Shown here: in pieces, positions 1 through 64,000 of the stretch
Numbering within the stretch: the first letter of the stretch is position 1
Layout: each line of letters opens with the position of its first letter
Source: Paenibacillus sp. DMB20
Lineage (GTDB): Bacteria > Bacillota > Bacilli > Paenibacillales > Paenibacillaceae
Direction of reading: 5' to 3'
Length of the DNA stretch: 64,000 nt
Assembly: GCF_000987955.1 (NCBI RefSeq)
Contig: NZ_LAZU01000008.1
Coordinates: forward strand, 1 to 64,000
Notes under the pieces: model-generated
The model's input: only the letters and a program-made list of their open reading frames with translations
Told to the model about the DNA's origin: nothing
Database searches by the model: none
Made by a program: the position numbers and the translations under genes

Positions 1-28
1 ATAGACGTTTTTTCTTTAGATATAACAA

Positions 29-126
29 AGTATAAACTTCAGAGGTTTGCCATCCTTATATCGCAAGAAAAACTTCCGCTAAAAGCGGTCTGTCTTCTGA
101 GAAAGTACGTCGATAGACGTTTTTCT
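29..126 (+). repeat. ~97-bp dispersed repeat, copy 1
   Basis: This unit recurs in inverted orientation at 2804-2900 and in direct orientation at 49941-50026. Shared blocks include AGAGGTNTGCCATCCT, CTTCCGCT and CTGTCTTCTGAGAAA, ending in GTACGTCGATAGACGT, which holds an ACGTC/GACGT dyad. The first 15 bases of the window (ATAGACGTTTTTTCT) match the last bases of the unit, so another copy probably ends just at the window edge. No protein family was recognised in it. Confidence 0.75.
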
Positions 127-197
127 TTTGGCTTCATGGTTGCCCCGGTTGCGTTGAAAGGGCTTGCTTTTGATTCTGAATGACCGGGTCTGAGGGA

Positions 198-226
198 TTG
201 ACAAATGATACAGCAATCACTAAAAT
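198..226 (+). promoter_or_regulatory. Sigma-A promoter of the first dioxygenase operon
   Basis: TTGACA at 198-203 and TAAAAT at 221-226 are separated by exactly 17 bases. This is the only strong promoter upstream of the dioxygenase gene. The operator-like dyad at 224-241 overlaps its -10 element. Confidence 0.7.
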
Positions 227-241
227 CTTTAAATAAAGATA
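224..241. promoter_or_regulatory. MhqR-like operator (AATCT-N8-AGATA)
   Basis: An inverted repeat AATCTTTAAATAAAGATA overlaps the -10 and the inferred transcription start. It matches TATCT-N8-AGATA, as in the perfect palindrome at 8838-8855 before the paralogous operon, with one mismatch. The B. subtilis MarR-type repressor MhqR binds a site with the same outer arms. No regulator gene lies in the window, so the binding protein is inferred. Confidence 0.55.
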
Positions 242-363
242 TTTGAAATAAAGATATAAAATTGCGTTTCATGATTCATGGAATCGGATTAATTTTTAAG
301 GAAATCATAGTCATGATGGTCATGATTCAATTTGCAGCAAGAGTTTGAAAGGGGAGAACCAAT

Positions 364-1311
364 ATGAACAAAAAGGTAACAAAGGGGATTCACCATATTA
401 CTGCTATCGTCGGAAATCCACAGGAAAACGTCGATTTTTATACAGGCGTTCTCGGTTTGAGATTAGTCAAAAAGACGGTGAACTTTGATGATCCGGGAAC
501 CTATCATTTGTATTTTGGAAATGACGGGGGTAGGCCGGGAACCATCATGACGTTTTTTCCATGGCCAGGAGCTTACAAAGGACGGATCGGAACGGGCCAA
601 GTCGGCGTAACTACTTTCGTCGTTCCTGAGGGTGCCTTGGATTTTTGGGAAAACAGGCTCTCGGCTTTTAAGATCTCCGTCAAGAAAGAGAAGCGGTTTG
701 GTGAAGATTACCTTCAATTCGAGGATCCTCATGGACTGCAGCTTGAAATTGTGGCGAGACAAGAAGGTCCTGAAAGCGAATGGAACTTTGATGGAATCTC
801 GCGAAATGAGGCGGTCAAAGGATTTGGAGGCGCTGTTCTTTTATCGGGAGCTCCTCATCAAACGGCCGATTTGCTTGAACAGGTCATGGGACTTGAGAAA
901 GTCGGGCAGGAAGGGAACTACTTACGATTTCGTGCCGTTGGCGATCTCGGCAATGTGATCGATATCCCATTGAAAGCAAGCCCCATGGGCCAGATGGGCG
1001 CAGGTACCGTTCATCACATCGCATGGCGCGCCAAAGATGTTGAAGAGCATCAAGAATGGCAAAAGCAAGTAGCGAACAGTGGTTTTCACCCGACCCAGAT
1101 TCTTGATCGGCAATATTTCAATGCAATCTATTTCCGTGAACCAGGCGGCTTGCTCTTTGAAATTGCTACGGATCCTCCCGGATTTGATCGCGATGAGCCG
1201 GCTGAAACGATGGGAGAACAGCTGATGCTGCCGCCATGGCTTGAGGCAAAGCGTGAACAAATCGAAGCCGTGCTTTTACCTGTAACCGTTCGAACTCTCA
1301 ATTCTAAGTAA
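364..1311 (+). CDS. Ring-cleaving dioxygenase, two VOC domains (MhqA/MhqE/MhqO family)
   Basis: A 315-residue cytosolic protein of two vicinal-oxygen-chelate halves (about residues 7-135 and 150-280). Likely metal ligands are the His pair at 10-11, the His pair at 217-218 (TVHHIAWR) and Glu266 (GGLLFEIATDPPGF). Family members open catechol- or hydroquinone-type rings and protect against quinone stress. The start follows an AAAGGGGAG site. It is first in an operon with a flavin-reductase-like protein (11-bp gap) and WrbA. A paralogue lies at 8914-9857. The exact substrate cannot be read from sequence. Confidence 0.9.
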   Translation: MNKKVTKGIHHITAIVGNPQENVDFYTGVLGLRLVKKTVNFDDPGTYHLYFGNDGGRPGTIMTFFPWPGAYKGRIGTGQVGVTTFVVPEGALDFWENRLSAFKISVKKEKRFGEDYLQFEDPHGLQLEIVARQEGPESEWNFDGISRNEAVKGFGGAVLLSGAPHQTADLLEQVMGLEKVGQEGNYLRFRAVGDLGNVIDIPLKASPMGQMGAGTVHHIAWRAKDVEEHQEWQKQVANSGFHPTQILDRQYFNAIYFREPGGLLFEIATDPPGFDRDEPAETMGEQLMLPPWLEAKREQIEAVLLPVTVRTLNSK

Positions 1312-1322
1312 AGGATGATTGC

Positions 1323-1928
1323 ATGAAATCCATCGATCCGGAAATATTAAGCGAACGCGATAACTACAAGTTTTTGATTGGAAGCATCATACCAAGACCG
1401 ATTGCATTTGTTACAACACTTTCCGAAGAGGGGGTCTTAAATGGAGCGCCGTTCAGCTATTTTAATATCGTAACATCCAACCCCCCGATGGTTTCTGTCT
1501 CTGTGCAGCGAATAAACGGGAGACAGAAAGATACGGCAGTCAATGCGGCTCACAAAAAGGCGTTTGTTGTTCATATAGCGGATGAGTCTTATATTAAAGC
1601 GCTGAACCAGACGGCTGTCCGTTTGCCACCCGATGAAAGCGAAGTCGAGGCTTCCGGTCTGACACCTGTCAAAAGCGAAAAAATAGACGTTCCAGGAATT
1701 AAAGAGGCAAAAATCCGAATGGAGTGCTTATTGGAAAAAACGATCCCTCTTGGAGAAAATGAAGCAAGCTGTGACTTGCTCATTGGAAGGGTTGTTCTCT
1801 ATCATATTTCCGAAGAACTTTATGAAAACGGACGAATCCATGCCGATCGGTTACAACCCGTAAGTCGTCTTGCAGGAAGTTATTATGCGAAATTGGGAGA
1901 AATGTTCTCCTTAGAGCGTCCAAAGTAA
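1323..1928 (+). CDS. Flavin reductase-like, FMN-binding split-barrel protein
   Basis: A 201-residue protein with the flavin-reductase-like split barrel: the N-terminal IIPRPIAFVTTLSEEG and NGAPFSYFN segments are typical of the FMN-binding pocket. Members bind FMN and either reduce flavin for a partner or act as oxidoreductases. An AAGGATG site precedes the ATG, 11 bp after the dioxygenase stop, so the two are co-transcribed. In this operon it probably supplies reducing power in quinone or aromatic detoxification (inference). Confidence 0.85.
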   Translation: MKSIDPEILSERDNYKFLIGSIIPRPIAFVTTLSEEGVLNGAPFSYFNIVTSNPPMVSVSVQRINGRQKDTAVNAAHKKAFVVHIADESYIKALNQTAVRLPPDESEVEASGLTPVKSEKIDVPGIKEAKIRMECLLEKTIPLGENEASCDLLIGRVVLYHISEELYENGRIHADRLQPVSRLAGSYYAKLGEMFSLERPK

Positions 1929-2014
1929 AAACATAACAAACCAATCCTTGAATAATGGAGCGCAAAATGAATCTATTAAACCTATTTAAAAAAAGACAAG
2001 GGAGCGAATCAACT

Positions 2015-2626
2015 ATGGCAAACGTGAAATTGGCAATCATTTACTACAGCTCAACCGGAACGAATTACAAAATGGCTAAATGGGCCGAGGAGGGTGCAAA
2101 GGCAGCAGGTGCCGAAGTAAAAGTGTTAAAAGTGCAGGAAACCGTTCCGGCCAGCGTCATTGAGTCAAACCCGGTATGGAAAGCACATGTGGAAGCAACA
2201 AAAGATGTCCCCGAGGTAGCATTAAGCGATCTTGAATGGGCAGATGCAATCATTTTCAGCATGCCGACTCGCTTCGGTAACCTGCCGTCTCAAATGAAGC
2301 AATTTTTGGATACGACAGGGGGACTTTGGTTCCACGGAAAACTGGCGAACAAGGTCGTTAGTGCCATGACTTCCGCCCAAAACCCGAACGGCGGCCAAGA
2401 ACAAACCGTCTTAAGCTTATACACGACGATGTTCCACTGGGGTGCCATTGTTGCCGCACCTGGATATACGGATCAATCCCTATTTACGGCAGGAGGAAAT
2501 CCATACGGGACAAGTGTTACGGTTGATAAGGATGGAAATATAGTAGAAGATGCCGAACAAGCCGTCAAACACCAAGCCAGACGAACGGTTACCGTAGCAG
2601 AATGGGTTAAAAAAGGAAACGAATAA
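2015..2626 (+). CDS. wrbA: NAD(P)H:quinone oxidoreductase, WrbA type
   Basis: A 203-residue flavodoxin-fold protein. YYSSTGTNYKMA near the N terminus is the FMN phosphate loop, and PTRFGNLPSQMKQFLD and the GGGQEQT-like segment are typical of WrbA. It reduces quinones by two electrons without semiquinone release. I chose the ATG at 2015, which has AAGGGAG upstream and gives the family's usual N terminus; in-frame ATGs at 1955 and 1967 (GGAG at 1957) would add 16-20 residues. It completes the three-gene quinone-stress operon. Confidence 0.9.
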   Translation: MANVKLAIIYYSSTGTNYKMAKWAEEGAKAAGAEVKVLKVQETVPASVIESNPVWKAHVEATKDVPEVALSDLEWADAIIFSMPTRFGNLPSQMKQFLDTTGGLWFHGKLANKVVSAMTSAQNPNGGQEQTVLSLYTTMFHWGAIVAAPGYTDQSLFTAGGNPYGTSVTVDKDGNIVEDAEQAVKHQARRTVTVAEWVKKGNE

Positions 2627-2663
2627 GGACATTCAAAAAGAAAGCGCAGCCGCCGAGAATGAT

Positions 2664-2802
2664 ATGCTCCCCATATGGTAGACAGGTGAAATAATAAAAC
2701 CTGTTACTGTAAGGGGAGCATTTTACGTATAAAAAAGAATATTCGGCAGCACAAAAATACGAGATTATCCAAGAAATGCATACGGGATCAACTAGACCAT
2801 AA
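2664..2802 (+). mobile_element. Left end and orfA start of a degenerate IS3-type element
   Basis: A dyad ATGCTCCCC (2664-2672) / GGGGAGCAT (2713-2721) with an inner ACAGGT/ACCTGT pair is followed by a frame reading YKKEYSAAQKYEIIQEM (2725-2802), which resembles the helix-turn-helix start of IS3-family OrfA proteins. The expected start codon is ACG instead of ATG and the frame stops after 25 codons, directly beside repeat copy 2. The rest of the element is missing. Confidence 0.5.
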
Positions 2803-2803
2803 G

Positions 2804-2900
2804 AAAACGTCTATCGACGTATTTTCTCAGAAGACAGACCGCATTTAGCGGAAATATTTCTTGCGAGATTAGGATGGCAAACCTCTGTAGTTTATACCTT
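2804..2900 (-). repeat. ~97-bp dispersed repeat, copy 2 (inverted)
   Basis: Reverse-complement copy of the unit at 29-126, with a handful of differences. Together the two copies bracket the dioxygenase operon and the IS3-type end as long inverted repeats. It abuts the orfA relic and lies 3' of the SDR gene encoded on the minus strand. Confidence 0.75.
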
Positions 2901-2974
2901 TCTTATCTCTTAATAAAAAGAGCGCCTATGTCTAGACGCTCTCACGGTTACATATTGCCCAGGGAAATCCCGTT

Positions 2975-3724
2975 TTATTTGAAAGAAGCGTAGCCTTCGT
3001 CCGCCATGACCACGCTGCCGTTGATGGCGCTGGCTTCAGGCAGGGTCAGCAGGAATACGGCGTCGGCAATCTGTTCCGGTTGGGTTAATTTGTTCCCCAT
3101 GACTTTGGATTTCATCATGTCTACCATTCCGTTGTCTTTATAGCCTTGAATGATCGGGGTGTCTACGGCGCCCGGCGCGACGGCGACAACGCGGATACCG
3201 TATTCCGCAAGTTCAAGGGCAGCGGATTTGGTCATCATAATGACGGCGCCCTTCGAAGCGTGGTATGCAAATGTGCCGGGCGAAGCCAGGAATCCGAATA
3301 CGGAAGCGGTATTGATGATTACACCTTTAATGCCAAGCTCGCGCATCTTCTTGCCTGCGGCAATAATGCCGTGGACCACGCCGTGTTGGTTTACGTTTAT
3401 CACGTTGTGGTAATCGGCAAGATTTTGGTCCAACACCGGCGTAATTCGTCCGATCCCGGCGTTATTGAACATAATGTCGATCCGGCCGTAGGTTTCGACG
3501 GCTTTATTAACGAGTGCTTCCACGTCTTCGAATTTGGACACGTCGGTTTTTACGAAGATCGCCTCGCCGCCGGCAGCCTTGATGCGTTCCACGGTTTCGT
3601 TTCCGCCGGCTTCATTAAAATCGGCAACTACGACCTGATCGCCGTTGCTTGCGAATTTCAATGCCGTTTCTCTGCCGATCCCGCTGGCCGCGCCCGTAAT
3701 GACAGCCACTCTTTTATTGGACAT
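2975..3724 (-). CDS. Short-chain dehydrogenase/reductase (SDR)
   Basis: A 249-residue classical SDR with TGAASGIG (10-17) for NAD(P) binding, NNAG (87-90) and the catalytic Ser141, Tyr154 and Lys158 (YHASK). It resembles 3-oxoacyl-ACP reductase/glucose dehydrogenase-like members; the substrate is not clear. A GAGGAGG site precedes the ATG. It is transcribed away from the LysR-type gene across a 141-bp AT-rich spacer, the usual arrangement of a LysR regulator and its target. Confidence 0.9.
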   Translation of the reverse strand: MSNKRVAVITGAASGIGRETALKFASNGDQVVVADFNEAGGNETVERIKAAGGEAIFVKTDVSKFEDVEALVNKAVETYGRIDIMFNNAGIGRITPVLDQNLADYHNVINVNQHGVVHGIIAAGKKMRELGIKGVIINTASVFGFLASPGTFAYHASKGAVIMMTKSAALELAEYGIRVVAVAPGAVDTPIIQGYKDNGMVDMMKSKVMGNKLTQPEQIADAVFLLTLPEASAINGSVVMADEGYASFK

Positions 3725-3865
3725 GATGAATTCCTCCTCAAGTTTAAGTAAGTTCTATATAATAGATGTAGGTCCCTATCTGTCTTCATGGTAGCACTCC
3801 TTTTTATTAATTAAAATTTAAATATAATTATGAATAGTTAAGCAGAACTAAATTAGGGGGCAGTC

Positions 3866-4762
3866 ATGAACCTAGAGCAAATGGAGTATATTGTACAGGT
3901 TGCCAGAACCGGATCCCTGACAAGCGCGGCCGAGCAATCCCATGTTACGTTGTCGGCGATCAGCCAATCGATATCGTCCCTAGAAACGGAGCTCGGAATT
4001 TCCCTGTTTACCCGATCGCGCGGATCGGGAGCGGTACCGACGGCTGAAGGGCAGTTGATTATCAGCAAGGCCAGCGAAGTGCTTGTTAAAATCCAGGAGC
4101 TGCGGGAGGAGGCCCAATCCTTCAGCAACAGCCTCAGCGGACAATTGAAAATCGCGGCCATTCCCGGGCCGATGCATCTGTTGGTGGATGCCGTCGCCCG
4201 CTTTAAAAGGGAGCACCCGAAAGTCAGGATCGAGATTCATGAAAAAGGCCCGAATGAAATATTGAAGGATATTGAGCATGGCAGGCTTGACGCCGGATTA
4301 ATGGTGCTGTCCGAACAGCTGATAGGCAAGCATAAAGAGCTGTCCTTCGAGCGGCTTATGGAGGGGGAAATGGTTGTCGGCGTCCATCCCGGCAGCCCGC
4401 TCGCCCTCAAAAAATCCATCACCCCGGATCAGCTGGAAGGCCAGACGTTTGCGTTGTACGACGATGAGCAGATACGGGATTATTTTACCGAATTCATAGC
4501 CGTCCACGATAACATCGACATCCTGTTCATATCCAACAATACGCAGGCGATTAACAATGCCGTCCTGGAAGGCCTTGCGGTCACGCTGGGTTTGGATTAT
4601 TCGTTTCACGGGTATCGCGAACCGGAAAACATTGACATCGTGACGGTACCCGTCATGCTGCCGGGCCAAGGGCCGATCTATTACGGCTGGGTCAGCCCCA
4701 AAGGCAGGAACACCTCGCAGATTGCCAAGCGGTTCATGAATGCGTTGAAGTGCGGGAAGTGA
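3866..4762 (+). CDS. LysR-family transcriptional regulator
   Basis: A 298-residue protein with an N-terminal winged helix-turn-helix (about 1-60, with GSLTSAAEQSHVTLSAISQS as the recognition region) and a type-2 periplasmic-binding-like effector domain from about residue 88. It is divergent from the SDR gene, which is its most probable target. The start follows AGGGGG. The effector is unknown. Confidence 0.9.
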   Translation: MNLEQMEYIVQVARTGSLTSAAEQSHVTLSAISQSISSLETELGISLFTRSRGSGAVPTAEGQLIISKASEVLVKIQELREEAQSFSNSLSGQLKIAAIPGPMHLLVDAVARFKREHPKVRIEIHEKGPNEILKDIEHGRLDAGLMVLSEQLIGKHKELSFERLMEGEMVVGVHPGSPLALKKSITPDQLEGQTFALYDDEQIRDYFTEFIAVHDNIDILFISNNTQAINNAVLEGLAVTLGLDYSFHGYREPENIDIVTVPVMLPGQGPIYYGWVSPKGRNTSQIAKRFMNALKCGK

Positions 4763-4779
4763 AACAGGTGCGTCAAAAA

Positions 4780-4830
4780 GCATGAAGCATGAAAGAGCAT
4801 GAAGCATGAAAGAGCATGAAGCATGAAAGA
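4780..4830 (+). repeat. Three tandem 17-bp units between lysR-type gene and terminator
   Basis: GCATGAAGCATGAAAGA is repeated three times without change (4780-4796, 4797-4813, 4814-4830). The unit is itself built from CATGAA repeats. The last unit supplies the left arm of the terminator that follows. No spacers are present, so it is not a CRISPR array. Confidence 0.9.
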
Positions 4831-4864
4831 GCAGGCCGCATGAATCACGGACTGCTCTTTTTTA
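4826..4864. terminator. Intrinsic terminator shared by LysR and CGTase genes
   Basis: Stem AAAGAGCAG (4826-4834) / CTGCTCTTT (4852-4860) followed by T residues. With convergent genes on both sides and A residues on its left it can act in both directions. Confidence 0.75.
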
Positions 4865-4880
4865 CATTTTTTTCGGTTTT

Positions 4881-7021
4881 TTACGGCTGCCAATTCACGT
4901 TCACCGTCGCCGTGCCGGTAGCCGGGGCCGTGAAGGAATGATTGGAGCCGCCTTCCCAAACGACGGAGGTTCCGTTCTTCTTCATAAATTTAAATTCGAT
5001 GGTTACACCTGCCGGAACGCTGACATCGTAATACCAGGTCGGGTATTGATATACGACCTGGTTATACATGGGACCTATTGCTTTGGCCGGTTCCCAGTTG
5101 CCCAATTCGCTTACGCTGCCGGCAAGGTACACGTTCTGGCCGAGCGTGGTCGCCGCGTTGTTTACAACGAAACGGACGCTGACCTGTTCGCCGGTCAGTA
5201 CCTGAAAGTTGTCATATACGTTGCTGGCAGTTCCGGTTGAACCGGTGATTTTGACGTTGTAATTCCCCGGCGTAACGGCGGGAATTTTCACTTTGATCTG
5301 ACTGTCTTCCCAGGACACGATTTCGGTGCCGGCAACGGCCGTGGTTCCGAAATATACCGTCCCTTTGGCAGACCCGAAGCCCCGGCCGTCGATCGTAATG
5401 ACCGTTCCCGCTTTCGCCATCATCGGTCCGACGTGACCGATGACCGGGGTCGTTTGAGCTGCCGTATACTGCCAGACGGCTGCGGAGCCGGCGGCGAGCG
5501 TAAAGGTGTTTACGGCACCGCCGCTGCCTGCGGTGATCGGGTTGCCGTTCAGGGTGCCGCCGAGGACGTCGCTGTATGTGCCGGCCGGAAGCGAGGTGAC
5601 AAGTCCCGAGATGGAAGCCGATGCGCTCAGGTTGCGGTTAATCGCAACGACGGCCACATGATTTCCGAATTTGCGCTCGTAAATAATGACGTCGTTATTG
5701 ATCCAGCGTTCCTGCGTGGAGCCGTAGGCGACGGCCGGATTGGTTTTGCGGAGCGGCGCGAGTTTTTTAATGACATTGTACGCGGTTGTCGTCGTGGAGA
5801 AGGAGGGAATGCGGGCCCGGTTGTCCGGATCGTTGCCGCCGCTCATGTACTGCTCCGTTCCATAATAGATTGCCGGTACGCCGCGGGAGGTCAGCGTGAA
5901 GGCGAGCGCCTGTTCCAACTTCCGTTTATTGGCGCTGGAGGTATGGAAACGCTCCATGTCATGGTTATCGATGAAGGTCACCTGGTCGTCCACCTGAGCG
6001 TAGTCGGCGGCAGAGCCTTCAAGCATCGCCTTCAACCCGTACATATTGTCCGTGTTGTCGCGGAATACCTGGCGCGTTTTTTGCGCGAATCGGAAATCAA
6101 GCAGACTCATGCCGCTTTCGTTCGCGAACTGATGGTTTTCGGCGCTCACTTCGTTGACGCCAAGGAACCATTCGCCGAAGGTGAAGACCGGTTTATAGTT
6201 GTTGACCGTCGCCATGAAGCTTTTTTGCCAGCCGAAAGGCATATGCTTGACCGCATCCATCCGAATGCCGTCAATTCCGAGATCGAGCCACATTTTGACG
6301 GCTTCTTTCAAGTATGTATCCACCGTGCTGTTGTTGTGGTTTAAATCGGCAAGATCGTAAAGGTTTTTATAGATTCCGTTTTCCGTGGTGGAAAAATCCG
6401 TGCCGCCGTTATGATGGAAAAGGTTCTGCGTGTCATTGGTGTATCCGGCCAGCAGCGTGCCGTTATTATAGAGCTTGCCGTTCTCGGCGAAGGAAGGCTG
6501 GTCCGAGGAAGCGGGGGACGTGTGGTTCGGCGCAAAGTCGATGATCACCTTGATGTTTTTGGCATGGGCGGCGGCGATCAGGTTTTTGAAGTCGGTTATG
6601 GTGCCGTAGGCGGATTCGTCTTTTTGAAATCCCTTGCCCAGTAGCCGTGGTAAGCGGTATTGTTAACGCCCGAATAATTGATGACGCTGTAAATGTTCTC
6701 GACCGGCTGGGAGATCCAGATGGCGGTAACGCCCATGCCCGTCAGGTAACCGTCGTTGATTTTGTTGATAATCCCTTGCCAATCGCCGCCGCAATACAAT
6801 CTCAGGTTGGTACAGGTGCCGTCAAATGCCGGCCCGGAAGGATTGTTGGCCGCGTTGCCGTCAGAGAAACGGTCGGTGAAAATCTGGTAAATGACGTCGG
6901 TGCTGAAATTTTGCTTATTGGATACCGAAGTATCCGGTGCCGCTTGGGCAGGCGTAAACAGGCTCATCGTAAGGGATAGGGCAAGCGTGAATGCGGCTGT
7001 CATTTTAGTCCATTTGTTCAT
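4881..7021 (-). CDS. cgt: Cyclodextrin glucanotransferase precursor (frame broken by one apparent missing base)
   Basis: Secreted CGTase that converts starch into cyclodextrins; 713 residues once the frame is repaired, the normal precursor length. A signal peptide (1-27, ending PAQA) is followed by the GH13 A/B domains, domain C, an IPT/TIG domain ([20 protein letters not shown]) and a C-terminal CBM20 starch-binding domain. Catalytic Asp in [10 protein letters not shown], Glu in FTFGEWFLG and Asp in [10 protein letters not shown] (229/257/328 of the mature enzyme) are present, as is His in DFAPNHTSP. The frame shifts near 6611: the sense strand reads AATCCGCCTAC where AATCCGGCCTAC would restore NPAYGT. 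As written, a 141-residue N-terminal piece (6596-7021) stops early. The start follows AAGGAGG. Confidence 0.9.
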
Positions 7022-7123
7022 TCGGATAGGCCTCCTTTTTCGGTTTTTGCCGATGTAAATGAAGAAATAACCGGAACACGTTCCAAACTTCGGTAAGCTT
7101 CACCTCCCCGAATATGGGGCCGC

Positions 7124-7185
7124 AAAAAACCCCGGCGTCTCGGAAAGAGAGTACCGGGGTTGTTCCATAACCGTAAGGCGGTTAT
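7124..7185 (-). terminator. Terminator-like hairpin and upstream hairpin in the CGTase leader
   Basis: On the minus strand a hairpin with arms ATAACCG/CGGTTAT (7167-7185) precedes a second with arms AACCCCGG/CCGGGGTT (7128-7161) followed by six T residues (7124-7129). The second has all the marks of an intrinsic terminator, and it lies about 100 bases before the CGTase start codon, downstream of the inferred promoter. This suggests attenuation of the leader transcript. I do not recognise a known riboswitch or RAT site. Confidence 0.55.
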
Positions 7186-7230
7186 AGAAGGCATGGCCCT
7201 TAAATTCCAAAATTTAGAGGTTACGCAAAT

Positions 7231-7260
7231 ATTGTAAATGGAAGCGGATTCAAAAGTCAA
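7231..7260 (-). promoter_or_regulatory. Sigma-A promoter of CGTase with cre-like site
   Basis: On the minus strand TTGACT (7255-7260) and TACAAT (7231-7236) are 18 bases apart. Between them, TGGAAGCGGATTCA (7239-7252) matches the CcpA cre consensus TGWAANCGNTNWCA at 12 of 14 positions. A cre between -35 and -10 would give catabolite repression, as is common for starch-degrading enzymes. CcpA binding is inferred. Confidence 0.55.
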
Positions 7261-7408
7261 CTCCCTGATAAATAAGAAATAAAGGCCGGGTTTCCATGGA
7301 TGCAAGATGAAGTTTTATATGCATTGTGAAATGATGATGCCGGGGATATAATAGTGTGCGGAAAGGAAATATTTGGTCGAATTATGGAAACGCGATAAGG
7401 AGAGGGGC

Positions 7409-8563
7409 ATGAGTTTGCAAATGGAACATGGGGCTGAGCTGTTGGGATTGGATTCCCGGGGAGTCCGGGCGGCCTGCCGGGCCGTTGACCGGGAAATTGA
7501 AGCAGGCACGATGCCGGGCGCGGTACTCGCGGTGGTGCATCGGGGCCGGGAGTGGATCTATGCGAAGGGGGATGCCGATCCGGATCCGAAACGTCCGGTT
7601 CCGGTACGAAAGGATACGCGTTTTGACAGTGCATCGCTGACCAAGGTGGTTGCCCTGCTTCCGCTTGTCCTAACGCTGATCGATGAAGGGATTCTTACGC
7701 TCAGTACGCCTGTGTCGTCCTGGCTGCCCCAATTCGGCGTGCCCGGCAAGGATGAGCTGACCGTCGGACAGCTTTTGACTCATACTTCCGGACTTCAAGC
7801 GGATATGGACCTGCATTCCCACGGATGGAGCAGGGATCAGATGTGGAATGCCGTCATGGATGCCCCGCTGCAGCGGAAGCCCGGCATGGAAGCGATATAC
7901 AGCGATATCGGCTATCTTGTGCTTGGTAGGCTTGTGGAAAAAGCGCTTGGCATTCCGCTTGATGAAGCGGCACGAACGCGCGTTTTCGAACCGCTGGGGA
8001 TGAAGGATGCCGTATTCTCTCCATTGCTGATCTCCAGGGAATACATAGCGGCGACGGAGTACGACTCCCTTCATGACGGTCATCTGTGCGGCGTCGTTCA
8101 TGACGAGAAAGCCCGTGCCCTTGGGGGCGTGTGCGGCCATGCCGGTTTGTTTGTAACCGCCGATGATTTGATCCGATACGCCAAAATGTGGATGGCCGGC
8201 GGCATCGTTCCGGAAGATTCACCCGACGCGCTAAACGGAAAGGACCCCCGACGGGTGCTGTCCAAAGCGGCTGTGGAAGCATCCACACGGAGCCATACGG
8301 TCGGAATCCCGGGGGCATACCGAGGACTTGGGTGGGTGCTGAAGGGAGACCGGATGGACGCCTCGGGCGACTGGATGAGCGGACGCTCCTATGGGCATAC
8401 CGGATTTACCGGTACAAGCCTGTGGATCGATCCGGAGCATGAAATGGCTGTTATTTTGCTGACCAACCGCGTCTATGGAGGTCGGAATACCAGCGTGTCC
8501 CAGCTTCGGATTCAAGTGCATAACGCATTGATCGCCGCAGTTTCAGGGGAACAGGCCATTTAA
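7409..8563 (+). CDS. Beta-lactamase-fold serine hydrolase (class C/esterase type)
   Basis: A 384-residue protein of the serine beta-lactamase-like family (penicillin-binding-protein, esterase or peptidase relatives). The nucleophile motif SLTK is at 76-79, YSDIG occupies the YxN position, and SYGHTGFTG takes the place of the KTG box. No signal peptide is seen, so it is probably cytosolic. The ATG at 7409 follows AAGGAGAGGGG; an upstream in-frame ATG at 7373 lacks such a site. Neighbours give no clue to the substrate. Confidence 0.85.
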   Translation: MSLQMEHGAELLGLDSRGVRAACRAVDREIEAGTMPGAVLAVVHRGREWIYAKGDADPDPKRPVPVRKDTRFDSASLTKVVALLPLVLTLIDEGILTLSTPVSSWLPQFGVPGKDELTVGQLLTHTSGLQADMDLHSHGWSRDQMWNAVMDAPLQRKPGMEAIYSDIGYLVLGRLVEKALGIPLDEAARTRVFEPLGMKDAVFSPLLISREYIAATEYDSLHDGHLCGVVHDEKARALGGVCGHAGLFVTADDLIRYAKMWMAGGIVPEDSPDALNGKDPRRVLSKAAVEASTRSHTVGIPGAYRGLGWVLKGDRMDASGDWMSGRSYGHTGFTGTSLWIDPEHEMAVILLTNRVYGGRNTSVSQLRIQVHNALIAAVSGEQAI

Positions 8564-8655
8564 GGGGGTGTAAGGGTCCTTTCGGCCATATCGGGCCATA
8601 TGGAAGAGTGCCTAAATGGAGGGCCGTTTTTTTGTGAAGACTTCCAAAATATAAG

Positions 8656-8684
8656 CTGACACGGAATGTATCCTTTGATATAAT
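8656..8684 (+). promoter_or_regulatory. Sigma-A promoter of a candidate small RNA
   Basis: CTGACA (8656-8661) and a perfect TATAAT (8679-8684) are spaced by 17 bases. No gene with a ribosome binding site follows before the terminator that ends near 8773. Confidence 0.65.
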
Positions 8685-8690
8685 AAACAT

Positions 8691-8773
8691 GTTACGGGGG
8701 AACACGTACGGATTTAAACAAACAATAGAGACATAAAACGAAGAAAGGCCTTCCAATTACGGAAGGCCTTTTT
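8691..8773 (+). ncRNA. Candidate ~80-nt small RNA with intrinsic terminator
   Basis: A short transcript is predicted from the promoter at 8656-8684 to the stem AAAGGCCTTCC (8744-8754) / GGAAGGCCTT (8761-8770) with a T-run. The only reading frame is 15 codons, starting about 4 bases after the -10 and lacking a ribosome binding site. It lies between the serine hydrolase gene and the second dioxygenase operon. Existence as an RNA is inferred. Confidence 0.45.
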
Positions 8774-8837
8774 CCGTATTTTGCGATCACGCAGATGTTG
8801 CGTTTTTATGAAAACGTGGTAATATATAATTATTAAA

Positions 8838-8855
8838 TATCTTAATATTAAGATA
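8838..8855. promoter_or_regulatory. MhqR-like operator, perfect palindrome
   Basis: TATCTTAATATTAAGATA is a perfect 18-bp palindrome 59 bp before the start codon of the dioxygenase gene, downstream of a possible TTGCGT (8798) / TAATAT (8820) promoter. It has the TATCT-N8-AGATA layout of the B. subtilis MhqR operator and resembles the dyad at 224-241 before the paralogous operon. Confidence 0.6.
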
Positions 8856-8913
8856 ATTTATACGCCGTTATATGGTTAAGATACTATTTATGAAGATTAC
8901 AGGAGGGAAATCC

Positions 8914-9857
8914 ATGCCGAAAACTGCAGGAATACATCATATCACCTCGTTCGTTAACGATCCGCAGGCCAATGTCGACTTTTATGCCGGCGTGCTTGGG
9001 CTTCGTTTGGTCAAGAAAACGATCAATTTCGATGCGCCCGAGGTATATCACTTTTATTTCGGAAACGAGACGGGAAGTCCGGGAACGATCATGACCTTTT
9101 TCCCGCAGGAAAATGCGCGCAGGGGAAAAATCGGCGGAGGGCAAGTAGGCATCACGGTATTTGCCGTACCTGTCGGCAGCCTGGATTTTTGGAAAGAACG
9201 GCTGGGTAGATTCCATATTTCTTATGACGAATTCACCCGGTTCGGCGAGACTTATCTCCGCTTTCACGACAACTCGGGACTGCTGCTGGAGCTGACCGAA
9301 CGGAAGGAGGGCGCAGCCAGTACCTGGTCCTTCGGCGGCGTGCCGGCCGATAAAACGATTAAAGCTTCGGGGGCGCCGTTTTGTTCAGCGTCCAGCCGGA
9401 TCAGACATCGGCAGTGCTCGGGAATCAGCTTGGCCTGGATCGGATCGGCGAAGAAGGAGGATGGGTCCGTTACCGGGCCCAAGGCGATATCGGGCAGATC
9501 ATCGATATGAACGCTCAGCCGATCGGATGGGGAGAGGGCGGTTCCGGAACGATTCATCATATTGCATGGCGGGCCAAGGACGATGAGGAACAGGAGGCGT
9601 TCCGGGCCAAGGCGGAAGAAAGCCGTCTGCTCCCGACGCCCGTGATCGACCGCCAGTATTTTAACGCGGTGTATTTCCGTGAACCCGGCGGTATGCTGTT
9701 CGAGATTGCCACGGATCCTCCGGGTTTTGCCAATGATGAGCCTGTGGAGCATCTGGGTGAGAAAATCATGCTTCCGGCATGGTTCGAGCCGCATCGCGAG
9801 TCCATTGAGAAGAACCTGACACCCGTGGAAGTCCGCGTACTGAAAGGAGATGTTTGA
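8914..9857 (+). CDS. Ring-cleaving dioxygenase, two VOC domains (frame broken by one apparent missing base)
   Basis: Paralogue of the 364-1311 product; 314 residues after repair against 315. It keeps GIHHIT, TIHHIAWR and GGMLFEIATDPPGF, so the metal site is intact. The frame is lost after 9364: AAAGCTTCGGGGGC is present where AAAGGCTTCGGGGGC would read KGFGGAVLFS as in the paralogue. As written, a 212-residue frame (8872-9510) and a separate C-terminal frame (9381-9857) appear. The ATG at 8914 follows AGGAGGG. It is followed directly by an MhqD-like hydrolase, as in B. subtilis mhqED. Confidence 0.88.
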
Positions 9858-9858
9858 T

Positions 9859-10473
9859 ATGGAACACCGCCATATTTTCCGGCAAGGCACGTCCGCCGAT
9901 GCGCCGACGCTGCTCATGCTGCACGGTACAGGCGGGGACGAGCATGATCTTGTCCCGTTGGCCGACATTATTTCTTCTTCCTCGAATGTGCTGGGAGTGA
10001 GGGGGAACGTGTTGGAAAACGGCATGCCCCGATTTTTCCGAAGACTTGCCGAAGGGGTATTTGACGAAGAGGATCTGATTCGGCGTACCAAAGACCTGAA
10101 GGCTTTCATCGATGAGGCAGCCGAACAATACGGCTTCGATCGCAGCCGCGTCGTGGCCGTGGGTTATTCCAATGGCGCGAATATCGCGGCAAGCCTTCTT
10201 TTTCATTACGCGAATGCGCTGCAGGGGGCCGTGCTGCACCACCCGATGGTGCCGCTGAGAGGCTTGGAGCTGCCGAACCTGTCCGGCATTCCGGTCTTTA
10301 TCGCAGCCGGAAAGCGGGATACGATGTGTCCGCCGCAGGAAACGGAGGAACTGAACGGGCTTCTGGCCGGAGCAGGCGCGGATGTGCATCTGCATTGGGA
10401 ATACGGCGGCCACCAGTTGACCCGGGGGGAAGTGGAGGCCGCGGCGTCATGGTTTAAAGGAAAGTTTGCGTAA
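9859..10473 (+). CDS. Alpha/beta hydrolase, MhqD/carboxylesterase family
   Basis: A 204-residue phospholipase/carboxylesterase-type hydrolase: LHGTGGDEHD forms the oxyanion region, GYSNG holds the nucleophile Ser, GKRDTMCP the Asp and YGGHQLT the His. The frame is also open from an ATG at 9850 that overlaps the dioxygenase stop, but the ATG at 9859 has AAGGAG at the right distance. Co-transcription with a ring-cleaving dioxygenase matches the B. subtilis mhqED operon for quinone resistance. Confidence 0.87.
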   Translation: MEHRHIFRQGTSADAPTLLMLHGTGGDEHDLVPLADIISSSSNVLGVRGNVLENGMPRFFRRLAEGVFDEEDLIRRTKDLKAFIDEAAEQYGFDRSRVVAVGYSNGANIAASLLFHYANALQGAVLHHPMVPLRGLELPNLSGIPVFIAAGKRDTMCPPQETEELNGLLAGAGADVHLHWEYGGHQLTRGEVEAAASWFKGKFA

Positions 10474-10548
10474 CCTTGGTTTGGTATGTCGCTCGGGGTG
10501 AAGAAAATCGCAATCGCAGCCCCGCAAGCGGCTTTCACAATATAATTA

Positions 10549-10577
10549 AGCCCCCGCTCTTTGAGCGGGGGCTTTTT
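10549..10577. terminator. Intrinsic terminator
   Basis: AAGCCCCCGCTC / GAGCGGGGGCTT with a five-T tail, between the hydrolase gene and the convergent DUF3231 gene. Confidence 0.85.
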
Positions 10578-10579
10578 GC

Positions 10580-11085
10580 CTATTCAGGTCGTTTGATCTG
10601 CAGCGGGGGAGGGATAAGCCAGCCCTTGTCTTTATTCATTTGCAGAATTCTTACGCCGAGCGCCGTTTTGGAAAGATGATATTTCGCAAACAAAGCGCCG
10701 ATGTCTTCGCGAATGGACATTCCCATCACGGCGCTGCAGCCAACGAGCCTGCGGCGTTGTCCATCGCGATTTTGGCGGCGATCTCCAGATCGGTGAATCG
10801 CGCTCCCATCGGGATATCCTCCAGCTTGACTTCAGGCCGTTCAGGCAGCGTGGGAGCGGCGGCAATCCCGTTCTCCGCCAGCAATTCATCAAGCTCCTTG
10901 ATCTCCAGCTTGGCTTGGTCGATCAGGTCCCTCAGCATTTTTTTGAGATCCTTGTCGCCGGCATGGTTCAAATAGGCTTGATAGCAGGAAACGGCGCCTT
11001 TGGCAGCCATCGAAACTTCCCACACATTAAAAATTTCACCGTAGTGCATCGGCTCGTTTTTCGGATTTCCGTCCAGAATACCCAT
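10580..11085 (-). CDS. DUF3231 family protein (frame broken by one apparent missing base)
   Basis: A helical-bundle protein of the DUF3231 family, 168 residues after repair. The N-terminal frame (10726-11085) reads to DNAAGSLAAAP and stops. Adding a base near 10740/10741 (sense TTGGGCTGCAGC instead of TTGGCTGCAGC) continues it as SLGCSAVMGMSIREDIGALF and on to a stop at 10580. Members are ferritin-like helical proteins of unknown role, often linked to sporulation or stress in bacilli. AAAGGAG precedes the ATG. Confidence 0.8.
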
Positions 11086-11109
11086 GGTATAATACTCCTT
11101 TATTTTTTG

Positions 11110-11125
11110 ATACTTACGGAAGTAT
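11110..11125. promoter_or_regulatory. Dyad in the DUF3231 promoter region
   Basis: ATACTTACGGAAGTAT (arms ATACTT/AAGTAT, four-base centre) lies 25 bp upstream of the DUF3231 start codon and could be an operator. No regulator is assigned. Confidence 0.3.
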
Positions 11126-11182
11126 TATGACCTTTGTTCCGGAATTCATGTAATCAACGTAAATCCAGGAGGGGGACGCAAT

Positions 11183-12511
11183 TTATGCCTCAAACAGCCT
11201 TGCCGTGACGATGGCTTGCGCAATTCGTTTGGCGCCTTCGTACACATCCACGCTTACCTTGCAAAAGCGGCGGCTGGATTCGATGACCGCAGGGATCAAA
11301 GAGATAACGGATTCAATCTCCACGGGCAGGAAATAATGGACCGCCGTACTGTCGATGTGGAGGTTTCCTTTCCTTAATCCGGTGATCGTACGGGCAGTTG
11401 CCTGATTGATGAGGCAGGACAATATCCCGTCCGACAGATTGCCGACCGGATTGATCATGGAGGCCGAAATGACGCCTTGATACGAAAGCCGTCCTTCCCC
11501 GTCACGGATTTCCTTGAAAGAGGACCAGATTTGTTCCTCCAGCGTTTCGCCGTAATGCGGCTGAAGTTGGGTATTCTGCAGGGACCGCAAAACATCCTTA
11601 CGGCTGATCACGCCCGTAAGCCGTCCCGAAGCGTCGACGATCGGCAGCAGCTCAAGCGACTCCCGAACCATGATATGCCCGGCGGTCGCCACGGCCGTCT
11701 GAGCCGTTACGGTAAGCGGATTGCGGGACATATATTGATGGATCGGGTCGCTGCCGTTCGCTCCGATGATATCTTTGGCCGTGATGATGCCGATCGGCTT
11801 ATGATTGCCGTCAACGACGGGAAAACGGTTGTGATTGGTTTCGGAAATGCGCAGTAGCATGTCATTGACCTGATCGTTTTCGCGGAGATAGGCGATCTCG
11901 GCATCCGGATGGACCGCATCCTGGACATGCACGATTTTCTTTTTGATCAGCTTGTCGGAAATGACGCGGTTAATCATGGTGGCAACGGTAAAGGTGTCGT
12001 AATGCGTGCTGATGACGGGAAGCTTCAACTCGTCGGCCAGTGCCTTTACGGAATCGGCGGTATCAAAGCCGCCCGTTACGAGAATCCCGGCACCCAGAGT
12101 CAAAGCGCTGTAATGAGCTTTTTCCCGGTTTCCTACAATCAGCAGATTGCCCGGCTCGATGTAACGGATCATATCTTCCAGCTGCATGGCGCCGATGACG
12201 AATTTTTTTAAGGTTTTATGCAGCCCTTCTTCGCCGCCGAGCACGTTGCCGTCCACAATGTTGGCGATCTCGGAAAACGTCAGCCTGTCGATCTCGACGG
12301 GCTGTTTTTTTTCGATCCTTACGGTTCCGGCCCGTTCCTTCGTGCTTACGATCCCCCGGTTCTCGGCGTCTTTCATCGCCCGGTATGCCGTCCCCTCGCT
12401 GACATCCAGTTCCTGGGCGACCTTGCGCACGGAAATGCGCGTACCGATCTCAAGGTTTTCTATATATTGAATGATCTGTTCGTGCTTTGTGGAGAATTCG
12501 GTGGATGTCAT
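11183..12511 (-). CDS. ytoI: DRTGG/CBS/hotdog regulatory protein, YtoI-like
   Basis: A 442-residue protein with the YtoI layout: an N-terminal winged helix-turn-helix (about 1-65), a DRTGG domain (about 75-190), two CBS motifs (about 200-320) and a C-terminal hotdog thioesterase-like domain (about 330-442). CBS and DRTGG domains sense nucleotides, so it is probably a DNA-binding protein controlled by a nucleotide or acyl ligand; its target is unknown. Monocistronic, with TTATATAACAC (12556-12566) upstream, a string seen again at 13010-13020. Confidence 0.9.
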   Translation of the reverse strand: MTSTEFSTKHEQIIQYIENLEIGTRISVRKVAQELDVSEGTAYRAMKDAENRGIVSTKERAGTVRIEKKQPVEIDRLTFSEIANIVDGNVLGGEEGLHKTLKKFVIGAMQLEDMIRYIEPGNLLIVGNREKAHYSALTLGAGILVTGGFDTADSVKALADELKLPVISTHYDTFTVATMINRVISDKLIKKKIVHVQDAVHPDAEIAYLRENDQVNDMLLRISETNHNRFPVVDGNHKPIGIITAKDIIGANGSDPIHQYMSRNPLTVTAQTAVATAGHIMVRESLELLPIVDASGRLTGVISRKDVLRSLQNTQLQPHYGETLEEQIWSSFKEIRDGEGRLSYQGVISASMINPVGNLSDGILSCLINQATARTITGLRKGNLHIDSTAVHYFLPVEIESVISLIPAVIESSRRFCKVSVDVYEGAKRIAQAIVTARLFEA

Positions 12512-12613
12512 TCCATCATTCCTTTATTCTCTGGATTTTGGTTAGGTTAGGGCTATTATATAACACCTCATTCGTGTTTAAAACATGACCTTAAGGAGGG
12601 GATGGAAGAAAGA

Positions 12614-12665
12614 AAAGCCCCCGGTCAGGAATTTCATAAGAAATTTCCTTGATGGAGGCTTTTTG
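12614..12665. terminator. Terminator-like imperfect hairpin
   Basis: A long imperfect stem built from AAGCC, GGTCAGGAATTTC and GAAATTTCCTTGAT, GGCTT, with T residues on the plus-strand side and TTTTCTTTC on the minus side. It would end the small zinc-ribbon gene transcribed leftward. Confidence 0.5.
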
Positions 12666-12714
12666 GATGCGCTGGATTCATGTTTGGAAACGTGGTTGCA
12701 TTCTAACGGACAAG

Positions 12715-12894
12715 TCAGTCGGCATACCGGAAATAGTACTGCTGCATGTAATAGTGCGACAAGCCATGGTCCGTAGTGGTTTCGCAGCCGCTGCAAAGCA
12801 GGTGATCCCCCGTCCGTTCGGATTCACCGGATGGCAGGCTTTCCCCGCATGAAAAGCAAACCTCGGTCTTGCTCTGTTCTTCAACGTTGTTCAT
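12715..12894 (-). CDS. Small zinc-ribbon-like protein, 59 residues
   Basis: MNNVEEQSKTEVCFSCGESL opens a 59-residue frame that has two CxxC pairs: Cys13/Cys16 and Cys34/Cys37 (CFSC, CSGC), the pattern of a treble-clef or zinc-ribbon knuckle. The C terminus is rich in Tyr and ends HYYMQQYYFRYAD. GGGAGG lies 8 bases before the ATG. The family is not recognised; metal binding is inferred from the cysteines. It sits alone between ytoI and the PHP gene. Confidence 0.65.
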   Translation of the reverse strand: MNNVEEQSKTEVCFSCGESLPSGESERTGDHLLCSGCETTTDHGLSHYYMQQYYFRYAD

Positions 12895-13232
12895 GTTTAA
12901 AACCTCCCGTATGGTGTGTGATGCAACCTGAAATTGAAAGTTGGGCAGCTATTTTTGCATGTCCAGGTTCTGATGAAACATCATCGTAACTTCAGATTAA
13001 CGCCAACTGTTATATAACACATTAATGATTTGTTGTTTATTATATATCGAAATAAAATGTGTTGCAATACTGTTTAAGAATTTATTTTATTGTTATACAA
13101 CAATGGGCGAAGCATGACGCGGGTTGGTGATCCTCCTATCTTTACAAAAACAACACATTCCTATGACACTGCCCGAATATTGGATGATTAAACTATGTTA
13201 ATGTTTTGAAATGAAAACGGAGGTGCCGTATA
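12895..13232. other. Intergenic region, AT-rich, no gene
   Basis: No coding frame is supported. The part 13000-13110 is very AT-rich and carries TTATATAACACATTAATG and, 40 bp on, AATGTGTTGC, which form a loose inverted repeat; it probably holds the promoters of the divergent zinc-ribbon and PHP genes. Confidence 0.5.
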
Positions 13233-14810
13233 GTGCAGCTTAAGAAGAAAACGATCATGGCGTTGGCGCTCGGTTTGACCCTTATGTCCCAGGGCGCGGT
13301 TGTTCAGGCGAAAGATGGCGGGGGCCCATTAAAGCCGGAAACGAACGGTAAATGGCTGGCCGGAGAGTATCACGCCCATACCTATCAATCCGACGATGCC
13401 CAGCAATCTCTCCAAAAAGTGTTGGACAACGCGTTTGAAAAATACGGTATGGATTGGATCGCCGTCTCGGACCATTTAAGAACGGCTGCCCGGGACGATG
13501 AAGGGAATAAGATTCCGGAAGGTCCGATCCCGCTGTATCAAGGATTGGCCCAGTACCAGCTTCCCAAGATAGAGCAGCTTAAAAAAGCCGGGAAGTACAA
13601 GGACAAAATCATTTTTGCCGGATTTGAATGGGATATGCCGACCTATGAGCATGTCGGCGTCGGAATCGTGGGGGACAAGCCGGGCTCGGAGGAGAGCGTG
13701 AACGCCGTCAACCAGTTCGAATATTTGTTTACCAACCGGGATGAGAAAATGTTTGTTCCGGCAGACGTGGCCCAGTGGAAAGAACAAGGCGGCAGAGCTT
13801 ACTCGACACCTGAGGATGCCCGGAAGGCACTGGCCTGGCTGGAGAAGAATTATTCGGAAACCAGCTACGCCCTATTGAACCATCCTTCAAGAAAACAAGT
13901 CTATACCATCGCCGATATTCGCGATTTCAACAACATAGCACCGAACGTAGTATTCGGCATGGAAGGCATGCCGGGAAACCAAATGGAGCCGGATCGGGGC
14001 GGACTGAACCTTGAAACGCCAGAGAACCGGACCCACGGCGGGGCCGACTACATGGTTGCCAAGGTAGGCGGAGCGTGGGATGCGCTGCTGGGGGAAGGAC
14101 GCCGCTTCTGGAACTTTGCCAACTCCGACTCCCATTTTGAGATCAGCGAAGACCGGAAATATTCCAGCGGTTATTTGCCGGGACAATATGCGAAGAACTA
14201 CACCTGGGTGGAAGGCAATGACATGCAAGCGGTGCTGGACGGCATGCGTTCAGGCAAATCGTTCTCCGTGCACGGCGATCTGATCAACGAGCTTGACTTC
14301 AAGATCGGTCACGGTCAGCGGAAGGAGGAGATGGGCGGCGACCTTCGCCTTAAAAAGGGCCAGCCGATCGAGATAACGATTCGGTTCAAAAGCCCGAAGA
14401 AAAACCATAACGGCGATCCTGTAAAAGTGGACCATATTGACCTGATCGCAGGGGACGTGACGGGGAAGGCGAAGCCGGGAACGGCAGCTTACAGCAAAAA
14501 CACCAATGATTCCACCAAAGTGCTTAAGCGGTTTACAAGCAAGGATTGGAAGTCCGACAAGGATGGCTATAACGTCATCACCTATAGAACAAAAGCCGCA
14601 AAGGATCAATACTTCCGCTTGAGAGGCACCAATCTGGGCGTGAACGTCGAGGGTGAAACGAAGAACGGGGAGCCGCTTGTCGATCCCAAGACGGACATCG
14701 AGGACAACGAAACGCGCTTTGCGGAGATTAACGAACGGAATTATAAGGATCTGTGGTTCTATTCCAATCCCATCTTCATCAACGTGAATGCCGAGAAGAA
14801 CGGCAAATGA
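13233..14810 (+). CDS. Secreted PHP-domain metallohydrolase (CehA/McbA-like)
   Basis: A 525-residue protein starting at GTG behind GGAGGTG. A signal peptide (about 1-27, ending VVQA) is followed by a PHP-type metallophosphoesterase domain: GEYHAHTYQSDD (HxH), VSDHLRTA, GFEWD, NHPSRK and NSDSHFE carry the expected His/Asp metal ligands. The C-terminal third (from about 360) is a beta-rich extension. Family members hydrolyse phosphoesters or related bonds outside the cell; the substrate is unknown. Monocistronic. Confidence 0.85.
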   Translation: MQLKKKTIMALALGLTLMSQGAVVQAKDGGGPLKPETNGKWLAGEYHAHTYQSDDAQQSLQKVLDNAFEKYGMDWIAVSDHLRTAARDDEGNKIPEGPIPLYQGLAQYQLPKIEQLKKAGKYKDKIIFAGFEWDMPTYEHVGVGIVGDKPGSEESVNAVNQFEYLFTNRDEKMFVPADVAQWKEQGGRAYSTPEDARKALAWLEKNYSETSYALLNHPSRKQVYTIADIRDFNNIAPNVVFGMEGMPGNQMEPDRGGLNLETPENRTHGGADYMVAKVGGAWDALLGEGRRFWNFANSDSHFEISEDRKYSSGYLPGQYAKNYTWVEGNDMQAVLDGMRSGKSFSVHGDLINELDFKIGHGQRKEEMGGDLRLKKGQPIEITIRFKSPKKNHNGDPVKVDHIDLIAGDVTGKAKPGTAAYSKNTNDSTKVLKRFTSKDWKSDKDGYNVITYRTKAAKDQYFRLRGTNLGVNVEGETKNGEPLVDPKTDIEDNETRFAEINERNYKDLWFYSNPIFINVNAEKNGK

Positions 14811-14865
14811 TAGTACCGCTATCATTCAATGATGCGTAATATAGGCCGGATGGTTTATGCAAAAG

Positions 14866-14905
14866 GCGATTTTCCCGTTTAAATTTGAACGGAAAATCGC
14901 TTTTT
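14866..14905 (+). terminator. Intrinsic terminator after the PHP gene
   Basis: GCGATTTTCC (14866-14875) / GGAAAATCGC (14891-14900) followed by five T residues. The remaining 200 bases before ilvA hold a weak promoter candidate (TACAAT at 15028-15033) and a GGTGG/CCACC hairpin, but no convincing T-box. Confidence 0.8.
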
Positions 14906-15111
14906 CGCGTTGTTTATCGGTTTGCCGATGCCTTAATCAGGGAAAACAGATGCGGGCCGCCCATCGTTATGACTTAAAAGCGTCGCTCCTAAGCACAAAT
15001 CACCCGGGAAATTTTCATGAAAAGTGTTACAATAGGATCATCAAAAAACAAACAAGTTCAAGGGTAGACGGAAGGTGGTCCGCCACCCGGGCGGTGAAGT
15101 GGAGTGAGATT

Positions 15112-16379
15112 ATGAAAGAGACGCAAACAGAGACAAAAACGGTCGGCATGGAAGACATCGTCCGTGCCCATCATGTGCTGCGCGAGGTGATCGTACGGAC
15201 GCCGCTGCAGCGGGACGCGGTGCTGTCCGCCAAGTACGGCTGCAACGTTTATTTGAAACGCGAGGATCTGCAGGTGGTCCGGTCCTTTAAGATCCGTGGG
15301 GCCTATAATATGATTCGCAGTCTAACCGATGCGGAGCGCTCCGCGGGCATTGTGTGCGCAAGCGCCGGCAACCATGCGCAGGGCGTGGCCTTCTCCTGCA
15401 ACGCGCTGAACATCCGCGGCAAAATCTACATGCCGAGCACGACGCCGAAACAAAAGGTGAAGCAGGTAAAACGCTTCGGCGGAAGCAGCGTCGAGGTGAT
15501 CCTTACCGGGGATACGTTTGACGATGCTTACGACGAAGCCATCAAAGCCTGCAAGGAACAGGGCATGACGTTTATCCATCCCTTCGACGAGCCTCGCATC
15601 GTCGCGGGCAACGGCACGATCGGGATGGAGATCATGGAAGAGATCGACGCCCCGGCAGACGTTGTGTTTGTCACGATCGGCGGCGGCGGGCTTGCGGCAG
15701 GCGTGGCGACTTACGTGAAAACCGTCAGTCCGGCGACCCGCGTGATCGGCGTGGAGCCGCTGGGCGCGCTTCGATGAGCGAAGCGAAGGAGCGGGGAGAG
15801 GTCGTGACGCTGGAGGAGATCGACAAATTCGTCGATGGCGCCGCCGTAAAGAGAGTCGGCCAGCTTCCCTACGAGATTTGCGATCATTATCTGGACGACA
15901 TCGTCATGGTGCCTGAAGGGAAAGCCTGCACGACGATCTTGGAGCTGTACAACGAAAACGCGATCGTGGCCGAGCCCGCCGGGGCGCTGTCGGTGGCGGC
16001 GCTTGACCTGTACGGGGACAAGATCCGCGGCAAAAATGTCGTCTGCATCATCAGCGGCGGCAACAACGATATCGACCGCATGCAGGAGATCAAGGAACGC
16101 TCCCTGATCTATGAAGGCTTGAAGCACTATTTCATGATCAATTTTCCGCAGCGGGCGGGTGCATTGCGAGAGTTCCTCGAAGACGTGCTGGGACCGGATG
16201 ACGACATCGCGCGGTTCGAATACACGAAAAAGCACAACAAGGAAGACGGTCCGGCCCTCGTCGGCATCGAGCTGCTGCATCCGGAGGATTACGGTCCGCT
16301 AATCGAGCGGATGAACCGCAAGGGACTTGATTATACCGAGCTGAACAAGAACATGAATCTTTTTAATCTGTTGATTTAA
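15112..16379 (+). CDS. ilvA: Threonine ammonia-lyase, biosynthetic type (frame broken by one apparent missing base)
   Basis: PLP enzyme that converts threonine to 2-oxobutyrate for isoleucine synthesis; 422 residues after repair. SFKIRGAYN contains the PLP lysine, SAGNHAQG and GGGGLAAG bind the cofactor, and the C terminus is an ACT-like regulatory domain. The frame is lost after 15768: GGCGCGCTTCGATG is present where GGCGCGGCTTCGATG gives GAASMSEAKERGEVV. As written, a truncated N-terminal frame ends at 15777 and a C-terminal frame runs 15774-16379. The ATG at 15112 follows GGAGTGAG. Confidence 0.92.
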
Positions 16380-16414
16380 TTCTTAGCTTTGGGTGTTCGC
16401 CCGACTTAACATGA

Positions 16415-16453
16415 AAGAGCCTGCCGTCCGATAAGGGATGGCAGGCTCTTATA
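16415..16453 (+). terminator. Intrinsic terminator after ilvA
   Basis: AAGAGCCTGCC (16415-16425) / GGCAGGCTCTT (16440-16450). Confidence 0.75.
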
Positions 16454-16554
16454 AGTTCTGGTCAATATCAAGCCGGTGAACGCGAAAGTTCCCGGCTAAA
16501 TCCGGTTGTTTCCATCCTGGAAGCCGGGGAGGCGGGTCGATTAAACCGGAAGAT

Positions 16555-17505
16555 TTATCCTTGCGAGCTTTTTCCGGGCGCCGAACTCTCGCGGCGTTTT
16601 TCGACCTGTTTCGTCAGTTTGTCGTCGTTCACCCTGAGGATATCGGACCAGGACTCCAGCTTTTGCAAAAATTCGCTCTTGCCCACGTCATGTTTGGCCA
16701 GGGCATCGTCGTAAGCCTTGCGGGCAGCGGGGTCGAGCGCCTGGGTATCATGGTCGAACAATGGCGTATTCGGCATGCCGTAATAGAGATACGTCAAGCT
16801 GCCGTTATACATCATTTTGACGAGCTGGGCCCGGTTGGATTTGGGATGCGCCTTGATAAAGGCTTCCTGCGCCAGGCCGCGGTCAATGACCTCGGACCAG
16901 GAAATGAGCAGGGCTGCGTCACCGACCGACGGCTTGGCCGATTCTTCGGCCATCAGATTAATATAAGCCTTGATATCGGGATTCACATACGGTTGATAGA
17001 CTTTAAACGCGTCATAATCGATGATCGGATAGATCATGCCTTCGATCGCATGCAGCTTGTAACCGCTGTCCCGCAGATCGGTCAGCAGCTTCCGAAGCTG
17101 TACGTCCTTGGTCTCCCCAAGGACTTTGCTAATCGAGTCGCCTTGCTCGTAGATTCCGTTCAGGATGGTTTGGTTGCGGTCTGCGAGCAGCTTGTCGGTT
17201 GCGGATACGAGAGAGGCGTTTACGGCATTTTCAAGTTTGAGCACAAGCAGCGTGGCCTGGTATTTGGTTACGCTTTTAATATGCTTGGTCATGTAGGACT
17301 TGGCATAAGCCAGTCCGTCTTTCTTTTTCAAAAGAGCAGTCGCTTTATTGTATACGGTTTTGGCGTATGCGGCCGATTTCGACGATGCGGATACGGCGGC
17401 TTTATCGGTCGTTCCGGCGGCGTGAACTGCGGCGGTTCCGGTTTCAAGGGAAACGGCAAGGGCCAGCAGCGCGGCGAGAGCGGACAGTTTGCGTGAAACC
17501 TTCAT
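16555..17505 (-). CDS. Secreted protein of unknown function, 316 residues
   Basis: The start at 17505 (AAGGAGG seven bases before) gives a Sec signal peptide MKVSRKLSALAALLALAV with cleavage near VHAAG. The remainder is helical and Lys/Asp-rich with no motif I recognise; SYMTKHIKSVTKYQATLLVL and IEGMIYPIIDYDAFKVYQPY are notable segments. It may be a surface or cell-envelope protein. An in-frame ATG at 17583 lacks a ribosome binding site. Confidence 0.75.
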   Translation of the reverse strand: MKVSRKLSALAALLALAVSLETGTAAVHAAGTTDKAAVSASSKSAAYAKTVYNKATALLKKKDGLAYAKSYMTKHIKSVTKYQATLLVLKLENAVNASLVSATDKLLADRNQTILNGIYEQGDSISKVLGETKDVQLRKLLTDLRDSGYKLHAIEGMIYPIIDYDAFKVYQPYVNPDIKAYINLMAEESAKPSVGDAALLISWSEVIDRGLAQEAFIKAHPKSNRAQLVKMMYNGSLTYLYYGMPNTPLFDHDTQALDPAARKAYDDALAKHDVGKSEFLQKLESWSDILRVNDDKLTKQVEKRRESSAPGKSSQG

Positions 17506-17613
17506 CGGATATTCCTCCTTGTTCGCATAATCACCCTCCCATCTTACCATGAAGGCAACGAAAAGGCAGTGACAACTCGACAAAAAAATGTAAAAATCCT
17601 GTAAATTTTCATG

Positions 17614-18276
17614 TTACCTTCTGGAGAAAAACACCTTCGTCCCGACCAGACCGATGATAAAAATAACCAGGCTGCCCCAAGGAGGAACGACAAGCACGGG
17701 AAGAGCGCGGCCGAGCCAGACTCCACCGACGAGAATCGCGACAACGACGAGTACATAGATGCCGAGTCCGCGGAGGCTTATTTTACGTTTGGCATCCTCA
17801 GGCTGGAACGATTCCAGTTTCATCAGGCCCATGATCGCCCGGATCAAAACATAGGATCCTGCGGCAATAAGCAGCAGGGTTGAAATGCGGACCTGTGACA
17901 TTTTTTCGACCGAGCCCCCCGTCCACAAGGCGACAAAACCGACAATGGCTTGCGCGAAAAAGAACCAGGTCAGCGCCACCCAAGGGATCATCAGGTTGAA
18001 CTGAAGCCGGCTGAGTCCCTTCAGCTTAGGCAGTTCGTCAACAAGCTCCGCGCAATATGCGATCGGGTCGCTGCCGAACACTTCCTCCGCCGTCTTGCCT
18101 GTTCGCTGGGCTTCCAACAGATGCTGGGCCATTTCCAGAAGGAGCTCTTCGCCTTTGGCTTCATTCACGGAGCTTGTGCGGATATAAATCACCATGTCCT
18201 CGTAATACTTTAAATTGGCGGGAGTCATCTGCTCTTGAAGCCGGTTGTTTTCCCGGATCATTTGTTTAATCGTCAT
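17614..18276 (-). CDS. DUF1129-like integral membrane protein, controlled with PadR
   Basis: A 220-residue protein: a charged N-terminal helical part (about 1-80, QHLLEAQRTGKTAEEVFGSD) and four to five membrane helices (from about residue 88). This layout matches the DUF1129 family found downstream of PadR regulators. GGAGGG lies before the ATG at 18276, which is inside the end of the padR gene, so translation is coupled. Role unknown. Confidence 0.75.
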   Translation of the reverse strand: MTIKQMIRENNRLQEQMTPANLKYYEDMVIYIRTSSVNEAKGEELLLEMAQHLLEAQRTGKTAEEVFGSDPIAYCAELVDELPKLKGLSRLQFNLMIPWVALTWFFFAQAIVGFVALWTGGSVEKMSQVRISTLLLIAAGSYVLIRAIMGLMKLESFQPEDAKRKISLRGLGIYVLVVVAILVGGVWLGRALPVLVVPPWGSLVIFIIGLVGTKVFFSRR

Positions 18277-18613
18277 GTCTTTTCCCTCCATCGGTTAAAA
18301 TACGGTCCACGCTCTGCTTGAGCGTTCCCCAATGACGTTTAAAAAGGACGAGCGCATCCTTTCCCTTGTCCGTCAAATGGTAATATTTGCGCGGCGGTCC
18401 GCTTGAGCCGGCATCCGGCCGCATCGTTCCTTCGATTAACTGTTCCTTCTGCATGCGGAGAAGGAGGGGATATATGCTGCCCTCGCTGACAAACGTCAAG
18501 CCGCTTTCCTCCAGCAGCGTACCGAGCTCGTAACCGTATATTTCCCGGTCTTCCATCAGCGACAGAATGCATCCTTCCAGAATTCCTTTGAGCATCTGAC
18601 TTTGCGCTGTCAT
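18266..18613 (-). CDS. PadR-family transcriptional regulator
   Basis: A 115-residue PadR winged helix protein (GYELGTLLEESGL, SEGSIYPLLLRMQKEQLI, KYYHLTDKGK). I start at 18613 (MTAQSQMLKG, GGAG upstream); the frame is open to 18649. It overlaps the membrane-protein gene by 11 bases and the pair is probably under its own control through the dyad at 18652-18678. Confidence 0.9.
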   Translation of the reverse strand: MTAQSQMLKGILEGCILSLMEDREIYGYELGTLLEESGLTFVSEGSIYPLLLRMQKEQLIEGTMRPDAGSSGPPRKYYHLTDKGKDALVLFKRHWGTLKQSVDRILTDGGKRHDD

Positions 18614-18651
18614 CACGGATCGGCTCCTTTTCCGGGAATTGAGTTGCATTA

Positions 18652-18678
18652 CAATATAGTGTATCGGAAGCTATATTG
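18652..18678. promoter_or_regulatory. PadR operator candidate
   Basis: CAATATAG-N11-CTATATTG, a perfect 8-bp dyad 39 bp upstream of the padR start and overlapping the likely -10 region. Autoregulation by such AT-rich dyads is typical for PadR-type repressors. Confidence 0.6.
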
Positions 18679-18809
18679 CAATGCAAGTTAACAGGTCGGA
18701 ACCGTGAATCTTTTGGCATTAACGAATAATTCCGGCCGGGCTTTTCAACAATAATAAGCAATTCTGAATCCGAGGTTCAGAGTCAATAAGGAAAGGGTGA
18801 ACATTCGTT

Positions 18810-19100
18810 ATGACACATAAAAACAACGCACGCGGCTTTGCCGCCGAGGGACGGGCATCCGAAGGAGCCAGAATGGACGGAGTCGATACGGATCCAGGGC
18901 GGATTACCCCGGATGATTCCCCCTTTGCGTCAGGCGGAAGGACGAGCGAGCGTCCGGACGAGCTGTCCGATGCCGTGACGGATGAAGATACCGCAGCGGC
19001 GGCGAGCCTTTGGATCGATGAAGAAAACAGCGAGGAATGGATGAATAATTGGAGCGGACGGGTGGAAACCCATTCGATGTTCCGACGCAGTTATGAATAA
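18810..19100 (+). CDS. Hypothetical acidic protein, 96 residues
   Basis: Begins MTHKNNARGFAAEGRAS behind AAGGAAAGGG and is rich in Asp, Glu, Gly and Ser, probably largely disordered, with a Trp-containing tail (SLWIDEENSEEWMNNW). Not recognised. Its low complexity resembles small spore- or stress-associated proteins, but this is a guess. Confidence 0.55.
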   Translation: MTHKNNARGFAAEGRASEGARMDGVDTDPGRITPDDSPFASGGRTSERPDELSDAVTDEDTAAAASLWIDEENSEEWMNNWSGRVETHSMFRRSYE

Positions 19101-19223
19101 AACCTCCTTGGCATAACCAGCCGTTATAAACGGCAGTCGGAGTTTTTCCGGGAAATCCGTTTCCCGTTAAAGGCCTATGATCCCGCAGCCGCGACCGTTT
19201 TAACTGCGTTTTGACCTTTTCGT

Positions 19224-19275
19224 GGGGCTATCCCAACAGTAGATTTTTTCTACTTGGGGCACGTCCCCTTTTTTA
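19224..19275 (+). ncRNA. Structured hairpin with U-tract, candidate RNA or terminator
   Basis: Outer stem GGGG (19224-19227) / CCCC (19265-19268), internal loop, inner stem CCCAA-C-GTAG (19232-19242) / CTACTTGGG (19250-19258), then a long T-run. It is more elaborate than a simple terminator. Around it, 19101-19559 has no gene; TGGGC/GCCCA (near 19339-19355) and CTCTC/GAGAG dyads are also present. No known RNA family was matched by eye. Confidence 0.35.
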
Positions 19276-19559
19276 TTTTTGAATTCATGCTTCCAACAGG
19301 CCGTAAACCGGGGTCTGGGGCCGATAGCGGAACCAGTGTCATCATTGGGCGTTTTATGCCCACATGCCACTCTCTCTAGACAAAAAGGAGAGCGTCCCGG
19401 TCGCCAACTTTTAAATGCAATAGTAAGATTTTACGACGACCCAGCCGTTTGAACATGCGGCGTTGACAACTATTATAGGGAATGCTAAGATAATTTTACT
19501 TAATCCTTATTAAACTTATCGGAATTATAGATAAAAAGGTCATTCGGGGAGGAATGCAC

Positions 19560-20387
19560 ATGGAGCGGCAGATTATTATTCGTCACGATCAGCAAGAACT
19601 GACGGCAAGCATCCATTATCCGTCAAGGGACGAAGGACAGGAGGGGCGGTGCAGCCGCGTGCCTCTGGCCGTGATTTGCCACGGTTTTGTCGGCAGCCGG
19701 ATCGGGGTGGATCGTCTTTTCGTTAAGACCGCGAGGGAATTGGCAGAGGACGGGTACATGGTTATCCGCTTCGATTATATCGGTTGCGGGGAGAGTACCG
19801 GCAGTTATGGAGCCGAAGGGCTCAACTCGATGATTGCCCAGACCCGTTCCGTACTGGATTACGGACTCGGCTGCCCCGATGTCGATCATGCCCGCGTGAC
19901 CCTGATCGGCCACAGTCTTGGCGGCGCCGTAGCGCTTCAGACGGCTGTCCGGGACCGGCGGGTGAAAAATCTCGTGTTATGGTCCGCGGTCGGTTACCCG
20001 TTCAATGACATTGTGAAAATTACGGGCCGCGACGTATACGATAGATCCGTGCAGTCGGGTTCTGCCGATTATCTCGGATATGATTTTACCCCTGCTTTTT
20101 TTGAATCGTTGGCTGCCGGACAGCCGTTCCAGGAGGCAATCAAGTTTGGCGGCGATGTTCTGGTCATCCACGGCACCTCCGATGAGATCATTCCCGTAGA
20201 CTATGCCTTCCTGTATCAAAAAGTATTCTGGATGCGTGCCGAAGGCCGCTGCGACAAGGAAATCATCTTCCAAGGGGACCATACGTACTCCGCCGGCCCG
20301 CAGCGGGCGCAGCTGCTTCAGCGGACCCGGGAATGGCTGAACGGCCTGGAGACGGTGCAGCGGGATTGGCAGCATTGGATGATATAA
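19560..20387 (+). CDS. Alpha/beta hydrolase (serine esterase/peptidase-like)
   Basis: A 275-residue cytosolic hydrolase. CHGFVGSR is the oxyanion-loop region, GHSLGG carries the nucleophile Ser, HGTSDEIIP the acid and GDHTYS the His. It resembles the short-chain lipase/cinnamoyl-esterase-like group. The ATG at 19560 has GGGAGGA six bases before it; the ATG at 19554 is too close. The substrate is unknown. Confidence 0.85.
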   Translation: MERQIIIRHDQQELTASIHYPSRDEGQEGRCSRVPLAVICHGFVGSRIGVDRLFVKTARELAEDGYMVIRFDYIGCGESTGSYGAEGLNSMIAQTRSVLDYGLGCPDVDHARVTLIGHSLGGAVALQTAVRDRRVKNLVLWSAVGYPFNDIVKITGRDVYDRSVQSGSADYLGYDFTPAFFESLAAGQPFQEAIKFGGDVLVIHGTSDEIIPVDYAFLYQKVFWMRAEGRCDKEIIFQGDHTYSAGPQRAQLLQRTREWLNGLETVQRDWQHWMI

Positions 20388-20411
20388 GAGGTCCCGACCT
20401 GCCCCAGCCAT

Positions 20412-20484
20412 AGAGGCCTTCACCAGTATGACGGCCTCTTGTCTCGCAAAAACGCCATCGATCCTTGATAAGGACGATGGCGTT
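20412..20484. terminator. Two hairpins between convergent genes
   Basis: AGAGGCC/GGCCTCT (20412-20439) and AACGCCATCG/CGATGGCGTT (20451-20484), the second with T-runs on both strands, separating the hydrolase gene from doxX. Confidence 0.75.
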
Positions 20485-20550
20485 TCTGTTTTCTACACAG
20501 TATGGTTTCTGTTTATTTTACGTTACGGTATGGTTCTCTACATTTTTTAT

Positions 20551-21084
20551 TTAAGCGGTGCGTTTATTAAAGGTTGGTGCACTGCCGCCGTGGGTCGTTT
20601 TATGACCGCCTTTGCGGAACAAGCCCCGAAGGTAAGGAAGAAGGTAACGGTCGAGACCGATTTTGCCGGCGTTGGCCGCAGCGACGATGATCAATACTTC
20701 AAGCAGAAGCATTTGGGCGTTGGTGCTTACGGTACCCGAGAAGAGGAACGCGGCGTTCATGACCAGCCCCATCAGTGCGGCGAAAGTGGTGAACGTACCG
20801 AGAATGAGTCCGACGCCGACCAGGAATTCGCCAAGCGGTACAAGGATGTTGAAGATATTCACGCCCGGCAGAGCTACGTTTTCGAGGAACGCTGCCCACC
20901 AGCCTTGAACGGCGGGATGATCGCCGGTTGCCTTCCCGATGGCCCCTTGCAGGAAGCCCGCGGCGTCAAAGCCGCCCGTCAGCTTGCCCCATCCTGCCAC
21001 CATCCATTCGTATCCGATATAAACCCGGAGGAAGGTCAGGAGCCACATTGCAAATTTGTTCTCTCTCAGCCATTGGTTAAACAT
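20551..21084 (-). CDS. DoxX-family membrane protein
   Basis: A 177-residue protein with four predicted membrane helices (LTFLRVYIGYEWMVAGWGKL, NIFNILVPLGEFLVGVGLIL and two further). DoxX/MhqP-like proteins are linked to quinone or thiosulfate redox chemistry in the membrane. The ATG at 21084 follows AAGGAG eight bases upstream. Its promoter has a perfect TATAAT and two Fnr-type boxes, so oxygen-limited expression is likely. Confidence 0.85.
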   Translation of the reverse strand: MFNQWLRENKFAMWLLTFLRVYIGYEWMVAGWGKLTGGFDAAGFLQGAIGKATGDHPAVQGWWAAFLENVALPGVNIFNILVPLGEFLVGVGLILGTFTTFAALMGLVMNAAFLFSGTVSTNAQMLLLEVLIIVAAANAGKIGLDRYLLPYLRGLFRKGGHKTTHGGSAPTFNKRTA

Positions 21085-21223
21085 ATAAACCACTCCTTAA
21101 TTGAGGTAAGATTACTCGATTAGTTTGTTTCGGTTTGTTGATTTTCGATTGCTTTAAGGTTGAAAACTCCTTGCTGAATTTCTTCTTGCTGTTATGGAAG
21201 ATGATCATCTCTTTCATGTCTTT

Positions 21224-21266
21224 ATTATAAGTGAAAAAAATCACATATATTGTGATTAAAATCACA
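21224..21266 (-). promoter_or_regulatory. Anaerobic-type promoter with two Fnr-like boxes
   Basis: On the minus strand TATAAT occupies 21224-21229, placing the start near 21217. TGTGA-TTAAAA-TCACA (21251-21266) is centred at 21258.5, exactly -41.5. A second box AGTGA-AAAAAA-TCACA (21230-21245) is centred at -20.5, in the promoter spacer, 21 bp from the first. The layout fits Fnr activation from the distal box and possible repression from the proximal one. The distal box, TTGTGATTAAAATCACAA, also resembles a Rex site. Confidence 0.65.
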
Positions 21267-21444
21267 ATTTTAAATAAAATTTTAAATTAATTTTGGGGTA
21301 CCATGGCTGCTATGCAGGTGCTCGAACTGTATTTGCTTAGCGGGAGCGATTCCGTATGACGGCACAGCGTGCGGTATGTCAATCGTCAAACGTATGTTAT
21401 CTTATTATTGGAAGTTGAGCTTTTAATATTGGAGATGATTGAGC

Positions 21445-22098
21445 ATGGCCGCCATTTTAATTGTCGAGGATGAAATATCAATCAATGAGTTGGTCAAAAG
21501 GAATTTGCAGCTTGTAGGGCACCGGTGCACTTCCGCTTTCGATGGAAATGCCGCCATTTCCGAACTGCAGCGTCATTCATACGATCTGATCATTTTAGAT
21601 ATCATGCTGCCCGAATCCGACGGCTTTGAAGTGTTTAAACAGGCCCGCGAAACCCCCACGATATTCTTGACGGCACGCGGCAGCTTATCGGACCGCATAA
21701 AGGGTCTTTCCATGGGGGCTGACGATTATTTGACTAAGCCCTTTGAAATGCTGGAGCTGCTGGCTCGCGTGGAAGCCGTTTTGCGGCGCACCCAGAAGAA
21801 TAAAAACGGTTTTGAAGCCGGAGACGTAAGGATTGATTTTGACAGTCGTCAGGTGTTTTATAAGGGACAGCTTGTGGAATGTACGCCGAAAGAATACGAA
21901 TTGTTGGAAGTGCTGGTCAACAACCGCAATATTGCCTTATCGAGGGAGAGGCTTCTCGAACTGGTATGGGGTTATGATTTTGCAGGGGATACGAGAACCA
22001 TCGATGTTCATATTCAGAAGCTGCGCAAAAAATTGGGCTGGGAAAACGTAATAAAAACGGTTTACAAGTTGGGTTACCGTCTGGAGGTAAAAGAGTGA
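21445..22098 (+). CDS. OmpR-family response regulator
   Basis: A receiver domain (about 1-115; acidic pocket EDE, phospho-acceptor Asp in LIILDIMLPESD, Lys in DYLTKPFE) and a C-terminal winged helix (about 125-215). I start at the ATG at 21445; a TTG two codons earlier is possible. It overlaps the kinase gene by four bases (ATGA-type), forming a two-component pair. Confidence 0.92.
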   Translation: MAAILIVEDEISINELVKRNLQLVGHRCTSAFDGNAAISELQRHSYDLIILDIMLPESDGFEVFKQARETPTIFLTARGSLSDRIKGLSMGADDYLTKPFEMLELLARVEAVLRRTQKNKNGFEAGDVRIDFDSRQVFYKGQLVECTPKEYELLEVLVNNRNIALSRERLLELVWGYDFAGDTRTIDVHIQKLRKKLGWENVIKTVYKLGYRLEVKE

Positions 22099-23492
22099 AG
22101 TACCGGACCTTTTTAACCACGCTAGTACTTTTTCTGCTCTCCTTCAATATCGGCATTTTGACCATTTCGATCATCACCTTCAACGACACGATGAAAGGCG
22201 CGGAGGAAAGAAGCCTGGACGAGCATTATTTTATAGCGTCGGCTCTCGCGAAAGATTTCGACGCTCTGAACAGCAGGGGGATCGATATCGAGGACTCCTT
22301 GGGCTCCCTGCTGCAGCCATACGGCTACATGTCCTCGGGCAAGAAGGTCAGACTGGCGTTATACAAGGGCCGGGAACTGGTCTTTTCTCATCGCCAGGAA
22401 ACGGCGCTGCCGAAAGACGTTCTGGAACCGCCGAAGGACGGAGACCGTCTGGTCTCCACGCAAAAAGCGAACGGTCATACCTATGTCATCGTTTCGGGAA
22501 AGCTTCCGGCACCTTATAATTCCTATACCATGGTCTATCTGTACGATACGACGGATGCCGTTTCGGCATGGAAGCATACGAAAAACATGATGTTCGCCGC
22601 GGGATTTATTCTATCCCTTCTGTTTGCGGCCGGGCTGTTGTGGCTGCTTAATCGCATCTTCAAGCCCCTGTCGCAGATTTCCCATACCTCAAGGAATATC
22701 GCTTCCGGCGCTTATGAAACAAGGCTTCCGGTATCCGGGCAAGACGAGCTCTCCGAAATGGCGCAAAACTTCAACCATATGGCGGAGGAAATCCAGCGCC
22801 AGATGGCTGAGCTTACCGCCGCGGCCGAGAAGAAACAGCAGTTTATCGATAATTTCGCCCACGAGCTGCGAACTCCGTTGACCGCCATCTACGGATATGC
22901 GGAATATATGCAAAAGGCTGTCCTGTCGGAGGATGAACGGCTGTCCGCGATTGACTATATTATGGCCGAAAGCCGGCGTTTGCAGGCCATGTCCGCCCAA
23001 TTGCTCGAGTTGGCCAATCTCAAAAACGATCAGATTGCCTGGGAAGCGCAAAACGTATCGCAGCTTTTTAGGCTGGCTGAGCAGACCCTGCAGCAGAAGA
23101 TCAAAGAGAAAGGGATACAGATCGAATTTCTGTGCGACATCGATACGGTTCGGGGAGACGCGTATTTGCTGGAAAGCCTGCTTGTCAATCTGATCGACAA
23201 TGCCATCAAGGCTTGTGACGCGGGGGGACATATCCGCGCGAGCGCGTTCACGGAAAACGGCAAAAAAACGATTTCCATCCGGGACGACGGAAAAGGCATG
23301 CCGCCGGAAATACTCCGGCATATTACGGAGCCTTTTTACCGCGCGGAAAAATCCAGAAACCGCAAAGACGGCGGCGCCGGATTGGGCCTTGCCATCTGCC
23401 GGGAGATTGCGGCGCGCCACGGCGCGGAGCTGAAATTCGAAAGCGCTCCAGGCGAAGGAACGTTGGCCAAGGTCATTTTTACAACTTCATAA
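22095..23492 (+). CDS. Sensor histidine kinase
   Basis: A 465-residue membrane kinase: helix 1 (about 7-30), an extracytoplasmic sensor region (about 31-160), helix 2 (about 162-185), HAMP (about 186-240), HisKA with FAHELRTPLTAIYGY, and HATPase with DNAIKAC, DDGKGMPPE and GAGLGLAICRE. It starts at GTG or overlaps at the regulator's stop, so translation is coupled. The downstream secreted protein may be its target or a ligand-related partner. Confidence 0.92.
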   Translation: MKYRTFLTTLVLFLLSFNIGILTISIITFNDTMKGAEERSLDEHYFIASALAKDFDALNSRGIDIEDSLGSLLQPYGYMSSGKKVRLALYKGRELVFSHRQETALPKDVLEPPKDGDRLVSTQKANGHTYVIVSGKLPAPYNSYTMVYLYDTTDAVSAWKHTKNMMFAAGFILSLLFAAGLLWLLNRIFKPLSQISHTSRNIASGAYETRLPVSGQDELSEMAQNFNHMAEEIQRQMAELTAAAEKKQQFIDNFAHELRTPLTAIYGYAEYMQKAVLSEDERLSAIDYIMAESRRLQAMSAQLLELANLKNDQIAWEAQNVSQLFRLAEQTLQQKIKEKGIQIEFLCDIDTVRGDAYLLESLLVNLIDNAIKACDAGGHIRASAFTENGKKTISIRDDGKGMPPEILRHITEPFYRAEKSRNRKDGGAGLGLAICREIAARHGAELKFESAPGEGTLAKVIFTTS

Positions 23493-23574
23493 TAACTTGA
23501 TAATGGTTCTATAAACGGGCTGTTTTATTCTGCTTACTGTGATCACAAACCTAACGAATGAAGGAGAGGTTCGG

Positions 23575-24459
23575 ATGAAGGAAAGAAAAGCAGACAAAAA
23601 AAGCTTTGTAAAAACCATGTTGGCGGCGTCGGCAGTGATCGGGACAAGCACATTGCTGTTCCAAGGGGCCATCCAGGCAGCAACGGAGGGAACCATCCCG
23701 AAAACAAACATCGTTGCGACAAAATATGACCCATCCGCATCGGAGCGGGCCCCGTCGGCCCAAAACAGCTTGCCAAGCGGTTACAAAAAAGCGAATTATA
23801 CGATCAGAACGATAAATCTTGAATATTACCGAAATCAAGCGCCTACGAGCAAAGATATGAGCAGGGAAGAGGCGGCGGAAATCGGAGCGCAGGCCCTCTG
23901 GAAGATATTTAACCTGAACCTGCAGGGGCAGGTTATCGAAATGGGCTACCAACAAGCCACCGAGAACCTTCCGCGTTCAAGCTGGTATGCTGACGTGGTG
24001 GTCAACGGCAAGCGCAGTTACAGTTTTACGGTGGACTCCGTAACGGGTGAATTATTTAATATTGGCCACGAGCGAACGCTGAATAAGAAAGTCTCGGTAG
24101 CCTTTGATAAGGCCCTTGACAAAAATCCGCAGGAATACGAGGCGCTGGCCAAAAAACTGGCGGAGAAACATAACGTGGTGCAGGGTAAAATCAAATCCGC
24201 GGAATATAACGGCCAAGGCTACAGCAACAATGATCCGACCATTTCGTTGGATGTAACGGGCGAAAAGGGCGATAAAGCCTTAATGACTTTCTCCCGTCAC
24301 GATAAGGCGCTGCTCGGCATCGTTTATCATCCGGAATATAAATACGTATTGGAAAGCAACGAAATATTCCTTAAAGAGTTGCAGGATAATGAAAAGGCGG
24401 AAACGTCCGAAAAAGCGAATGCTTCCGCGAACCCCGACCTGACGTTGAAAGCGAAGTAA
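23575..24459 (+). CDS. Secreted PepSY-like protein, 294 residues
   Basis: Start at 23575 behind AAGGAGAGG. A signal peptide (about 1-35, GTSTLLFQGAIQAA) precedes a region with PepSY-like features (AEIGAQALWKIFNLNL, SFTVDSVTGELFNIG). PepSY domains often inhibit peptidases or sense envelope status. It is 82 bp from the kinase gene in the same direction and probably belongs to the same regulatory unit. The assignment is moderate. Confidence 0.65.
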   Translation: MKERKADKKSFVKTMLAASAVIGTSTLLFQGAIQAATEGTIPKTNIVATKYDPSASERAPSAQNSLPSGYKKANYTIRTINLEYYRNQAPTSKDMSREEAAEIGAQALWKIFNLNLQGQVIEMGYQQATENLPRSSWYADVVVNGKRSYSFTVDSVTGELFNIGHERTLNKKVSVAFDKALDKNPQEYEALAKKLAEKHNVVQGKIKSAEYNGQGYSNNDPTISLDVTGEKGDKALMTFSRHDKALLGIVYHPEYKYVLESNEIFLKELQDNEKAETSEKANASANPDLTLKAK

Positions 24460-24495
24460 CGAATTAACTCCCGACGACAAATTATTTTTCTGTTC

Positions 24496-24522
24496 AAGCC
24501 GTCTACGCGACGGCTTTTTTTT
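24496..24522 (+). terminator. Intrinsic terminator
   Basis: AAGCCGTC (24496-24503) / GACGGCTT (24509-24516) followed by a long T-run. Confidence 0.85.
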
Positions 24523-24628
24523 CTACGTCTGCCCAATTAACAAACAAACACGGTTTTCAAGACGATTCAAATATGGGATAGGATCTAGGCGAAAGCGAAG
24601 GCGGTTTGTGTCTTCGAGAATTCGGGAT

Positions 24629-24844
24629 TCCCATCGGACCGTGTCTAACCTTTTACAAAGAGACTTCAAAAAGGAAACCCCAGATATCACCCTCCTAACA
24701 GACATCACCTATTTGTCCTATGGCCGATCGGAAGTGGCCTATTTGTCAACCGTTCCGGATGCTTCCACAGGTGGAGCACTGGCTCATCATGTATCTGACC
24801 GATTTACACTTGCCAGATCCCTTATGCCGTGGGCAGAAAGGTAG
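24629..24844 (+). pseudogene. Fragment of an IS3-family (IS150-group) transposase OrfB
   Basis: The frame contains NLLQRDFKKETPDITLLTDI, then TYLSYG, VPDAST and LAHHVSDRFTLA, which is the region around the first catalytic Asp (TDITYL) of IS3-family integrase domains. It ends abruptly after about 70 residues, and no IS ends or second part of the DDE domain are present. It is a relic just upstream of the AraC-type regulator. Confidence 0.65.
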
Positions 24845-24978
24845 GTCCTACAGGCGAATCCGGAGAAATAGAACTTGACGGACAAATGAGAACTAGGCAA
24901 ACGGAAAAGGGATGCATTATGATAGGACACATCAGTCATAAGAGAACTCTTAAAGACGAAGGGGGACAGGGGGATACT

Positions 24979-27204
24979 ATGTTCAGATCAACATCCTGGC
25001 GCATATTTGTGATAAGCGGCATCTTTTTTGCAATTACCATCATACCGTTCTCGTTGTTCCTGGCCAACCGATTTTCTCATTTCGCTTATTCCCAGATGGG
25101 GACGTTCAATCAGGACCGCATCGACGAAATGGCGGAGCGGGTCGAGTACATCCTGGCCAAGCTGAAATGGTACAGCCTGACCATGTACGAAGACCATACC
25201 GTGCAAAACTGGATGTATGCTTCCGCCGACAATCTGCTGCAAAATGCAAGCACGATGGGGGTGTTGACTAAATATTTATCTAACGAACCTTATATTGAAA
25301 CCGCTTACTTATTCAGTTTTCGCAAACGTGAGGTAATCGACTCCAAAGTGGGACTGCTTTCGTTCGAGGAATTTGCCGATCAGCCGATGCTGCAGCGAAT
25401 TGAGCGCACGCCCGGGACCTTCCTCCGCTATTTTGATCACAAGATAGGAAACAACTCGTATTTGGCGCTTCAGCTTCCTTCGACTCCTGTGCAGAAAAAC
25501 CGCGACGGATATCTTGTCGTCCTGTTTGACAAGAAGGAGCTGCAGAAGCATTTGATCTCAAGCGACGAAAGGGCGGATACGCTGCTTTCTATCGTGGATG
25601 ATCGAGGAAGATTGATTCTGGGGGAACGGGATGAGCGGCTCGAGGAGACCATCGATAACATCCAGCCGGGGCTGAAGCAAGGTTCATTCGAGTTGCACAG
25701 TGCGGGAGGGACAGCGTTCGTCAACTATGCGCGGATGGAATCGCCGGAGTGGACCATTATATCTGTCACTGAAATGAAGCAATTTAGCGAAAAGGCCGGT
25801 GCGTTCAAAACAGTCATCATTGCCTGCTCGCTCCTGCTGCTCGTCGCGCTGCTTCTGGCCGCCTATTGGAATTCGCGCCGTTTTGTCGGGCCATTTCGCC
25901 GGCTGGCGGATCAACTGCAGCGGAGGCTGGGCGTAAAGGGGGAGAACGATTACGGCGTCATTGAGCAGGGCGTCGTTATGCTTCGCGATCATTATCCGCT
26001 GATCAAGACCGAATATTTGCGGCAATGGCTGCTGCAGGGCAGACTGACCGAAGGCGCCAGGGCGGCGATTGTCCGCGAGTCGTTCCTGCTCGACTATGAT
26101 TGGCTTCGATTGGTTGTCATCAAGATTGATTCCTATTACGAGATATCCGAGCAGTACGATTTTGTCTCTCGCAAGTTGCTCAAGTATGCAATCGGCAATA
26201 TCGCAGAGGAGCTGCTCGGCACGCCGGAACGGCCGATCGAGGTGGTCGATTTCGGTACCGACCATCTGGTCGTGCTGGTTGGCGAGGCCAGCTCATCCCC
26301 TGATCCCGAGCTGACCAAAGAGCTGAGGGAGCTTAGCCGTCAAGTCTCCAGTTATGTCAAGCTGGACGTAACGATCGCCGAAAGCGCAGCCCGGCGCGTG
26401 CATGACGATTTGCGCAAAGTATACGACGATATGAACGAGCTGACTTTATTCAAGTTTGTCAGCGGCGATGACAAAATCTACGTCGAACAAGACTTTGAAC
26501 GGTATGCCGATTTGCAGGCGCCGATCGACTCCGCCGTGCATGAAAGCTTGATCCAGACGATCCGCAGCGGCAAAGAGGAGAAGGTGCTGGCGATGCTTGA
26601 CGAATTGTTCGCGCGCTTGCAGACGATGAAATATACCGAGTGCCAATTCCAACTGAAGCTGCTTCTCTTCGCGATCGTCAAGTCATTCAGCAAAATGACG
26701 TCGATCCAGAGTATTGAAGGGATTGAGCGTCACTTGAGGCAGTTCGCTACGCTTACCGACGTTCGCGGATGGTTGAAGGAAGAGACCGGGCGAATTATTC
26801 GGCTGCTTAGCGACCAAAAGGGGTTCAACCGCAAGGAAAAGCTGATTGGGGAAATCATCGAGTATGTCCGCTACCATACCCATGACCCGATGCTTTCGGT
26901 CGACGAAATCGCTGATCATATCGCTTTGTCGGCCAAATACACCCGGCAGCTGTTTCACGAACATTATGGTATGCCTCTTTCGAATTTCATCTTGAACGAG
27001 CGGCTCGGTAAGGTCAAGGAGCTGCTGGAGCATACCAGCATGCAGATTACCGAAATTGCAGAGCAGTCCGGTTTTCAGACAAAGAGCCACTTTTTTACTG
27101 CATTCAAAAAAGCGACAGGCATGACGCCGAGCCAATATCGCGACAGCAAGGCGAGCGAGCGGGTGGGGCTGAAGCGGCAGATGGCCGGGAACTCTGCGAA
27201 TTAG
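24979..27204 (+). CDS. Membrane-bound AraC-family regulator (YesN/YtdP-like)
   Basis: About 741 residues from the ATG at 24979 (AGGGGG upstream): membrane helix 1 (about 6-28), an extracytoplasmic sensor region, helix 2 (about 277-296), a cytoplasmic linker and two AraC helix-turn-helix motifs at the C terminus (about 640-735; SVDEIADHIALSAKYTRQLF, ITEIAEQSGFQTKSHF). Such one-component sensors regulate adjacent sugar ABC transporters in Paenibacillus. The frame is open upstream to 24829, but that part reads as IS debris. Confidence 0.9.
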   Translation: MFRSTSWRIFVISGIFFAITIIPFSLFLANRFSHFAYSQMGTFNQDRIDEMAERVEYILAKLKWYSLTMYEDHTVQNWMYASADNLLQNASTMGVLTKYLSNEPYIETAYLFSFRKREVIDSKVGLLSFEEFADQPMLQRIERTPGTFLRYFDHKIGNNSYLALQLPSTPVQKNRDGYLVVLFDKKELQKHLISSDERADTLLSIVDDRGRLILGERDERLEETIDNIQPGLKQGSFELHSAGGTAFVNYARMESPEWTIISVTEMKQFSEKAGAFKTVIIACSLLLLVALLLAAYWNSRRFVGPFRRLADQLQRRLGVKGENDYGVIEQGVVMLRDHYPLIKTEYLRQWLLQGRLTEGARAAIVRESFLLDYDWLRLVVIKIDSYYEISEQYDFVSRKLLKYAIGNIAEELLGTPERPIEVVDFGTDHLVVLVGEASSSPDPELTKELRELSRQVSSYVKLDVTIAESAARRVHDDLRKVYDDMNELTLFKFVSGDDKIYVEQDFERYADLQAPIDSAVHESLIQTIRSGKEEKVLAMLDELFARLQTMKYTECQFQLKLLLFAIVKSFSKMTSIQSIEGIERHLRQFATLTDVRGWLKEETGRIIRLLSDQKGFNRKEKLIGEIIEYVRYHTHDPMLSVDEIADHIALSAKYTRQLFHEHYGMPLSNFILNERLGKVKELLEHTSMQITEIAEQSGFQTKSHFFTAFKKATGMTPSQYRDSKASERVGLKRQMAGNSAN

Positions 27205-27375
27205 CAGGCGGGCGGCGATTGAGAACTCTCCAGACCAATAACAACCGGCCGAACGCTCGCGATTCGGCGCGCGAGAACCGAATCCGGCCAATGAGAACTA
27301 GGCAATCTGCTGCGGTGGATGCTACGATGGCTCCGTTCGAATCCTGCAAGCCGCACAAGAAAGGAGGGACGCTTT

Positions 27376-28311
27376 TTGGAACGACGGAGAAGGTTCGGCT
27401 GGTCGTTTGTGCACGAGCTGTCGCGGAACCGGTATCTGTACTTGCTGGCGCTGCCCGGCCTTGCGTTTCTGGTCATATTCGCGTATATGCCCATGCTGGG
27501 GCATCTGCTCGCCTTCCAGAATTACCGACTATCGGACGGTATATGGGGGAGTGAATGGGTCGGATTTAAAAACTTCGAGTTTTTCTTCAATGGGAAAGAC
27601 TGGCTCCGGGTGACCGTTAATACGGTTTTCCTAAATGCGCTGTTTCTCGTATTCGGCCTCGGCAGCGCTGTGGTGCTGGCCATCTTTCTGAACGAAGTCC
27701 GAAACCGGCTGTTTAAGCGAATTACGCAATCGTTTATTTTTTTACCGTATTTTATTTCATGGCTTGTCGTCAGCATGATGGCGTTGACGCTATTCAGCAC
27801 ATCGGAAGGGCTAATTAACCGAGCGCTTGCCGTCCTTGGCTACGAAGGAGTGGACTGGTATTTGACGCCTGGCGTATGGCCGTATATTTTAACCGTGATT
27901 AGCGCCTGGAAGATTGCCGGCTATAATTCCATTATATTTTTGGCCGTCATTACAGGCATCTCCGCGGAATATTACGAGAGCGCCCGAATCGAAGGCGCGA
28001 GCCGGATGCAACAGATGCTCTACATAACGCTGCCACTGATGAGGCCGACCGTGATGGTATTGGCGCTGCTTGGCATCGGCCGTATTTTCTACGGCGATTT
28101 CGGCATGATTTACGCAATCATCGGAGATAACGGCGTACTCTTTCCGACGACGGATGTCATCGATACGTATGCGTTTCGTGCGCTGAGACAGCTGGGTAAT
28201 TTCAGCATGTCGTCTGCCGTCATCGTGTATCAGTCCTGCATGGGGCTTGTCACGATTCTGATCTTCAATGCGATCGCGCGCAAAGTGGACGCGGATTCAA
28301 GACTATTCTAA
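27376..28311 (+). CDS. Sugar ABC transporter permease (LplB type)
   Basis: About 311 residues from a TTG start at 27376 with AGGAGGG six bases before; the ATG at 27319 has no such site. Six membrane helices; the EAA loop reads YYESARIEGASRMQQM with the conserved Gly for contact with the ATPase. No ATPase gene is in the operon, as usual for this class, which uses a shared MsmX-like ATPase. Confidence 0.92.
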   Translation: MERRRRFGWSFVHELSRNRYLYLLALPGLAFLVIFAYMPMLGHLLAFQNYRLSDGIWGSEWVGFKNFEFFFNGKDWLRVTVNTVFLNALFLVFGLGSAVVLAIFLNEVRNRLFKRITQSFIFLPYFISWLVVSMMALTLFSTSEGLINRALAVLGYEGVDWYLTPGVWPYILTVISAWKIAGYNSIIFLAVITGISAEYYESARIEGASRMQQMLYITLPLMRPTVMVLALLGIGRIFYGDFGMIYAIIGDNGVLFPTTDVIDTYAFRALRQLGNFSMSSAVIVYQSCMGLVTILIFNAIARKVDADSRLF

Positions 28312-28385
28312 AAAAGGTTCGGCGAAGCAGGCAAAGGCCCGGGTCCATGCGGCCTTTTCGCCGGACGATTTAAGGTGTGATCGAC

Positions 28386-29252
28386 ATGAGAGAAAGGTTG
28401 TTTCTTGTTTTTATGTACGCGGTGCTGGGCGCGTTTGCGCTGTTTTGCTTCATTCCGTTCTGGATTGTGTTCATCAACTCGTTCGCCGATGAATCGGTTC
28501 TTCAGACGGCGGGGTACCAGTTGCTGCCGACCAAATTCAGCCTCCATGCGTACGAATTTCTGCTCTCCAGCAAGCAGGTGTTTCTAAGCTACGGCATTAC
28601 GATTATCGTGACGATCGCCGGCACGGCGCTGGGTGTCCTCTTGACTGCTGCCTATGCGTACACGCTGAGCCATCGGAAAGTGAAGTACCGGAACATTTTA
28701 TCGTTTTTGACCTTCCTGACGATGCTTTTTGGTGCAGGGCTGGTCGGTTTCTACATGCTGATCGCCAACTGGCTGCACCTAAAAGACTCGATTTGGGCGC
28801 TCATTTTGCCCTATCTGCTTAATCCGTTCTATGCCTTCATTCTTGTTTCCTACTACCGGACGCTGCCCTATGAATTGAATGAAGCTGCGACTGTGGACGG
28901 CGCCAATGATATCTATATTTTCTTTCGCATCATCTGGCCGATTTCGCTGCCTGTTATCGCCACGGTGAGCCTGTTCTACGCGCTGCAGTATTGGAACGAC
29001 TGGTATTTGTCATTGCTGTTCATCGACAATTACAAGATGCTGCCTCTTCAGATGATGATACGCCAGCTTATGTCCAATTTGAATGTTATGGCTTATGTGA
29101 GCGGGAGCCAGACGCAGTACAACGTCGTCGTGCCGACCTATGGCATGCAGCTGGCGATCGTCTGCGTTACCATCGGCCCGATCGTGTTCGTCTATCCGTT
29201 CATACAGCGCTTCTTTATTAAAGGTTTGACGCTTGGTTCGGTAAAAGGGTAG
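28386..29252 (+). CDS. Sugar ABC transporter permease (YtcP type)
   Basis: 288 residues, six membrane helices, EAA loop ELNEAATVDGANDIYIFF. It starts at the ATG at 28386 behind AAGGTG; a GTG at 28377 is also in frame. Partner of the preceding permease, 74 bp apart. Confidence 0.92.
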   Translation: MRERLFLVFMYAVLGAFALFCFIPFWIVFINSFADESVLQTAGYQLLPTKFSLHAYEFLLSSKQVFLSYGITIIVTIAGTALGVLLTAAYAYTLSHRKVKYRNILSFLTFLTMLFGAGLVGFYMLIANWLHLKDSIWALILPYLLNPFYAFILVSYYRTLPYELNEAATVDGANDIYIFFRIIWPISLPVIATVSLFYALQYWNDWYLSLLFIDNYKMLPLQMMIRQLMSNLNVMAYVSGSQTQYNVVVPTYGMQLAIVCVTIGPIVFVYPFIQRFFIKGLTLGSVKG

Positions 29253-29359
29253 AGCGGCAAACGTGAAGGCGTTTGGCCGGTTCGAGCTTTCAATCGCTGC
29301 TGTTTATGAACCGGCTCATCCGTCTGTTTTCTCTATTATTGATTCAGGGGGAAGGAACC

Positions 29360-30910
29360 ATGAAAAGATTATTGTCCATCGCGCTTGTGTTATTGATCGC
29401 GCTCGTCGCGATTGCAGGTTGTTCGGGCAAGAACGAAGGGGAAGGGAAGGCGCCTGGGCCGTCGGGTCAACCCGGAGACAGCGCCGGCGGTGACGCCAAA
29501 CTTGAAGAGGTGACCCTGAAAATCATGATTCCCGGCGATCGGCCGTCGGATATGGATTTGGTCATCGCCGAAGCAGAAAAGCGAATGAAGGATACGATCA
29601 ACGTCAAACTCGACGTCGTCTTCGTGCCTTGGTCCGATCTGGCGCAAAAGACACAGGTGACGCTTGCTTCCGGCGAAAACATCGATCTCATCTTCGATGC
29701 GCCATGGCTGCATATCAACCAAATGATCGCTAACGGATTCTATGAGCCACTGGACGACCTGTTGGCCCAGTACGGCCAAACGGTGCTCGAGAAACGGCCG
29801 AAGCAAATGTGGGATTACAACAAGTACGGCGGCAAAATTATGGCCGTTCCGCTCGGCGTCAGCTACATGTCCGGCAATTCCTACATGGTGCGCAAAGATA
29901 TTCGCGAGAAGCTCGGCGTACCGCCGATTAAAACCTATGAAGATTTGATCGCTTTCGCCTACAAGGTGAAAGAGCAGGAGAAAAGCATCATCCCGATGAC
30001 CGCAGGCTCCGGCACTTATTCATTTGTTGCTCACCATGCGCTGAACGATTACGAAACCCATGTCAGACCGACCCATGCCCTGGGCAACAGCCTGATGCTC
30101 TATTACAAGAACAATGACGGCAAAGTTTACAATTTGCTGGAGGATCGGGAGCCGATCGAAACTTGGCTGGCGAACACGCGCAAATGGTTTACTGACGGCC
30201 TGATTTTCAAGGACATTTTGACGACAAAAGATTTTCATCAGCCGATCTCGGCAGGCAAAGTGGCAATCGTCACGAACGGCGCGTTCGGCATCGGCGATTC
30301 CCTCAAGAACACGTTAAAGAACAATGTGCCGGACAGCGAGCTGGAGACGGTCACCTTCTTTAATCCGGAGAAGGGCGCGAACATCACCGACTTCAAACAG
30401 TGGAACTTTCTGGCCGTTCCGAAGGTGAGCAAGAACAAGGAACGGGCGATTATGTTCCTGAACTGGGCGAATGAGAAGGAAAACTACGACCTGCTTTCTT
30501 ACGGAATCGAAGGAAAGCACTGGGAAGCGGTAGGAGAGGACAAAATGAAAAACCTGGATACATCCGGGTACTCTGCATTCGGCTATGTCTGGCTATGGAA
30601 TCCGGTCGATGAGCGCAGCGTTGTGGGTAGCGATCCGCAGAATGATAAAATGGAAGCCGTGCTTCGCGATGCCGACATGTTCACTACCGATATTTTGGCC
30701 GGCTTCGAATTTGACAGCGCCCCGGTGCAAAACGAAATCAGCCAGTACAATACAGTCGATGGACAATACTACACGGCGCTGTTCAACGGGGTTATCGATC
30801 CGGACGAGACATTGAAGAAATTCGAAGCGCAAGCCGGGCCTGCCCTCAAAAAAATTCAGCAGGAACTGCAAAAGCAAATTGATGAGTTCCTGGCGGCGAA
30901 GGCGAAATAG
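29360..30910 (+). CDS. Extracellular solute-binding lipoprotein (LplA type)
   Basis: 516 residues from the ATG at 29360 (GGGGGAAGG upstream). Lipobox AIAGC with the acylated Cys near residue 22, then a Gly/Ser/Pro-rich linker and a large type-1 substrate-binding domain. Large binding proteins of this type take up oligosaccharides (rhamnogalacturonan, xylan or host glycans). Substrate not determined. Third transport component of this operon. Confidence 0.92.
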   Translation: MKRLLSIALVLLIALVAIAGCSGKNEGEGKAPGPSGQPGDSAGGDAKLEEVTLKIMIPGDRPSDMDLVIAEAEKRMKDTINVKLDVVFVPWSDLAQKTQVTLASGENIDLIFDAPWLHINQMIANGFYEPLDDLLAQYGQTVLEKRPKQMWDYNKYGGKIMAVPLGVSYMSGNSYMVRKDIREKLGVPPIKTYEDLIAFAYKVKEQEKSIIPMTAGSGTYSFVAHHALNDYETHVRPTHALGNSLMLYYKNNDGKVYNLLEDREPIETWLANTRKWFTDGLIFKDILTTKDFHQPISAGKVAIVTNGAFGIGDSLKNTLKNNVPDSELETVTFFNPEKGANITDFKQWNFLAVPKVSKNKERAIMFLNWANEKENYDLLSYGIEGKHWEAVGEDKMKNLDTSGYSAFGYVWLWNPVDERSVVGSDPQNDKMEAVLRDADMFTTDILAGFEFDSAPVQNEISQYNTVDGQYYTALFNGVIDPDETLKKFEAQAGPALKKIQQELQKQIDEFLAAKAK

Positions 30911-31277
30911 AACAAAATCACTTGAAAACGGATAAACCGAAGTTTGCTTATCCATGCTTCAGATCGCTCGAAGTGCGGAGTGTTTGGCTGCGCTGCATTA
31001 CTGCTGGCGTTGCCCAATGGAAACTCCGAGCCGCTGGGCGGCAAACGGACGCGGCCCGTGATGGCTTCCTCTCTGGAGGGAGCCCATTTTCTAAGCCCTG
31101 CTGCTGAATGAGCTAAAGAGCGGCATTTTCAAAAAAATCATTGAAATGTTTAAAGATGGCTTATGGCGGATTTCGCGAAAGGGGGGATTAAAATCTAGCG
31201 TTCACCCGGAACAGAAATAAGGGTTTAAAGTTTTTGATATTTCTGTACTCGAGAATAAAGAAAAGGAGTTGGCCTTG
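30911..31277 (+). other. Intergenic region before the DUF4855 gene
   Basis: No gene is seen. A CGGAGT (30976-30981) / ACTCCG (31023-31028) dyad and a weak cre-like TGAAAACGGATAAA (30923-30936) are present, but no clear terminator, so read-through from the transporter genes is possible. Confidence 0.4.
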
Positions 31278-34177
31278 ATGAATTTGAATAAAAAATGGTT
31301 GTCCGGATTAATGGCAACCGTATTGCTATTGGCTCCGCTCTCTGCGGTTCAGGCGAAATCGCTTGTTCCGGATGTGACTGTCCTGCAGGCGTCAGGCGCA
31401 GACCAGATGGAAGCAGGGAATGATTCAGGTAATCCACAGGTCGAACTGGATCAACTGACGGATGCTGGTGAACCGGCAGCGGAACAGGCACCACAAGCAA
31501 AAGACGAAAATCAAGCGGCAGCATCTCCGGCTGTGCAGGAGACGCAATTCCGCAATCTCGCGGCAGGCCTTCCGTATGAATGGTCTGAAGCTCCGGAAGC
31601 TTCGCATCCCGATGACGGATACAAGCTTACGGACGGAAAATACGGCGCATTGGATATGAACGACCCGGCATGGGTAGGACATCTGCGCGGAAAGGCTCGC
31701 GAAGTTGTGTTCGATCTCGGTGAGGAAAAGTCAATTGGAAAGATCACGGCCAATTTCTTTCAAGATTTTCCTACGAATTCGATTCTCGTGCCGCTGTCGG
31801 TCTCGATGTATGTCTCCGACGATAAGGAAAATTGGGGGCTGCTTTCCCATAACGCTACGCAGCTTCTGTGGGGAGAAGGACCGCCCAGACAGGAGACCTT
31901 TGAATGGGATGGCAGCCGGGATGGAATCAAAGGCGGGAATACGGAAGGCAAGCTGGCTTATGCCCGTTATGTGAAGGTGACCTTTTATATGCATCCTACA
32001 CAGTGGGAATATATTGACGAAATCGAAATTATGGGTATGGACGGCAAGATTGAAGGGGCGGTAAAGGTTCCTGCCGAGCAGCCTCGTTTTTTGGAGCCGG
32101 GGGAAGCTACGGCCGGGATCCGGAATCTGAATCTGTTTTATAACGGACAATATGCGAATGGTTTGGGCGATTGGAACAAGGAACGGATTATCCCTAATAT
32201 CAGTTATGTAAATAAAGACGGCGAGCCGGTCGATTGGCTTTATGACGGCGTTCTATATCTCGGGATTGCTTCGCCTGCCGGTCGCGATTTCGGTCAGGGA
32301 CAAACGAACCTGGACGATTGGAAATGGTATTTGGATAAAACATTTGCAGCCACGGGCGATATGCAGCAGTTGAATGAGGCTGCCAAGGAAGTTGGGGCCA
32401 AGCTGAAACAGCCCGATCATCAAGTCAAGGTTGTGTTAATGATTCCGAATCCAGGGGAATCCTTAACCAATTTTGGCGACATTGACGGTAGCGGTTCCTT
32501 AAATTTCAACGACTCCGTCGTAGGCAAAGAAAAAGCGTCTGAAAACAGAGGAAAAGCGGTGCAGTGGTGGCTGGACCAGGCCCAGCAAAGATGGCAGGCT
32601 GCCAACTACTCGAATCTTGAGCTTGTCGGCATGTACTGGATGCCGGAACAAATCGACATATCCGAATCGGGACCGGACATAGCTCGCATGGTGTCGGATA
32701 AAGTGCACGCCATGAACATGAAGGTTTTCTGGATTCCACACTCATATGCTTACAAAATGTTTATGTGGAAAGACGTAGGGTTCGATGCCGCGGCGCTTCA
32801 GCCTAACTATTTCTTTGGCGGAATGGATTCCGACCGTCTGGACGATGCTACGGATACTGCAAAGCGATACGGAATGGGGAACGAAGTTGAATTTGATGAC
32901 GGAATGCTGACAGATCCCGTACTTCGTCAGCGTTTTGTCGAATACTTGGACAGCGGCGTCAGATCCGGTCTGATGCAAAATGGCTTCAGAGCTCACTATC
33001 AAGGCAATAATGCAGTATACAACTTAGGGGTAAGCAATGATCCAAGTTTGCGTCTAATGTATGACTGGCTGTACCAGTATTTGAACGGAACGTACGCCAT
33101 CGATAGCAGCCCGGCGCCGGAGACGATGGCGGAGGTTGTACAGCGTTATGTCGCATCGAACGAAATCAAGCCGGCTTTTGGTAATGATTTGACGTATCGA
33201 TTGCAGACCATCAAACTTCTTCTGGACGATAACAAGCCGAAGGAAGCCGTGACGTATATGCAGGATTTTCTCGCGCACATTCACGACCCGGCCGTCCAAG
33301 CGCAAGAGTTGATTTCGGTCCCGGCCGCAACGGTGCTTGATTCCTACGCCCAAGTTCTCATTCAAACCTGGTCTGACGGAGGGGGACTCAGCAATCTGGT
33401 TCTTGGCCAAAGCTATACAATTTCACAGCAGCCTAACAGCAACTATCCCGATTCCGGGAACGAACTTACGGACGGCCGATTCGGCGGGACGGATTACCGC
33501 ACCGAGCAGTGGCAGGCCCATGCGGGAAGCGACTACCCTGACGAACGAAGCCGCACCATCACATTTGATTTGGGCGGCAACAAATCGATCGGGGCAATTA
33601 GAGCCCATTTTCTTCAGGATAAAGGACCCGGCATCTATTTCCCTCCGAACGTCACTTTTTCCGTTTCATCTGACAGCGAATCCTGGAGCACGCTGGCAAC
33701 CGTTACTCCGCCACCGGCACAGGATGCTGCCTCGGCCGAGTTCGTGGGTTGGAGCGGAATAACAGATGGCGTGCCGGGGAAAGCGGAGCCGATAAAGTGT
33801 CTGCCCGCTACGTTAAAGTCGAATTCCCGGTCAACGTCTGGGTCTTCCTTGATGAAATCGAAGTTCTCGGCGTTGACGGCCATGCGGGGGGTGGCACTAC
33901 AATCGACGGCGCAAGAGCCATGGTGGATGCCGCTGCGAAGAAATTGACGATCGACGGTCTGGTCGTGAACGGCAGCCAGTCCCAAGTGAATTTGAAAATA
34001 CTCGATTCGAAAGGGAAAGTTCGCTACGAAGGCCAGACGACCAGTACGGAAACGGGAAGTTTCCAATTCACGATCAAGCTTACCGGCAATTTAAAGGGAA
34101 CCTGCGACGCCTATCTGTCTATGGATGGAATGTCGGATCCCGTTAAGATTTCATTCGAATACAATAAAAAGGACTGA
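31278..34177 (+). CDS. Secreted DUF4855 protein with two discoidin-like modules (frame broken by one apparent missing base)
   Basis: About 966 residues after repair. A signal peptide (ending AVQA), an acidic linker, a discoidin-like carbohydrate-binding module (about 87-257), the DUF4855 domain (about 275-600; YWMPEQIDISESGPDIARMV, FWIPHSYAYKMF), a second discoidin-like module (about 700-870) and a short C-terminal domain. DUF4855 has a glycoside-hydrolase-like TIM-barrel look; activity is not established here. The frame is lost near 33785: AAAGCGGAGCC where AAAGCCGGAGCC restores GKAGADKVSARYVKV. It follows the sugar transporter genes and probably acts on the same glycan. Confidence 0.82.
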
Positions 34178-34340
34178 TGTTTATTTCCCGCGCGAGCTCC
34201 GAATTTGGATGGAATACAGCCTGATTTCCATGATTTTGACTTAGGAAGAGGGCAATCCATGACAAAATTCTGCCGTGCCGCCATGAGGATAACGGTCAAC
34301 GGTTCGCCTTCTGGTTGTGCTTAAACTGTGCGAATAGCGG

Positions 34341-34365
34341 AAAGCCTGCTGCGTTAGGCTTTTTT
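34341..34365 (+). terminator. Intrinsic terminator
   Basis: AAAGCCT / AGGCTTT with a T tail, 160 bp after the DUF4855 gene. Confidence 0.7.
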
Positions 34366-34410
34366 GAAAATCATAAGTGTTCATTAAACTTGGCTTTCAT
34401 TTCTCGCAGA

Positions 34411-34446
34411 AACGCTATCGTCTATATAAGGACGATAGCGTTTTTT
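34411..34446. terminator. Intrinsic terminator
   Basis: AACGCTATCGTC / GACGATAGCGTT with T tail. It is nearly the same hairpin as that at 20451-20484, a type recurring in this genome. The rest of 34178-34637 shows no gene. Confidence 0.75.
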
Positions 34447-34637
34447 GTGTTTGCGCGAGTTACTTTAGGGAAAAAAAGCGGCAGGCTATCTTTATTTGCG
34501 CCGCCTGTCATTTACAGACAAAATGCGTGATCTGTGCTTAAATGTAAACTATAGTTGAAAACGCCGGGTTGGCTGGCGTATGAACAAACAAGTCGATAAG
34601 CCATTCGGGAGTGGCTTGGATGTAGGGGGAAACGAAT

Positions 34638-35989
34638 ATGTCGAACATAAGGAAATCCGCCTGGAGGACAGGCCTGGCGTCCATTGCGGCGGTTACGCTG
34701 TTGCTGTCGGCCTGCGGAGGCAAAGAGAAAGCGGTTCCAGTGGAAACGCCGGAAGTACAAGCTCCGGTAGAATCTCCGGTGGAGACGCCGCCTGTCAAGG
34801 AAACGGCAGCATTTACCGCGCCGCTGACGGGAATGCCGCTTAAGGAGGCTTCCTCTCGCAGACCGCTGTCCGTGATGATCAACAACGCGCCCGCGGCCCG
34901 GCCGCAATCCGGCCTCAGCAAAGCGGATATCGTGTACGAGGTTCTGGCCGAAGGAGGCATTACGCGGTTGATCGCCATTTATCAAAGCCAAACCGGCATC
35001 GAAAAGATCGGGCCCATCCGCAGCATCCGCCCATATCTTATCAATATAGGAGAAAGCTACGGCGGCGTGCTCGTTCATGCGGGAGGAAGCCCGGAAGCGT
35101 ATTCCATCATCAAGAAGCAGGGCAAGCAGGACATGGACGAAATCGGTAACGCCGGAGCTTACTTCTGGCGGACCAAAGACCGCAAGGCGCCGCACAACCT
35201 GTACTCCAGCGACGAGAAGCTTCGCGAGGGAGCCGCGAAACTCAAATATGCCGCGGAAGCGAAGATTCCGGCGTACACTTTTATCAAGGAAGAGAACGAT
35301 CAGGAGGTCGGCACCAAGTCAGAAAGCGGCACGGACGGCACGGACAAGTCAGGCGGCGAGAACGGTGCTGACAAGACTTCAGGCCGCGACAACGTTACGG
35401 AAAAGACGGAAAGCGGCAGCGTGAACGGTACGGAAACTGCACAGAGCGGTGAAAACGGTGCGAAAAAGGCCGAAAACAGCAACGGAAACGGCCAAGCCAA
35501 GCCCGCAGGCCGCGATAACGGTTCGAAGCAAGCCGAGAACAGCAAGAAGGATGATAAAGTCCAACCGTCTGCCCTTTTGGGGGGAGAACCTGCAGCCAAG
35601 GTGGATATTACCTTTTTGCTGAAAGGTTATGTTGTGGCTACGCCTATGACGAAGAGTCCAAAACGTACAAAAGATCCATTAACGGCGAGCCGCATATCGA
35701 TCTGAACGACAATTCGGTGCTTGAGGCGGCCAATGTGGTTGTGCTCGGAGCGGATCACAAGGTACTGGACGATGTCGGAAGACTGGCCGTGAATGTGGAG
35801 TTGGGCGGAAAAGCGATGCTGTTCCAGCGCGGCAAGGTGATCCAAGGCCAATGGGTGCGCGCTGCGGGGGATGTGATCCGCTTCGTCAAGGACGGCAAAG
35901 AAGTGCCGTTTTACCCGGGAACGACATATTTTAATATCGTGCCGAACTCACCGGCATTCGACACGCATATTTCAATAACCAATCCATAA
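34638..35989 (+). CDS. YerB-like DUF3048 lipoprotein (frame broken by one apparent missing base)
   Basis: 450 residues after repair. Lipobox LLSAC, then the DUF3048 N-terminal domain (GMPLKEASSRRPLSVMINN, ADIVYEVLAEGGITRLIAIY), an ~85-residue insert of degenerate Gly/Asn/Lys/Glu repeats (about 220-310), and the C-terminal domain (ANVVVLGADHKVLDDVGR, PFYPGTTYFNIVP). The frame is lost near 35636: GTTGTGGCTACGCC where GTTGTGGGCTACGCC restores GYAYDEESKTYKRSINGEPH. YerB-family proteins are envelope lipoproteins with a suggested link to peptidoglycan; role uncertain. Confidence 0.82.
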
Positions 35990-36200
35990 TTCGGATTTGC
36001 TGGGATAAACGACACTGATAGGGGTAAGTTATATTTATAGCTTTTTCATGTAAGCGCATCGATGGTCCGGTTTGCAATATGTAACTTTTTTGTACGATAG
36101 TTTTCTGTACACACGGTTCATCGGATATGATAAGATAATCAAGGTTGTCTTTTCTTTTCATTTCGACGTTCATGGCAATTTTCCGTAAAGGGGTTAGAGT

Positions 36201-36815
36201 ATGAAACTGAAGAAAAAGGATATATTCTTTCAAACATTGGAGAATATGGCCGACACGGTAGTGCAAGCCGCAGATTATTTCTCGCAGCATGTTTCTAATC
36301 TACAAGATGCTCTAGAATTTGCAAATGAAATGAAAAAATTCGAGTCCCAGTGTGACACCTACACCCATACGATCATCACTGAGCTCAACAAGACGTTTAT
36401 TACGCCGATTGAACGAGACGATATCATGGATTTGACAACCAGCATGGACGATGTCATGGACGGTTTGGAAGCGACGGCATCGCGTTTTTACATGTATCAA
36501 TTGGGGCAGCCTGACGAATATATCGTGCAATTTGCCGAAATTTTGCGCCAGTCGTCCTATGAGATCCAGAAGGCGATTCATCTGCTTTCGCAAAAGAAAC
36601 TGCTTGCGATCCGCGAGTACACCATCCGTTTGAACGATCTGGAGAACCAGGGGGATGAACTGCTTCGCATTTGCATCAAGGAGCTGTTTGCCAAGGTATC
36701 CGATCCGATCGAACTGATTAAGCGAAAAGAAATTTACGAACGGCTTGAAACGACCACGGACACTTGCGAAGACGTGGCTAATAGGCTCGAGTCCATTATT
36801 ATGCGTAATTCGTAA
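36201..36815 (+). CDS. DUF47/PhoU-like protein, phosphate uptake accessory
   Basis: A 204-residue helical protein of the DUF47 family (TIGR00153 type), PhoU-like, with conserved acidic stretches (DIMDLTTSMDDVMDGLEA). It pairs with PiT transporters and modulates them. The Pit gene begins 15 bp downstream. Confidence 0.9.
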   Translation: MKLKKKDIFFQTLENMADTVVQAADYFSQHVSNLQDALEFANEMKKFESQCDTYTHTIITELNKTFITPIERDDIMDLTTSMDDVMDGLEATASRFYMYQLGQPDEYIVQFAEILRQSSYEIQKAIHLLSQKKLLAIREYTIRLNDLENQGDELLRICIKELFAKVSDPIELIKRKEIYERLETTTDTCEDVANRLESIIMRNS

Positions 36816-36829
36816 GGGGTCCTTTAACT

Positions 36830-37819
36830 ATGGAAACAACAATGCTCGTATTAGGTATCGTCGTATTTTTGGCATTAGCTTTCGACTTTATCAACGGGTT
36901 TCACGATACGGCCAATGCGATAGCCACCTCGGTGTCCACCCGGGCGCTTAAACCCCGGACGGCGATCCTACTGGCGGCATCCATGAACTTTGTCGGAGCC
37001 ATGATGTTTACCGGCGTAGCCAAGACGATCGGCGGAAGCGTGGCCGACCCGGCCAAGCTCGACAACGGGATAGAGGTCGTTATTGCAACATTGATCTCTG
37101 CCATTATCTGGAATCTGGTAACCTGGTGGTTCGGCATTCCTTCGTCCTCGTCCCATGCCCTGATCGGCGCGCTGGCCGGCGCGGTGTTCGTCGGAGCGGG
37201 AAGCGACAAGCTGAACTATGCCGGTTTTACCGATATTGTGCTGGCTTTGATATTATCCCCGATCATCGCTTTTGTCGTGGGTTACCTCATTATGCAGCTC
37301 TTGAAGGTTATTTTCGCCAAACACAGCCCGCATACGGTGAACAAAGGCTTCCGTACGATGCAGATTTTCACCGCGGCCCTGCAGTCCTTCACGCACGGCA
37401 CGAACGACGCGCAGAAGGCCATGGGTATCATTACCTTCGCATTGGTGACTTCGGGTCAGCTGAACGAGATGGAGGTTCCGTTCTGGGTTAAAGTGTCCGC
37501 GGCAACGGCCATGGCACTCGGCACATCCATCGGAGGCTGGAAGATCATCAAGACGATGGGTACGAAAATTTTCAAAATCGAGCCGATCAACGGGTTCGCG
37601 GCCGACTTTACCGGGGCAACCGTTATTTTCTCGGCAACGCTGCTTCACCTGCCGATCAGTACGACGCACGCGATTACTTCGGCCATTCTGGGCGTCGGCT
37701 CGGCCAAACGCTTTTCGGCCGTAAAATGGTCCCTTGCGGGACGCATCGTCATCACATGGTTCATCACCATTCCGATTACGGCAGTGCTTGCGGGACTTAT
37801 TTTTAAGCTTCTGTTCTAG
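36830..37819 (+). CDS. Inorganic phosphate transporter, PiT family
   Basis: 329 residues, about ten membrane helices, with the duplicated PiT signature: FDFINGFHDTANAIATSVST near the N terminus and FTHGTNDAQKAMGII in the second half. Low-affinity proton- or metal-coupled phosphate uptake. Second gene of the DUF47-pit operon. Confidence 0.93.
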   Translation: METTMLVLGIVVFLALAFDFINGFHDTANAIATSVSTRALKPRTAILLAASMNFVGAMMFTGVAKTIGGSVADPAKLDNGIEVVIATLISAIIWNLVTWWFGIPSSSSHALIGALAGAVFVGAGSDKLNYAGFTDIVLALILSPIIAFVVGYLIMQLLKVIFAKHSPHTVNKGFRTMQIFTAALQSFTHGTNDAQKAMGIITFALVTSGQLNEMEVPFWVKVSAATAMALGTSIGGWKIIKTMGTKIFKIEPINGFAADFTGATVIFSATLLHLPISTTHAITSAILGVGSAKRFSAVKWSLAGRIVITWFITIPITAVLAGLIFKLLF

Positions 37820-37859
37820 AGGCAAAACGCACATACACATAGAGATAGGATAGCTGTGG

Positions 37860-37885
37860 AGCCAATCGTTCAGGTTGGCTTTTTT
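37860..37885 (+). terminator. Intrinsic terminator after pit
   Basis: AGCCAA (37860-37865) / TTGGCT (37875-37880) with T-run. Confidence 0.8.
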
Positions 37886-37930
37886 GTTAATCTTTGAACC
37901 GTTCCGGTACATGAAAAGGGGGCATGTGGC

Positions 37931-38887
37931 ATGATTCGCACGTTAGCGGTGAAGAAGAACCGCGAAGCGGTCATTGGCGTTCCGCTGGAGGAGCTCCGAT
38001 TGGAGGAGTATGAATGGGCGTGGGTGGATTTTGATGCGCCCACGCCGGAGGAGTCACGTCTGCTTGAGACTTATTTTCGCTTCCACCCGCTTGCGGTCGA
38101 GGACTGCCTGCATATTCTTCAGCGGCCCAAGCTGGACTACTACGAAGATTTGCAGTTTCTCGTTCTGCATGGACTGGATCCGGACAGTCTGCAGGCGGTG
38201 GAAGTGGATTTGTTCCTGTCGCCTTCGCTGTTCGTGTCGTTTCACATGACCCCGATGATGGAAATGGACGAGGCGTGGGAGCGGGTTACCAAGCATGCCG
38301 GCAGCGGTAAGGTGCGGGAGAACGGACCGACCTTCGCGGCTTATACCGTGATGGACAAACTGGTGGACCAGTATTTCCCTAGCCTGTTCGCGATTGAGGA
38401 TGAACTCGCGGATATCGAGAGCCAGAGCGGGGAGGAATCGGTTGAGGACCTGATGCATCAGGTTTTTGAGCTGCGCTCCAAGCTGTTGAAGCTGAGAAGG
38501 ACGGTCGTGCCGATGCGGGATCTCCTGTACCGGGTGGTGAATTCGCAGCATGTCCAGCGGCACGGGCATCACGCTTATTTTTCGGATATTTATGACCATT
38601 TGCTGAAGCTGGCGGATATGATCGAAGCGGACCGGGAAATGACGGCGGACCTGCGGGACAGCTACATTTCGCTGAATTCCAACCGGATGAACAATATCAT
38701 GAAAACATTGACGGTGATCACGACCATCTTTATGCCGCTCACTTTGATTGCGGGCATTTACGGGATGAACTTTGATCATATGCCGGAGCTGCACTGGCGT
38801 TATGGATATGGGCTTGTACTCCTGCTGATGTTTGTTCTCGGGGGAGGAATGGTGCTGTGGTTCATGCGGCGGGGCTGGTTTAAATAG
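37931..38887 (+). CDS. corA: CorA-type magnesium/cobalt channel
   Basis: A 318-residue CorA/ZntB family protein: large cytoplasmic N-terminal domain, two C-terminal membrane helices and the signature GMN in YGMNFDHMPEL (about residue 278). It sits behind AAGGGGG. No M-box riboswitch is visible upstream. Confidence 0.92.
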   Translation: MIRTLAVKKNREAVIGVPLEELRLEEYEWAWVDFDAPTPEESRLLETYFRFHPLAVEDCLHILQRPKLDYYEDLQFLVLHGLDPDSLQAVEVDLFLSPSLFVSFHMTPMMEMDEAWERVTKHAGSGKVRENGPTFAAYTVMDKLVDQYFPSLFAIEDELADIESQSGEESVEDLMHQVFELRSKLLKLRRTVVPMRDLLYRVVNSQHVQRHGHHAYFSDIYDHLLKLADMIEADREMTADLRDSYISLNSNRMNNIMKTLTVITTIFMPLTLIAGIYGMNFDHMPELHWRYGYGLVLLLMFVLGGGMVLWFMRRGWFK

Positions 38888-38994
38888 GCCTGCCGGCGAT
38901 GGCAGAGGTGGCGGGAATGGAAATCGTATGCAGTTTTCGTATTTTCGATTCAGAGCCGCGCTGAAGGGTAAAGGCATGCAGAGGAGGGTTCGTT

Positions 38995-39360
38995 ATGATC
39001 ACGAAACTGCGAAGCCGCCTTCTCCGCGGCCGGAAGCACCGTCCGGGCGAGCCTTTGCGATCCCGTATCCTGCAGAGATTGGCCCGGGCTGCCAAACGCA
39101 AACGAAAATTGACGGTGATAAACCGTTACGAAACCGGCATGGTACTCAGCGAAATCGTGACGGGTTTGCTGTTTATCGCCGGCAGCATTTCCATGTTCTA
39201 TCCGCAAACGGAACGGATCCCGACGGTGCTGTATCTGACGGGCAGCATTATGATGCTGCTGCGGTCCGGACTTCGGGCATCCTACTGGTTTCGCCTGAAG
39301 ACCCTGGAGAAGGATAACCGAAACCCGAAAGCGACGGGGGAAGGCGACTGGAGCCGTTAA
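38995..39360 (+). CDS. YrhK-like small membrane protein
   Basis: A 121-residue protein with a very basic N terminus and two hydrophobic segments (IVTGLLFIAGSISMFYP, TVLYLTGSIMMLLRSGL), resembling the YrhK domain. GGAGGG precedes the ATG. Function unknown; 107 bp after corA. Confidence 0.7.
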   Translation: MITKLRSRLLRGRKHRPGEPLRSRILQRLARAAKRKRKLTVINRYETGMVLSEIVTGLLFIAGSISMFYPQTERIPTVLYLTGSIMMLLRSGLRASYWFRLKTLEKDNRNPKATGEGDWSR

Positions 39361-39435
39361 TGTGCAAACAAAGCGGCCAAATTATGCGGGCCTGCCAAGA
39401 AAAAAAGATCAGGCGTTGATACATGCCGTCATGTC

Positions 39436-39490
39436 AGGCCCGGACGCGGCAAAAGGGAGGAGGTTGCCTGTCATCCGTCCGGGCCTTTCT
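39436..39490 (+). terminator. Intrinsic terminator
   Basis: AGGCCCGGACG (39436-39446) / CGTCCGGGCCT (39476-39486) with TTTCTTCT. Confidence 0.7.
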
Positions 39491-39539
39491 TCTACTCGGG
39501 CGCGACGGCCCTTATCGCGGCCGGCTTAAGCCGTGAAGG

Positions 39540-40118
39540 TTAGGACCGCCGACGTTTGCGGCCGCCGGAGGAGGTGCGGCGCGATCCCGATCTGCGCTTG
39601 CCGGATTTGGAGGTTCGGCGTCTTGGAGGCACGTATTCGAAGTCGTCGGATTTTTCGGTAAGTGAGGCGGCGCCCCCTTTCTTAAACGCCCCGGCGAAAA
39701 GCTGCATCATCGGCGCGAGCTGTTGAAAGCTCTGCATGATTTTTTGGACCTTGCCAATGTTGCTGACGATGCCTTCAATGCCTCCCATCTTTTCAACAAT
39801 GCCCTTCAGATCGAGGTTGCTAAGGTTCAGTCCGCCAAGAAGGCCTCCAAGCCCCCCGCCTGAAGAGGCAGGAGCCTGAGCTGTAGAGGCAGCAAAGGGA
39901 AAGGAGGCTGCAGCCTCAGGGTTAACTTCGATGGGAGCTATGGATGGCTGGGCGGGGCCGGGATAGAAGGAGGAAACCCCCATATCGGCAGGGATATCGG
40001 CATATGGATGAACACCGGGATAAGGCGATGCAGGCAGTGATTCACTCAGTGCCCGGATGGAGGCCCGGGGGGAGGAAGCGGTTCGACGGTGATGATGGTA
40101 ATGCTGTAGTCCTGACAT
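39540..40118 (-). CDS. Hypothetical low-complexity protein with basic tail
   Basis: A 192-residue protein: His/Ser/Pro-rich N-terminal part (SGLQHYHHHRRTASS), a Gly/Ala-rich middle, one ordered helical stretch (IEKMGGIEGIVSNIGKVQKI and following AFKKGG) and an Arg/Ser-rich tail (SGSRRTSSGGRKRRRS). The helical core recalls VrrA/YqfQ-like spore-coat-associated proteins, but I cannot assign it firmly. Confidence 0.6.
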   Translation of the reverse strand: MSGLQHYHHHRRTASSPRASIRALSESLPASPYPGVHPYADIPADMGVSSFYPGPAQPSIAPIEVNPEAAASFPFAASTAQAPASSGGGLGGLLGGLNLSNLDLKGIVEKMGGIEGIVSNIGKVQKIMQSFQQLAPMMQLFAGAFKKGGAASLTEKSDDFEYVPPRRRTSKSGKRRSGSRRTSSGGRKRRRS

Positions 40119-40298
40119 GTTATCACTTTCCTTTTTTGAATGGTTTACTATACTGTATGATATAGGCGGGCGGATGGCCTAGGCTCATGCCCCGGTTTCC
40201 GGGATAGGAGCGGAATCGGGCGTCTGCCCAGGAGCGGGCATTTTCGGAAAATGGGAAGTATCGTAGTTCATAATGCGATGAGACCGAGGGTTAAACTT

Positions 40299-40683
40299 AT
40301 GGAAAAATATATCGAGGGAATTAAAGATTTATTTGGGAATGAATATCGGAAAGAGTGCTGGCGCTGAAAAATAAGCAAAAAATAAAAAGTCATATCCATG
40401 CCGCGGCGACCGCGAAATGGATAGACAAAACGATAGCTGGATTGGGAGTAGGCTCGTTTGCATACGAGTTCTTTTGCAAAATACTTATGAAAAAGGTAGC
40501 GGAAATCGATTCGAAAGTTCGGAAATGGCATACACGCCCAAGCTTAGCCGCGTTGACCGAGATCTGCTTCAGCGCAAGAACCCGTCCGTGGATAACGTAT
40601 TTATTGAAGACTGTCGATCATCGCACGCCTCGAAGCTGAAGCAATCAAGTTCGCAGCCCTATAATTCGTTCGCCGCGTGGTGA
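40299..40683 (+). pseudogene. Possible broken gene, not recognised
   Basis: An ATG at 40299 behind GAGGG opens MEKYIEGIKDLFGNEYRKE and stops at 40367; a second frame from 40355 carries KNKQKIKSHIHAAATAKWID and GLGVGSFAYEFFCKILMKK; a third frame ends at 40683. Together they suggest one gene split by frameshifts, or chance. The part 40684-40910 shows nothing further. Confidence 0.3.
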
Positions 40684-40910
40684 CCCAAATGGACCGTGAG
40701 GGTAAGCTTCCCTGATGGTTTTTGATAAGATATCAGAAAGAATAAACTTTGAAGATAAATTTTTCAATCATGTGCCAAAGCGTAATTTTTATGGGGAATC
40801 GAGGTTTGTTTCACTGTCTTTTTTCCAAAGCTTATCTTATAGTTAAGGTGAACGATCCGGTACATGACGGACTGATATGGTCGTCCTGCACTGCGTGAAA
40901 TCGTTAATGC

Positions 40911-40940
40911 TTGAAAAGACTGTACCCGCTCGGGTACAAT
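40911..40940 (+). promoter_or_regulatory. yerC promoter with 18-bp palindromic operator
   Basis: TTGAAA (40911-40916) and TACAAT (40935-40940) are 18 bases apart. TGTACCCGCTCGGGTACA (40921-40938), with perfect 8-bp arms, fills the spacer and overlaps the -10. It is well placed for a repressor, possibly the TrpR-like YerC itself. Confidence 0.65.
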
Positions 40941-40974
40941 GAAGTTGGTATAAGTAACGGTAGGGGATGATCCA

Positions 40975-41264
40975 GTGCAATTAAAGAAGCTGAATGATAA
41001 AAGCATCGATCAATTATTTGAAGCAGTCCTGACTTTGAAAAACGTGGAAGAATGTTATGTTTTTTTCGATGATCTTTGCACGGTGAATGAAATACAATCT
41101 TTGTCTCAACGGCTTGAAGTCGCGAGAATGCTCGGCAAAGGATGCACATACAACCAGATCGAAGCGGAAACCGGAGCCAGCACGGCCACCATCTCGCGCG
41201 CAAACGGTGTTTGAATTACGGCAACGACGGGTATAAAATGGCGCTGGAGCGTCTGGGACGTTAA
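40975..41264 (+). CDS. yerC: TrpR-like YerC/YecD family regulator (frame broken by one apparent missing base)
   Basis: 96 residues after repair, starting at GTG. The TrpR-type helix-turn-helix reads EIQSLSQRLEVARMLGKGCT followed by GASTATISR. As written it ends ANGV; adding a base between 41200 and 41202 continues it as KRCLNYGNDGYKMALERLGR to a stop at 41264, the normal YerC ending. First gene of an operon with cbiX and a diacylglycerol-kinase-like gene. Confidence 0.85.
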
Positions 41265-41266
41265 GG

Positions 41267-42031
41267 ATGACGAAGCCCGGCGTACTGGTGATCAGTCACG
41301 GCTCAAGGGAGCGGCTATGGGTTTCCCTGGTGGATGAGGCCGTGCGCGAGCTCACCGCCAGAATGGATCTACCGGTAGAAGCCTCTTATCTGGAACTGGT
41401 AGAGGGCCGCCTGATTCAAGACGGGATATATGCATTGGAAGACCAGGGTGTCACGGACATGCTGGTTATTCCATTGTTCGTGTCTTCGGGCAGCACGCAT
41501 GTGGATGAAATAGCGTACGCTATAGGCGTCAAACCCGAGCCCGACAAGGAGACGGATTTGGAGCCGTTTGAGGTGAAGGCACGGGTGCATTTTGGCAGAC
41601 CGGTCGATGACGATCCGGATATTGCCGCCATGGTATGGGATAAGGTGCGGGGATTATCGAAGGATCCTTCGCGGGAAGTCATTCTGCTTGTCGGCCATGG
41701 CAGCCGGCATGAGTCGTTTCGGGCCCGCTGGGAGAAGGGGATGAAGTCCCTGGCCCGGCTCGTGGCCGAGGTGAGCGGTACGTCCGCGGATGCGGCCCTT
41801 CTGAATCCCGGCAATATCCGGGAGAAGGTGGAGGAGTGGAAGGAGCGCGGCTGCGAGGTGATCGTGGCTCCGCTTTTTTTAAGCGAGGGGTATTTCACCG
41901 AGAAGGTGATCCCGGACCGGCTGGAGGGGCTCGGCTGCCGTTATTCGGGGCAAACGCTGCTTCCGCATCCGCTGCTCCCGCAGTGGATGGCGAACCAGGC
42001 CCGGGAGCTTCTTGAATCTTTGAAATCATGA
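41267..42031 (+). CDS. cbiX: Sirohydrochlorin chelatase, CbiX family
   Basis: 254 residues in two ferredoxin-like halves, each with a metal-ligand His: LVISHGSRE near the N terminus and LLVGHGSRHESF in the middle. It inserts Fe or Co into sirohydrochlorin for siroheme or cobalamin. It begins 2 bp after the repaired yerC stop. Confidence 0.85.
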   Translation: MTKPGVLVISHGSRERLWVSLVDEAVRELTARMDLPVEASYLELVEGRLIQDGIYALEDQGVTDMLVIPLFVSSGSTHVDEIAYAIGVKPEPDKETDLEPFEVKARVHFGRPVDDDPDIAAMVWDKVRGLSKDPSREVILLVGHGSRHESFRARWEKGMKSLARLVAEVSGTSADAALLNPGNIREKVEEWKERGCEVIVAPLFLSEGYFTEKVIPDRLEGLGCRYSGQTLLPHPLLPQWMANQARELLESLKS

Positions 42032-42050
42032 ATACAGGTGGCGTATCGTA

Positions 42051-42932
42051 ATGAGAAGAGCACGTTTAATTTATAACCCCACCTCCGGGCGGGAGGAAAT
42101 GAAGCGCCGTTTGGCCGATGTGCTGCAGCGGCTGGACAGCGCGGGCATCGAGGCCTCCTGCCATGCGACGACCGGCGAGGGGGATGCAGCGCGCGAGGCC
42201 GCGGAGGCCGTGGACCGGGGGTATGACCTGATTATCGCCGCCGGGGGCGACGGTACCCTGAATGAGGTCGTGAACGGGATGGCGGAGAAGGAGAACCTTC
42301 CTCCGCTGGGCGTGTTCCCGGTGGGAACGACCAATGATTTTGCCCGGGCGCTCGGCATCTCGAAGAACTGGGAAGAATACTGCGATCTGGTGATTCGCGG
42401 CGAGACCCGGCCGATTGACGTGGGGAAGGCCAATGACCGCTACTTCATAAATATTGCGGGCGGCGGCACGCTGACGGAGCTTACTTATGAGGTACCGAGC
42501 AGACTCAAGACGATGATCGGCCAACTGGCGTATTATTTGAAGGGCCTGGAGAAAATGGTCAGCCTGGCGCCGCAGGAGCTCATCATCAATGCGAGCGGGC
42601 AGGATGCGATTCATGACGAGTTCATGGTATTTCTCATTGCCAACAGCAATTCGGTCGGCGGCTTCGAGAGGCTCGCTCCCGGTGCCAGCATCGACGACGG
42701 CCTGTTCGACGTGATCGCGGTGCGTAAATGCAATCTGGCGGAGTTTGTCCGCCTCGTTACCCTTGCTTTGCGCGGGGAGCATGTGAACGACAAGAAGGTT
42801 ATTCACTTCCGGACCGACTATATGGAAGTCGTCTCCCCGGGTCTGGTGCAGCTGAACCTCGACGGCGAGTACGGCGGCGACCTGCCGGGAACGTTCCGCA
42901 TCCTGCCGCAGCATCTGCGTATTTTTGCTTAG
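42051..42932 (+). CDS. Diacylglycerol kinase catalytic-domain protein (DgkB/YegS/BmrU)
   Basis: 293 residues. The nucleotide loop AAGGDGTLNEVVNG and VGTTNDFARALGI are the family signatures; LDGEYGG near the end completes the fold. It phosphorylates diacylglycerol in lipid turnover. 19 bp after cbiX in the same operon. Confidence 0.92.
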   Translation: MRRARLIYNPTSGREEMKRRLADVLQRLDSAGIEASCHATTGEGDAAREAAEAVDRGYDLIIAAGGDGTLNEVVNGMAEKENLPPLGVFPVGTTNDFARALGISKNWEEYCDLVIRGETRPIDVGKANDRYFINIAGGGTLTELTYEVPSRLKTMIGQLAYYLKGLEKMVSLAPQELIINASGQDAIHDEFMVFLIANSNSVGGFERLAPGASIDDGLFDVIAVRKCNLAEFVRLVTLALRGEHVNDKKVIHFRTDYMEVVSPGLVQLNLDGEYGGDLPGTFRILPQHLRIFA

Positions 42933-42996
42933 AACGCGAAATCAATGGAATATGATAGGAAGCTCCCGTATAATGATGGATGGAGCTTGGACGACA

Positions 42997-43018
42997 GGCT
43001 CCCGTCAGGGAGCTTTTT
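42997..43018 (+). terminator. Intrinsic terminator
   Basis: GGCTCCC / GGGAGCT with T-run after the lipid kinase gene. Confidence 0.7.
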
Positions 43019-43158
43019 GCGTTGCCGGAGATTTTCGGTGACCATGAAATGAAGATCAGGATGAAAACGAGAATGAAGATGAAGATTAAAATGCAGATCA
43101 GGGAATATTTAAAATAGATCAGAACACGTGAGATGCTGAAGGGAAAGAAGTGAACTCC

Positions 43159-44889
43159 ATGAAAAAGAACCGCAGCGGACAAACGGGACGCCACCGCAGC
43201 AAAACGACAGGGGACAGGCTTCAGGCCGGTAAGTCCAAAAACAAAACGGGCGGCAGCCGCAAATCCTCGGCCGACATTGCCGGACTGCCGGTCGCGAAGA
43301 GCGACGTGGTTACCATTGATATTATCGGCATGAACCATGACGGCGAAGGGGTCGGCCGGGCGGAGGGCTATACCCTGTTCGTTCAGGGCGCGCTGCCCGG
43401 CGAAAAAGTCCGGGTGAAGGTGCTGAAGACGAAGAAGCAGTACGGCTACGCGAAGCTGCTGGAGCTGGTACAGGCCAGCCCGAACCGGATCGCTGCTCCA
43501 TGCCCAATCTACGACAAATGCGGCGGCTGCCAGCTGCAGCATATGGACTATGCCGCGCAGCTTGCGTGGAAGCGCCAGCTGGTGGTGGACAACCTGGAAC
43601 GGATCGGGAAGCTGCGGGTGCAGGGCGGTACGGGTTTGGAAGTTGGAGAAAGTGGTTCTGGTGGGAATGCTGATATGAATGGTGCAGAGGCGAGTGGGAA
43701 AGCGGCGGATTTGAATGCTGGTGCTGATGTGAGCTCGGCTGATGCTATTTTGCGTGCGACAGCCGAAGCATCGGGAGGAGAAGCTCGGGGAACCTTGCCG
43801 GATGATCAGGCTGAAGGGGCTGACCGTAAGGTTCAGGACAACCGAGATACCGACGCTCCCGGCATTATCGTACGTCCTACGCTCGGCATGAGCGAGCCTT
43901 GGCGCTACCGCAACAAGTCCCAGGTACCGATCGGCGTAACCGAGGGCGGGCTGGTCGGCGGCTTTTATGCGCGGGGCAGCCACCGGATCGTGGACATGGA
44001 GACCTGTCTCATTCAGCATGAACAAAACGATGAAGTGGTGCGCCGGGTGAAGGCCATCGGCCGCAGGCTCGGCATTACGGCCTACAACGAGGAGACCGGA
44101 CAAGGCCTGCTGCGTCATGTGGTGGTCAAAATCGGCTTTACCACTGGCGAGATGATGATCGTACTTGTCACCAATGGCGAGGCCATTCCGCGTGCGGATG
44201 AATGGATTGCGGCGATCCGTGAAGAGCTCCCTGCCGTAGTCAGCATCTGCCAGAACGTGAACAAGCGCCAGACGAATGTCATCTTCGGCGATGTCACCCG
44301 TGTCCTGTGGGGACGCGAGGTCATTCACGATTACATCGGAGACGTAAAGTTTGCTATCTCGGCCCGTTCCTTCTACCAGGTGAACCCGGCACAGACCGAG
44401 GTACTGTACGGAAAGACGGTGGAATATGCGGGCTTAACCGGCAAGGAAACGGTGTTCGATGCCTACTGCGGCATCGGCACGATCTCGCTGTTTCTGGCCC
44501 AGCACGCCAAGAAGGTGTACGGCGTCGAGATCGTTAAGGAAGCGATTGAGGATGCGCGCTCGAACGCGAAGCTGAACGGCATGGACCATGTGGAGTTTGA
44601 GGTGGGTGCATCCGAGGATGTGATTCCCCGCTGGAAAGAGCAAGGCATCGAGGCCGACGTCATCGTCGTCGACCCGCCACGTAAGGGCTGCGATCCGCGC
44701 CTCTTGGAGACGATTCTTGAGATGAAGCCGAAGCGGGTGGTGTATGTGAGCTGTAATCCATCTACGCTCGCGAGGGATTTGAGCGTGTTGGAGGAAGGTG
44801 GGTACTCCACGGTTGAAGTTACGCCGGTGGATATGTTCCCGCATACGGTGCATGTGGAATCTGTGGCTTTACTGGTGAGGGACGTGTAG
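43159..44889 (+). CDS. rlmD: 23S rRNA (uracil-C5)-methyltransferase, RlmD/RlmCD type
   Basis: About 576 residues. A basic N-terminal tail, TRAM domain (about 50-110), cysteine cluster CPIYDKCGGC for an Fe-S cluster, SAM-binding FDAYCGIGTISLF and catalytic Cys in VYVSCNPSTLARDL. An ~80-residue low-complexity Gly/Ala/Glu/Asp insert (about 154-235) interrupts the domain after the Fe-S region; most homologues lack it. The start at 43159 is chosen over the GTG at 43150. Confidence 0.92.
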   Translation: MKKNRSGQTGRHRSKTTGDRLQAGKSKNKTGGSRKSSADIAGLPVAKSDVVTIDIIGMNHDGEGVGRAEGYTLFVQGALPGEKVRVKVLKTKKQYGYAKLLELVQASPNRIAAPCPIYDKCGGCQLQHMDYAAQLAWKRQLVVDNLERIGKLRVQGGTGLEVGESGSGGNADMNGAEASGKAADLNAGADVSSADAILRATAEASGGEARGTLPDDQAEGADRKVQDNRDTDAPGIIVRPTLGMSEPWRYRNKSQVPIGVTEGGLVGGFYARGSHRIVDMETCLIQHEQNDEVVRRVKAIGRRLGITAYNEETGQGLLRHVVVKIGFTTGEMMIVLVTNGEAIPRADEWIAAIREELPAVVSICQNVNKRQTNVIFGDVTRVLWGREVIHDYIGDVKFAISARSFYQVNPAQTEVLYGKTVEYAGLTGKETVFDAYCGIGTISLFLAQHAKKVYGVEIVKEAIEDARSNAKLNGMDHVEFEVGASEDVIPRWKEQGIEADVIVVDPPRKGCDPRLLETILEMKPKRVVYVSCNPSTLARDLSVLEEGGYSTVEVTPVDMFPHTVHVESVALLVRDV

Positions 44890-44967
44890 GCCCCCAATAA
44901 ACCCATGCTATTCATAATAAACTCGTGCTAATAATTGAATAAAGACGTGATAAAATCCGGGAATGGA

Positions 44968-45010
44968 TAAAGGGGAAAACCCAGAGTCATCAAGCCGTTC
45001 CCCTGTTTTT
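44968..45010 (+). terminator. Terminator-like hairpin
   Basis: AGGGGAA / TTCCCCT with GTTTTTG. Beyond it the sequence becomes AT-rich; 45010-45144 holds only the promoter region of the next gene. Confidence 0.5.
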
Positions 45011-45144
45011 GTATCAAGACATTATTAAGACTATAATAAAGTTTTGATGGAAAAAGTTGGGTTGAAAATTAAGGATATGATATGCGTAACAAAATAATAT
45101 ACAACTACCTATGGAGGGTAACACCTCAATAATTTGGAGGGTAT

Positions 45145-45849
45145 ATGTTAAAAGAAAATATTTTAATAGATGATATTCCTGCTATTTTGTGGGGAAACGA
45201 CAGCACGGAAATATTTATTGCTGTACATGGCAATATGTCTTCAAAATCAGATATTCCGATTCGTATTCTAGCCGAAAAAGTTGTTCCATTGGGCTATCAA
45301 GTGCTCAGTTTTGATTTGCCTGAACACGGCGATAGAAAAAATAGTTCTAAGCTTTGTAAAGTGCAAAACTGCGTTTCTGATTTGAAGAAGGCTTTTGAAT
45401 TTGCACACACGAAATCAAATACTATCAGCCTATGGGCAAATAGTATGGGAGCATATTTTAGCTTGTTAGCTTATAAAGATGAAGTTTTAAAGCAAAGCCT
45501 ATTTCTTTCACCTGTTTTAGACATGAGCCGAATGATTCAAAATATGATGAAATGGTTTGATATTACAGAAGAACATCTGTGCAGAGAAAAAGAAATATCT
45601 ACACCTATTGGTCAAATCCTATATTGGGATTATTACCAGTATGTTATCAAGAATCCAATTATAAAATGGGATTCTCCAACTTCAATTTTATATGGAAAAA
45701 AAGACGAACTGTGTGAGTATGATGTCATATCAACATTTATCACAAAATTTAATTGCAATCTTGCTGTTTCACATGCTTCCGAGCATTATTTTCACACAGA
45801 AGAAGATTTGACTATTTATGAAAAATGGCTCGAAAAGAATATCTTTTGA
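45145..45849 (+). CDS. Alpha/beta hydrolase, AT-rich and probably acquired
   Basis: 234 residues. VHGNMSSKSDI is the oxyanion region, WANSMGAY carries the nucleophile, GKKDELCEY the acid and SHASEHYFH the His. Its codon use (AAA, ATT, TTT) is far more AT-rich than the flanking rlmD, which points to transfer. The gene uses TTTGGAGGG before the ATG. Confidence 0.8.
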   Translation: MLKENILIDDIPAILWGNDSTEIFIAVHGNMSSKSDIPIRILAEKVVPLGYQVLSFDLPEHGDRKNSSKLCKVQNCVSDLKKAFEFAHTKSNTISLWANSMGAYFSLLAYKDEVLKQSLFLSPVLDMSRMIQNMMKWFDITEEHLCREKEISTPIGQILYWDYYQYVIKNPIIKWDSPTSILYGKKDELCEYDVISTFITKFNCNLAVSHASEHYFHTEEDLTIYEKWLEKNIF

Positions 45850-45982
45850 TAAGAGCACGCTTAGATATTAGATAATCTGAAATCAAGAGACTACGTTTTT
45901 AGGTTGACTTCCATGACCTACAGACTTAGCCTCTTTTTTTATCATGTCCATTCTGAAGTTAAACTCTCTTTTGCTAATCATT

Positions 45983-46007
45983 AAGGGGCGGCGAACCCCT
46001 TTTTTTA
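45983..46007 (+). terminator. Intrinsic terminator
   Basis: AAGGGG / CCCCTT with seven T residues. Confidence 0.75.
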
Positions 46008-46102
46008 TTCGAATATGATAATAAATAATATTAATTTCGAGCGGATATAAATAGTCCTATGCAGTTGGATGATGCAAATGTGTTGCAAAGTTCAAGTCAT
46101 TG

Positions 46103-46360
46103 TTATCGTAAAGCCGCCATTTCAAATAAACAACGATATGATGGTCGGTCTGTACCTTCGAATATCCATTCACCATATTTATCAATGTCCTTAATAACCT
46201 CAATCTGCTCATCTGCGGTTCGCTTATACCTTCCGGTCTCAGTTCGATGGTGAACGATACTATCCAACTCATACCAAGGAATTTTTAATGTCTCAGATAG
46301 TCGCTTGGCAAGTGTTGTTTTACCGCTAGCTACAATTCCAATTATGAGAACCTTTTTCAA
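46103..46360 (-). pseudogene. Truncated P-loop kinase (FlaR/adenylate-kinase-like)
   Basis: MKKVLIIGIVASGKTTLAKR is a Walker A start, followed by LDSIVHHRTETGRYKRT typical of small nucleoside-kinase-like ATPases, which are usually about 170 residues. The frame ends after 85 residues (FEMAALR), and the next frame lacks the lid and adenine-binding parts, so it appears broken. Confidence 0.6.
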
Positions 46361-46544
46361 TTGATTAACACTTCGCTTAACAATAAGGGTACGTGTATTT
46401 CCTAATTTTTAGTTACAAGCCTGTCAGAATAATTATAATTCATCATAGGGAATCACCAAAGAGGGTTATTTACGTCGATTCGTTCATTAATGAAGGGCAA
46501 GTTAAACCTTCAAGCATGAAGCTGTCAATATCACCCCATCGGAT

Positions 46545-47582
46545 TCATCGCCCACCGGAATTTGCAGACACTTTATCGAATAAACTGCGAATGACATTCA
46601 CCACAAGATCAGGCTCGTCGTGAATGACATAATGGCCGCTTTTCTTCGCTACGATCAACTGACTGTCCGTGGAGATGTTCAGCATATTGCGCTGTCCGGC
46701 CTGCCATATTTCCTCAATTTTCCTGCCACCTTCTGCGGAGATGCCAGCCTTGGACACGTCCGGCATCACGCCACGAGCAATGATCTTCACAGGGAGGGAT
46801 CCTAAATTTTGGTCACGAATCGCATCCTCCGTTGTATGTGCCAAATTTCCTTCCTTTTCCTTCGCTTCGAAGAAACTCGGTTTCGCAATGACATTGATAA
46901 ACTGTTCCCGATCTTCCTTCGCAACGAGGCCGTCCAGCAGGAAATCCTTGAACAGTCGAAACCCTCCGGACATTTTCAACAGCTTTAATATGGATGCCGG
47001 CGGATTGCCCTGAAATTTTTCCTGTGAGTAGATGGCCTTCGTGTCTCGCTCGTCGTTTTCGGGTCTGGCGTCAACCAGCACCAAGCCGGCGACTTCATCC
47101 CGGTAAGTTTGGGCGAACAGCCGGGCATACATGCCGCCCAAGGAATGACCGACAATGATGTAGGGCCCGCCGATCCCCTCTTTGTCCAATGCGGTATGAA
47201 TCTCATGTACGATGTTCGCTCCTGTTCGCTCCGTATTGGCTTTCTCGCTCCAAGCATAGCCTGCGCGATCATAGCTTACGACGGTAGCGAATTCGGCCAG
47301 TTGCTTCGGAATATTTCTCCACGACAAGCTCGTTTCTCCGCTGCCCGCCTCCAGCAGAATTGTCGGTGATCCGGCGCCGATTTTGTTAATATGCAGACGA
47401 TATCCGCCAACATCGACTAGCTTCCCTGGCGGAGGAAAATTCCGCTTCGCTTGCTCGGAGGCGATCCATTCGTAAACGAACCCTGATCCGATCGTTAACA
47501 TAATCAATGACAACACCATCAACAATACGATCTTCCACTTTGCTTTTTTCTTGGGCTTCAAAATTTCGGCTGTAGCATCCAT
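46545..47582 (-). CDS. Membrane-anchored alpha/beta hydrolase
   Basis: 345 residues with one N-terminal membrane helix (about 18-40), then a hydrolase domain: GHSLGG nucleophile, DARPEND region, and His in SGHYVIHDEPDLV. Divergent from a TetR-type gene with palindromic operators between them, so it is the likely target. Confidence 0.85.
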   Translation of the reverse strand: MDATAEILKPKKKAKWKIVLLMVLSLIMLTIGSGFVYEWIASEQAKRNFPPPGKLVDVGGYRLHINKIGAGSPTILLEAGSGETSLSWRNIPKQLAEFATVVSYDRAGYAWSEKANTERTGANIVHEIHTALDKEGIGGPYIIVGHSLGGMYARLFAQTYRDEVAGLVLVDARPENDERDTKAIYSQEKFQGNPPASILKLLKMSGGFRLFKDFLLDGLVAKEDREQFINVIAKPSFFEAKEKEGNLAHTTEDAIRDQNLGSLPVKIIARGVMPDVSKAGISAEGGRKIEEIWQAGQRNMLNISTDSQLIVAKKSGHYVIHDEPDLVVNVIRSLFDKVSANSGGR

Positions 47583-47617
47583 CTGACGTGTGTTCCTTTC
47601 CCGATTTCTTCCCTTTT

Positions 47618-47634
47618 TTAATACATTGTATTAA
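47618..47634. promoter_or_regulatory. TetR operator candidate
   Basis: TTAATACATTGTATTAA is a 17-bp perfect palindrome around a central T. A second partial copy, ACATTGTATTAA, lies at 47651-47662 over the -35 of the tetR promoter. Confidence 0.65.
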
Positions 47635-47653
47635 CAAAAATCAATATAGCACA

Positions 47654-47683
47654 TTGTATTAAAAAAAGCAAAGAGTGTATAAT
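47654..47683 (+). promoter_or_regulatory. tetR promoter, probably giving a leaderless mRNA
   Basis: TTGTAT (47654-47659), 18-bp spacer, TATAAT (47678-47683). The ATG begins at 47690, six bases after the -10, so transcription would start at or next to the start codon. Confidence 0.6.
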
Positions 47684-47689
47684 GAACAT

Positions 47690-48292
47690 ATGCCTAAAAT
47701 TGTAGATCATGAAAAGCAAAGACATGTCGTCGCCGAAGCGGCGCTCAGAGTCATCCGAAGATCGGGACTTGAACATGCCACCGTCCGCAATATCGCGGTG
47801 GAAGCCGGTTTGTCCGTCGGATCGATGCGTCACTACTTCTCTACACAGGCAGAGCTGTTCGCGTTCTGCATGAATCTTTTTTTGCGCCGCATCGAGAAGC
47901 GGATCGAAACGATGCGTGCCGACGGCCCGGTTTTGTTGGATTTGAAGCGGCTTCTCATGCAGTTTTTGCCTGTGGATGAAGATAGAAAAATGGAAATGGA
48001 GGTTTGGTTGTCCTTTAACGCGAAAGCATTGATTCATCCTGAGCTGAAAGAGTTGAGCGACGAGATGCAGGACGGCTTGTACAAGGCGGTGAGGTTTGTC
48101 GTGGATACGCTGCTGGAGTACAAACTGGCGAAGCCGGGGCTGAATACCGAAATGGAAGCGGAAAAATTGTACGCACTGGTCGACGGACTGGCGATTCACC
48201 AGATCGTGCGGCCAGGACGAGTGACAACCGAGCGGTTGGAAGAGATTATCGATCAGCATTTGAATTTATTGTGCGGCGGGAAAGAAAATTAA
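47690..48292 (+). CDS. TetR-family transcriptional regulator
   Basis: 200 residues from [10 protein letters not shown]. Helix-turn-helix [21 protein letters not shown]-terminal ligand domain as in the TetR_C_6/BetI-like group. No ribosome binding site precedes the ATG. Divergent from the hydrolase gene. Confidence 0.9.
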
Positions 48293-48573
48293 AACGATCT
48301 GTTCGGTTGTCCGTGTGCCGGAACCCTGGTCGTTATTAGATGCCGTTGTTCGGACAAGTTCGTCAGCGTCTTGTGCTTTTGCAGGAAGCGGAACAAGGCT
48401 GTGGCCGCCTGGACGCACGTTACTGCCCCCCAATTATTAGACGTGTCTAACAATTGAAGGTGCAGTTTTTCTATGTTTAAAATAGAAAGCGCCAGCATGC
48501 TGTGCGTTTTGCCGCCGCCGAAGGCAGTTTTCAGTTGAATAACAGGCTCGCCGTCCTTGCCGCTGACGCTTTA
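48289..48573 (-). pseudogene. Relic containing a DUF499-like ATPase Walker A segment
   Basis: On the minus strand 48490-48573 reads [20 protein letters not shown] then SMLAL, the Walker A region typical of DUF499/PglY-type ATPases that belong to defence-type gene clusters. It then changes to unrelated sequence and ends at 48289, overlapping the tetR stop. There is no start codon upstream. A fused remnant of a larger lost gene. Confidence 0.4.
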
Positions 48574-48714
48574 ACGCTTGTAGCAAATTGTCATGGAAGT
48601 TTGAAGTAGGTCATCGACTAATTCTATCTGTATCTTATCGATTCCTGTATAGAGGATTTCTTCTAAGTTATATAGCTATTGTTTTTCTTGAGAAATGCTC
48701 GAAACCACAGGTGA

Positions 48715-49101
48715 ATGAAATCGAAAAAAAATCATTCTCAAATGTTTAATCACAGGCGGTATAGTTATACTGCAAAAGTAAGAAGAATGTTTACAGATAT
48801 ATTTACATTTGATCGATGCAGAGCATTCTATGACTGGATACCTCTAATAGAATTCTACGGTGCAAACGTAGCAACCTTGGAAAGACAGATGATATTAAGA
48901 AGTTGTATAGGGGCCATAGGAGGAAAGCAATTAGGATTTACTCCGATACCAATATACGACTCCGGAGTTAGTGTGATTGGAATGTTTGAGGAAGAATGGG
49001 CACCATTTATTAATGAAATACCTGGAAGAAAGAATTACAACCGTGAATGCTGTTGGGTGAACAGAAACAGAACCATAATCGATTTGGCTAAACCCTTATA
49101 A
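48715..49101 (+). CDS. Hypothetical protein, 128 residues
   Basis: MKSKKNHSQMFNHRRYSYTA opens an AT-rich frame with an aromatic, Cys-containing C-terminal half (PGRKNYNRECCWVNRNRTII). No family recognised; the ribosome binding site (AGGTGA next to the ATG) is poor. It might be real or a fragment. Confidence 0.35.
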   Translation: MKSKKNHSQMFNHRRYSYTAKVRRMFTDIFTFDRCRAFYDWIPLIEFYGANVATLERQMILRSCIGAIGGKQLGFTPIPIYDSGVSVIGMFEEEWAPFINEIPGRKNYNRECCWVNRNRTIIDLAKPL

Positions 49102-49152
49102 ATCAAGGCTTTAGCGTGCCGCGGCAGATGCGAACCAAATACGCATACGGTT

Positions 49153-49166
49153 CATGTGGAGTGCTG
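49153..49166 (+). repeat. 14-bp direct repeat, left of the DUF4256 gene
   Basis: CATGTGGAGTGCTG, identical to 49836-49849, with weaker similarity continuing to a GGAAG about 19 bases on. The pair brackets the DUF4256 gene. Confidence 0.7.
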
Positions 49167-49210
49167 TGTGTCGCTCACTAGGAAGTAGCATATTTGAAGG
49201 GAGAATTAAT

Positions 49211-49786
49211 ATGACACAGAGTGAAATCAGCAATAAGGAGTTATCGCCGGAACAACGTGAAGTACTACTCAAAACATTGAAAGCTCGTTTTGAGAAAAAC
49301 ATGGACCGCCATCAAGGTCTTGAATGGGCTAATGTACAAGCAAAGCTCGAAGCTCATACTGAAAAACTGTGGTCGCTCCATGAAATGGAGAGAACCGGCG
49401 GCGAACCGGATGTCGTTGGTCATGACCATAAGACGGACGAATACATTTTTTACGATTGTTCAGCAGAAAGTCCTAAGGGACGCAGGAGTGTTTGTTACGA
49501 TCATGAAGCGTTAGAGTCCAGGAAGCAACACAAACCAGAAAATAGCGCTATTCATATGGCGACTGACATGGGCATCGAGCTTTTAACGGAAGAACAATAT
49601 CGGGAGCTGCAGAAACTTGGGAATTTCGATTTGAAAACTTCGAGCTGGGTGAAAACGCCTGATAGTATTAGAAAACTCGGCGGGGCTATCTTTTGCGATC
49701 GTCGCTATGACACTGTCTTCGTGTACCACAATGGAGCAGAATCTTACTATGGTGCAAGAGGGTTCCGCGGTTCGCTAAGGGTCTAA
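49211..49786 (+). CDS. DUF4256 family protein
   Basis: 191 residues, beginning MTQSEISNKELSPEQRE behind GGGAG. Diagnostic segments: NMDRHQGLEWANVQAKLEAH, SLHEMERTGGEPDVV and GYRGSLRV-like GFRGSLRV at the end. Full length for the family; function unknown. It lies within the AT-rich island, flanked by direct repeats. Confidence 0.8.
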   Translation: MTQSEISNKELSPEQREVLLKTLKARFEKNMDRHQGLEWANVQAKLEAHTEKLWSLHEMERTGGEPDVVGHDHKTDEYIFYDCSAESPKGRRSVCYDHEALESRKQHKPENSAIHMATDMGIELLTEEQYRELQKLGNFDLKTSSWVKTPDSIRKLGGAIFCDRRYDTVFVYHNGAESYYGARGFRGSLRV

Positions 49787-49835
49787 GCAATCGAACACTG
49801 TCACATTGGGAGTTTTCTATATTGTGCAATTTACA

Positions 49836-49849
49836 CATGTGGAGTGCTG
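49836..49849 (+). repeat. 14-bp direct repeat, right of the DUF4256 gene
   Basis: Second copy of CATGTGGAGTGCTG, 50 bp after the DUF4256 stop codon. Confidence 0.7.
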
Positions 49850-49904
49850 CCGCTGTTAGTGCGGAAGGACAATTAAATCGGAGATGTATTGGCGAATTAG
49901 AAAA

Positions 49905-49929
49905 GAGGGGGTAGAACCCCTCTTTTTTT
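49905..49929 (+). terminator. Intrinsic terminator
   Basis: GAGGGG / CCCCTC with seven T residues. Confidence 0.8.
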
Positions 49930-49940
49930 ATGAAATTAGA

Positions 49941-50026
49941 AAGTATAACCTTTAGAGGTATGCCATCCTTATCTCGCAAAAAAACTTCCGCTATATGGGG
50001 GCTGTCTTCTGAGAAAGTACGTCGAT
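49941..50026 (+). repeat. ~97-bp dispersed repeat, copy 3
   Basis: Shorter, more divergent copy of the unit at 29-126; it ends at GTACGTCGAT and lacks the AGACGT end. It lies between the DUF4256 terminator and the GrpB gene. Confidence 0.7.
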
Positions 50027-50037
50027 TTCTTATCATA

Positions 50038-50592
50038 TTATTGTGACGCTAAGCTTTCTTTTGCCAATCTCGTTATTTTATTAATAAACTCAGTCTTACT
50101 CTGGGTATAGGCTTCTCTATCATACTTAAAAGTTTCGGCTAAATTAATCTTTAGCTTTTCGTACTCCATTGCTACAGTTGGATTCATCCTTAAATAATCT
50201 CTAAAATATAATCTATTCCATAGGAAATCCTGTTCTTTAGTCCCCATATGAATATGGAAGGATTCTTTTTCTAATCCAGTAGGGGAATACCCTTTAACAA
50301 ACATAATATGGTTTCTTTGTTCTTGCATGAGGATATATTCTTTCTTAATCATTAAGTCAATAATTATGTCTCTAATTCCACTTGCCTGCGGAATCTCCAC
50401 TAGAATATCAACTGTAGGTTTTGCTGATAAGTTTGAAACAGCAGTACTTCCAATATGCTCCACTCTTAATGCGATTTCCGAACCAAGAATGTTGATGATG
50501 TTTTGTTTTTCTCTTTCAAACATGGAAGTCCAGTTTTGGTCATGTCGTTCAATTATTATAGGAAATAACTTGCCTAGTTCTTCTCTATTCAT
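50038..50592 (-). CDS. GrpB family protein (nucleotidyltransferase fold)
   Basis: 184 residues. VEHIGSTAVSNLSAKPTVDI is the GrpB signature, with further acidic residues in DILVEIPQ. GrpB proteins have the nucleotidyltransferase fold; some are linked to CoaE or antibiotic inactivation. AT-rich. GGAGATATTTT precedes the ATG. Confidence 0.88.
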   Translation of the reverse strand: MNREELGKLFPIIIERHDQNWTSMFEREKQNIINILGSEIALRVEHIGSTAVSNLSAKPTVDILVEIPQASGIRDIIIDLMIKKEYILMQEQRNHIMFVKGYSPTGLEKESFHIHMGTKEQDFLWNRLYFRDYLRMNPTVAMEYEKLKINLAETFKYDREAYTQSKTEFINKITRLAKESLASQ

Positions 50593-50830
50593 AAAATATC
50601 TCCTTCCATATTGAACGAATTGAGGATATTTTCTGTAATAATAATTCCACTTACTAACAACAATACCTTCTTAATAGACTGAAAGATGGATAATCAAGCC
50701 GCTCGTGTAGTTAGTTATTATTTACATCAAGGAGCTCGTACTAAATTCGCCTCAAGATCGTTAACTTTCCGGGGGTGAATTTTTTTATAATATCTATAGG
50801 GGAATAATTTTTGGTGAGAGGGACAACTTG

Positions 50831-51022
50831 GTGAATAATGGGCAGAATTTTAGAGGAACTTGTGGATTCTACCCAACCATAAAAATAGCAGGATATTTTA
50901 AAGGGGAAGTATGGGATTTTATATTGCCGATTTTAGATCAACAAGAGCAAAATAAAGCTATATCCAGATTAAATTCATTGAAACATGCAATCGTTTCAAA
51001 CTATTTTTATCAGGCCTATTAA
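50831..51022 (+). CDS. Hypothetical small protein
   Basis: About 63 residues from a GTG (or TTG at 50828) behind GAGAGGG: reads NNGQNFRGTCGFYPTIKIAG and ends FYQAY. Not recognised; AT-rich. It ends 24 bp before fhs. The preceding 50593-50830 holds a TATAAT-type element but no other gene. Confidence 0.4.
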   Translation: MNNGQNFRGTCGFYPTIKIAGYFKGEVWDFILPILDQQEQNKAISRLNSLKHAIVSNYFYQAY

Positions 51023-51046
51023 GCGTAATAGGCATGGGAGGCATAT

Positions 51047-52681
51047 ATGAAACCAATCACAGAAGTTGCAGCACAACTGGGCCTTGCGCCGGATCAGCTT
51101 GAGCTTTATGGAAAATGGAAAGCGAAGCTGACCGAGGATGTATGGGCATCCGTCTCGCAGCGGCCGGACGGAAAGCTTATCCTCGTTACCGCCATGAATC
51201 CGACGCCAGCGGGAGAAGGCAAGACGTTGACAACGATCGGGCTCACGCAAGGATTGAATCGGATTGGACGGAAGGCGGCCGCCGCGCTGCGCGAGCCGTC
51301 GCTCGGACCGTGCATGGGCATGAAGGGCGGGGCCACAGGCAGTGGCAAAGCCCAGATTGTCCCGGCCGAGGATATTAATCTCCACTTTACGGGCGATATC
51401 CATGCGATTACATCGGCGCACAATCTACTCGCGGCACTCATTGACAACCATATTCACCAAGGCAACGCTTTGCGTCTTAACCTGGCGCGCATTGTATGGA
51501 AACGGGCACTCGATATGAATGATCGGCCGCTGCGCCAGATCGTCATCGGCATCGGCGACAACAATGGCATCGCGCGCGAAGACGGCTTCCTTATTACGAC
51601 CGCTTCGGAAGTGATGGCGGTGTTATGTTTAGCGGAAAATATGGCCGATTTGCGGGCGAGGTTGAGCCGGATCGTCGTGGCGTATGACATGGATGGGCGG
51701 CCGGTGACGGCGGATGAGTTCCAGGCGGTTGACGCGATGTGCGCCCTGCTGAAGGATGCCATCCATCCGAATCTGGTGCAGACGCTCGAAGGCGACCCGG
51801 TGTTCATTCACGGCGGGCCGTTCGCCAACATCGCCCACGGGTGCAGCAGCATACGGGCGACCCGCCATGCTCTCAAGCTGGCCGATTACGTCGTGACGGA
51901 AGCGGGATTCGGCGCCGATCTGGGCGCGGAAAAATTCATGAACATCAAATGCCGCCTGGGAAGCCTGCGCCCGGCGGCTGCGGTCATCGTCGCAACCGTG
52001 CGTTCGCTGAAATACAACGGTGGCGTACCGAAACAGGAACTCCTGACGGAGAATGCCGAGGCGATACGGTCCGGATTCTGCAACTTGCGTCGCCACGTGG
52101 AGAACATGCGTGGCTTCGGCGTGCCGGTCATCGTCGCTATTAACCGTTTTGCGGCGGATACGGAGGCAGAGCTGGCGCAGGTTGCCGCTCTCTGCGCAGA
52201 GCTTGGCGTGAAGGCGATCGTCTCGGATGCCTGGGAGCATGGCGGTGAAGGCTGCCGCGAGTTGGCGCAAGAAGTGGCCGCGCTGGCCGATGGATCGACG
52301 GCGGATACGTTCCAACTGCTCTATCCTGACGAGATGCCGCTTGCGGAAAAGATTGAGACGATCGTTACGCGGATCTATCGCGGGGCCGGGGTCAAATACC
52401 GCCCGGCTGCGAGGCGGGCACTGCAGGAACTGGAACGGCTTGGCGTGCGCGACCTTCCCGTCTGCATGGCGAAAACGCCGTATTCGTTCACGGACCGTCC
52501 CGTCGTGCTAGGGGCGCCGGAGCAGTTTACGATTGAAGTGCAGGATATCCGCTGGTCGGCCGGGGCAGGATTCGCCGTCGTGCTGACGGGGCAGATGGTC
52601 ACGATGCCGGGGCTGCCTGCGGAACCGGCGGCGTGGAGTATAAGGGTGGATGAGTCGGGACATATTGAAGGCCTGAGATGA
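51047..52681 (+). CDS. fhs: Formate-tetrahydrofolate ligase
   Basis: 544 residues. TPAGEGKTLTTIGLTQGL is the P-loop, and EPSLGPCMGMKGGATGSGKA the formyl-phosphate region. It makes 10-formyl-THF from formate and ATP. Full length for the family (usually about 555). GGGAGG before the ATG. Confidence 0.95.
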   Translation: MKPITEVAAQLGLAPDQLELYGKWKAKLTEDVWASVSQRPDGKLILVTAMNPTPAGEGKTLTTIGLTQGLNRIGRKAAAALREPSLGPCMGMKGGATGSGKAQIVPAEDINLHFTGDIHAITSAHNLLAALIDNHIHQGNALRLNLARIVWKRALDMNDRPLRQIVIGIGDNNGIAREDGFLITTASEVMAVLCLAENMADLRARLSRIVVAYDMDGRPVTADEFQAVDAMCALLKDAIHPNLVQTLEGDPVFIHGGPFANIAHGCSSIRATRHALKLADYVVTEAGFGADLGAEKFMNIKCRLGSLRPAAAVIVATVRSLKYNGGVPKQELLTENAEAIRSGFCNLRRHVENMRGFGVPVIVAINRFAADTEAELAQVAALCAELGVKAIVSDAWEHGGEGCRELAQEVAALADGSTADTFQLLYPDEMPLAEKIETIVTRIYRGAGVKYRPAARRALQELERLGVRDLPVCMAKTPYSFTDRPVVLGAPEQFTIEVQDIRWSAGAGFAVVLTGQMVTMPGLPAEPAAWSIRVDESGHIEGLR

Positions 52682-52834
52682 TATGCGAGGCAGGACAGGG
52701 CTGCTATGGAATGGGGATTTGAAGATGGTATTGAAATTATCATCAAAGGGAAGGGAGTCCTTGAAGTACGCGAGTTTTAAGGTTACGGGGAAATAAACTC
52801 AAATCACTTCATAGGAAGTGGTTTTCAGATTGCA

Positions 52835-52872
52835 GAGAAACCCACGTCTTTTTCAAAGACATGGGTTTCTCA
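52835..52872. terminator. Bidirectional hairpin terminator
   Basis: GAGAAACCCACGTCTTT / AAAGACATGGGTTTCTC between fhs and the convergent MFS gene. Confidence 0.7.
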
Positions 52873-52895
52873 TTTGTTTCGGCATGTTTCTCATA

Positions 52896-54098
52896 TTATT
52901 TTGCCAAACTGCTAGCTAATTGTTTTTCTTTCCACATGATCGTAATTACAAGACCAATCAACATAATGACAGCAGCAAAGAGATACGGATAGTTGATGTT
53001 TACATCAAATAATATACCGCTTAATGCGGGCCCAACGATATTGCCCAAGCTTGTATATGTTGAGTTCATGCCAGCGACAAATCCTTGTTCTTTTTCAGTC
53101 GTTTTTGATAAATAGGTCGTTAATGCTGGTCGCAGCAAGTCAAATGCGAGAAAGATGAAGGAAGTTACTAATAAAATGGCTACATAGCCGGAGATCATGG
53201 TGGATACTACCGCGAAAAATACGCCAGCGATTAAGCATAACTGGATGAGTTTCTTTTCACCAAGTATATCTACCATTTTGCCAAACAAAAAGACCTGAAC
53301 CACAACCCCGAAGATTGCACTTATTGTAATAACGGTTGCAATGTCTTTTGGAGTGAAGCCAAATTTATGATCTGAAAACAGACTAAATACTGTTTCATAT
53401 GCGGATAAACCAAAGGCCAGTACAAACACAATAATAAAAGCGATAATGTATTGTGGATGAAGCGATCGTTTAAGATCGGTTACAAAGCTGGTACCTTTTT
53501 TGAGCTGATTGATTTCCAAGAGCTGCTGTTTGGTTAGAGGCTCTTTTAAAATAAATATAGATGAAATACATGTTATTAATGCGAAGCCTGCAGCAAAGTA
53601 GAATGGGGCACGCACACCCAGCTCAGCAATAAAACCTCCGATACCTGGGCCAATAATAAAACCGATACTAATTGCAGCAGAAATATAACCCATCGCTTTA
53701 GGCCGTTCCTCTACTGAGGTAATATCTGCAACAAAAGCAGTTACGCCTGGCATAATAAATGCGCCACTAATACCACCTAGAATTCTAGATAAATAAAGAA
53801 CGGATACGTGTGTGCCTAATCCAAAGATCAGCTCTGATATACTGAAGAGGATTAAGCCGATTACGATCATTTTTTTTCTGCCATAAGTGTCAATCCATCG
53901 TCCTGCCAGGGGAGACATGAGTAATTGTGCGAACGCAAAGACCGCTACAAGATAACCCATCGTTTGGCCCGATAGATGCATAATATTCATAAAGGATGGC
54001 ATTACAGGGATGATAAGTCCGACTCCTAGAAAAACAATGAATATATTACTTAGTAGAATGAGTAAGACTGTTTTTTGTTCTTTCAATGGTTTCTTCAT
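52896..54098 (-). CDS. MFS multidrug efflux transporter (NorA/Bmr-like)
   Basis: About 400 residues, 12 membrane helices. GRWIDTYGRKKMIVIG is the motif A of MFS drug antiporters and IIGPGIGGFIAE the motif C of drug:H+ antiporters. I start at 54098 (MKKPLKEQ). AT-rich compared with fhs, perhaps acquired. Confidence 0.88.
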   Translation of the reverse strand: MKKPLKEQKTVLLILLSNIFIVFLGVGLIIPVMPSFMNIMHLSGQTMGYLVAVFAFAQLLMSPLAGRWIDTYGRKKMIVIGLILFSISELIFGLGTHVSVLYLSRILGGISGAFIMPGVTAFVADITSVEERPKAMGYISAAISIGFIIGPGIGGFIAELGVRAPFYFAAGFALITCISSIFILKEPLTKQQLLEINQLKKGTSFVTDLKRSLHPQYIIAFIIVFVLAFGLSAYETVFSLFSDHKFGFTPKDIATVITISAIFGVVVQVFLFGKMVDILGEKKLIQLCLIAGVFFAVVSTMISGYVAILLVTSFIFLAFDLLRPALTTYLSKTTEKEQGFVAGMNSTYTSLGNIVGPALSGILFDVNINYPYLFAAVIMLIGLVITIMWKEKQLASSLAK

Positions 54099-54132
54099 GA
54101 AGCAATACCTCTCTCTGAAAATCATAGCTATG

Positions 54133-54166
54133 AAATGCCTCTCCAAATAAAGTCCATGAGGCATTT
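54133..54166 (-). promoter_or_regulatory. Leader hairpin upstream of the MFS gene
   Basis: AAATGCCTC (54133-54141) / GAGGCATTT (54158-54166) forms a 9-bp stem in the leader, 35 bp before the start. A small in-frame ATG (54164) opens within it. This could be a ribosome-controlled leader as seen with some antibiotic-efflux genes. No gene is seen in 54167-54553. Confidence 0.35.
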
Positions 54167-54553
54167 AGTTTATGATTTAAACGTTTTTCATTTTCCCTAG
54201 ATCCTTAATCCTTTCGTAAGCGATATTATTCGTGTCTCTTAAATTTGTGTCCACTGTCTATTCTAGTTCTAGAACAAGCTGCTCGCAACAGCAATACTGG
54301 AAATAAGAGTATGTGTAATTGTATCTAATGAGAAGTCAGATCGCAGTAGAATTACAATTGCTTTTAATATTTGATATAGTCTTAATTATAAGTATTGATA
54401 CTAACGGTTGTGGGAACTATGGAGTTTGAGCTGAACATTGAGTCATTGATGTTGGTATCTATTATCCAGGAATAGAAATTAAAATGCGGTATTTCCTCTA
54501 CCGATTTGATGGATAAATCTCAAGGACAAAACCTTCGAAGGAAGTGATAAACC

Positions 54554-55261
54554 ATGAATTTAGAAACGGTCATGCAGGAGCTTGAAGCCCTCGGTAAGGA
54601 ACGACTCAAGAAAATGTACATGTCCAATGGCGCGCACGAACCGCTTTTTGGCGTGGCGACAGGCGCGATGAAGCCCATAGCCAAGAAAATCAAAAAAAAT
54701 CAACCCTTAGCTGAGCAGCTTTATGCTACAGGGAACTATGACGCCATGTACTTTGCCGGCATCATTGCAGACCCGGATGCAATGACTGAAGACGATTTTG
54801 AGCGTTGGATCGATGGGGCTTATTTTTATATGCTATCCGATTACGTGGTTGCGGTCACCTTGGCGGAAACTGATATTGCGCAAGAGGTTGCCGATCAATG
54901 GATCGCAAGCGGCGAAGAGCTAAGAATGTCGGCGGGCTGGAGTTGTTATTGCTGGCTTTTGGGCAGCCGGCCGGACGCCCAGTTTGACGAAAGCAAAATC
55001 GCTAACCTGTTGGAGATGGTGGAAAAGACGATTCACGAATCTCCCGAACGAACGAAAGCTTCGATGAATAACTTTATGTACACCGTAGGGGTATCCTATC
55101 CGCCCCTCCATGATAAGGCAGTCGAGACGGCAAAGGCCGTAGGCCAAGTAGAAGTTAAACGGGACAAGAAAAAAAGCAGTTTCCTGCTCGCTTCCGAAAA
55201 TATTCAAAAGGCAGTAGATAAAGGGCAAATTGGTTTCAAACGCAAATATGTACGGTGCTAA
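54554..55261 (+). CDS. DNA alkylation repair protein, AlkD-like HEAT repeat
   Basis: 235 residues. The AlkD/AlkC-type helical repeats are seen across the protein; LFGVATGAMKPIAKKI and DAMYFAGIIADP are characteristic. Members remove or recognise alkylated bases, though some in this subgroup have unproven activity. GAAGGAAG precedes the ATG. Confidence 0.82.
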   Translation: MNLETVMQELEALGKERLKKMYMSNGAHEPLFGVATGAMKPIAKKIKKNQPLAEQLYATGNYDAMYFAGIIADPDAMTEDDFERWIDGAYFYMLSDYVVAVTLAETDIAQEVADQWIASGEELRMSAGWSCYCWLLGSRPDAQFDESKIANLLEMVEKTIHESPERTKASMNNFMYTVGVSYPPLHDKAVETAKAVGQVEVKRDKKKSSFLLASENIQKAVDKGQIGFKRKYVRC

Positions 55262-55822
55262 GCGGTTTGCTAGAGTACTATTGCTCGGGGCATACTACGA
55301 TGCTTTGGTTCACAGCCAATAGGACTGTGAATATCTCCCTTCCGCATACGTTACGTCCGGAAATTGTGGGTGGCGTCGTAGGGATTCATGTAAGAGCTGA
55401 GGTGATTCAGGTATTTCCTGTTTTCCTCAGCTTTTTTTCATGATTAGTAGTTTCATCACGCTAGGCCTGTAAAGGGTAACGCAACTCCTCTCGGCTCCTT
55501 TGCAGGCTGGGCCTTTTCCCAAGGGGCGTCACTGTACACGAGGTTCAATCGATGCAGATTTCAACTTCGATGGCCAATAAAAAAACATAGGCATTTCTAT
55601 CTGTAAGAATATAACAGCAAAGGATATTCAAGTAGGTTCTGCTGTATATACACTTAAAGTGAAGGATCAACGACCCAATAACCGATGAGATGAGTGGGGC
55701 TTCATGAAAGAAGGCTGCGGACGCAAAACGTCTGCAGTCTTTTTGTATAAAGAAGAGGATATCGGCTGGCTCCTACAGAATACTTGAAGCTGCAGTCATT
55801 TTAGGAATGAAGGGGATTTGAA
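55262..55822 (+). other. Non-coding region with two terminators and a gene relic
   Basis: AGCTGAGG/CCTCAGCT with T-run (55395-55438) ends the repair gene. AGGCTGCGGACG/CGTCTGCAGTCT with T-run (55712-55745) is a second terminator. Between them a frame at about 55600-55690 reads NITAKDIQVGSAVYTLKVKD, which looks like the tail of a secreted Ig-like domain protein now lost. Confidence 0.45.
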
Positions 55823-56674
55823 ATGAAGACAAAATTGATCATGGTCGAGGGCCTGCCGGGATTCGGCAAATCGACGACGTCCCGTATGATTCATGATATT
55901 CTAACCGAACGAAACATCGAGGCCCGGCTTGTGATGGAAGGGGATGCAGACCATCCGGCGGATTATGAGGGAACGGCGTGTTTGACTGAAGAAGAATTCG
56001 AGAGGCTGCTCCAAACGGCAGGCCCCTTTAAAGAAATATTGATTGAACGGGCGGCCAAAAAAGGCAGCTGGAATCTCTTGCCCTACCAGAAGCTGAAGAA
56101 CGAATACGGAACCACTTTGCCGGATGATCTATATCATTCGTTATCCAAGCAGGATATTTACGAACTCCCGTTGGATTTCAATAGGAAGCTCATCACCGAC
56201 CGGTGGGAGGCATTCGCGGAGCGAGCGTGGCATGAGCCTATCGTCACGATTTTTGAATGCTGCTTCATTCAGAATCCGGTGACCATCGGCATGGTGAAGT
56301 ATGATGAGACGGAAGACCAAGTGATGGACTACGTGTTGGGGCTGGAAAAAGCGATCCTCCCGCTGAATCCCGTATTGTTCTACATTGAGCAGGACAACCT
56401 GGAATACGCATTCCGGAAGGCCATCCGGGAACGCCCGGAGGCTTGGTCCACAGGGTTCGTCCATTATTACACCCGGCATGGATACGGCAAACATCGCGGT
56501 CTTGAGGGCGTCGAAGGAACACTGCAAGTACTGGAAGCCCGGCGCGAGCTGGAGTATCGGATATTGGGCAGGCTCGGCCTGAACCAGGTGCGAATCAATA
56601 ACTCCCTTTATGATCAAGAGACGTACAAAGCCATGCTGATTAACAAGTTGAAGCTGCATGGGGTCATCCAATAA
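55823..56674 (+). CDS. P-loop NTPase, thymidylate-kinase-like, unknown function
   Basis: 283 residues with GLPGFGKSTTSRMI Walker A at 10-17 and a central TIFECCFIQNPVTIGM strand probably forming Walker B. Similar proteins occur widely in Paenibacillus as uncharacterised kinases. AAGGGG site before the ATG. Confidence 0.75.
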   Translation: MKTKLIMVEGLPGFGKSTTSRMIHDILTERNIEARLVMEGDADHPADYEGTACLTEEEFERLLQTAGPFKEILIERAAKKGSWNLLPYQKLKNEYGTTLPDDLYHSLSKQDIYELPLDFNRKLITDRWEAFAERAWHEPIVTIFECCFIQNPVTIGMVKYDETEDQVMDYVLGLEKAILPLNPVLFYIEQDNLEYAFRKAIRERPEAWSTGFVHYYTRHGYGKHRGLEGVEGTLQVLEARRELEYRILGRLGLNQVRINNSLYDQETYKAMLINKLKLHGVIQ

Positions 56675-56706
56675 TATTATTTTCGTAGATAAGAAAGGAC
56701 AGTTTA

Positions 56707-57144
56707 ATGCGATTATTAACGATCATGATGCTCTATATAACGGCTATATTAACAGGCTGCGAAAAGGAACCCGGTTGGGAGACGATGCAGCTTCTTGACG
56801 AGAAGGTCGCCGAAATTCGGATTTCGGCATTCGAGGCATGGGACGAGATGAATGAGGATACACTGCTGTCTTTCAAGGATGAGAAGGCTGTAAATGCATT
56901 TGAGGAAGCGATCCGTACTGCTCGCAAGCAGCCAGATGATGCCAAACGAACGGACCCGGATTACGACGTGATGGTCACCTATACAGAGCAATTCCCCGTT
57001 CACGCCATCAAGCTGTGGCTGGGAGAAGAGGGGCAGGAAAGTGTGTTCAGCTATGCGTTCCGGGATGGCGAGGAAGCTGTTTATGTGGCATCGGCCAAAC
57101 ACACCGATCGGATGAGAGAGCTCATTTTGCAAGAGGGGCGTTAA
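56707..57144 (+). CDS. Lipoprotein of unknown function (YhfM-like)
   Basis: 145 residues, lipobox ILTGC at about 18, then a small globular domain (PVHAIKLWLGEEGQESVFSY) like that of YhfM. 32 bp after the P-loop gene; probably the same transcript. Confidence 0.7.
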   Translation: MRLLTIMMLYITAILTGCEKEPGWETMQLLDEKVAEIRISAFEAWDEMNEDTLLSFKDEKAVNAFEEAIRTARKQPDDAKRTDPDYDVMVTYTEQFPVHAIKLWLGEEGQESVFSYAFRDGEEAVYVASAKHTDRMRELILQEGR

Positions 57145-57197
57145 AGCCGTTATCGGAACTGATCTCCTTCTGTTTTAGTACCTACAAGTTGAAACAT

Positions 57198-57389
57198 ATG
57201 GCCGAAGCTACTACGTTTTTAGCGACTTCTATAGATGACAGCTTGGAGAGTCATGATATCTCATTGAATATTCTAGCTTTGGTGGACAGACGAGTTGGCA
57301 AAAAGCGAATCTTAAATATGATCGAGAAAATGAAGTTAAAGCATCCCATTTTGCAGTATTTTTATGAACTACGGCTCAGTACGCTATGA
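57198..57389 (+). CDS. Hypothetical short protein or gene tail
   Basis: 63 residues, MAEATTFLATSIDDSLESHD, ending KHPILQYFYELRLSTL. No ribosome binding site is obvious; it may be the remaining C-terminal part of a larger gene. Confidence 0.35.
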   Translation: MAEATTFLATSIDDSLESHDISLNILALVDRRVGKKRILNMIEKMKLKHPILQYFYELRLSTL

Positions 57390-57411
57390 AAATTACTGAA
57401 TTTTAAGAAAA

Positions 57412-57440
57412 AGAATGCCCGGTGAGGGCATTCTTTTTTT
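57412..57440. terminator. Bidirectional terminator
   Basis: AGAATGCCC (57412-57420) / GGGCATTCT (57426-57434) with T-runs on both sides; it overlaps the hcp stop codon. Confidence 0.85.
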
Positions 57441-59127
57441 AGGCACCAAGGAACATGTTCATGTCATCTTCCACATTGGTAATGCCGCCGATGCCGAAGT
57501 TTTCCACGAGGACTTTGGCAACGTTAGGAGACAGGAATGCAGGGAGCGTAGGGCCCAGATGAATATTTTTAACGCCAAGATAAAGCAGGGCAAGCAGCAC
57601 GATAACCGCTTTTTGCTCATACCAGGCAATGTTATAGGAAATCGGCAAATCATTAATATCCTCAAGGCCGAATACTTCCTTCAGCTTCAATGCAATAACG
57701 ACTAGGGAGTAAGAATCATTGCATTGACCAGCGTCCAGGACCCGCGGAATACCGCCGATTTCGCCTAGATCCAGTTTATTGTATTTGTATTTGGCACAGC
57801 CTGCAGTTAGAATGACCGTGTCTTTTGGAAGTTCAGCCGCAAAATCGGTGTAATAGTTGCGGGATTTCATTCGTCCATCGCAGCCGGCCATGACGAAGAA
57901 GCGGCGGATCGCCCCGGATTTCACGGCATCGACGACTTGATCGGCCACGTTCATCACAGCGGCATGAGCGAAACCGCCGATGATCTCACCCGTTTCAAGT
58001 TCCGTGGGAGCTGGGCATCCTTTCGCTTGCTCGATCAGTGCGGAGAAGTCTTTGGGAGCACCGTCTTTTCCTTCTGGAATATGGCGGACGCCCGGAAACC
58101 CGGTGTTGCCTGTTGTATAAATACGGTCCTTATAACTGTCTTTCGGCGGAACGATACAGTTGGTCGTCATTAATATCGGTCCGTTAAAGGCTGCGAATTC
58201 GCTATTCTGCTTCCACCAGGCATTCCCGTAATTGCCTACAAAATGCTCATATTTCTTGAATGCCGGATAATAGTGGGCAGGCAGCATTTCACTGTGCGTG
58301 TACACGTCCACGCCGGTTCCTTCCGTCTGCTTCAGCAGCTCCTCCAAATCCTTCAGATCATGGCCGCTGATGAGAATGCCGGGCCGGTTTCTTACCCCGA
58401 TATTTACCTTCGTAATTTCCGGATTTCCGTAAACAGAGGTGTTCGCTTCATCAAGCATCGCCATTGCGTTTACGCCGTATTTACCGGTTTCCATCGTCAA
58501 AGCTACCAGATCCTGCACTTCAAGGCTGTCGTCAAGCGTGGCGGCAAGGGCACGACGCATAAAACGGTTTAATTCGTGATCATCCTTCTCCAGATGAAGC
58601 GCGTGATACGTATAAGCAGCCATCCCCTTCAAGCCGTAAGTAATCAATTCGCGCAGCGAGCGGATGTCTTCATTGCGGGTCGAGAGGACACCAACCGTAC
58701 GTGCTTTTTCATCAAAAGAAGCTTCGTTATCCGCTTGCCAGACGGCAGCATCAGGGAGATTGGCGGTTCCTTCCGGATATTGTTCGTTATAATAGGTGCG
58801 CACCTCGCCGCGGAGCTCTATCGCTTCCCGGATTCTTCCCACAAAAACCTCGCGGTCAAAGTTGGCGTTCGTAATCGTTGCAAACAAGGAGTCCATAATA
58901 AACAGCGATACGCGCTGTTCAAGCACCTCCGGCAGCGTTACATCCAGACTGAGAAAAGAGATGCCTTTCAGCAGATAAATCAGCAAATCCTGTAGGTTTG
59001 CCACATCATGCGGTTTCCCGCATACTCCGACAATGGTGCAGCCTGTTCCTTTGGATGCTTCCTGACATTGAAAGCAGAACATGGACGGCTGATGCTTTAA
59101 GGTCTGTTCTGTCGCGTCGTTATTCAT
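57439..59127 (-). CDS. hcp: Hydroxylamine reductase / hybrid cluster protein
   Basis: 562 residues from the ATG at 59127 (GGAGGAG upstream). N-terminal Cys motif [20 protein letters not shown] for the Fe-S cluster; further Cys ligands of the hybrid Fe-S-O cluster in [22 protein letters not shown] and [10 protein letters not shown]. Protects against nitrosative stress and is expressed without oxygen. It is divergent from the oxidoreductase operon, sharing two Fnr-type boxes. Confidence 0.94.
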
Positions 59128-59202
59128 TATTTCTCCTCCAATTTCGTGAATTTTTGTCGTAAGGTCATTATAAGATTGCCTCGCAATTGGACTGTTGAAA
59201 AC

Positions 59203-59300
59203 AGTATACTCCGCTGCTACAGCCGGGATAGTGATTGGAATCACTATTTTTTACAGCTGTGAGAGTAATCACAAGCCCGGTCCGTTTCCTCTTTTAAACT
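59203..59300. promoter_or_regulatory. Divergent hcp/oxidoreductase promoters with two Fnr-like boxes
   Basis: Leftward: TATACT on the minus strand (59203-59208) implies a start at 59196; box AGTGA-TTGGAA-TCACT (59230-59245) is centred at -41.5. Rightward: TAAACT (59295-59300) implies a start near 59307; box TGTGA-GAGTAA-TCACA (59258-59273) is centred at -41.5. Both boxes fit the TGTGA-N6-TCACW site of bacillar Fnr and the class II activation position. Confidence 0.7.
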
Positions 59301-59335
59301 GGAATTAATGACCTTAGAAGAAATGAGGAGAGAAC

Positions 59336-60358
59336 ATGTCGATTTTACCCCGAAAGAATGAACTGGGATTTTTCGAGATCCGTCTCGAATCCATCGGCGG
59401 GCTTGGCGCCAATCTGGCCGGAAAAATGCTGGCCGAAGCCGGGGTTACCGGCTCCGGACTTAACGGTTCGAATTTTTCCAGCTATGGTTCGGAGAAAAAA
59501 GGGTCGCCGGTGAAGAGTTTCGTAAGGTTCTGCGATCCCGAGGTGGAAATCCGCGATCACAGTCCCATTGAGCAGCCGCATGTCGTCGGCGTATTTCATG
59601 AAGCATTGTATAAGACGATAGATGTCATAAGCGGATTACAGCCTGATGGAACGGTGCTTGTGAATACGGCGCGAGACCTTTCCGAAGTGGCCGTTGATCT
59701 GAACATGACGCAGGGAACGCTGGCCGTAGTTGATGCGCTGAAAATTTCCGTTGAGGAAAAAACCAAAGTGAATACGGCAATGCTGGGGGCTTTGTTCCGG
59801 ATTTGCAGCTTCCTAAACCCGGACGATATGCGGCAGGTTATCCGCACAACATTTGAGAAAAAGCTGCCCCACCTCGTGGAAGCGAATTTGCGGACCTTTG
59901 ACAGAGGATATAACGAAGTCCAGTTCCTTTCCTTGGGAAATGGCTCAGAGCTTATAGACAAAATCGCTTTCGCAAGACCGCAGCCGATTCTTGGATATGA
60001 AACGCAGGAGCTGGGCGGGATTCTGAACGTTACGGCGAACAGTGTCTTGAAGGATCTTAGCGGCTCCCGGCAGGGATATTTGCCAGAGTACAAAATAGAG
60101 GACTGCATTAACTGTGCCGCCTGCGATACGGTATGTCCGGATTTCTGCATCGTGTGGGAGAAGAAACCGGATAAGCGCGGGAATATGCAGATGTTTATGA
60201 AAGGTATCGATTATCAGTATTGCAAAGGCTGCTTGAAGTGTATCGAAGCTTGTCCGACCACCGCTTTGGCTGCCATGTTAGAAGAGCCGCATTATGCGGA
60301 GCAGCACCGTGTGCCGCAATCATTTCCCTATTTAACTGCGGAGGGAGTCAGATCATGA
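59336..60358 (+). CDS. 2-oxoacid:ferredoxin oxidoreductase, fused gamma and ferredoxin subunits
   Basis: 340 residues. The gamma domain (about 15-190, IGGLGANLAGKMLAEAG) is fused to a 2x[4Fe-4S] ferredoxin domain (CINCAACDTVCPDFCI and CKGCLKCIEACPTTAL). Such enzymes oxidise pyruvate or another 2-oxoacid with CoA and reduce ferredoxin. Overlaps the next gene by four bases. Confidence 0.92.
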   Translation: MSILPRKNELGFFEIRLESIGGLGANLAGKMLAEAGVTGSGLNGSNFSSYGSEKKGSPVKSFVRFCDPEVEIRDHSPIEQPHVVGVFHEALYKTIDVISGLQPDGTVLVNTARDLSEVAVDLNMTQGTLAVVDALKISVEEKTKVNTAMLGALFRICSFLNPDDMRQVIRTTFEKKLPHLVEANLRTFDRGYNEVQFLSLGNGSELIDKIAFARPQPILGYETQELGGILNVTANSVLKDLSGSRQGYLPEYKIEDCINCAACDTVCPDFCIVWEKKPDKRGNMQMFMKGIDYQYCKGCLKCIEACPTTALAAMLEEPHYAEQHRVPQSFPYLTAEGVRS

Positions 60359-62652
60359 ATATGCAAATTCAAGAAACAACGGAGAACAAGCTGGCGGCCG
60401 CTCAAACGGCAGTCTTCGAATCGGGCAACGAAATGGCTGCCATGGCGGCTGCCCAGATTAACTATCACATTATGGGTTATTTTCCGATTACGCCATCTAC
60501 GGAAATCGCCCAATATCTTGACATGATGCGTACACGCGGCGAACATGACATCAAGCTGATTCCAGCTGACGGCGAACATGGATCGGCGGGGATTTGCTAC
60601 GGTGCGGCCGCAGCCGGAGCACGGGTATTCAATGCTACCAGCGCGAATGGTTTCCTGTATATGATCGAACAGCTTCCTGTGCAGGCGGGCACACGTTTCC
60701 CGATGGTCATGAATTTGGTGACGCGTGCAGTCAGCGGACCGCTGGATATTCGTGGTGATCATTCGGATCTTTACTACGGTCTGAATACCGGCTGGGTGAT
60801 TTTGACCGCCCGTTCACCGCAGGCCGTTTATGACATGAATATCATGGCGCTGCGTATCGCGGAACATGAAGACGTACGCCTGCCGGTCATTGTAGCTTAT
60901 GACGGATTTTTCACATCGCACCAGAAACGCCGGGTACAAATATTTACGAACCGGGAAACCGTTCAGGAGTTTGTAGGGGAAAAGGCGCCTGAATATCCGC
61001 ATGTGCTGGACGAGAACAACCCAATCGTTGTTGGGGCTTATATGAACGGCGACGATTTGATGAACAACCACTACCAACAGTCAAGCGCCATGTACCGTGC
61101 GGGCGAGGTGTTCAAGGAAGTGGCAGAGGAATACGCGGCTTTGTCCGGAAGATCCTATTCGCCGCTTGATCTGTATCGCATGGAAGACGCAGAGGTGGCT
61201 TTATTCCTGCTCAATTCGGCGGCCGAATCCTCCAAAGACGTCGTGGATCGGCTGAGGGCGAGAGGAATTAAAGCGGGCGTAATCAGCCCGAATATTCTCC
61301 GGCCGTTCCCGGCAAAGGAAATCCGCGAGGCGCTTATAGGTGTCAAAGCACTACTGGTTGGCGAACGCGCTGATTCTTACGGTGCACACGGAGCCAATCT
61401 GACCCATGAGGTCAAAGCGGCCCTGCAGGAAATCCGTGGTCCGCAGCCAATTGTGCTGTCACGCATATTTGGACTTGGCGGGAAAGACTATTACGCGGAT
61501 GACGCGGAAACTTTTTTTGCCTTGACGATCGAGGCAATGGAGCTCGGTTATGCCAAAGTGCCGTTTGATTATTACGGCCAAACACCGGGAGATGAGGAGC
61601 AAAGACTGCAGCCGATCATTGCCCCGATGAATGGAGACAGCTTTAAATCTGGCCTGATCACCGTAAAGGTGGATGAAGAGACAAGTAAACTATCCGTTAA
61701 AGTGCCGCCGATGCGGGCGCTAGCCGCGAAACCGAAACGGTTTGCTTCCGGCCACGGAGCTTGCCCGGGCTGCGGTATTTTCCCGGCGCTGGAGCTCTTT
61801 TTCAAAGGGATTGAAGGCAATGTCGTTACTTTATTCCATACCGGCTGCGCTTATATCACAACAACGGGTTATCCGTATAACTCGCATAAGCAGAGCTTCA
61901 TTCATAATTTGTTCCAGAACGGACCGGCTACTTTATCCGGCACGGTAGAAGCGTTCCTCGAGAAGAAACGCCGCGGAGAAATCGAAGTTCCAGAGGATTT
62001 CACTTTTGTCATGGTGACCGGCGACGGCGGCATGGACATCGGGATGGGTTCGGCCATCGGGACGGCGCTGCGGGGCCATAATCTGATCATTCTGGAATAT
62101 GATAATGAAGGCTATATGAACACCGGTGCACAGCTTTCGTATTCCACACCATTAGGACATATGACCAGTACGTCCGGTGTCGGCAAACAGCAGCAGGGCA
62201 AAGCGTTCCATCATAAAGATACGGTGCAAATGATGGCGGCGGCGCATATTCCGTACGTATTCACGGGGACGGAAGCATTTCCGCAGGATCTTGTGAAAAA
62301 GGCGGCGAAAGCGCAGTGGTACGCCCAGAATGTAGGTACCGTTTACGGCAAGCTGCTGATCACATGCCCGCTGAACTGGAAATCGAGCGACAAGGATGGG
62401 GAGAACATCGTCCGCGCGGCCGTGAATTCAAACTTCTTCCCACTGTATGAAGTAGAGCAGGGAGAAACGAATATTACGTACGATCCTGAAGCGAAGAAAA
62501 AACAGGTACCGCTCAGCGACTGGCTGAAATACATGGGCAAATCAAGACATCTGCTCAAGGAAGAAAACAAAGAAATGCTTGGCGAATTTGAAAAAGAAGT
62601 GGAGCGGCGCTGGTCGATTCTGAAAACGAAACACGAGAACCCACTGCTATAA
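60355..62652 (+). CDS. 2-oxoacid:ferredoxin oxidoreductase, fused alpha and beta subunits
   Basis: 765 residues from the ATG at 60355 (GGAGGGAG upstream). Alpha part (about 25-430; GYFPITPSTEIAQYLD, ADGEHGSAGICYGAAAAGAR) and beta part (about 465-740; GHGACPGCGIFPAL, TGDGGMDIGMGSAIGTALR with the TPP motif GDG). The whole enzyme is thus two polypeptides, gamma-delta and alpha-beta. Which 2-oxoacid it uses cannot be told. Oxygen-sensitive, consistent with the Fnr-type control. Confidence 0.92.
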   Translation: MNMQIQETTENKLAAAQTAVFESGNEMAAMAAAQINYHIMGYFPITPSTEIAQYLDMMRTRGEHDIKLIPADGEHGSAGICYGAAAAGARVFNATSANGFLYMIEQLPVQAGTRFPMVMNLVTRAVSGPLDIRGDHSDLYYGLNTGWVILTARSPQAVYDMNIMALRIAEHEDVRLPVIVAYDGFFTSHQKRRVQIFTNRETVQEFVGEKAPEYPHVLDENNPIVVGAYMNGDDLMNNHYQQSSAMYRAGEVFKEVAEEYAALSGRSYSPLDLYRMEDAEVALFLLNSAAESSKDVVDRLRARGIKAGVISPNILRPFPAKEIREALIGVKALLVGERADSYGAHGANLTHEVKAALQEIRGPQPIVLSRIFGLGGKDYYADDAETFFALTIEAMELGYAKVPFDYYGQTPGDEEQRLQPIIAPMNGDSFKSGLITVKVDEETSKLSVKVPPMRALAAKPKRFASGHGACPGCGIFPALELFFKGIEGNVVTLFHTGCAYITTTGYPYNSHKQSFIHNLFQNGPATLSGTVEAFLEKKRRGEIEVPEDFTFVMVTGDGGMDIGMGSAIGTALRGHNLIILEYDNEGYMNTGAQLSYSTPLGHMTSTSGVGKQQQGKAFHHKDTVQMMAAAHIPYVFTGTEAFPQDLVKKAAKAQWYAQNVGTVYGKLLITCPLNWKSSDKDGENIVRAAVNSNFFPLYEVEQGETNITYDPEAKKKQVPLSDWLKYMGKSRHLLKEENKEMLGEFEKEVERRWSILKTKHENPLL

Positions 62653-62689
62653 AATATTCAATTCAGCATACTAGGATATACAGCAACGG

Positions 62690-62717
62690 AGCGGGCATTG
62701 TCCCGCTTCTTTTTTTG
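62690..62717 (+). terminator. Intrinsic terminator
   Basis: AGCGGG / CCCGCT with T-run after the oxidoreductase genes. Confidence 0.75.
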
Positions 62718-62720
62718 TTT

Positions 62721-63578
62721 GACGGATTGTCAAGCTAAGTGCGACAGTTCCTCCATGAAGGCTTCGTGAGCGGACTTCCACCCGAGACATTTGCGGGGGC
62801 GGTTGTTCATTAAGCGGATGGCCTCAGCGAGTTGTTCGTCGGTTACGGAGGCAAAGTCATGCCCCTTTGGGAAGAACTCCCGGAGCAGGCCGTTTGCGTT
62901 CTCGTTCGACCCCCGTTGCCACGAGGAATACGGGTCTGCAAAGTAGACCTGCACGTCATGAACGGCCTCCAAGGCAGTATAACAAGCAAATTCTTTGCCT
63001 CTGTCGGTAGTTGCTGTCAGAAATGCCTCCTGTGGATACTGGCTAGCCATAACTCCGACGGCCACCTCCATGGAGTGAGCGGTGCCGCAGAACTTGAACC
63101 TTTCCGCTAGCCACGCGGCCTTGGTAGAGCCAGCGATAGATCGTTTTGAAGCACACGGAAGTCTTGCCCTCCGCTCGGCGTCTCTGTGTAATCTGCTCGG
63201 GCGACCACGTCTCCTGCAGCTTAAGATCAATCTCTTCGGCCAGAGAGTCCGTATACTTTCCGGCAGGCACGCTCCGCATTCTCCGCTCCTGATGTGTCTA
63301 CTGGGCCGTGCAGGCGGTATAAGCTTCGCCTGGCTTTCGGCCACGACTCAGTTCCCGTGCAATGGTAGAAGGATGACGGCCCAACTCACGACCGATCCTC
63401 CTGCAGGACCAGCCTAGTCGATGCAAGGTCTCTAGTTGCCCGCGTTCAATTATGCTAAGATGGGAGTAGCTCATGTTGGGTTCTCCTGTGTGAATGGTTG
63501 TGTGGTAACTCCCATTTTACACGAAACCCTCATGGGCCTTTGTTTTTTTAGGTGTCGCACTTCATATTACAATCCGTC
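62721..63578 (-). mobile_element. IS30-family element, internally deleted
   Basis: Ends are inverted repeats of about 26 bp: GACGGATTGT-N6-AAGTGCGACA at 62721-62746 and its reverse complement at 63553-63578. GTTT flanks both ends (62717-62720 and 63579-63582), a possible target duplication. Length 858 bp against about 1.05 kb for intact members. Confidence 0.8.
62730..63474 (-). pseudogene. IS30-family transposase, defective
   Basis: Starts MSYSHLSIIERGQLETLHRL at 63474 with the IS30 helix-turn-helix, meets an in-frame TAG (after AYTACTAQ), resumes to KTIYRWLYQGRVASGKVQVL, then jumps frame into HSMEVAVGVMASQYPQEAFL and ends FMEELSHLA. About 60 residues, including the first catalytic Asp, are missing between VLRH and HSMEV. 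The part with TTDRGKEFACY and WQRGSNENANG is kept. Confidence 0.85.
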
Positions 63579-63661
63579 GTTTCAAATTATTTTGCTGCTT
63601 TACGAATGATTCAAGCTTAAGTCCCTTTGATGAATGAAAAAAGGTATGGGCGTATCGTTAG

Positions 63662-63748
63662 GCTGATATGGGGATCAAAGTTAACGCTGTTTGTCCGGGC
63701 AGGGTGCAAATGGCTAGGGAGAACTATAACCTAAGAGGGACTTTTTAA
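63662..63748 (+). pseudogene. Relic of an SDR gene
   Basis: The frame reads ADMGIKVNAVCPGRVQMARE and ends NYNLRGTF, the region after the catalytic Tyr/Lys in short-chain dehydrogenases (GIRVNAVCPG). A stop precedes it and GRIV occurs in another frame just upstream, so it is a decayed remnant. Confidence 0.45.
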
Positions 63749-63795
63749 GTTATAATAATTAAAAAAATTATGAAAAAACGTGGGGGAGGTTGATC

Positions 63796-64000
63796 ATGCA
63801 GAGATCCTGGTACAAGCGTCTATTGCTCTCCTATATGCCCATTTTTGTTATTGTGATTACCTTTATATTTTTTGTTTTCTTTCAGTTGTTCAGCGAACAG
63901 ACCCGGCGGGAGGCGCTGAGTGCCAATAAGTCGCTTTCCTTGCAAGCGATGCGCATGGTGGATACCTCTTTGAAGGTTATCGACAATATGATCGTTCTCG
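63796..64000 (+). CDS. N-terminal part of a membrane sensor/regulator (AraC/YesN or YesM type), cut by the window end
   Basis: MQRSWYKRLLLSYMPIFVIV begins behind GGGGGAGG. A membrane helix (about 10-33, FVIVITFIFFVFFQLF) is followed by an extracytoplasmic stretch (EQTRREALSANKSLSLQAM) like the cache-type sensor start of the AraC protein at 24979. The class cannot be settled from 68 residues. Confidence 0.75.
   Translation, partial: MQRSWYKRLLLSYMPIFVIVITFIFFVFFQLFSEQTRREALSANKSLSLQAMRMVDTSLKVIDNMIVL

Follow-up and report, generated by a model that had tools for sequence, protein, structure and literature searches.

The stretch of DNA analysed here (the window, 64,000 nucleotides of the Paenibacillus sp. 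DMB20 genome) contains a gene for a hybrid cluster protein (hcp) and a two-gene 2-oxoacid:ferredoxin oxidoreductase (OFOR) operon, which are divergent and separated by an intergenic region of 208 bp. The locus raises the question of whether one oxygen-responsive regulator serves both promoters and whether the two genes form a coupled unit. From sequence comparison, we consider it highly probable that the 208-bp region contains two promoters of class II type which belong to an Fnr regulon like that of Bacillus and would be induced without oxygen. As sequence, the divergent pair of Fnr-type promoters is real, conserved and ordinary in kind, and a comparison of two apparent wirings of hcp (see below) seems worth testing.

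The hcp-OFOR promoter region

The features of the locus are as follows:
57439..59127, minus strand: hcp, hybrid cluster protein / hydroxylamine reductase, 562 aa (NF003658, 866.7 bits, cut-off 367; PF03063)
59196, minus strand: predicted hcp transcription start, derived from the -10
59203..59208, minus strand: hcp -10 hexamer TATACT, 21 bp from the near edge of its own box
59230..59245, no strand: Fnr-type box of the hcp promoter, AGTGATTGGAATCACT, centre 59237.5, at -41.5 to the predicted start 59196
59258..59273, no strand: Fnr-type box of the OFOR promoter, TGTGAGAGTAATCACA, centre 59265.5, at -41.5 to the predicted start 59307
59295..59300, plus strand: OFOR -10 hexamer TAAACT, 21 bp from the near edge of its own box
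59307, plus strand: predicted OFOR transcription start, derived from the -10
59336..60358, plus strand: OFOR gamma-delta fusion subunit, 340 aa (TIGR02175, 114.2 bits, cut-off 81.1; POR and Fer4 domains)
60355..62652, plus strand: OFOR alpha-beta fusion subunit, reading frame (POR_N, PFOR_II, TPP_enzyme_C)

The start codons of hcp and the OFOR gamma-delta gene are the ATGs at 59127 (minus strand) and 59336, respectively. For the alpha-beta gene the start codon was our choice, and the product is 765 aa if the ATG overlapping the preceding stop is used. The window comes from a Paenibacillus near P. solani and P. lautus, whose OFOR gamma-delta proteins are 98% and 97% identical, respectively. About 80 bp past the end of the OFOR operon, a transposase-like open frame begins on the minus strand (62730-63344), which we take to be IS30-like as judged by eye.

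The initial annotation had described two TGTGA-N6-TCACW-like boxes 28 bp apart between the divergent genes, each at -41.5 from its own -10-derived start. Direct reading confirmed the coordinates and the spacing, with centres 28 bp and edges 12 bp apart, and the placement also held, as both boxes are 21 bp from their -10 and the starts were derived on the assumption of the usual 6-nt spacing between -10 and start. Both boxes are palindromic, and each paired -10 points away from the other. Compared with TGTGA-N6-TCACA, all ten letters are present in the box at 59258, whereas the box at 59230 has A and T at its ends and so departs from the motif at both outermost letters. The OFOR -10 departs from TATAAT at two positions, which fits dependence on an activator.

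In the mechanism that we propose, an Fnr dimer with a [4Fe-4S] cluster would bind each TGTGA-N6-TCACA-like box at -41.5 in the absence of oxygen, and the bound Fnr would recruit RNA polymerase to the adjacent -10, leftward into hcp and rightward into the two-gene OFOR. We infer Fnr as the binding protein, starts at 59196 and 59307, and induction of both genes on oxygen loss; hcp and OFOR are predicted to be induced jointly when oxygen falls.

Genome-wide spacing of the motif and its candidate regulator

Within the window, TGTGA-N6-TCACA at two mismatches was not enriched (23 matches versus 20 expected) and TTGAY-N4-ATCAA at one mismatch was near chance (17 seen versus 11 expected). Since such loose matching was close to chance level, strict genome-wide counts were used instead. 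The strict motif WGTGA-N6-TCACW was found at 35 sites in the 6.65-Mb genome, compared with 8 for a reversed-pattern control. The flanks of all 35 sites were then searched for TANNNT at distances of 0-49 on both sides (70 orientations). A gap of 21 occurred in 15 of the 70 orientations, while the other 49 gaps averaged 1.73 each; the corresponding values were 13/66 against 1.67 without the two hcp/OFOR boxes and 11/62 against 1.47 without all four window sites. The next highest count was at gap 11 (8/70), for which we give no explanation. The WGTGA-N6-TCACW motif thus tends to occur at class II spacing across this genome. A genome scan for the motif at -41.5 had been proposed by the initial annotation, which regarded exact class II spacing at both promoters as unlikely by chance; the excess of the motif over its control and the genome-wide enrichment of the 21-bp gap to a -10 both bear out this view.

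Sites with a gap of 21 precede genes for pyruvate formate-lyase (formate C-acetyltransferase), the start of NirB and flavocytochrome c, and sites with a gap of 22 precede the flavohemoprotein gene and the gene of the bifunctional AdhE, next to which fnr itself lies in divergent orientation. Cytochrome bd subunit I lies behind a site with another or no clear gap. Further genes behind sites encode a TorD/NarJ-type chaperone and an enzyme of the NADH oxidase/CoA-disulfide reductase type, both of which scored below the NCBIfam cut-offs and take their names from Pfam or weaker matches. For some of the 35 sites, the gene that contains or follows the site has no evident anaerobic role when inspected by eye (e.g. 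L022, L024, L027, L028, L041 and L042). These exceptions apart, the set looks like an anaerobic regulon, and it would provide candidate Fnr targets in a Paenibacillus that can be checked. The flavohemoprotein gene (L037:13181-14484) and nirB (L036:19191-19793) appear split or frame-shifted in the assembly, either genuinely or through assembly error.

Two more boxes (21230-21245 and 21251-21266) were found in the window at a DoxX-family gene (20551-21093, minus strand). A perfect TATAAT on the minus strand (21229-21224) lies 21 bp from the latter, and the former sits between it and this -10, where a bound protein might block. The DoxX gene promoter is possibly an on/off Fnr promoter.

The boxes might instead be Rex operators, through which hcp and OFOR would be repressed in an NADH-responsive manner. 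A Rex-type protein is encoded in the genome (PF06971, 79.1 bits) and Rex-like operators are enriched, with 41 genome sites at up to two mismatches versus 12 in the control; five of the 35 strict motif sites, including the adhE/fnr site, are within one mismatch of a Rex operator. However, the hcp and OFOR boxes are not among the 41 sites and have 4 and 3 mismatches, respectively, to TTGTGAA-N4-TTCACAA, and the letters conserved on the hcp side are GTGAT..ATCAC rather than the Rex-like GTGAA..TTCAC. The fixed -41.5 placement, which is an activator position, also speaks against repression by Rex, and we regard this reading as extremely improbable.

The genome encodes an Fnr (L002, C55:272847-273563) with cysteines at positions 227, 229, 232 and 237, Asp143 in the dimer helix and the recognition helix TRESVNRM. 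A paralogue with 47% identity to the first (G000:C21:137436-138101) has cysteines at 245, 247, 253 and 258 and the same helix. The best NCBIfam matches of the Fnr, both of them below cut-off, were the E. coli-type Fnr model (59.1 bits, cut-off 228) and the CRP model (77.5 bits, cut-off 266). In B. subtilis Fnr, the cluster ligands are C227, C230, C235 and D141, and the Bacillus Fnr operator is of the TGTGA-N6-TCACA type. In B. cereus, Fnr has been described as carrying a [4Fe-4S] cluster and, at its C-terminal end, four cysteines (PMC5047918), and R180-E181 of the recognition helix have been associated with G3 and A6, i.e. TGTGA, and Pro181 with GTAAC (Rodionov et al. 2005, PMC1274295). For the window's Fnr, cofactor chemistry and oxygen signal are presumed by analogy with Bacillus Fnr.

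The C-terminal cysteine cluster, the R-E helix, the operator type, the class II position and target genes of anaerobic respiration and fermentation are shared with the Bacillus Fnr regulon. Unlike that regulon, the window genome has hcp and OFOR as a divergent pair of predicted targets, and it has two Fnr paralogues. No report of Fnr control of hcp or OFOR in Paenibacillus was found in open-licence full texts.

Conservation of the promoter pair and of each half

From 18 hcp-OFOR loci we obtained 15 distinct intergenic sequences of 178-264 bp, counting three identical ones once and omitting two loci (L058 and L134) whose OFOR gene is cut off by the beginning of the contig. All 15 sequences have both boxes, each 21 bp from its own -10, where the 21-bp gap was itself required by the selection and one core mismatch was allowed; the OFOR box had one core mismatch in two of them. 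The eight core positions carried 2.00 bits for the hcp box and 1.91 bits for the OFOR box, compared with 1.02 and 1.44 bits for the respective 21-bp spacers (n = 15). The hcp -10 was invariant at all six positions (2.00 bits), and the OFOR -10 (1.88 bits) was TAAACT in 13 sequences, TAAAAT in one and TACACT in one. Boxes and -10s were also conserved in an alignment of 14 loci. The offset between the two boxes was 27 bp in nine sequences, 28 bp in four, 23 bp in one and 30 bp in one; given this variation beside the constant 21 bp to the -10, each box seems to be tied to its own promoter.

This bears on the possibility that both boxes form one cooperative bidirectional switch, in which each would also influence the other promoter from a position near -69.5. 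In favour of such a switch, the two palindromes are near each other and none of the 15 distinct sequences has lost either of them. On the other hand, offsets of 23-30 bp put the far box on different helix faces while the distance to its own -10 stays constant, and each kind of box occurs without the other gene. We consider a cooperative switch unlikely.

With regard to hcp alone, the genome G005 (L163) has no OFOR match and its hcp keeps AGTGACTTTTATCACT, the 21-bp gap and TATACT. Seven further loci (L193, L197 and L199-L203) have hcp with an Fnr-type box and no OFOR match in the fetched locus, giving eight loci in total. Conversely, an exact-core OFOR box 21 bp from TATAAT, with no hcp match in the fetched locus, was found in nine other Bacillales loci (L104, L110, L119, L121-L124, L127 and L128), which include Evansella, Anaerobacillus, Litchfieldia and Texcoconibacillus. 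For the OFOR upstream set, 105 of 110 loci were kept after identical upstreams or those of less than 120 bases were dropped; an exact-core box was present in 38 and absent from 67 of these. The gap to a near-TATAAT -10 was 21 in nine of the 105 upstreams, and no other gap occurred more than twice.

In sum, the anaerobic genes behind the sites, the 21-bp enrichment, the conservation and an Fnr with C-terminal cysteines and an R-E helix argue for the class II Fnr promoters that had been proposed for both genes. The accompanying notion of one coupled unit has to be qualified, since the halves occur alone and the box-to-box distance varies among relatives. The hcp and OFOR promoters seem to be of Fnr type independently of each other and to have come to lie in the same intergenic region in one clade.

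Two other arrangements were seen upstream of OFOR relatives. In the OFOR loci of other Paenibacillus (L135-L149, 65-69% identical), GTGAA-N4-TTCAC, a Rex-like sequence, was found upstream in 14 of 15 loci, and 10 of these 14 sites were 17-44 bp from the start codon, a repressor-like place. OFOR may be controlled differently in these loci from the window clade. A second group (L150-L155, 59-61% identical) has, in all six loci, a pair of imperfect TGTGA boxes spaced by 21 bp and located approximately 170-215 bp before the gene, with the same offset as that of the DoxX pair in the window.

Two predicted wirings of hcp

We then compared 52 distinct hcp upstream sequences of 250 bp from Paenibacillales (L159-L210), taken from loci that were the best 30 hits per search and excluding a shorter Hcp-like group of 44-48% identity that is common in the order. 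In 17 of the 52, a box of the Fnr type with an exact core was found 21 bp from TATACT or TATGCT, and GTAAC-N4-GTTAC with a -10 at 21 bp in 30, where related genomes are not independent observations in these counts. In no case did both box types precede the same hcp. Neither exact box was found in the remaining five (L194, L195, L196, L198 and L207), among which L195, L196 and L198 have a one-mismatch box and TACAAT at a gap of 20.

A protein with the helix ARPSLSRE was encoded in all 30 GTAAC-class loci and in none of the 17 Fnr-type loci; in L165-L188 its gene was divergent from hcp in 24 of 24 cases. This combination of an hcpR-like gene and a GTAAC box matches the published description of HcpR2. 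Among 61 Paenibacillus genomes, 33 have the GTAAC-class type of hcp (71-75% identity to that of the window), and exactly those 33 have an HcpR of at least 62% identity. Six genomes have the window's type of hcp, with CRP-family matches of only 22-30% where identities were listed, and the other 22 have an Hcp-like protein of 47-48% identity (9), a fragment (1) or no match (12). A window-type Fnr match of at least 66% identity was present in 53 of 54 genomes checked, covering both hcp types, and the remaining genome had one of 49%, which indicates that Fnr is not the deciding factor for the wiring of hcp. Second-Fnr matches of 40-48% were found in six other genomes of the Fnr type (G004, G046, G153, G228, G235 and G239); in genomes of the HcpR type, no second Fnr match was above 31% among the matches listed.

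The two wirings of hcp follow two Hcp lineages. In a midpoint-rooted Hcp tree of 50 rows, from which L169 (internal stop) and L208 (duplicate) had been dropped, the HcpR-linked rows were on one side of a branch with support of 100/99 and the Fnr-type rows on the other, along with four of the five unclassified rows. A recent rewiring from HcpR to Fnr in the window clade was also considered; it is weakened by this split, as both controls look old and the direction is not readable from the tree.

No close relative of the Paenibacillus HcpR was found in the window genome, where the best match had an E-value of 5e-11 and 22% identity and the next 30%, and an hcpR beside hcp and a GTAAC-N4-GTTAC box were absent from the window and its clade. 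In a scan of the window's own genome, GGTAAC-N4-GTTACC at two mismatches showed no excess (219 sites versus 298 in the control). The missing HcpR relative bears on whether another CRP/FNR protein binds the boxes, such as L004 or an HcpR of the Desulfovibrio type, in which case the signal would be NO or another one and not oxygen. L004, another CRP-family protein of the genome, has the R-E recognition pair without the C-terminal cysteine cluster, the genome has two more CRP-family frames (L005 and L006) beyond those compared here, and the motif of Desulfovibrio HcpR is reported to be the CRP-like wTGTGAnnnnnnTCACAw (Rodionov et al. 2005, PMC1274295). Against this, a close HcpR relative of the kind present in 33 of the 61 genomes is missing, the motif precedes several anaerobic genes, and where relatives encode an HcpR next to hcp, its helix is of the R-P kind and the box is GTAAC instead. 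Control by such a protein is quite improbable, and Fnr is the regulator that we favour.

In the HcpR2 regulon, hcp is likewise under a CRP/FNR-type box, and the regulator gene is often beside hcp (Rodionov et al. 2005, PMC1274295). The HcpR2-type box in related Paenibacillus is also 21 bp from the -10, as in the window, but in the window clade a close hcpR is missing and hcp is not preceded by a GTAAC box. The crp2-hcp locus of Thermoanaerobacter tengcongensis offers a precedent as far as hcp is concerned: hcp has a CRP-like site there and was predicted to be under an orthologue of B. subtilis fnr (PMC1274295). Unlike in the window, the regulator gene precedes hcp there, and no OFOR partner is mentioned in the description of that locus (PMC1274295).

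For the OFOR half, pfoAB of Paenibacillus sp. WLY78 is a two-gene pyruvate:ferredoxin oxidoreductase with gamma and alpha subunits (PMC4761190), and so resembles the window OFOR in its make-up. A listed fragment of 3306 bp would fit the 3317 bp of the window operon, although this assignment is a guess, with ten sizes given for nine names, and Fnr is mentioned nowhere in the text (PMC4761190). In recombinant E. coli, nitrogenase was more active with pfoAB (PMC4761190), so that such an enzyme can feed a low-potential acceptor. In clostridia and deltaproteobacteria, the ferredoxin-like gene frdX accompanies hcp (PMC12915319; PMC1274295). We tentatively suggest, as a doubtful reading, that hcp is under Fnr in this clade where related Paenibacillus have it under an HcpR-type regulator at the same promoter geometry, and that ferredoxin reduced by OFOR feeds Hcp, hence the pairing; the feeding of Hcp is put forward purely as a hypothesis. 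If it is true, the divergent pair would be a module leading from 2-oxoacid via ferredoxin and Hcp to NO reduction, armed when oxygen falls and not induced by NO, and an electron donor would be named where no reductase gene is seen beside hcp.

HcpR of Porphyromonas gingivalis is reported to sense NO (PMC12750200), and the HcpR of Paenibacillus is presumed to do likewise. The same NO-defence gene would be wired to two regulators of the CRP/FNR family in two lineages with equal promoter geometry, and this comparison opens the question of which advantage lies in having Hcp ready when oxygen is lost compared with arming it on NO.

In G005, a gene ending ...NILALVDRRVGKKRILNM... is divergent from hcp at the place of OFOR in the window clade. 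A short piece downstream of hcp in the window (57015-57389) has an ending similar to that of the NILALVDRRVGKKRILNM gene when compared by eye, and these endings hint at a local rearrangement.
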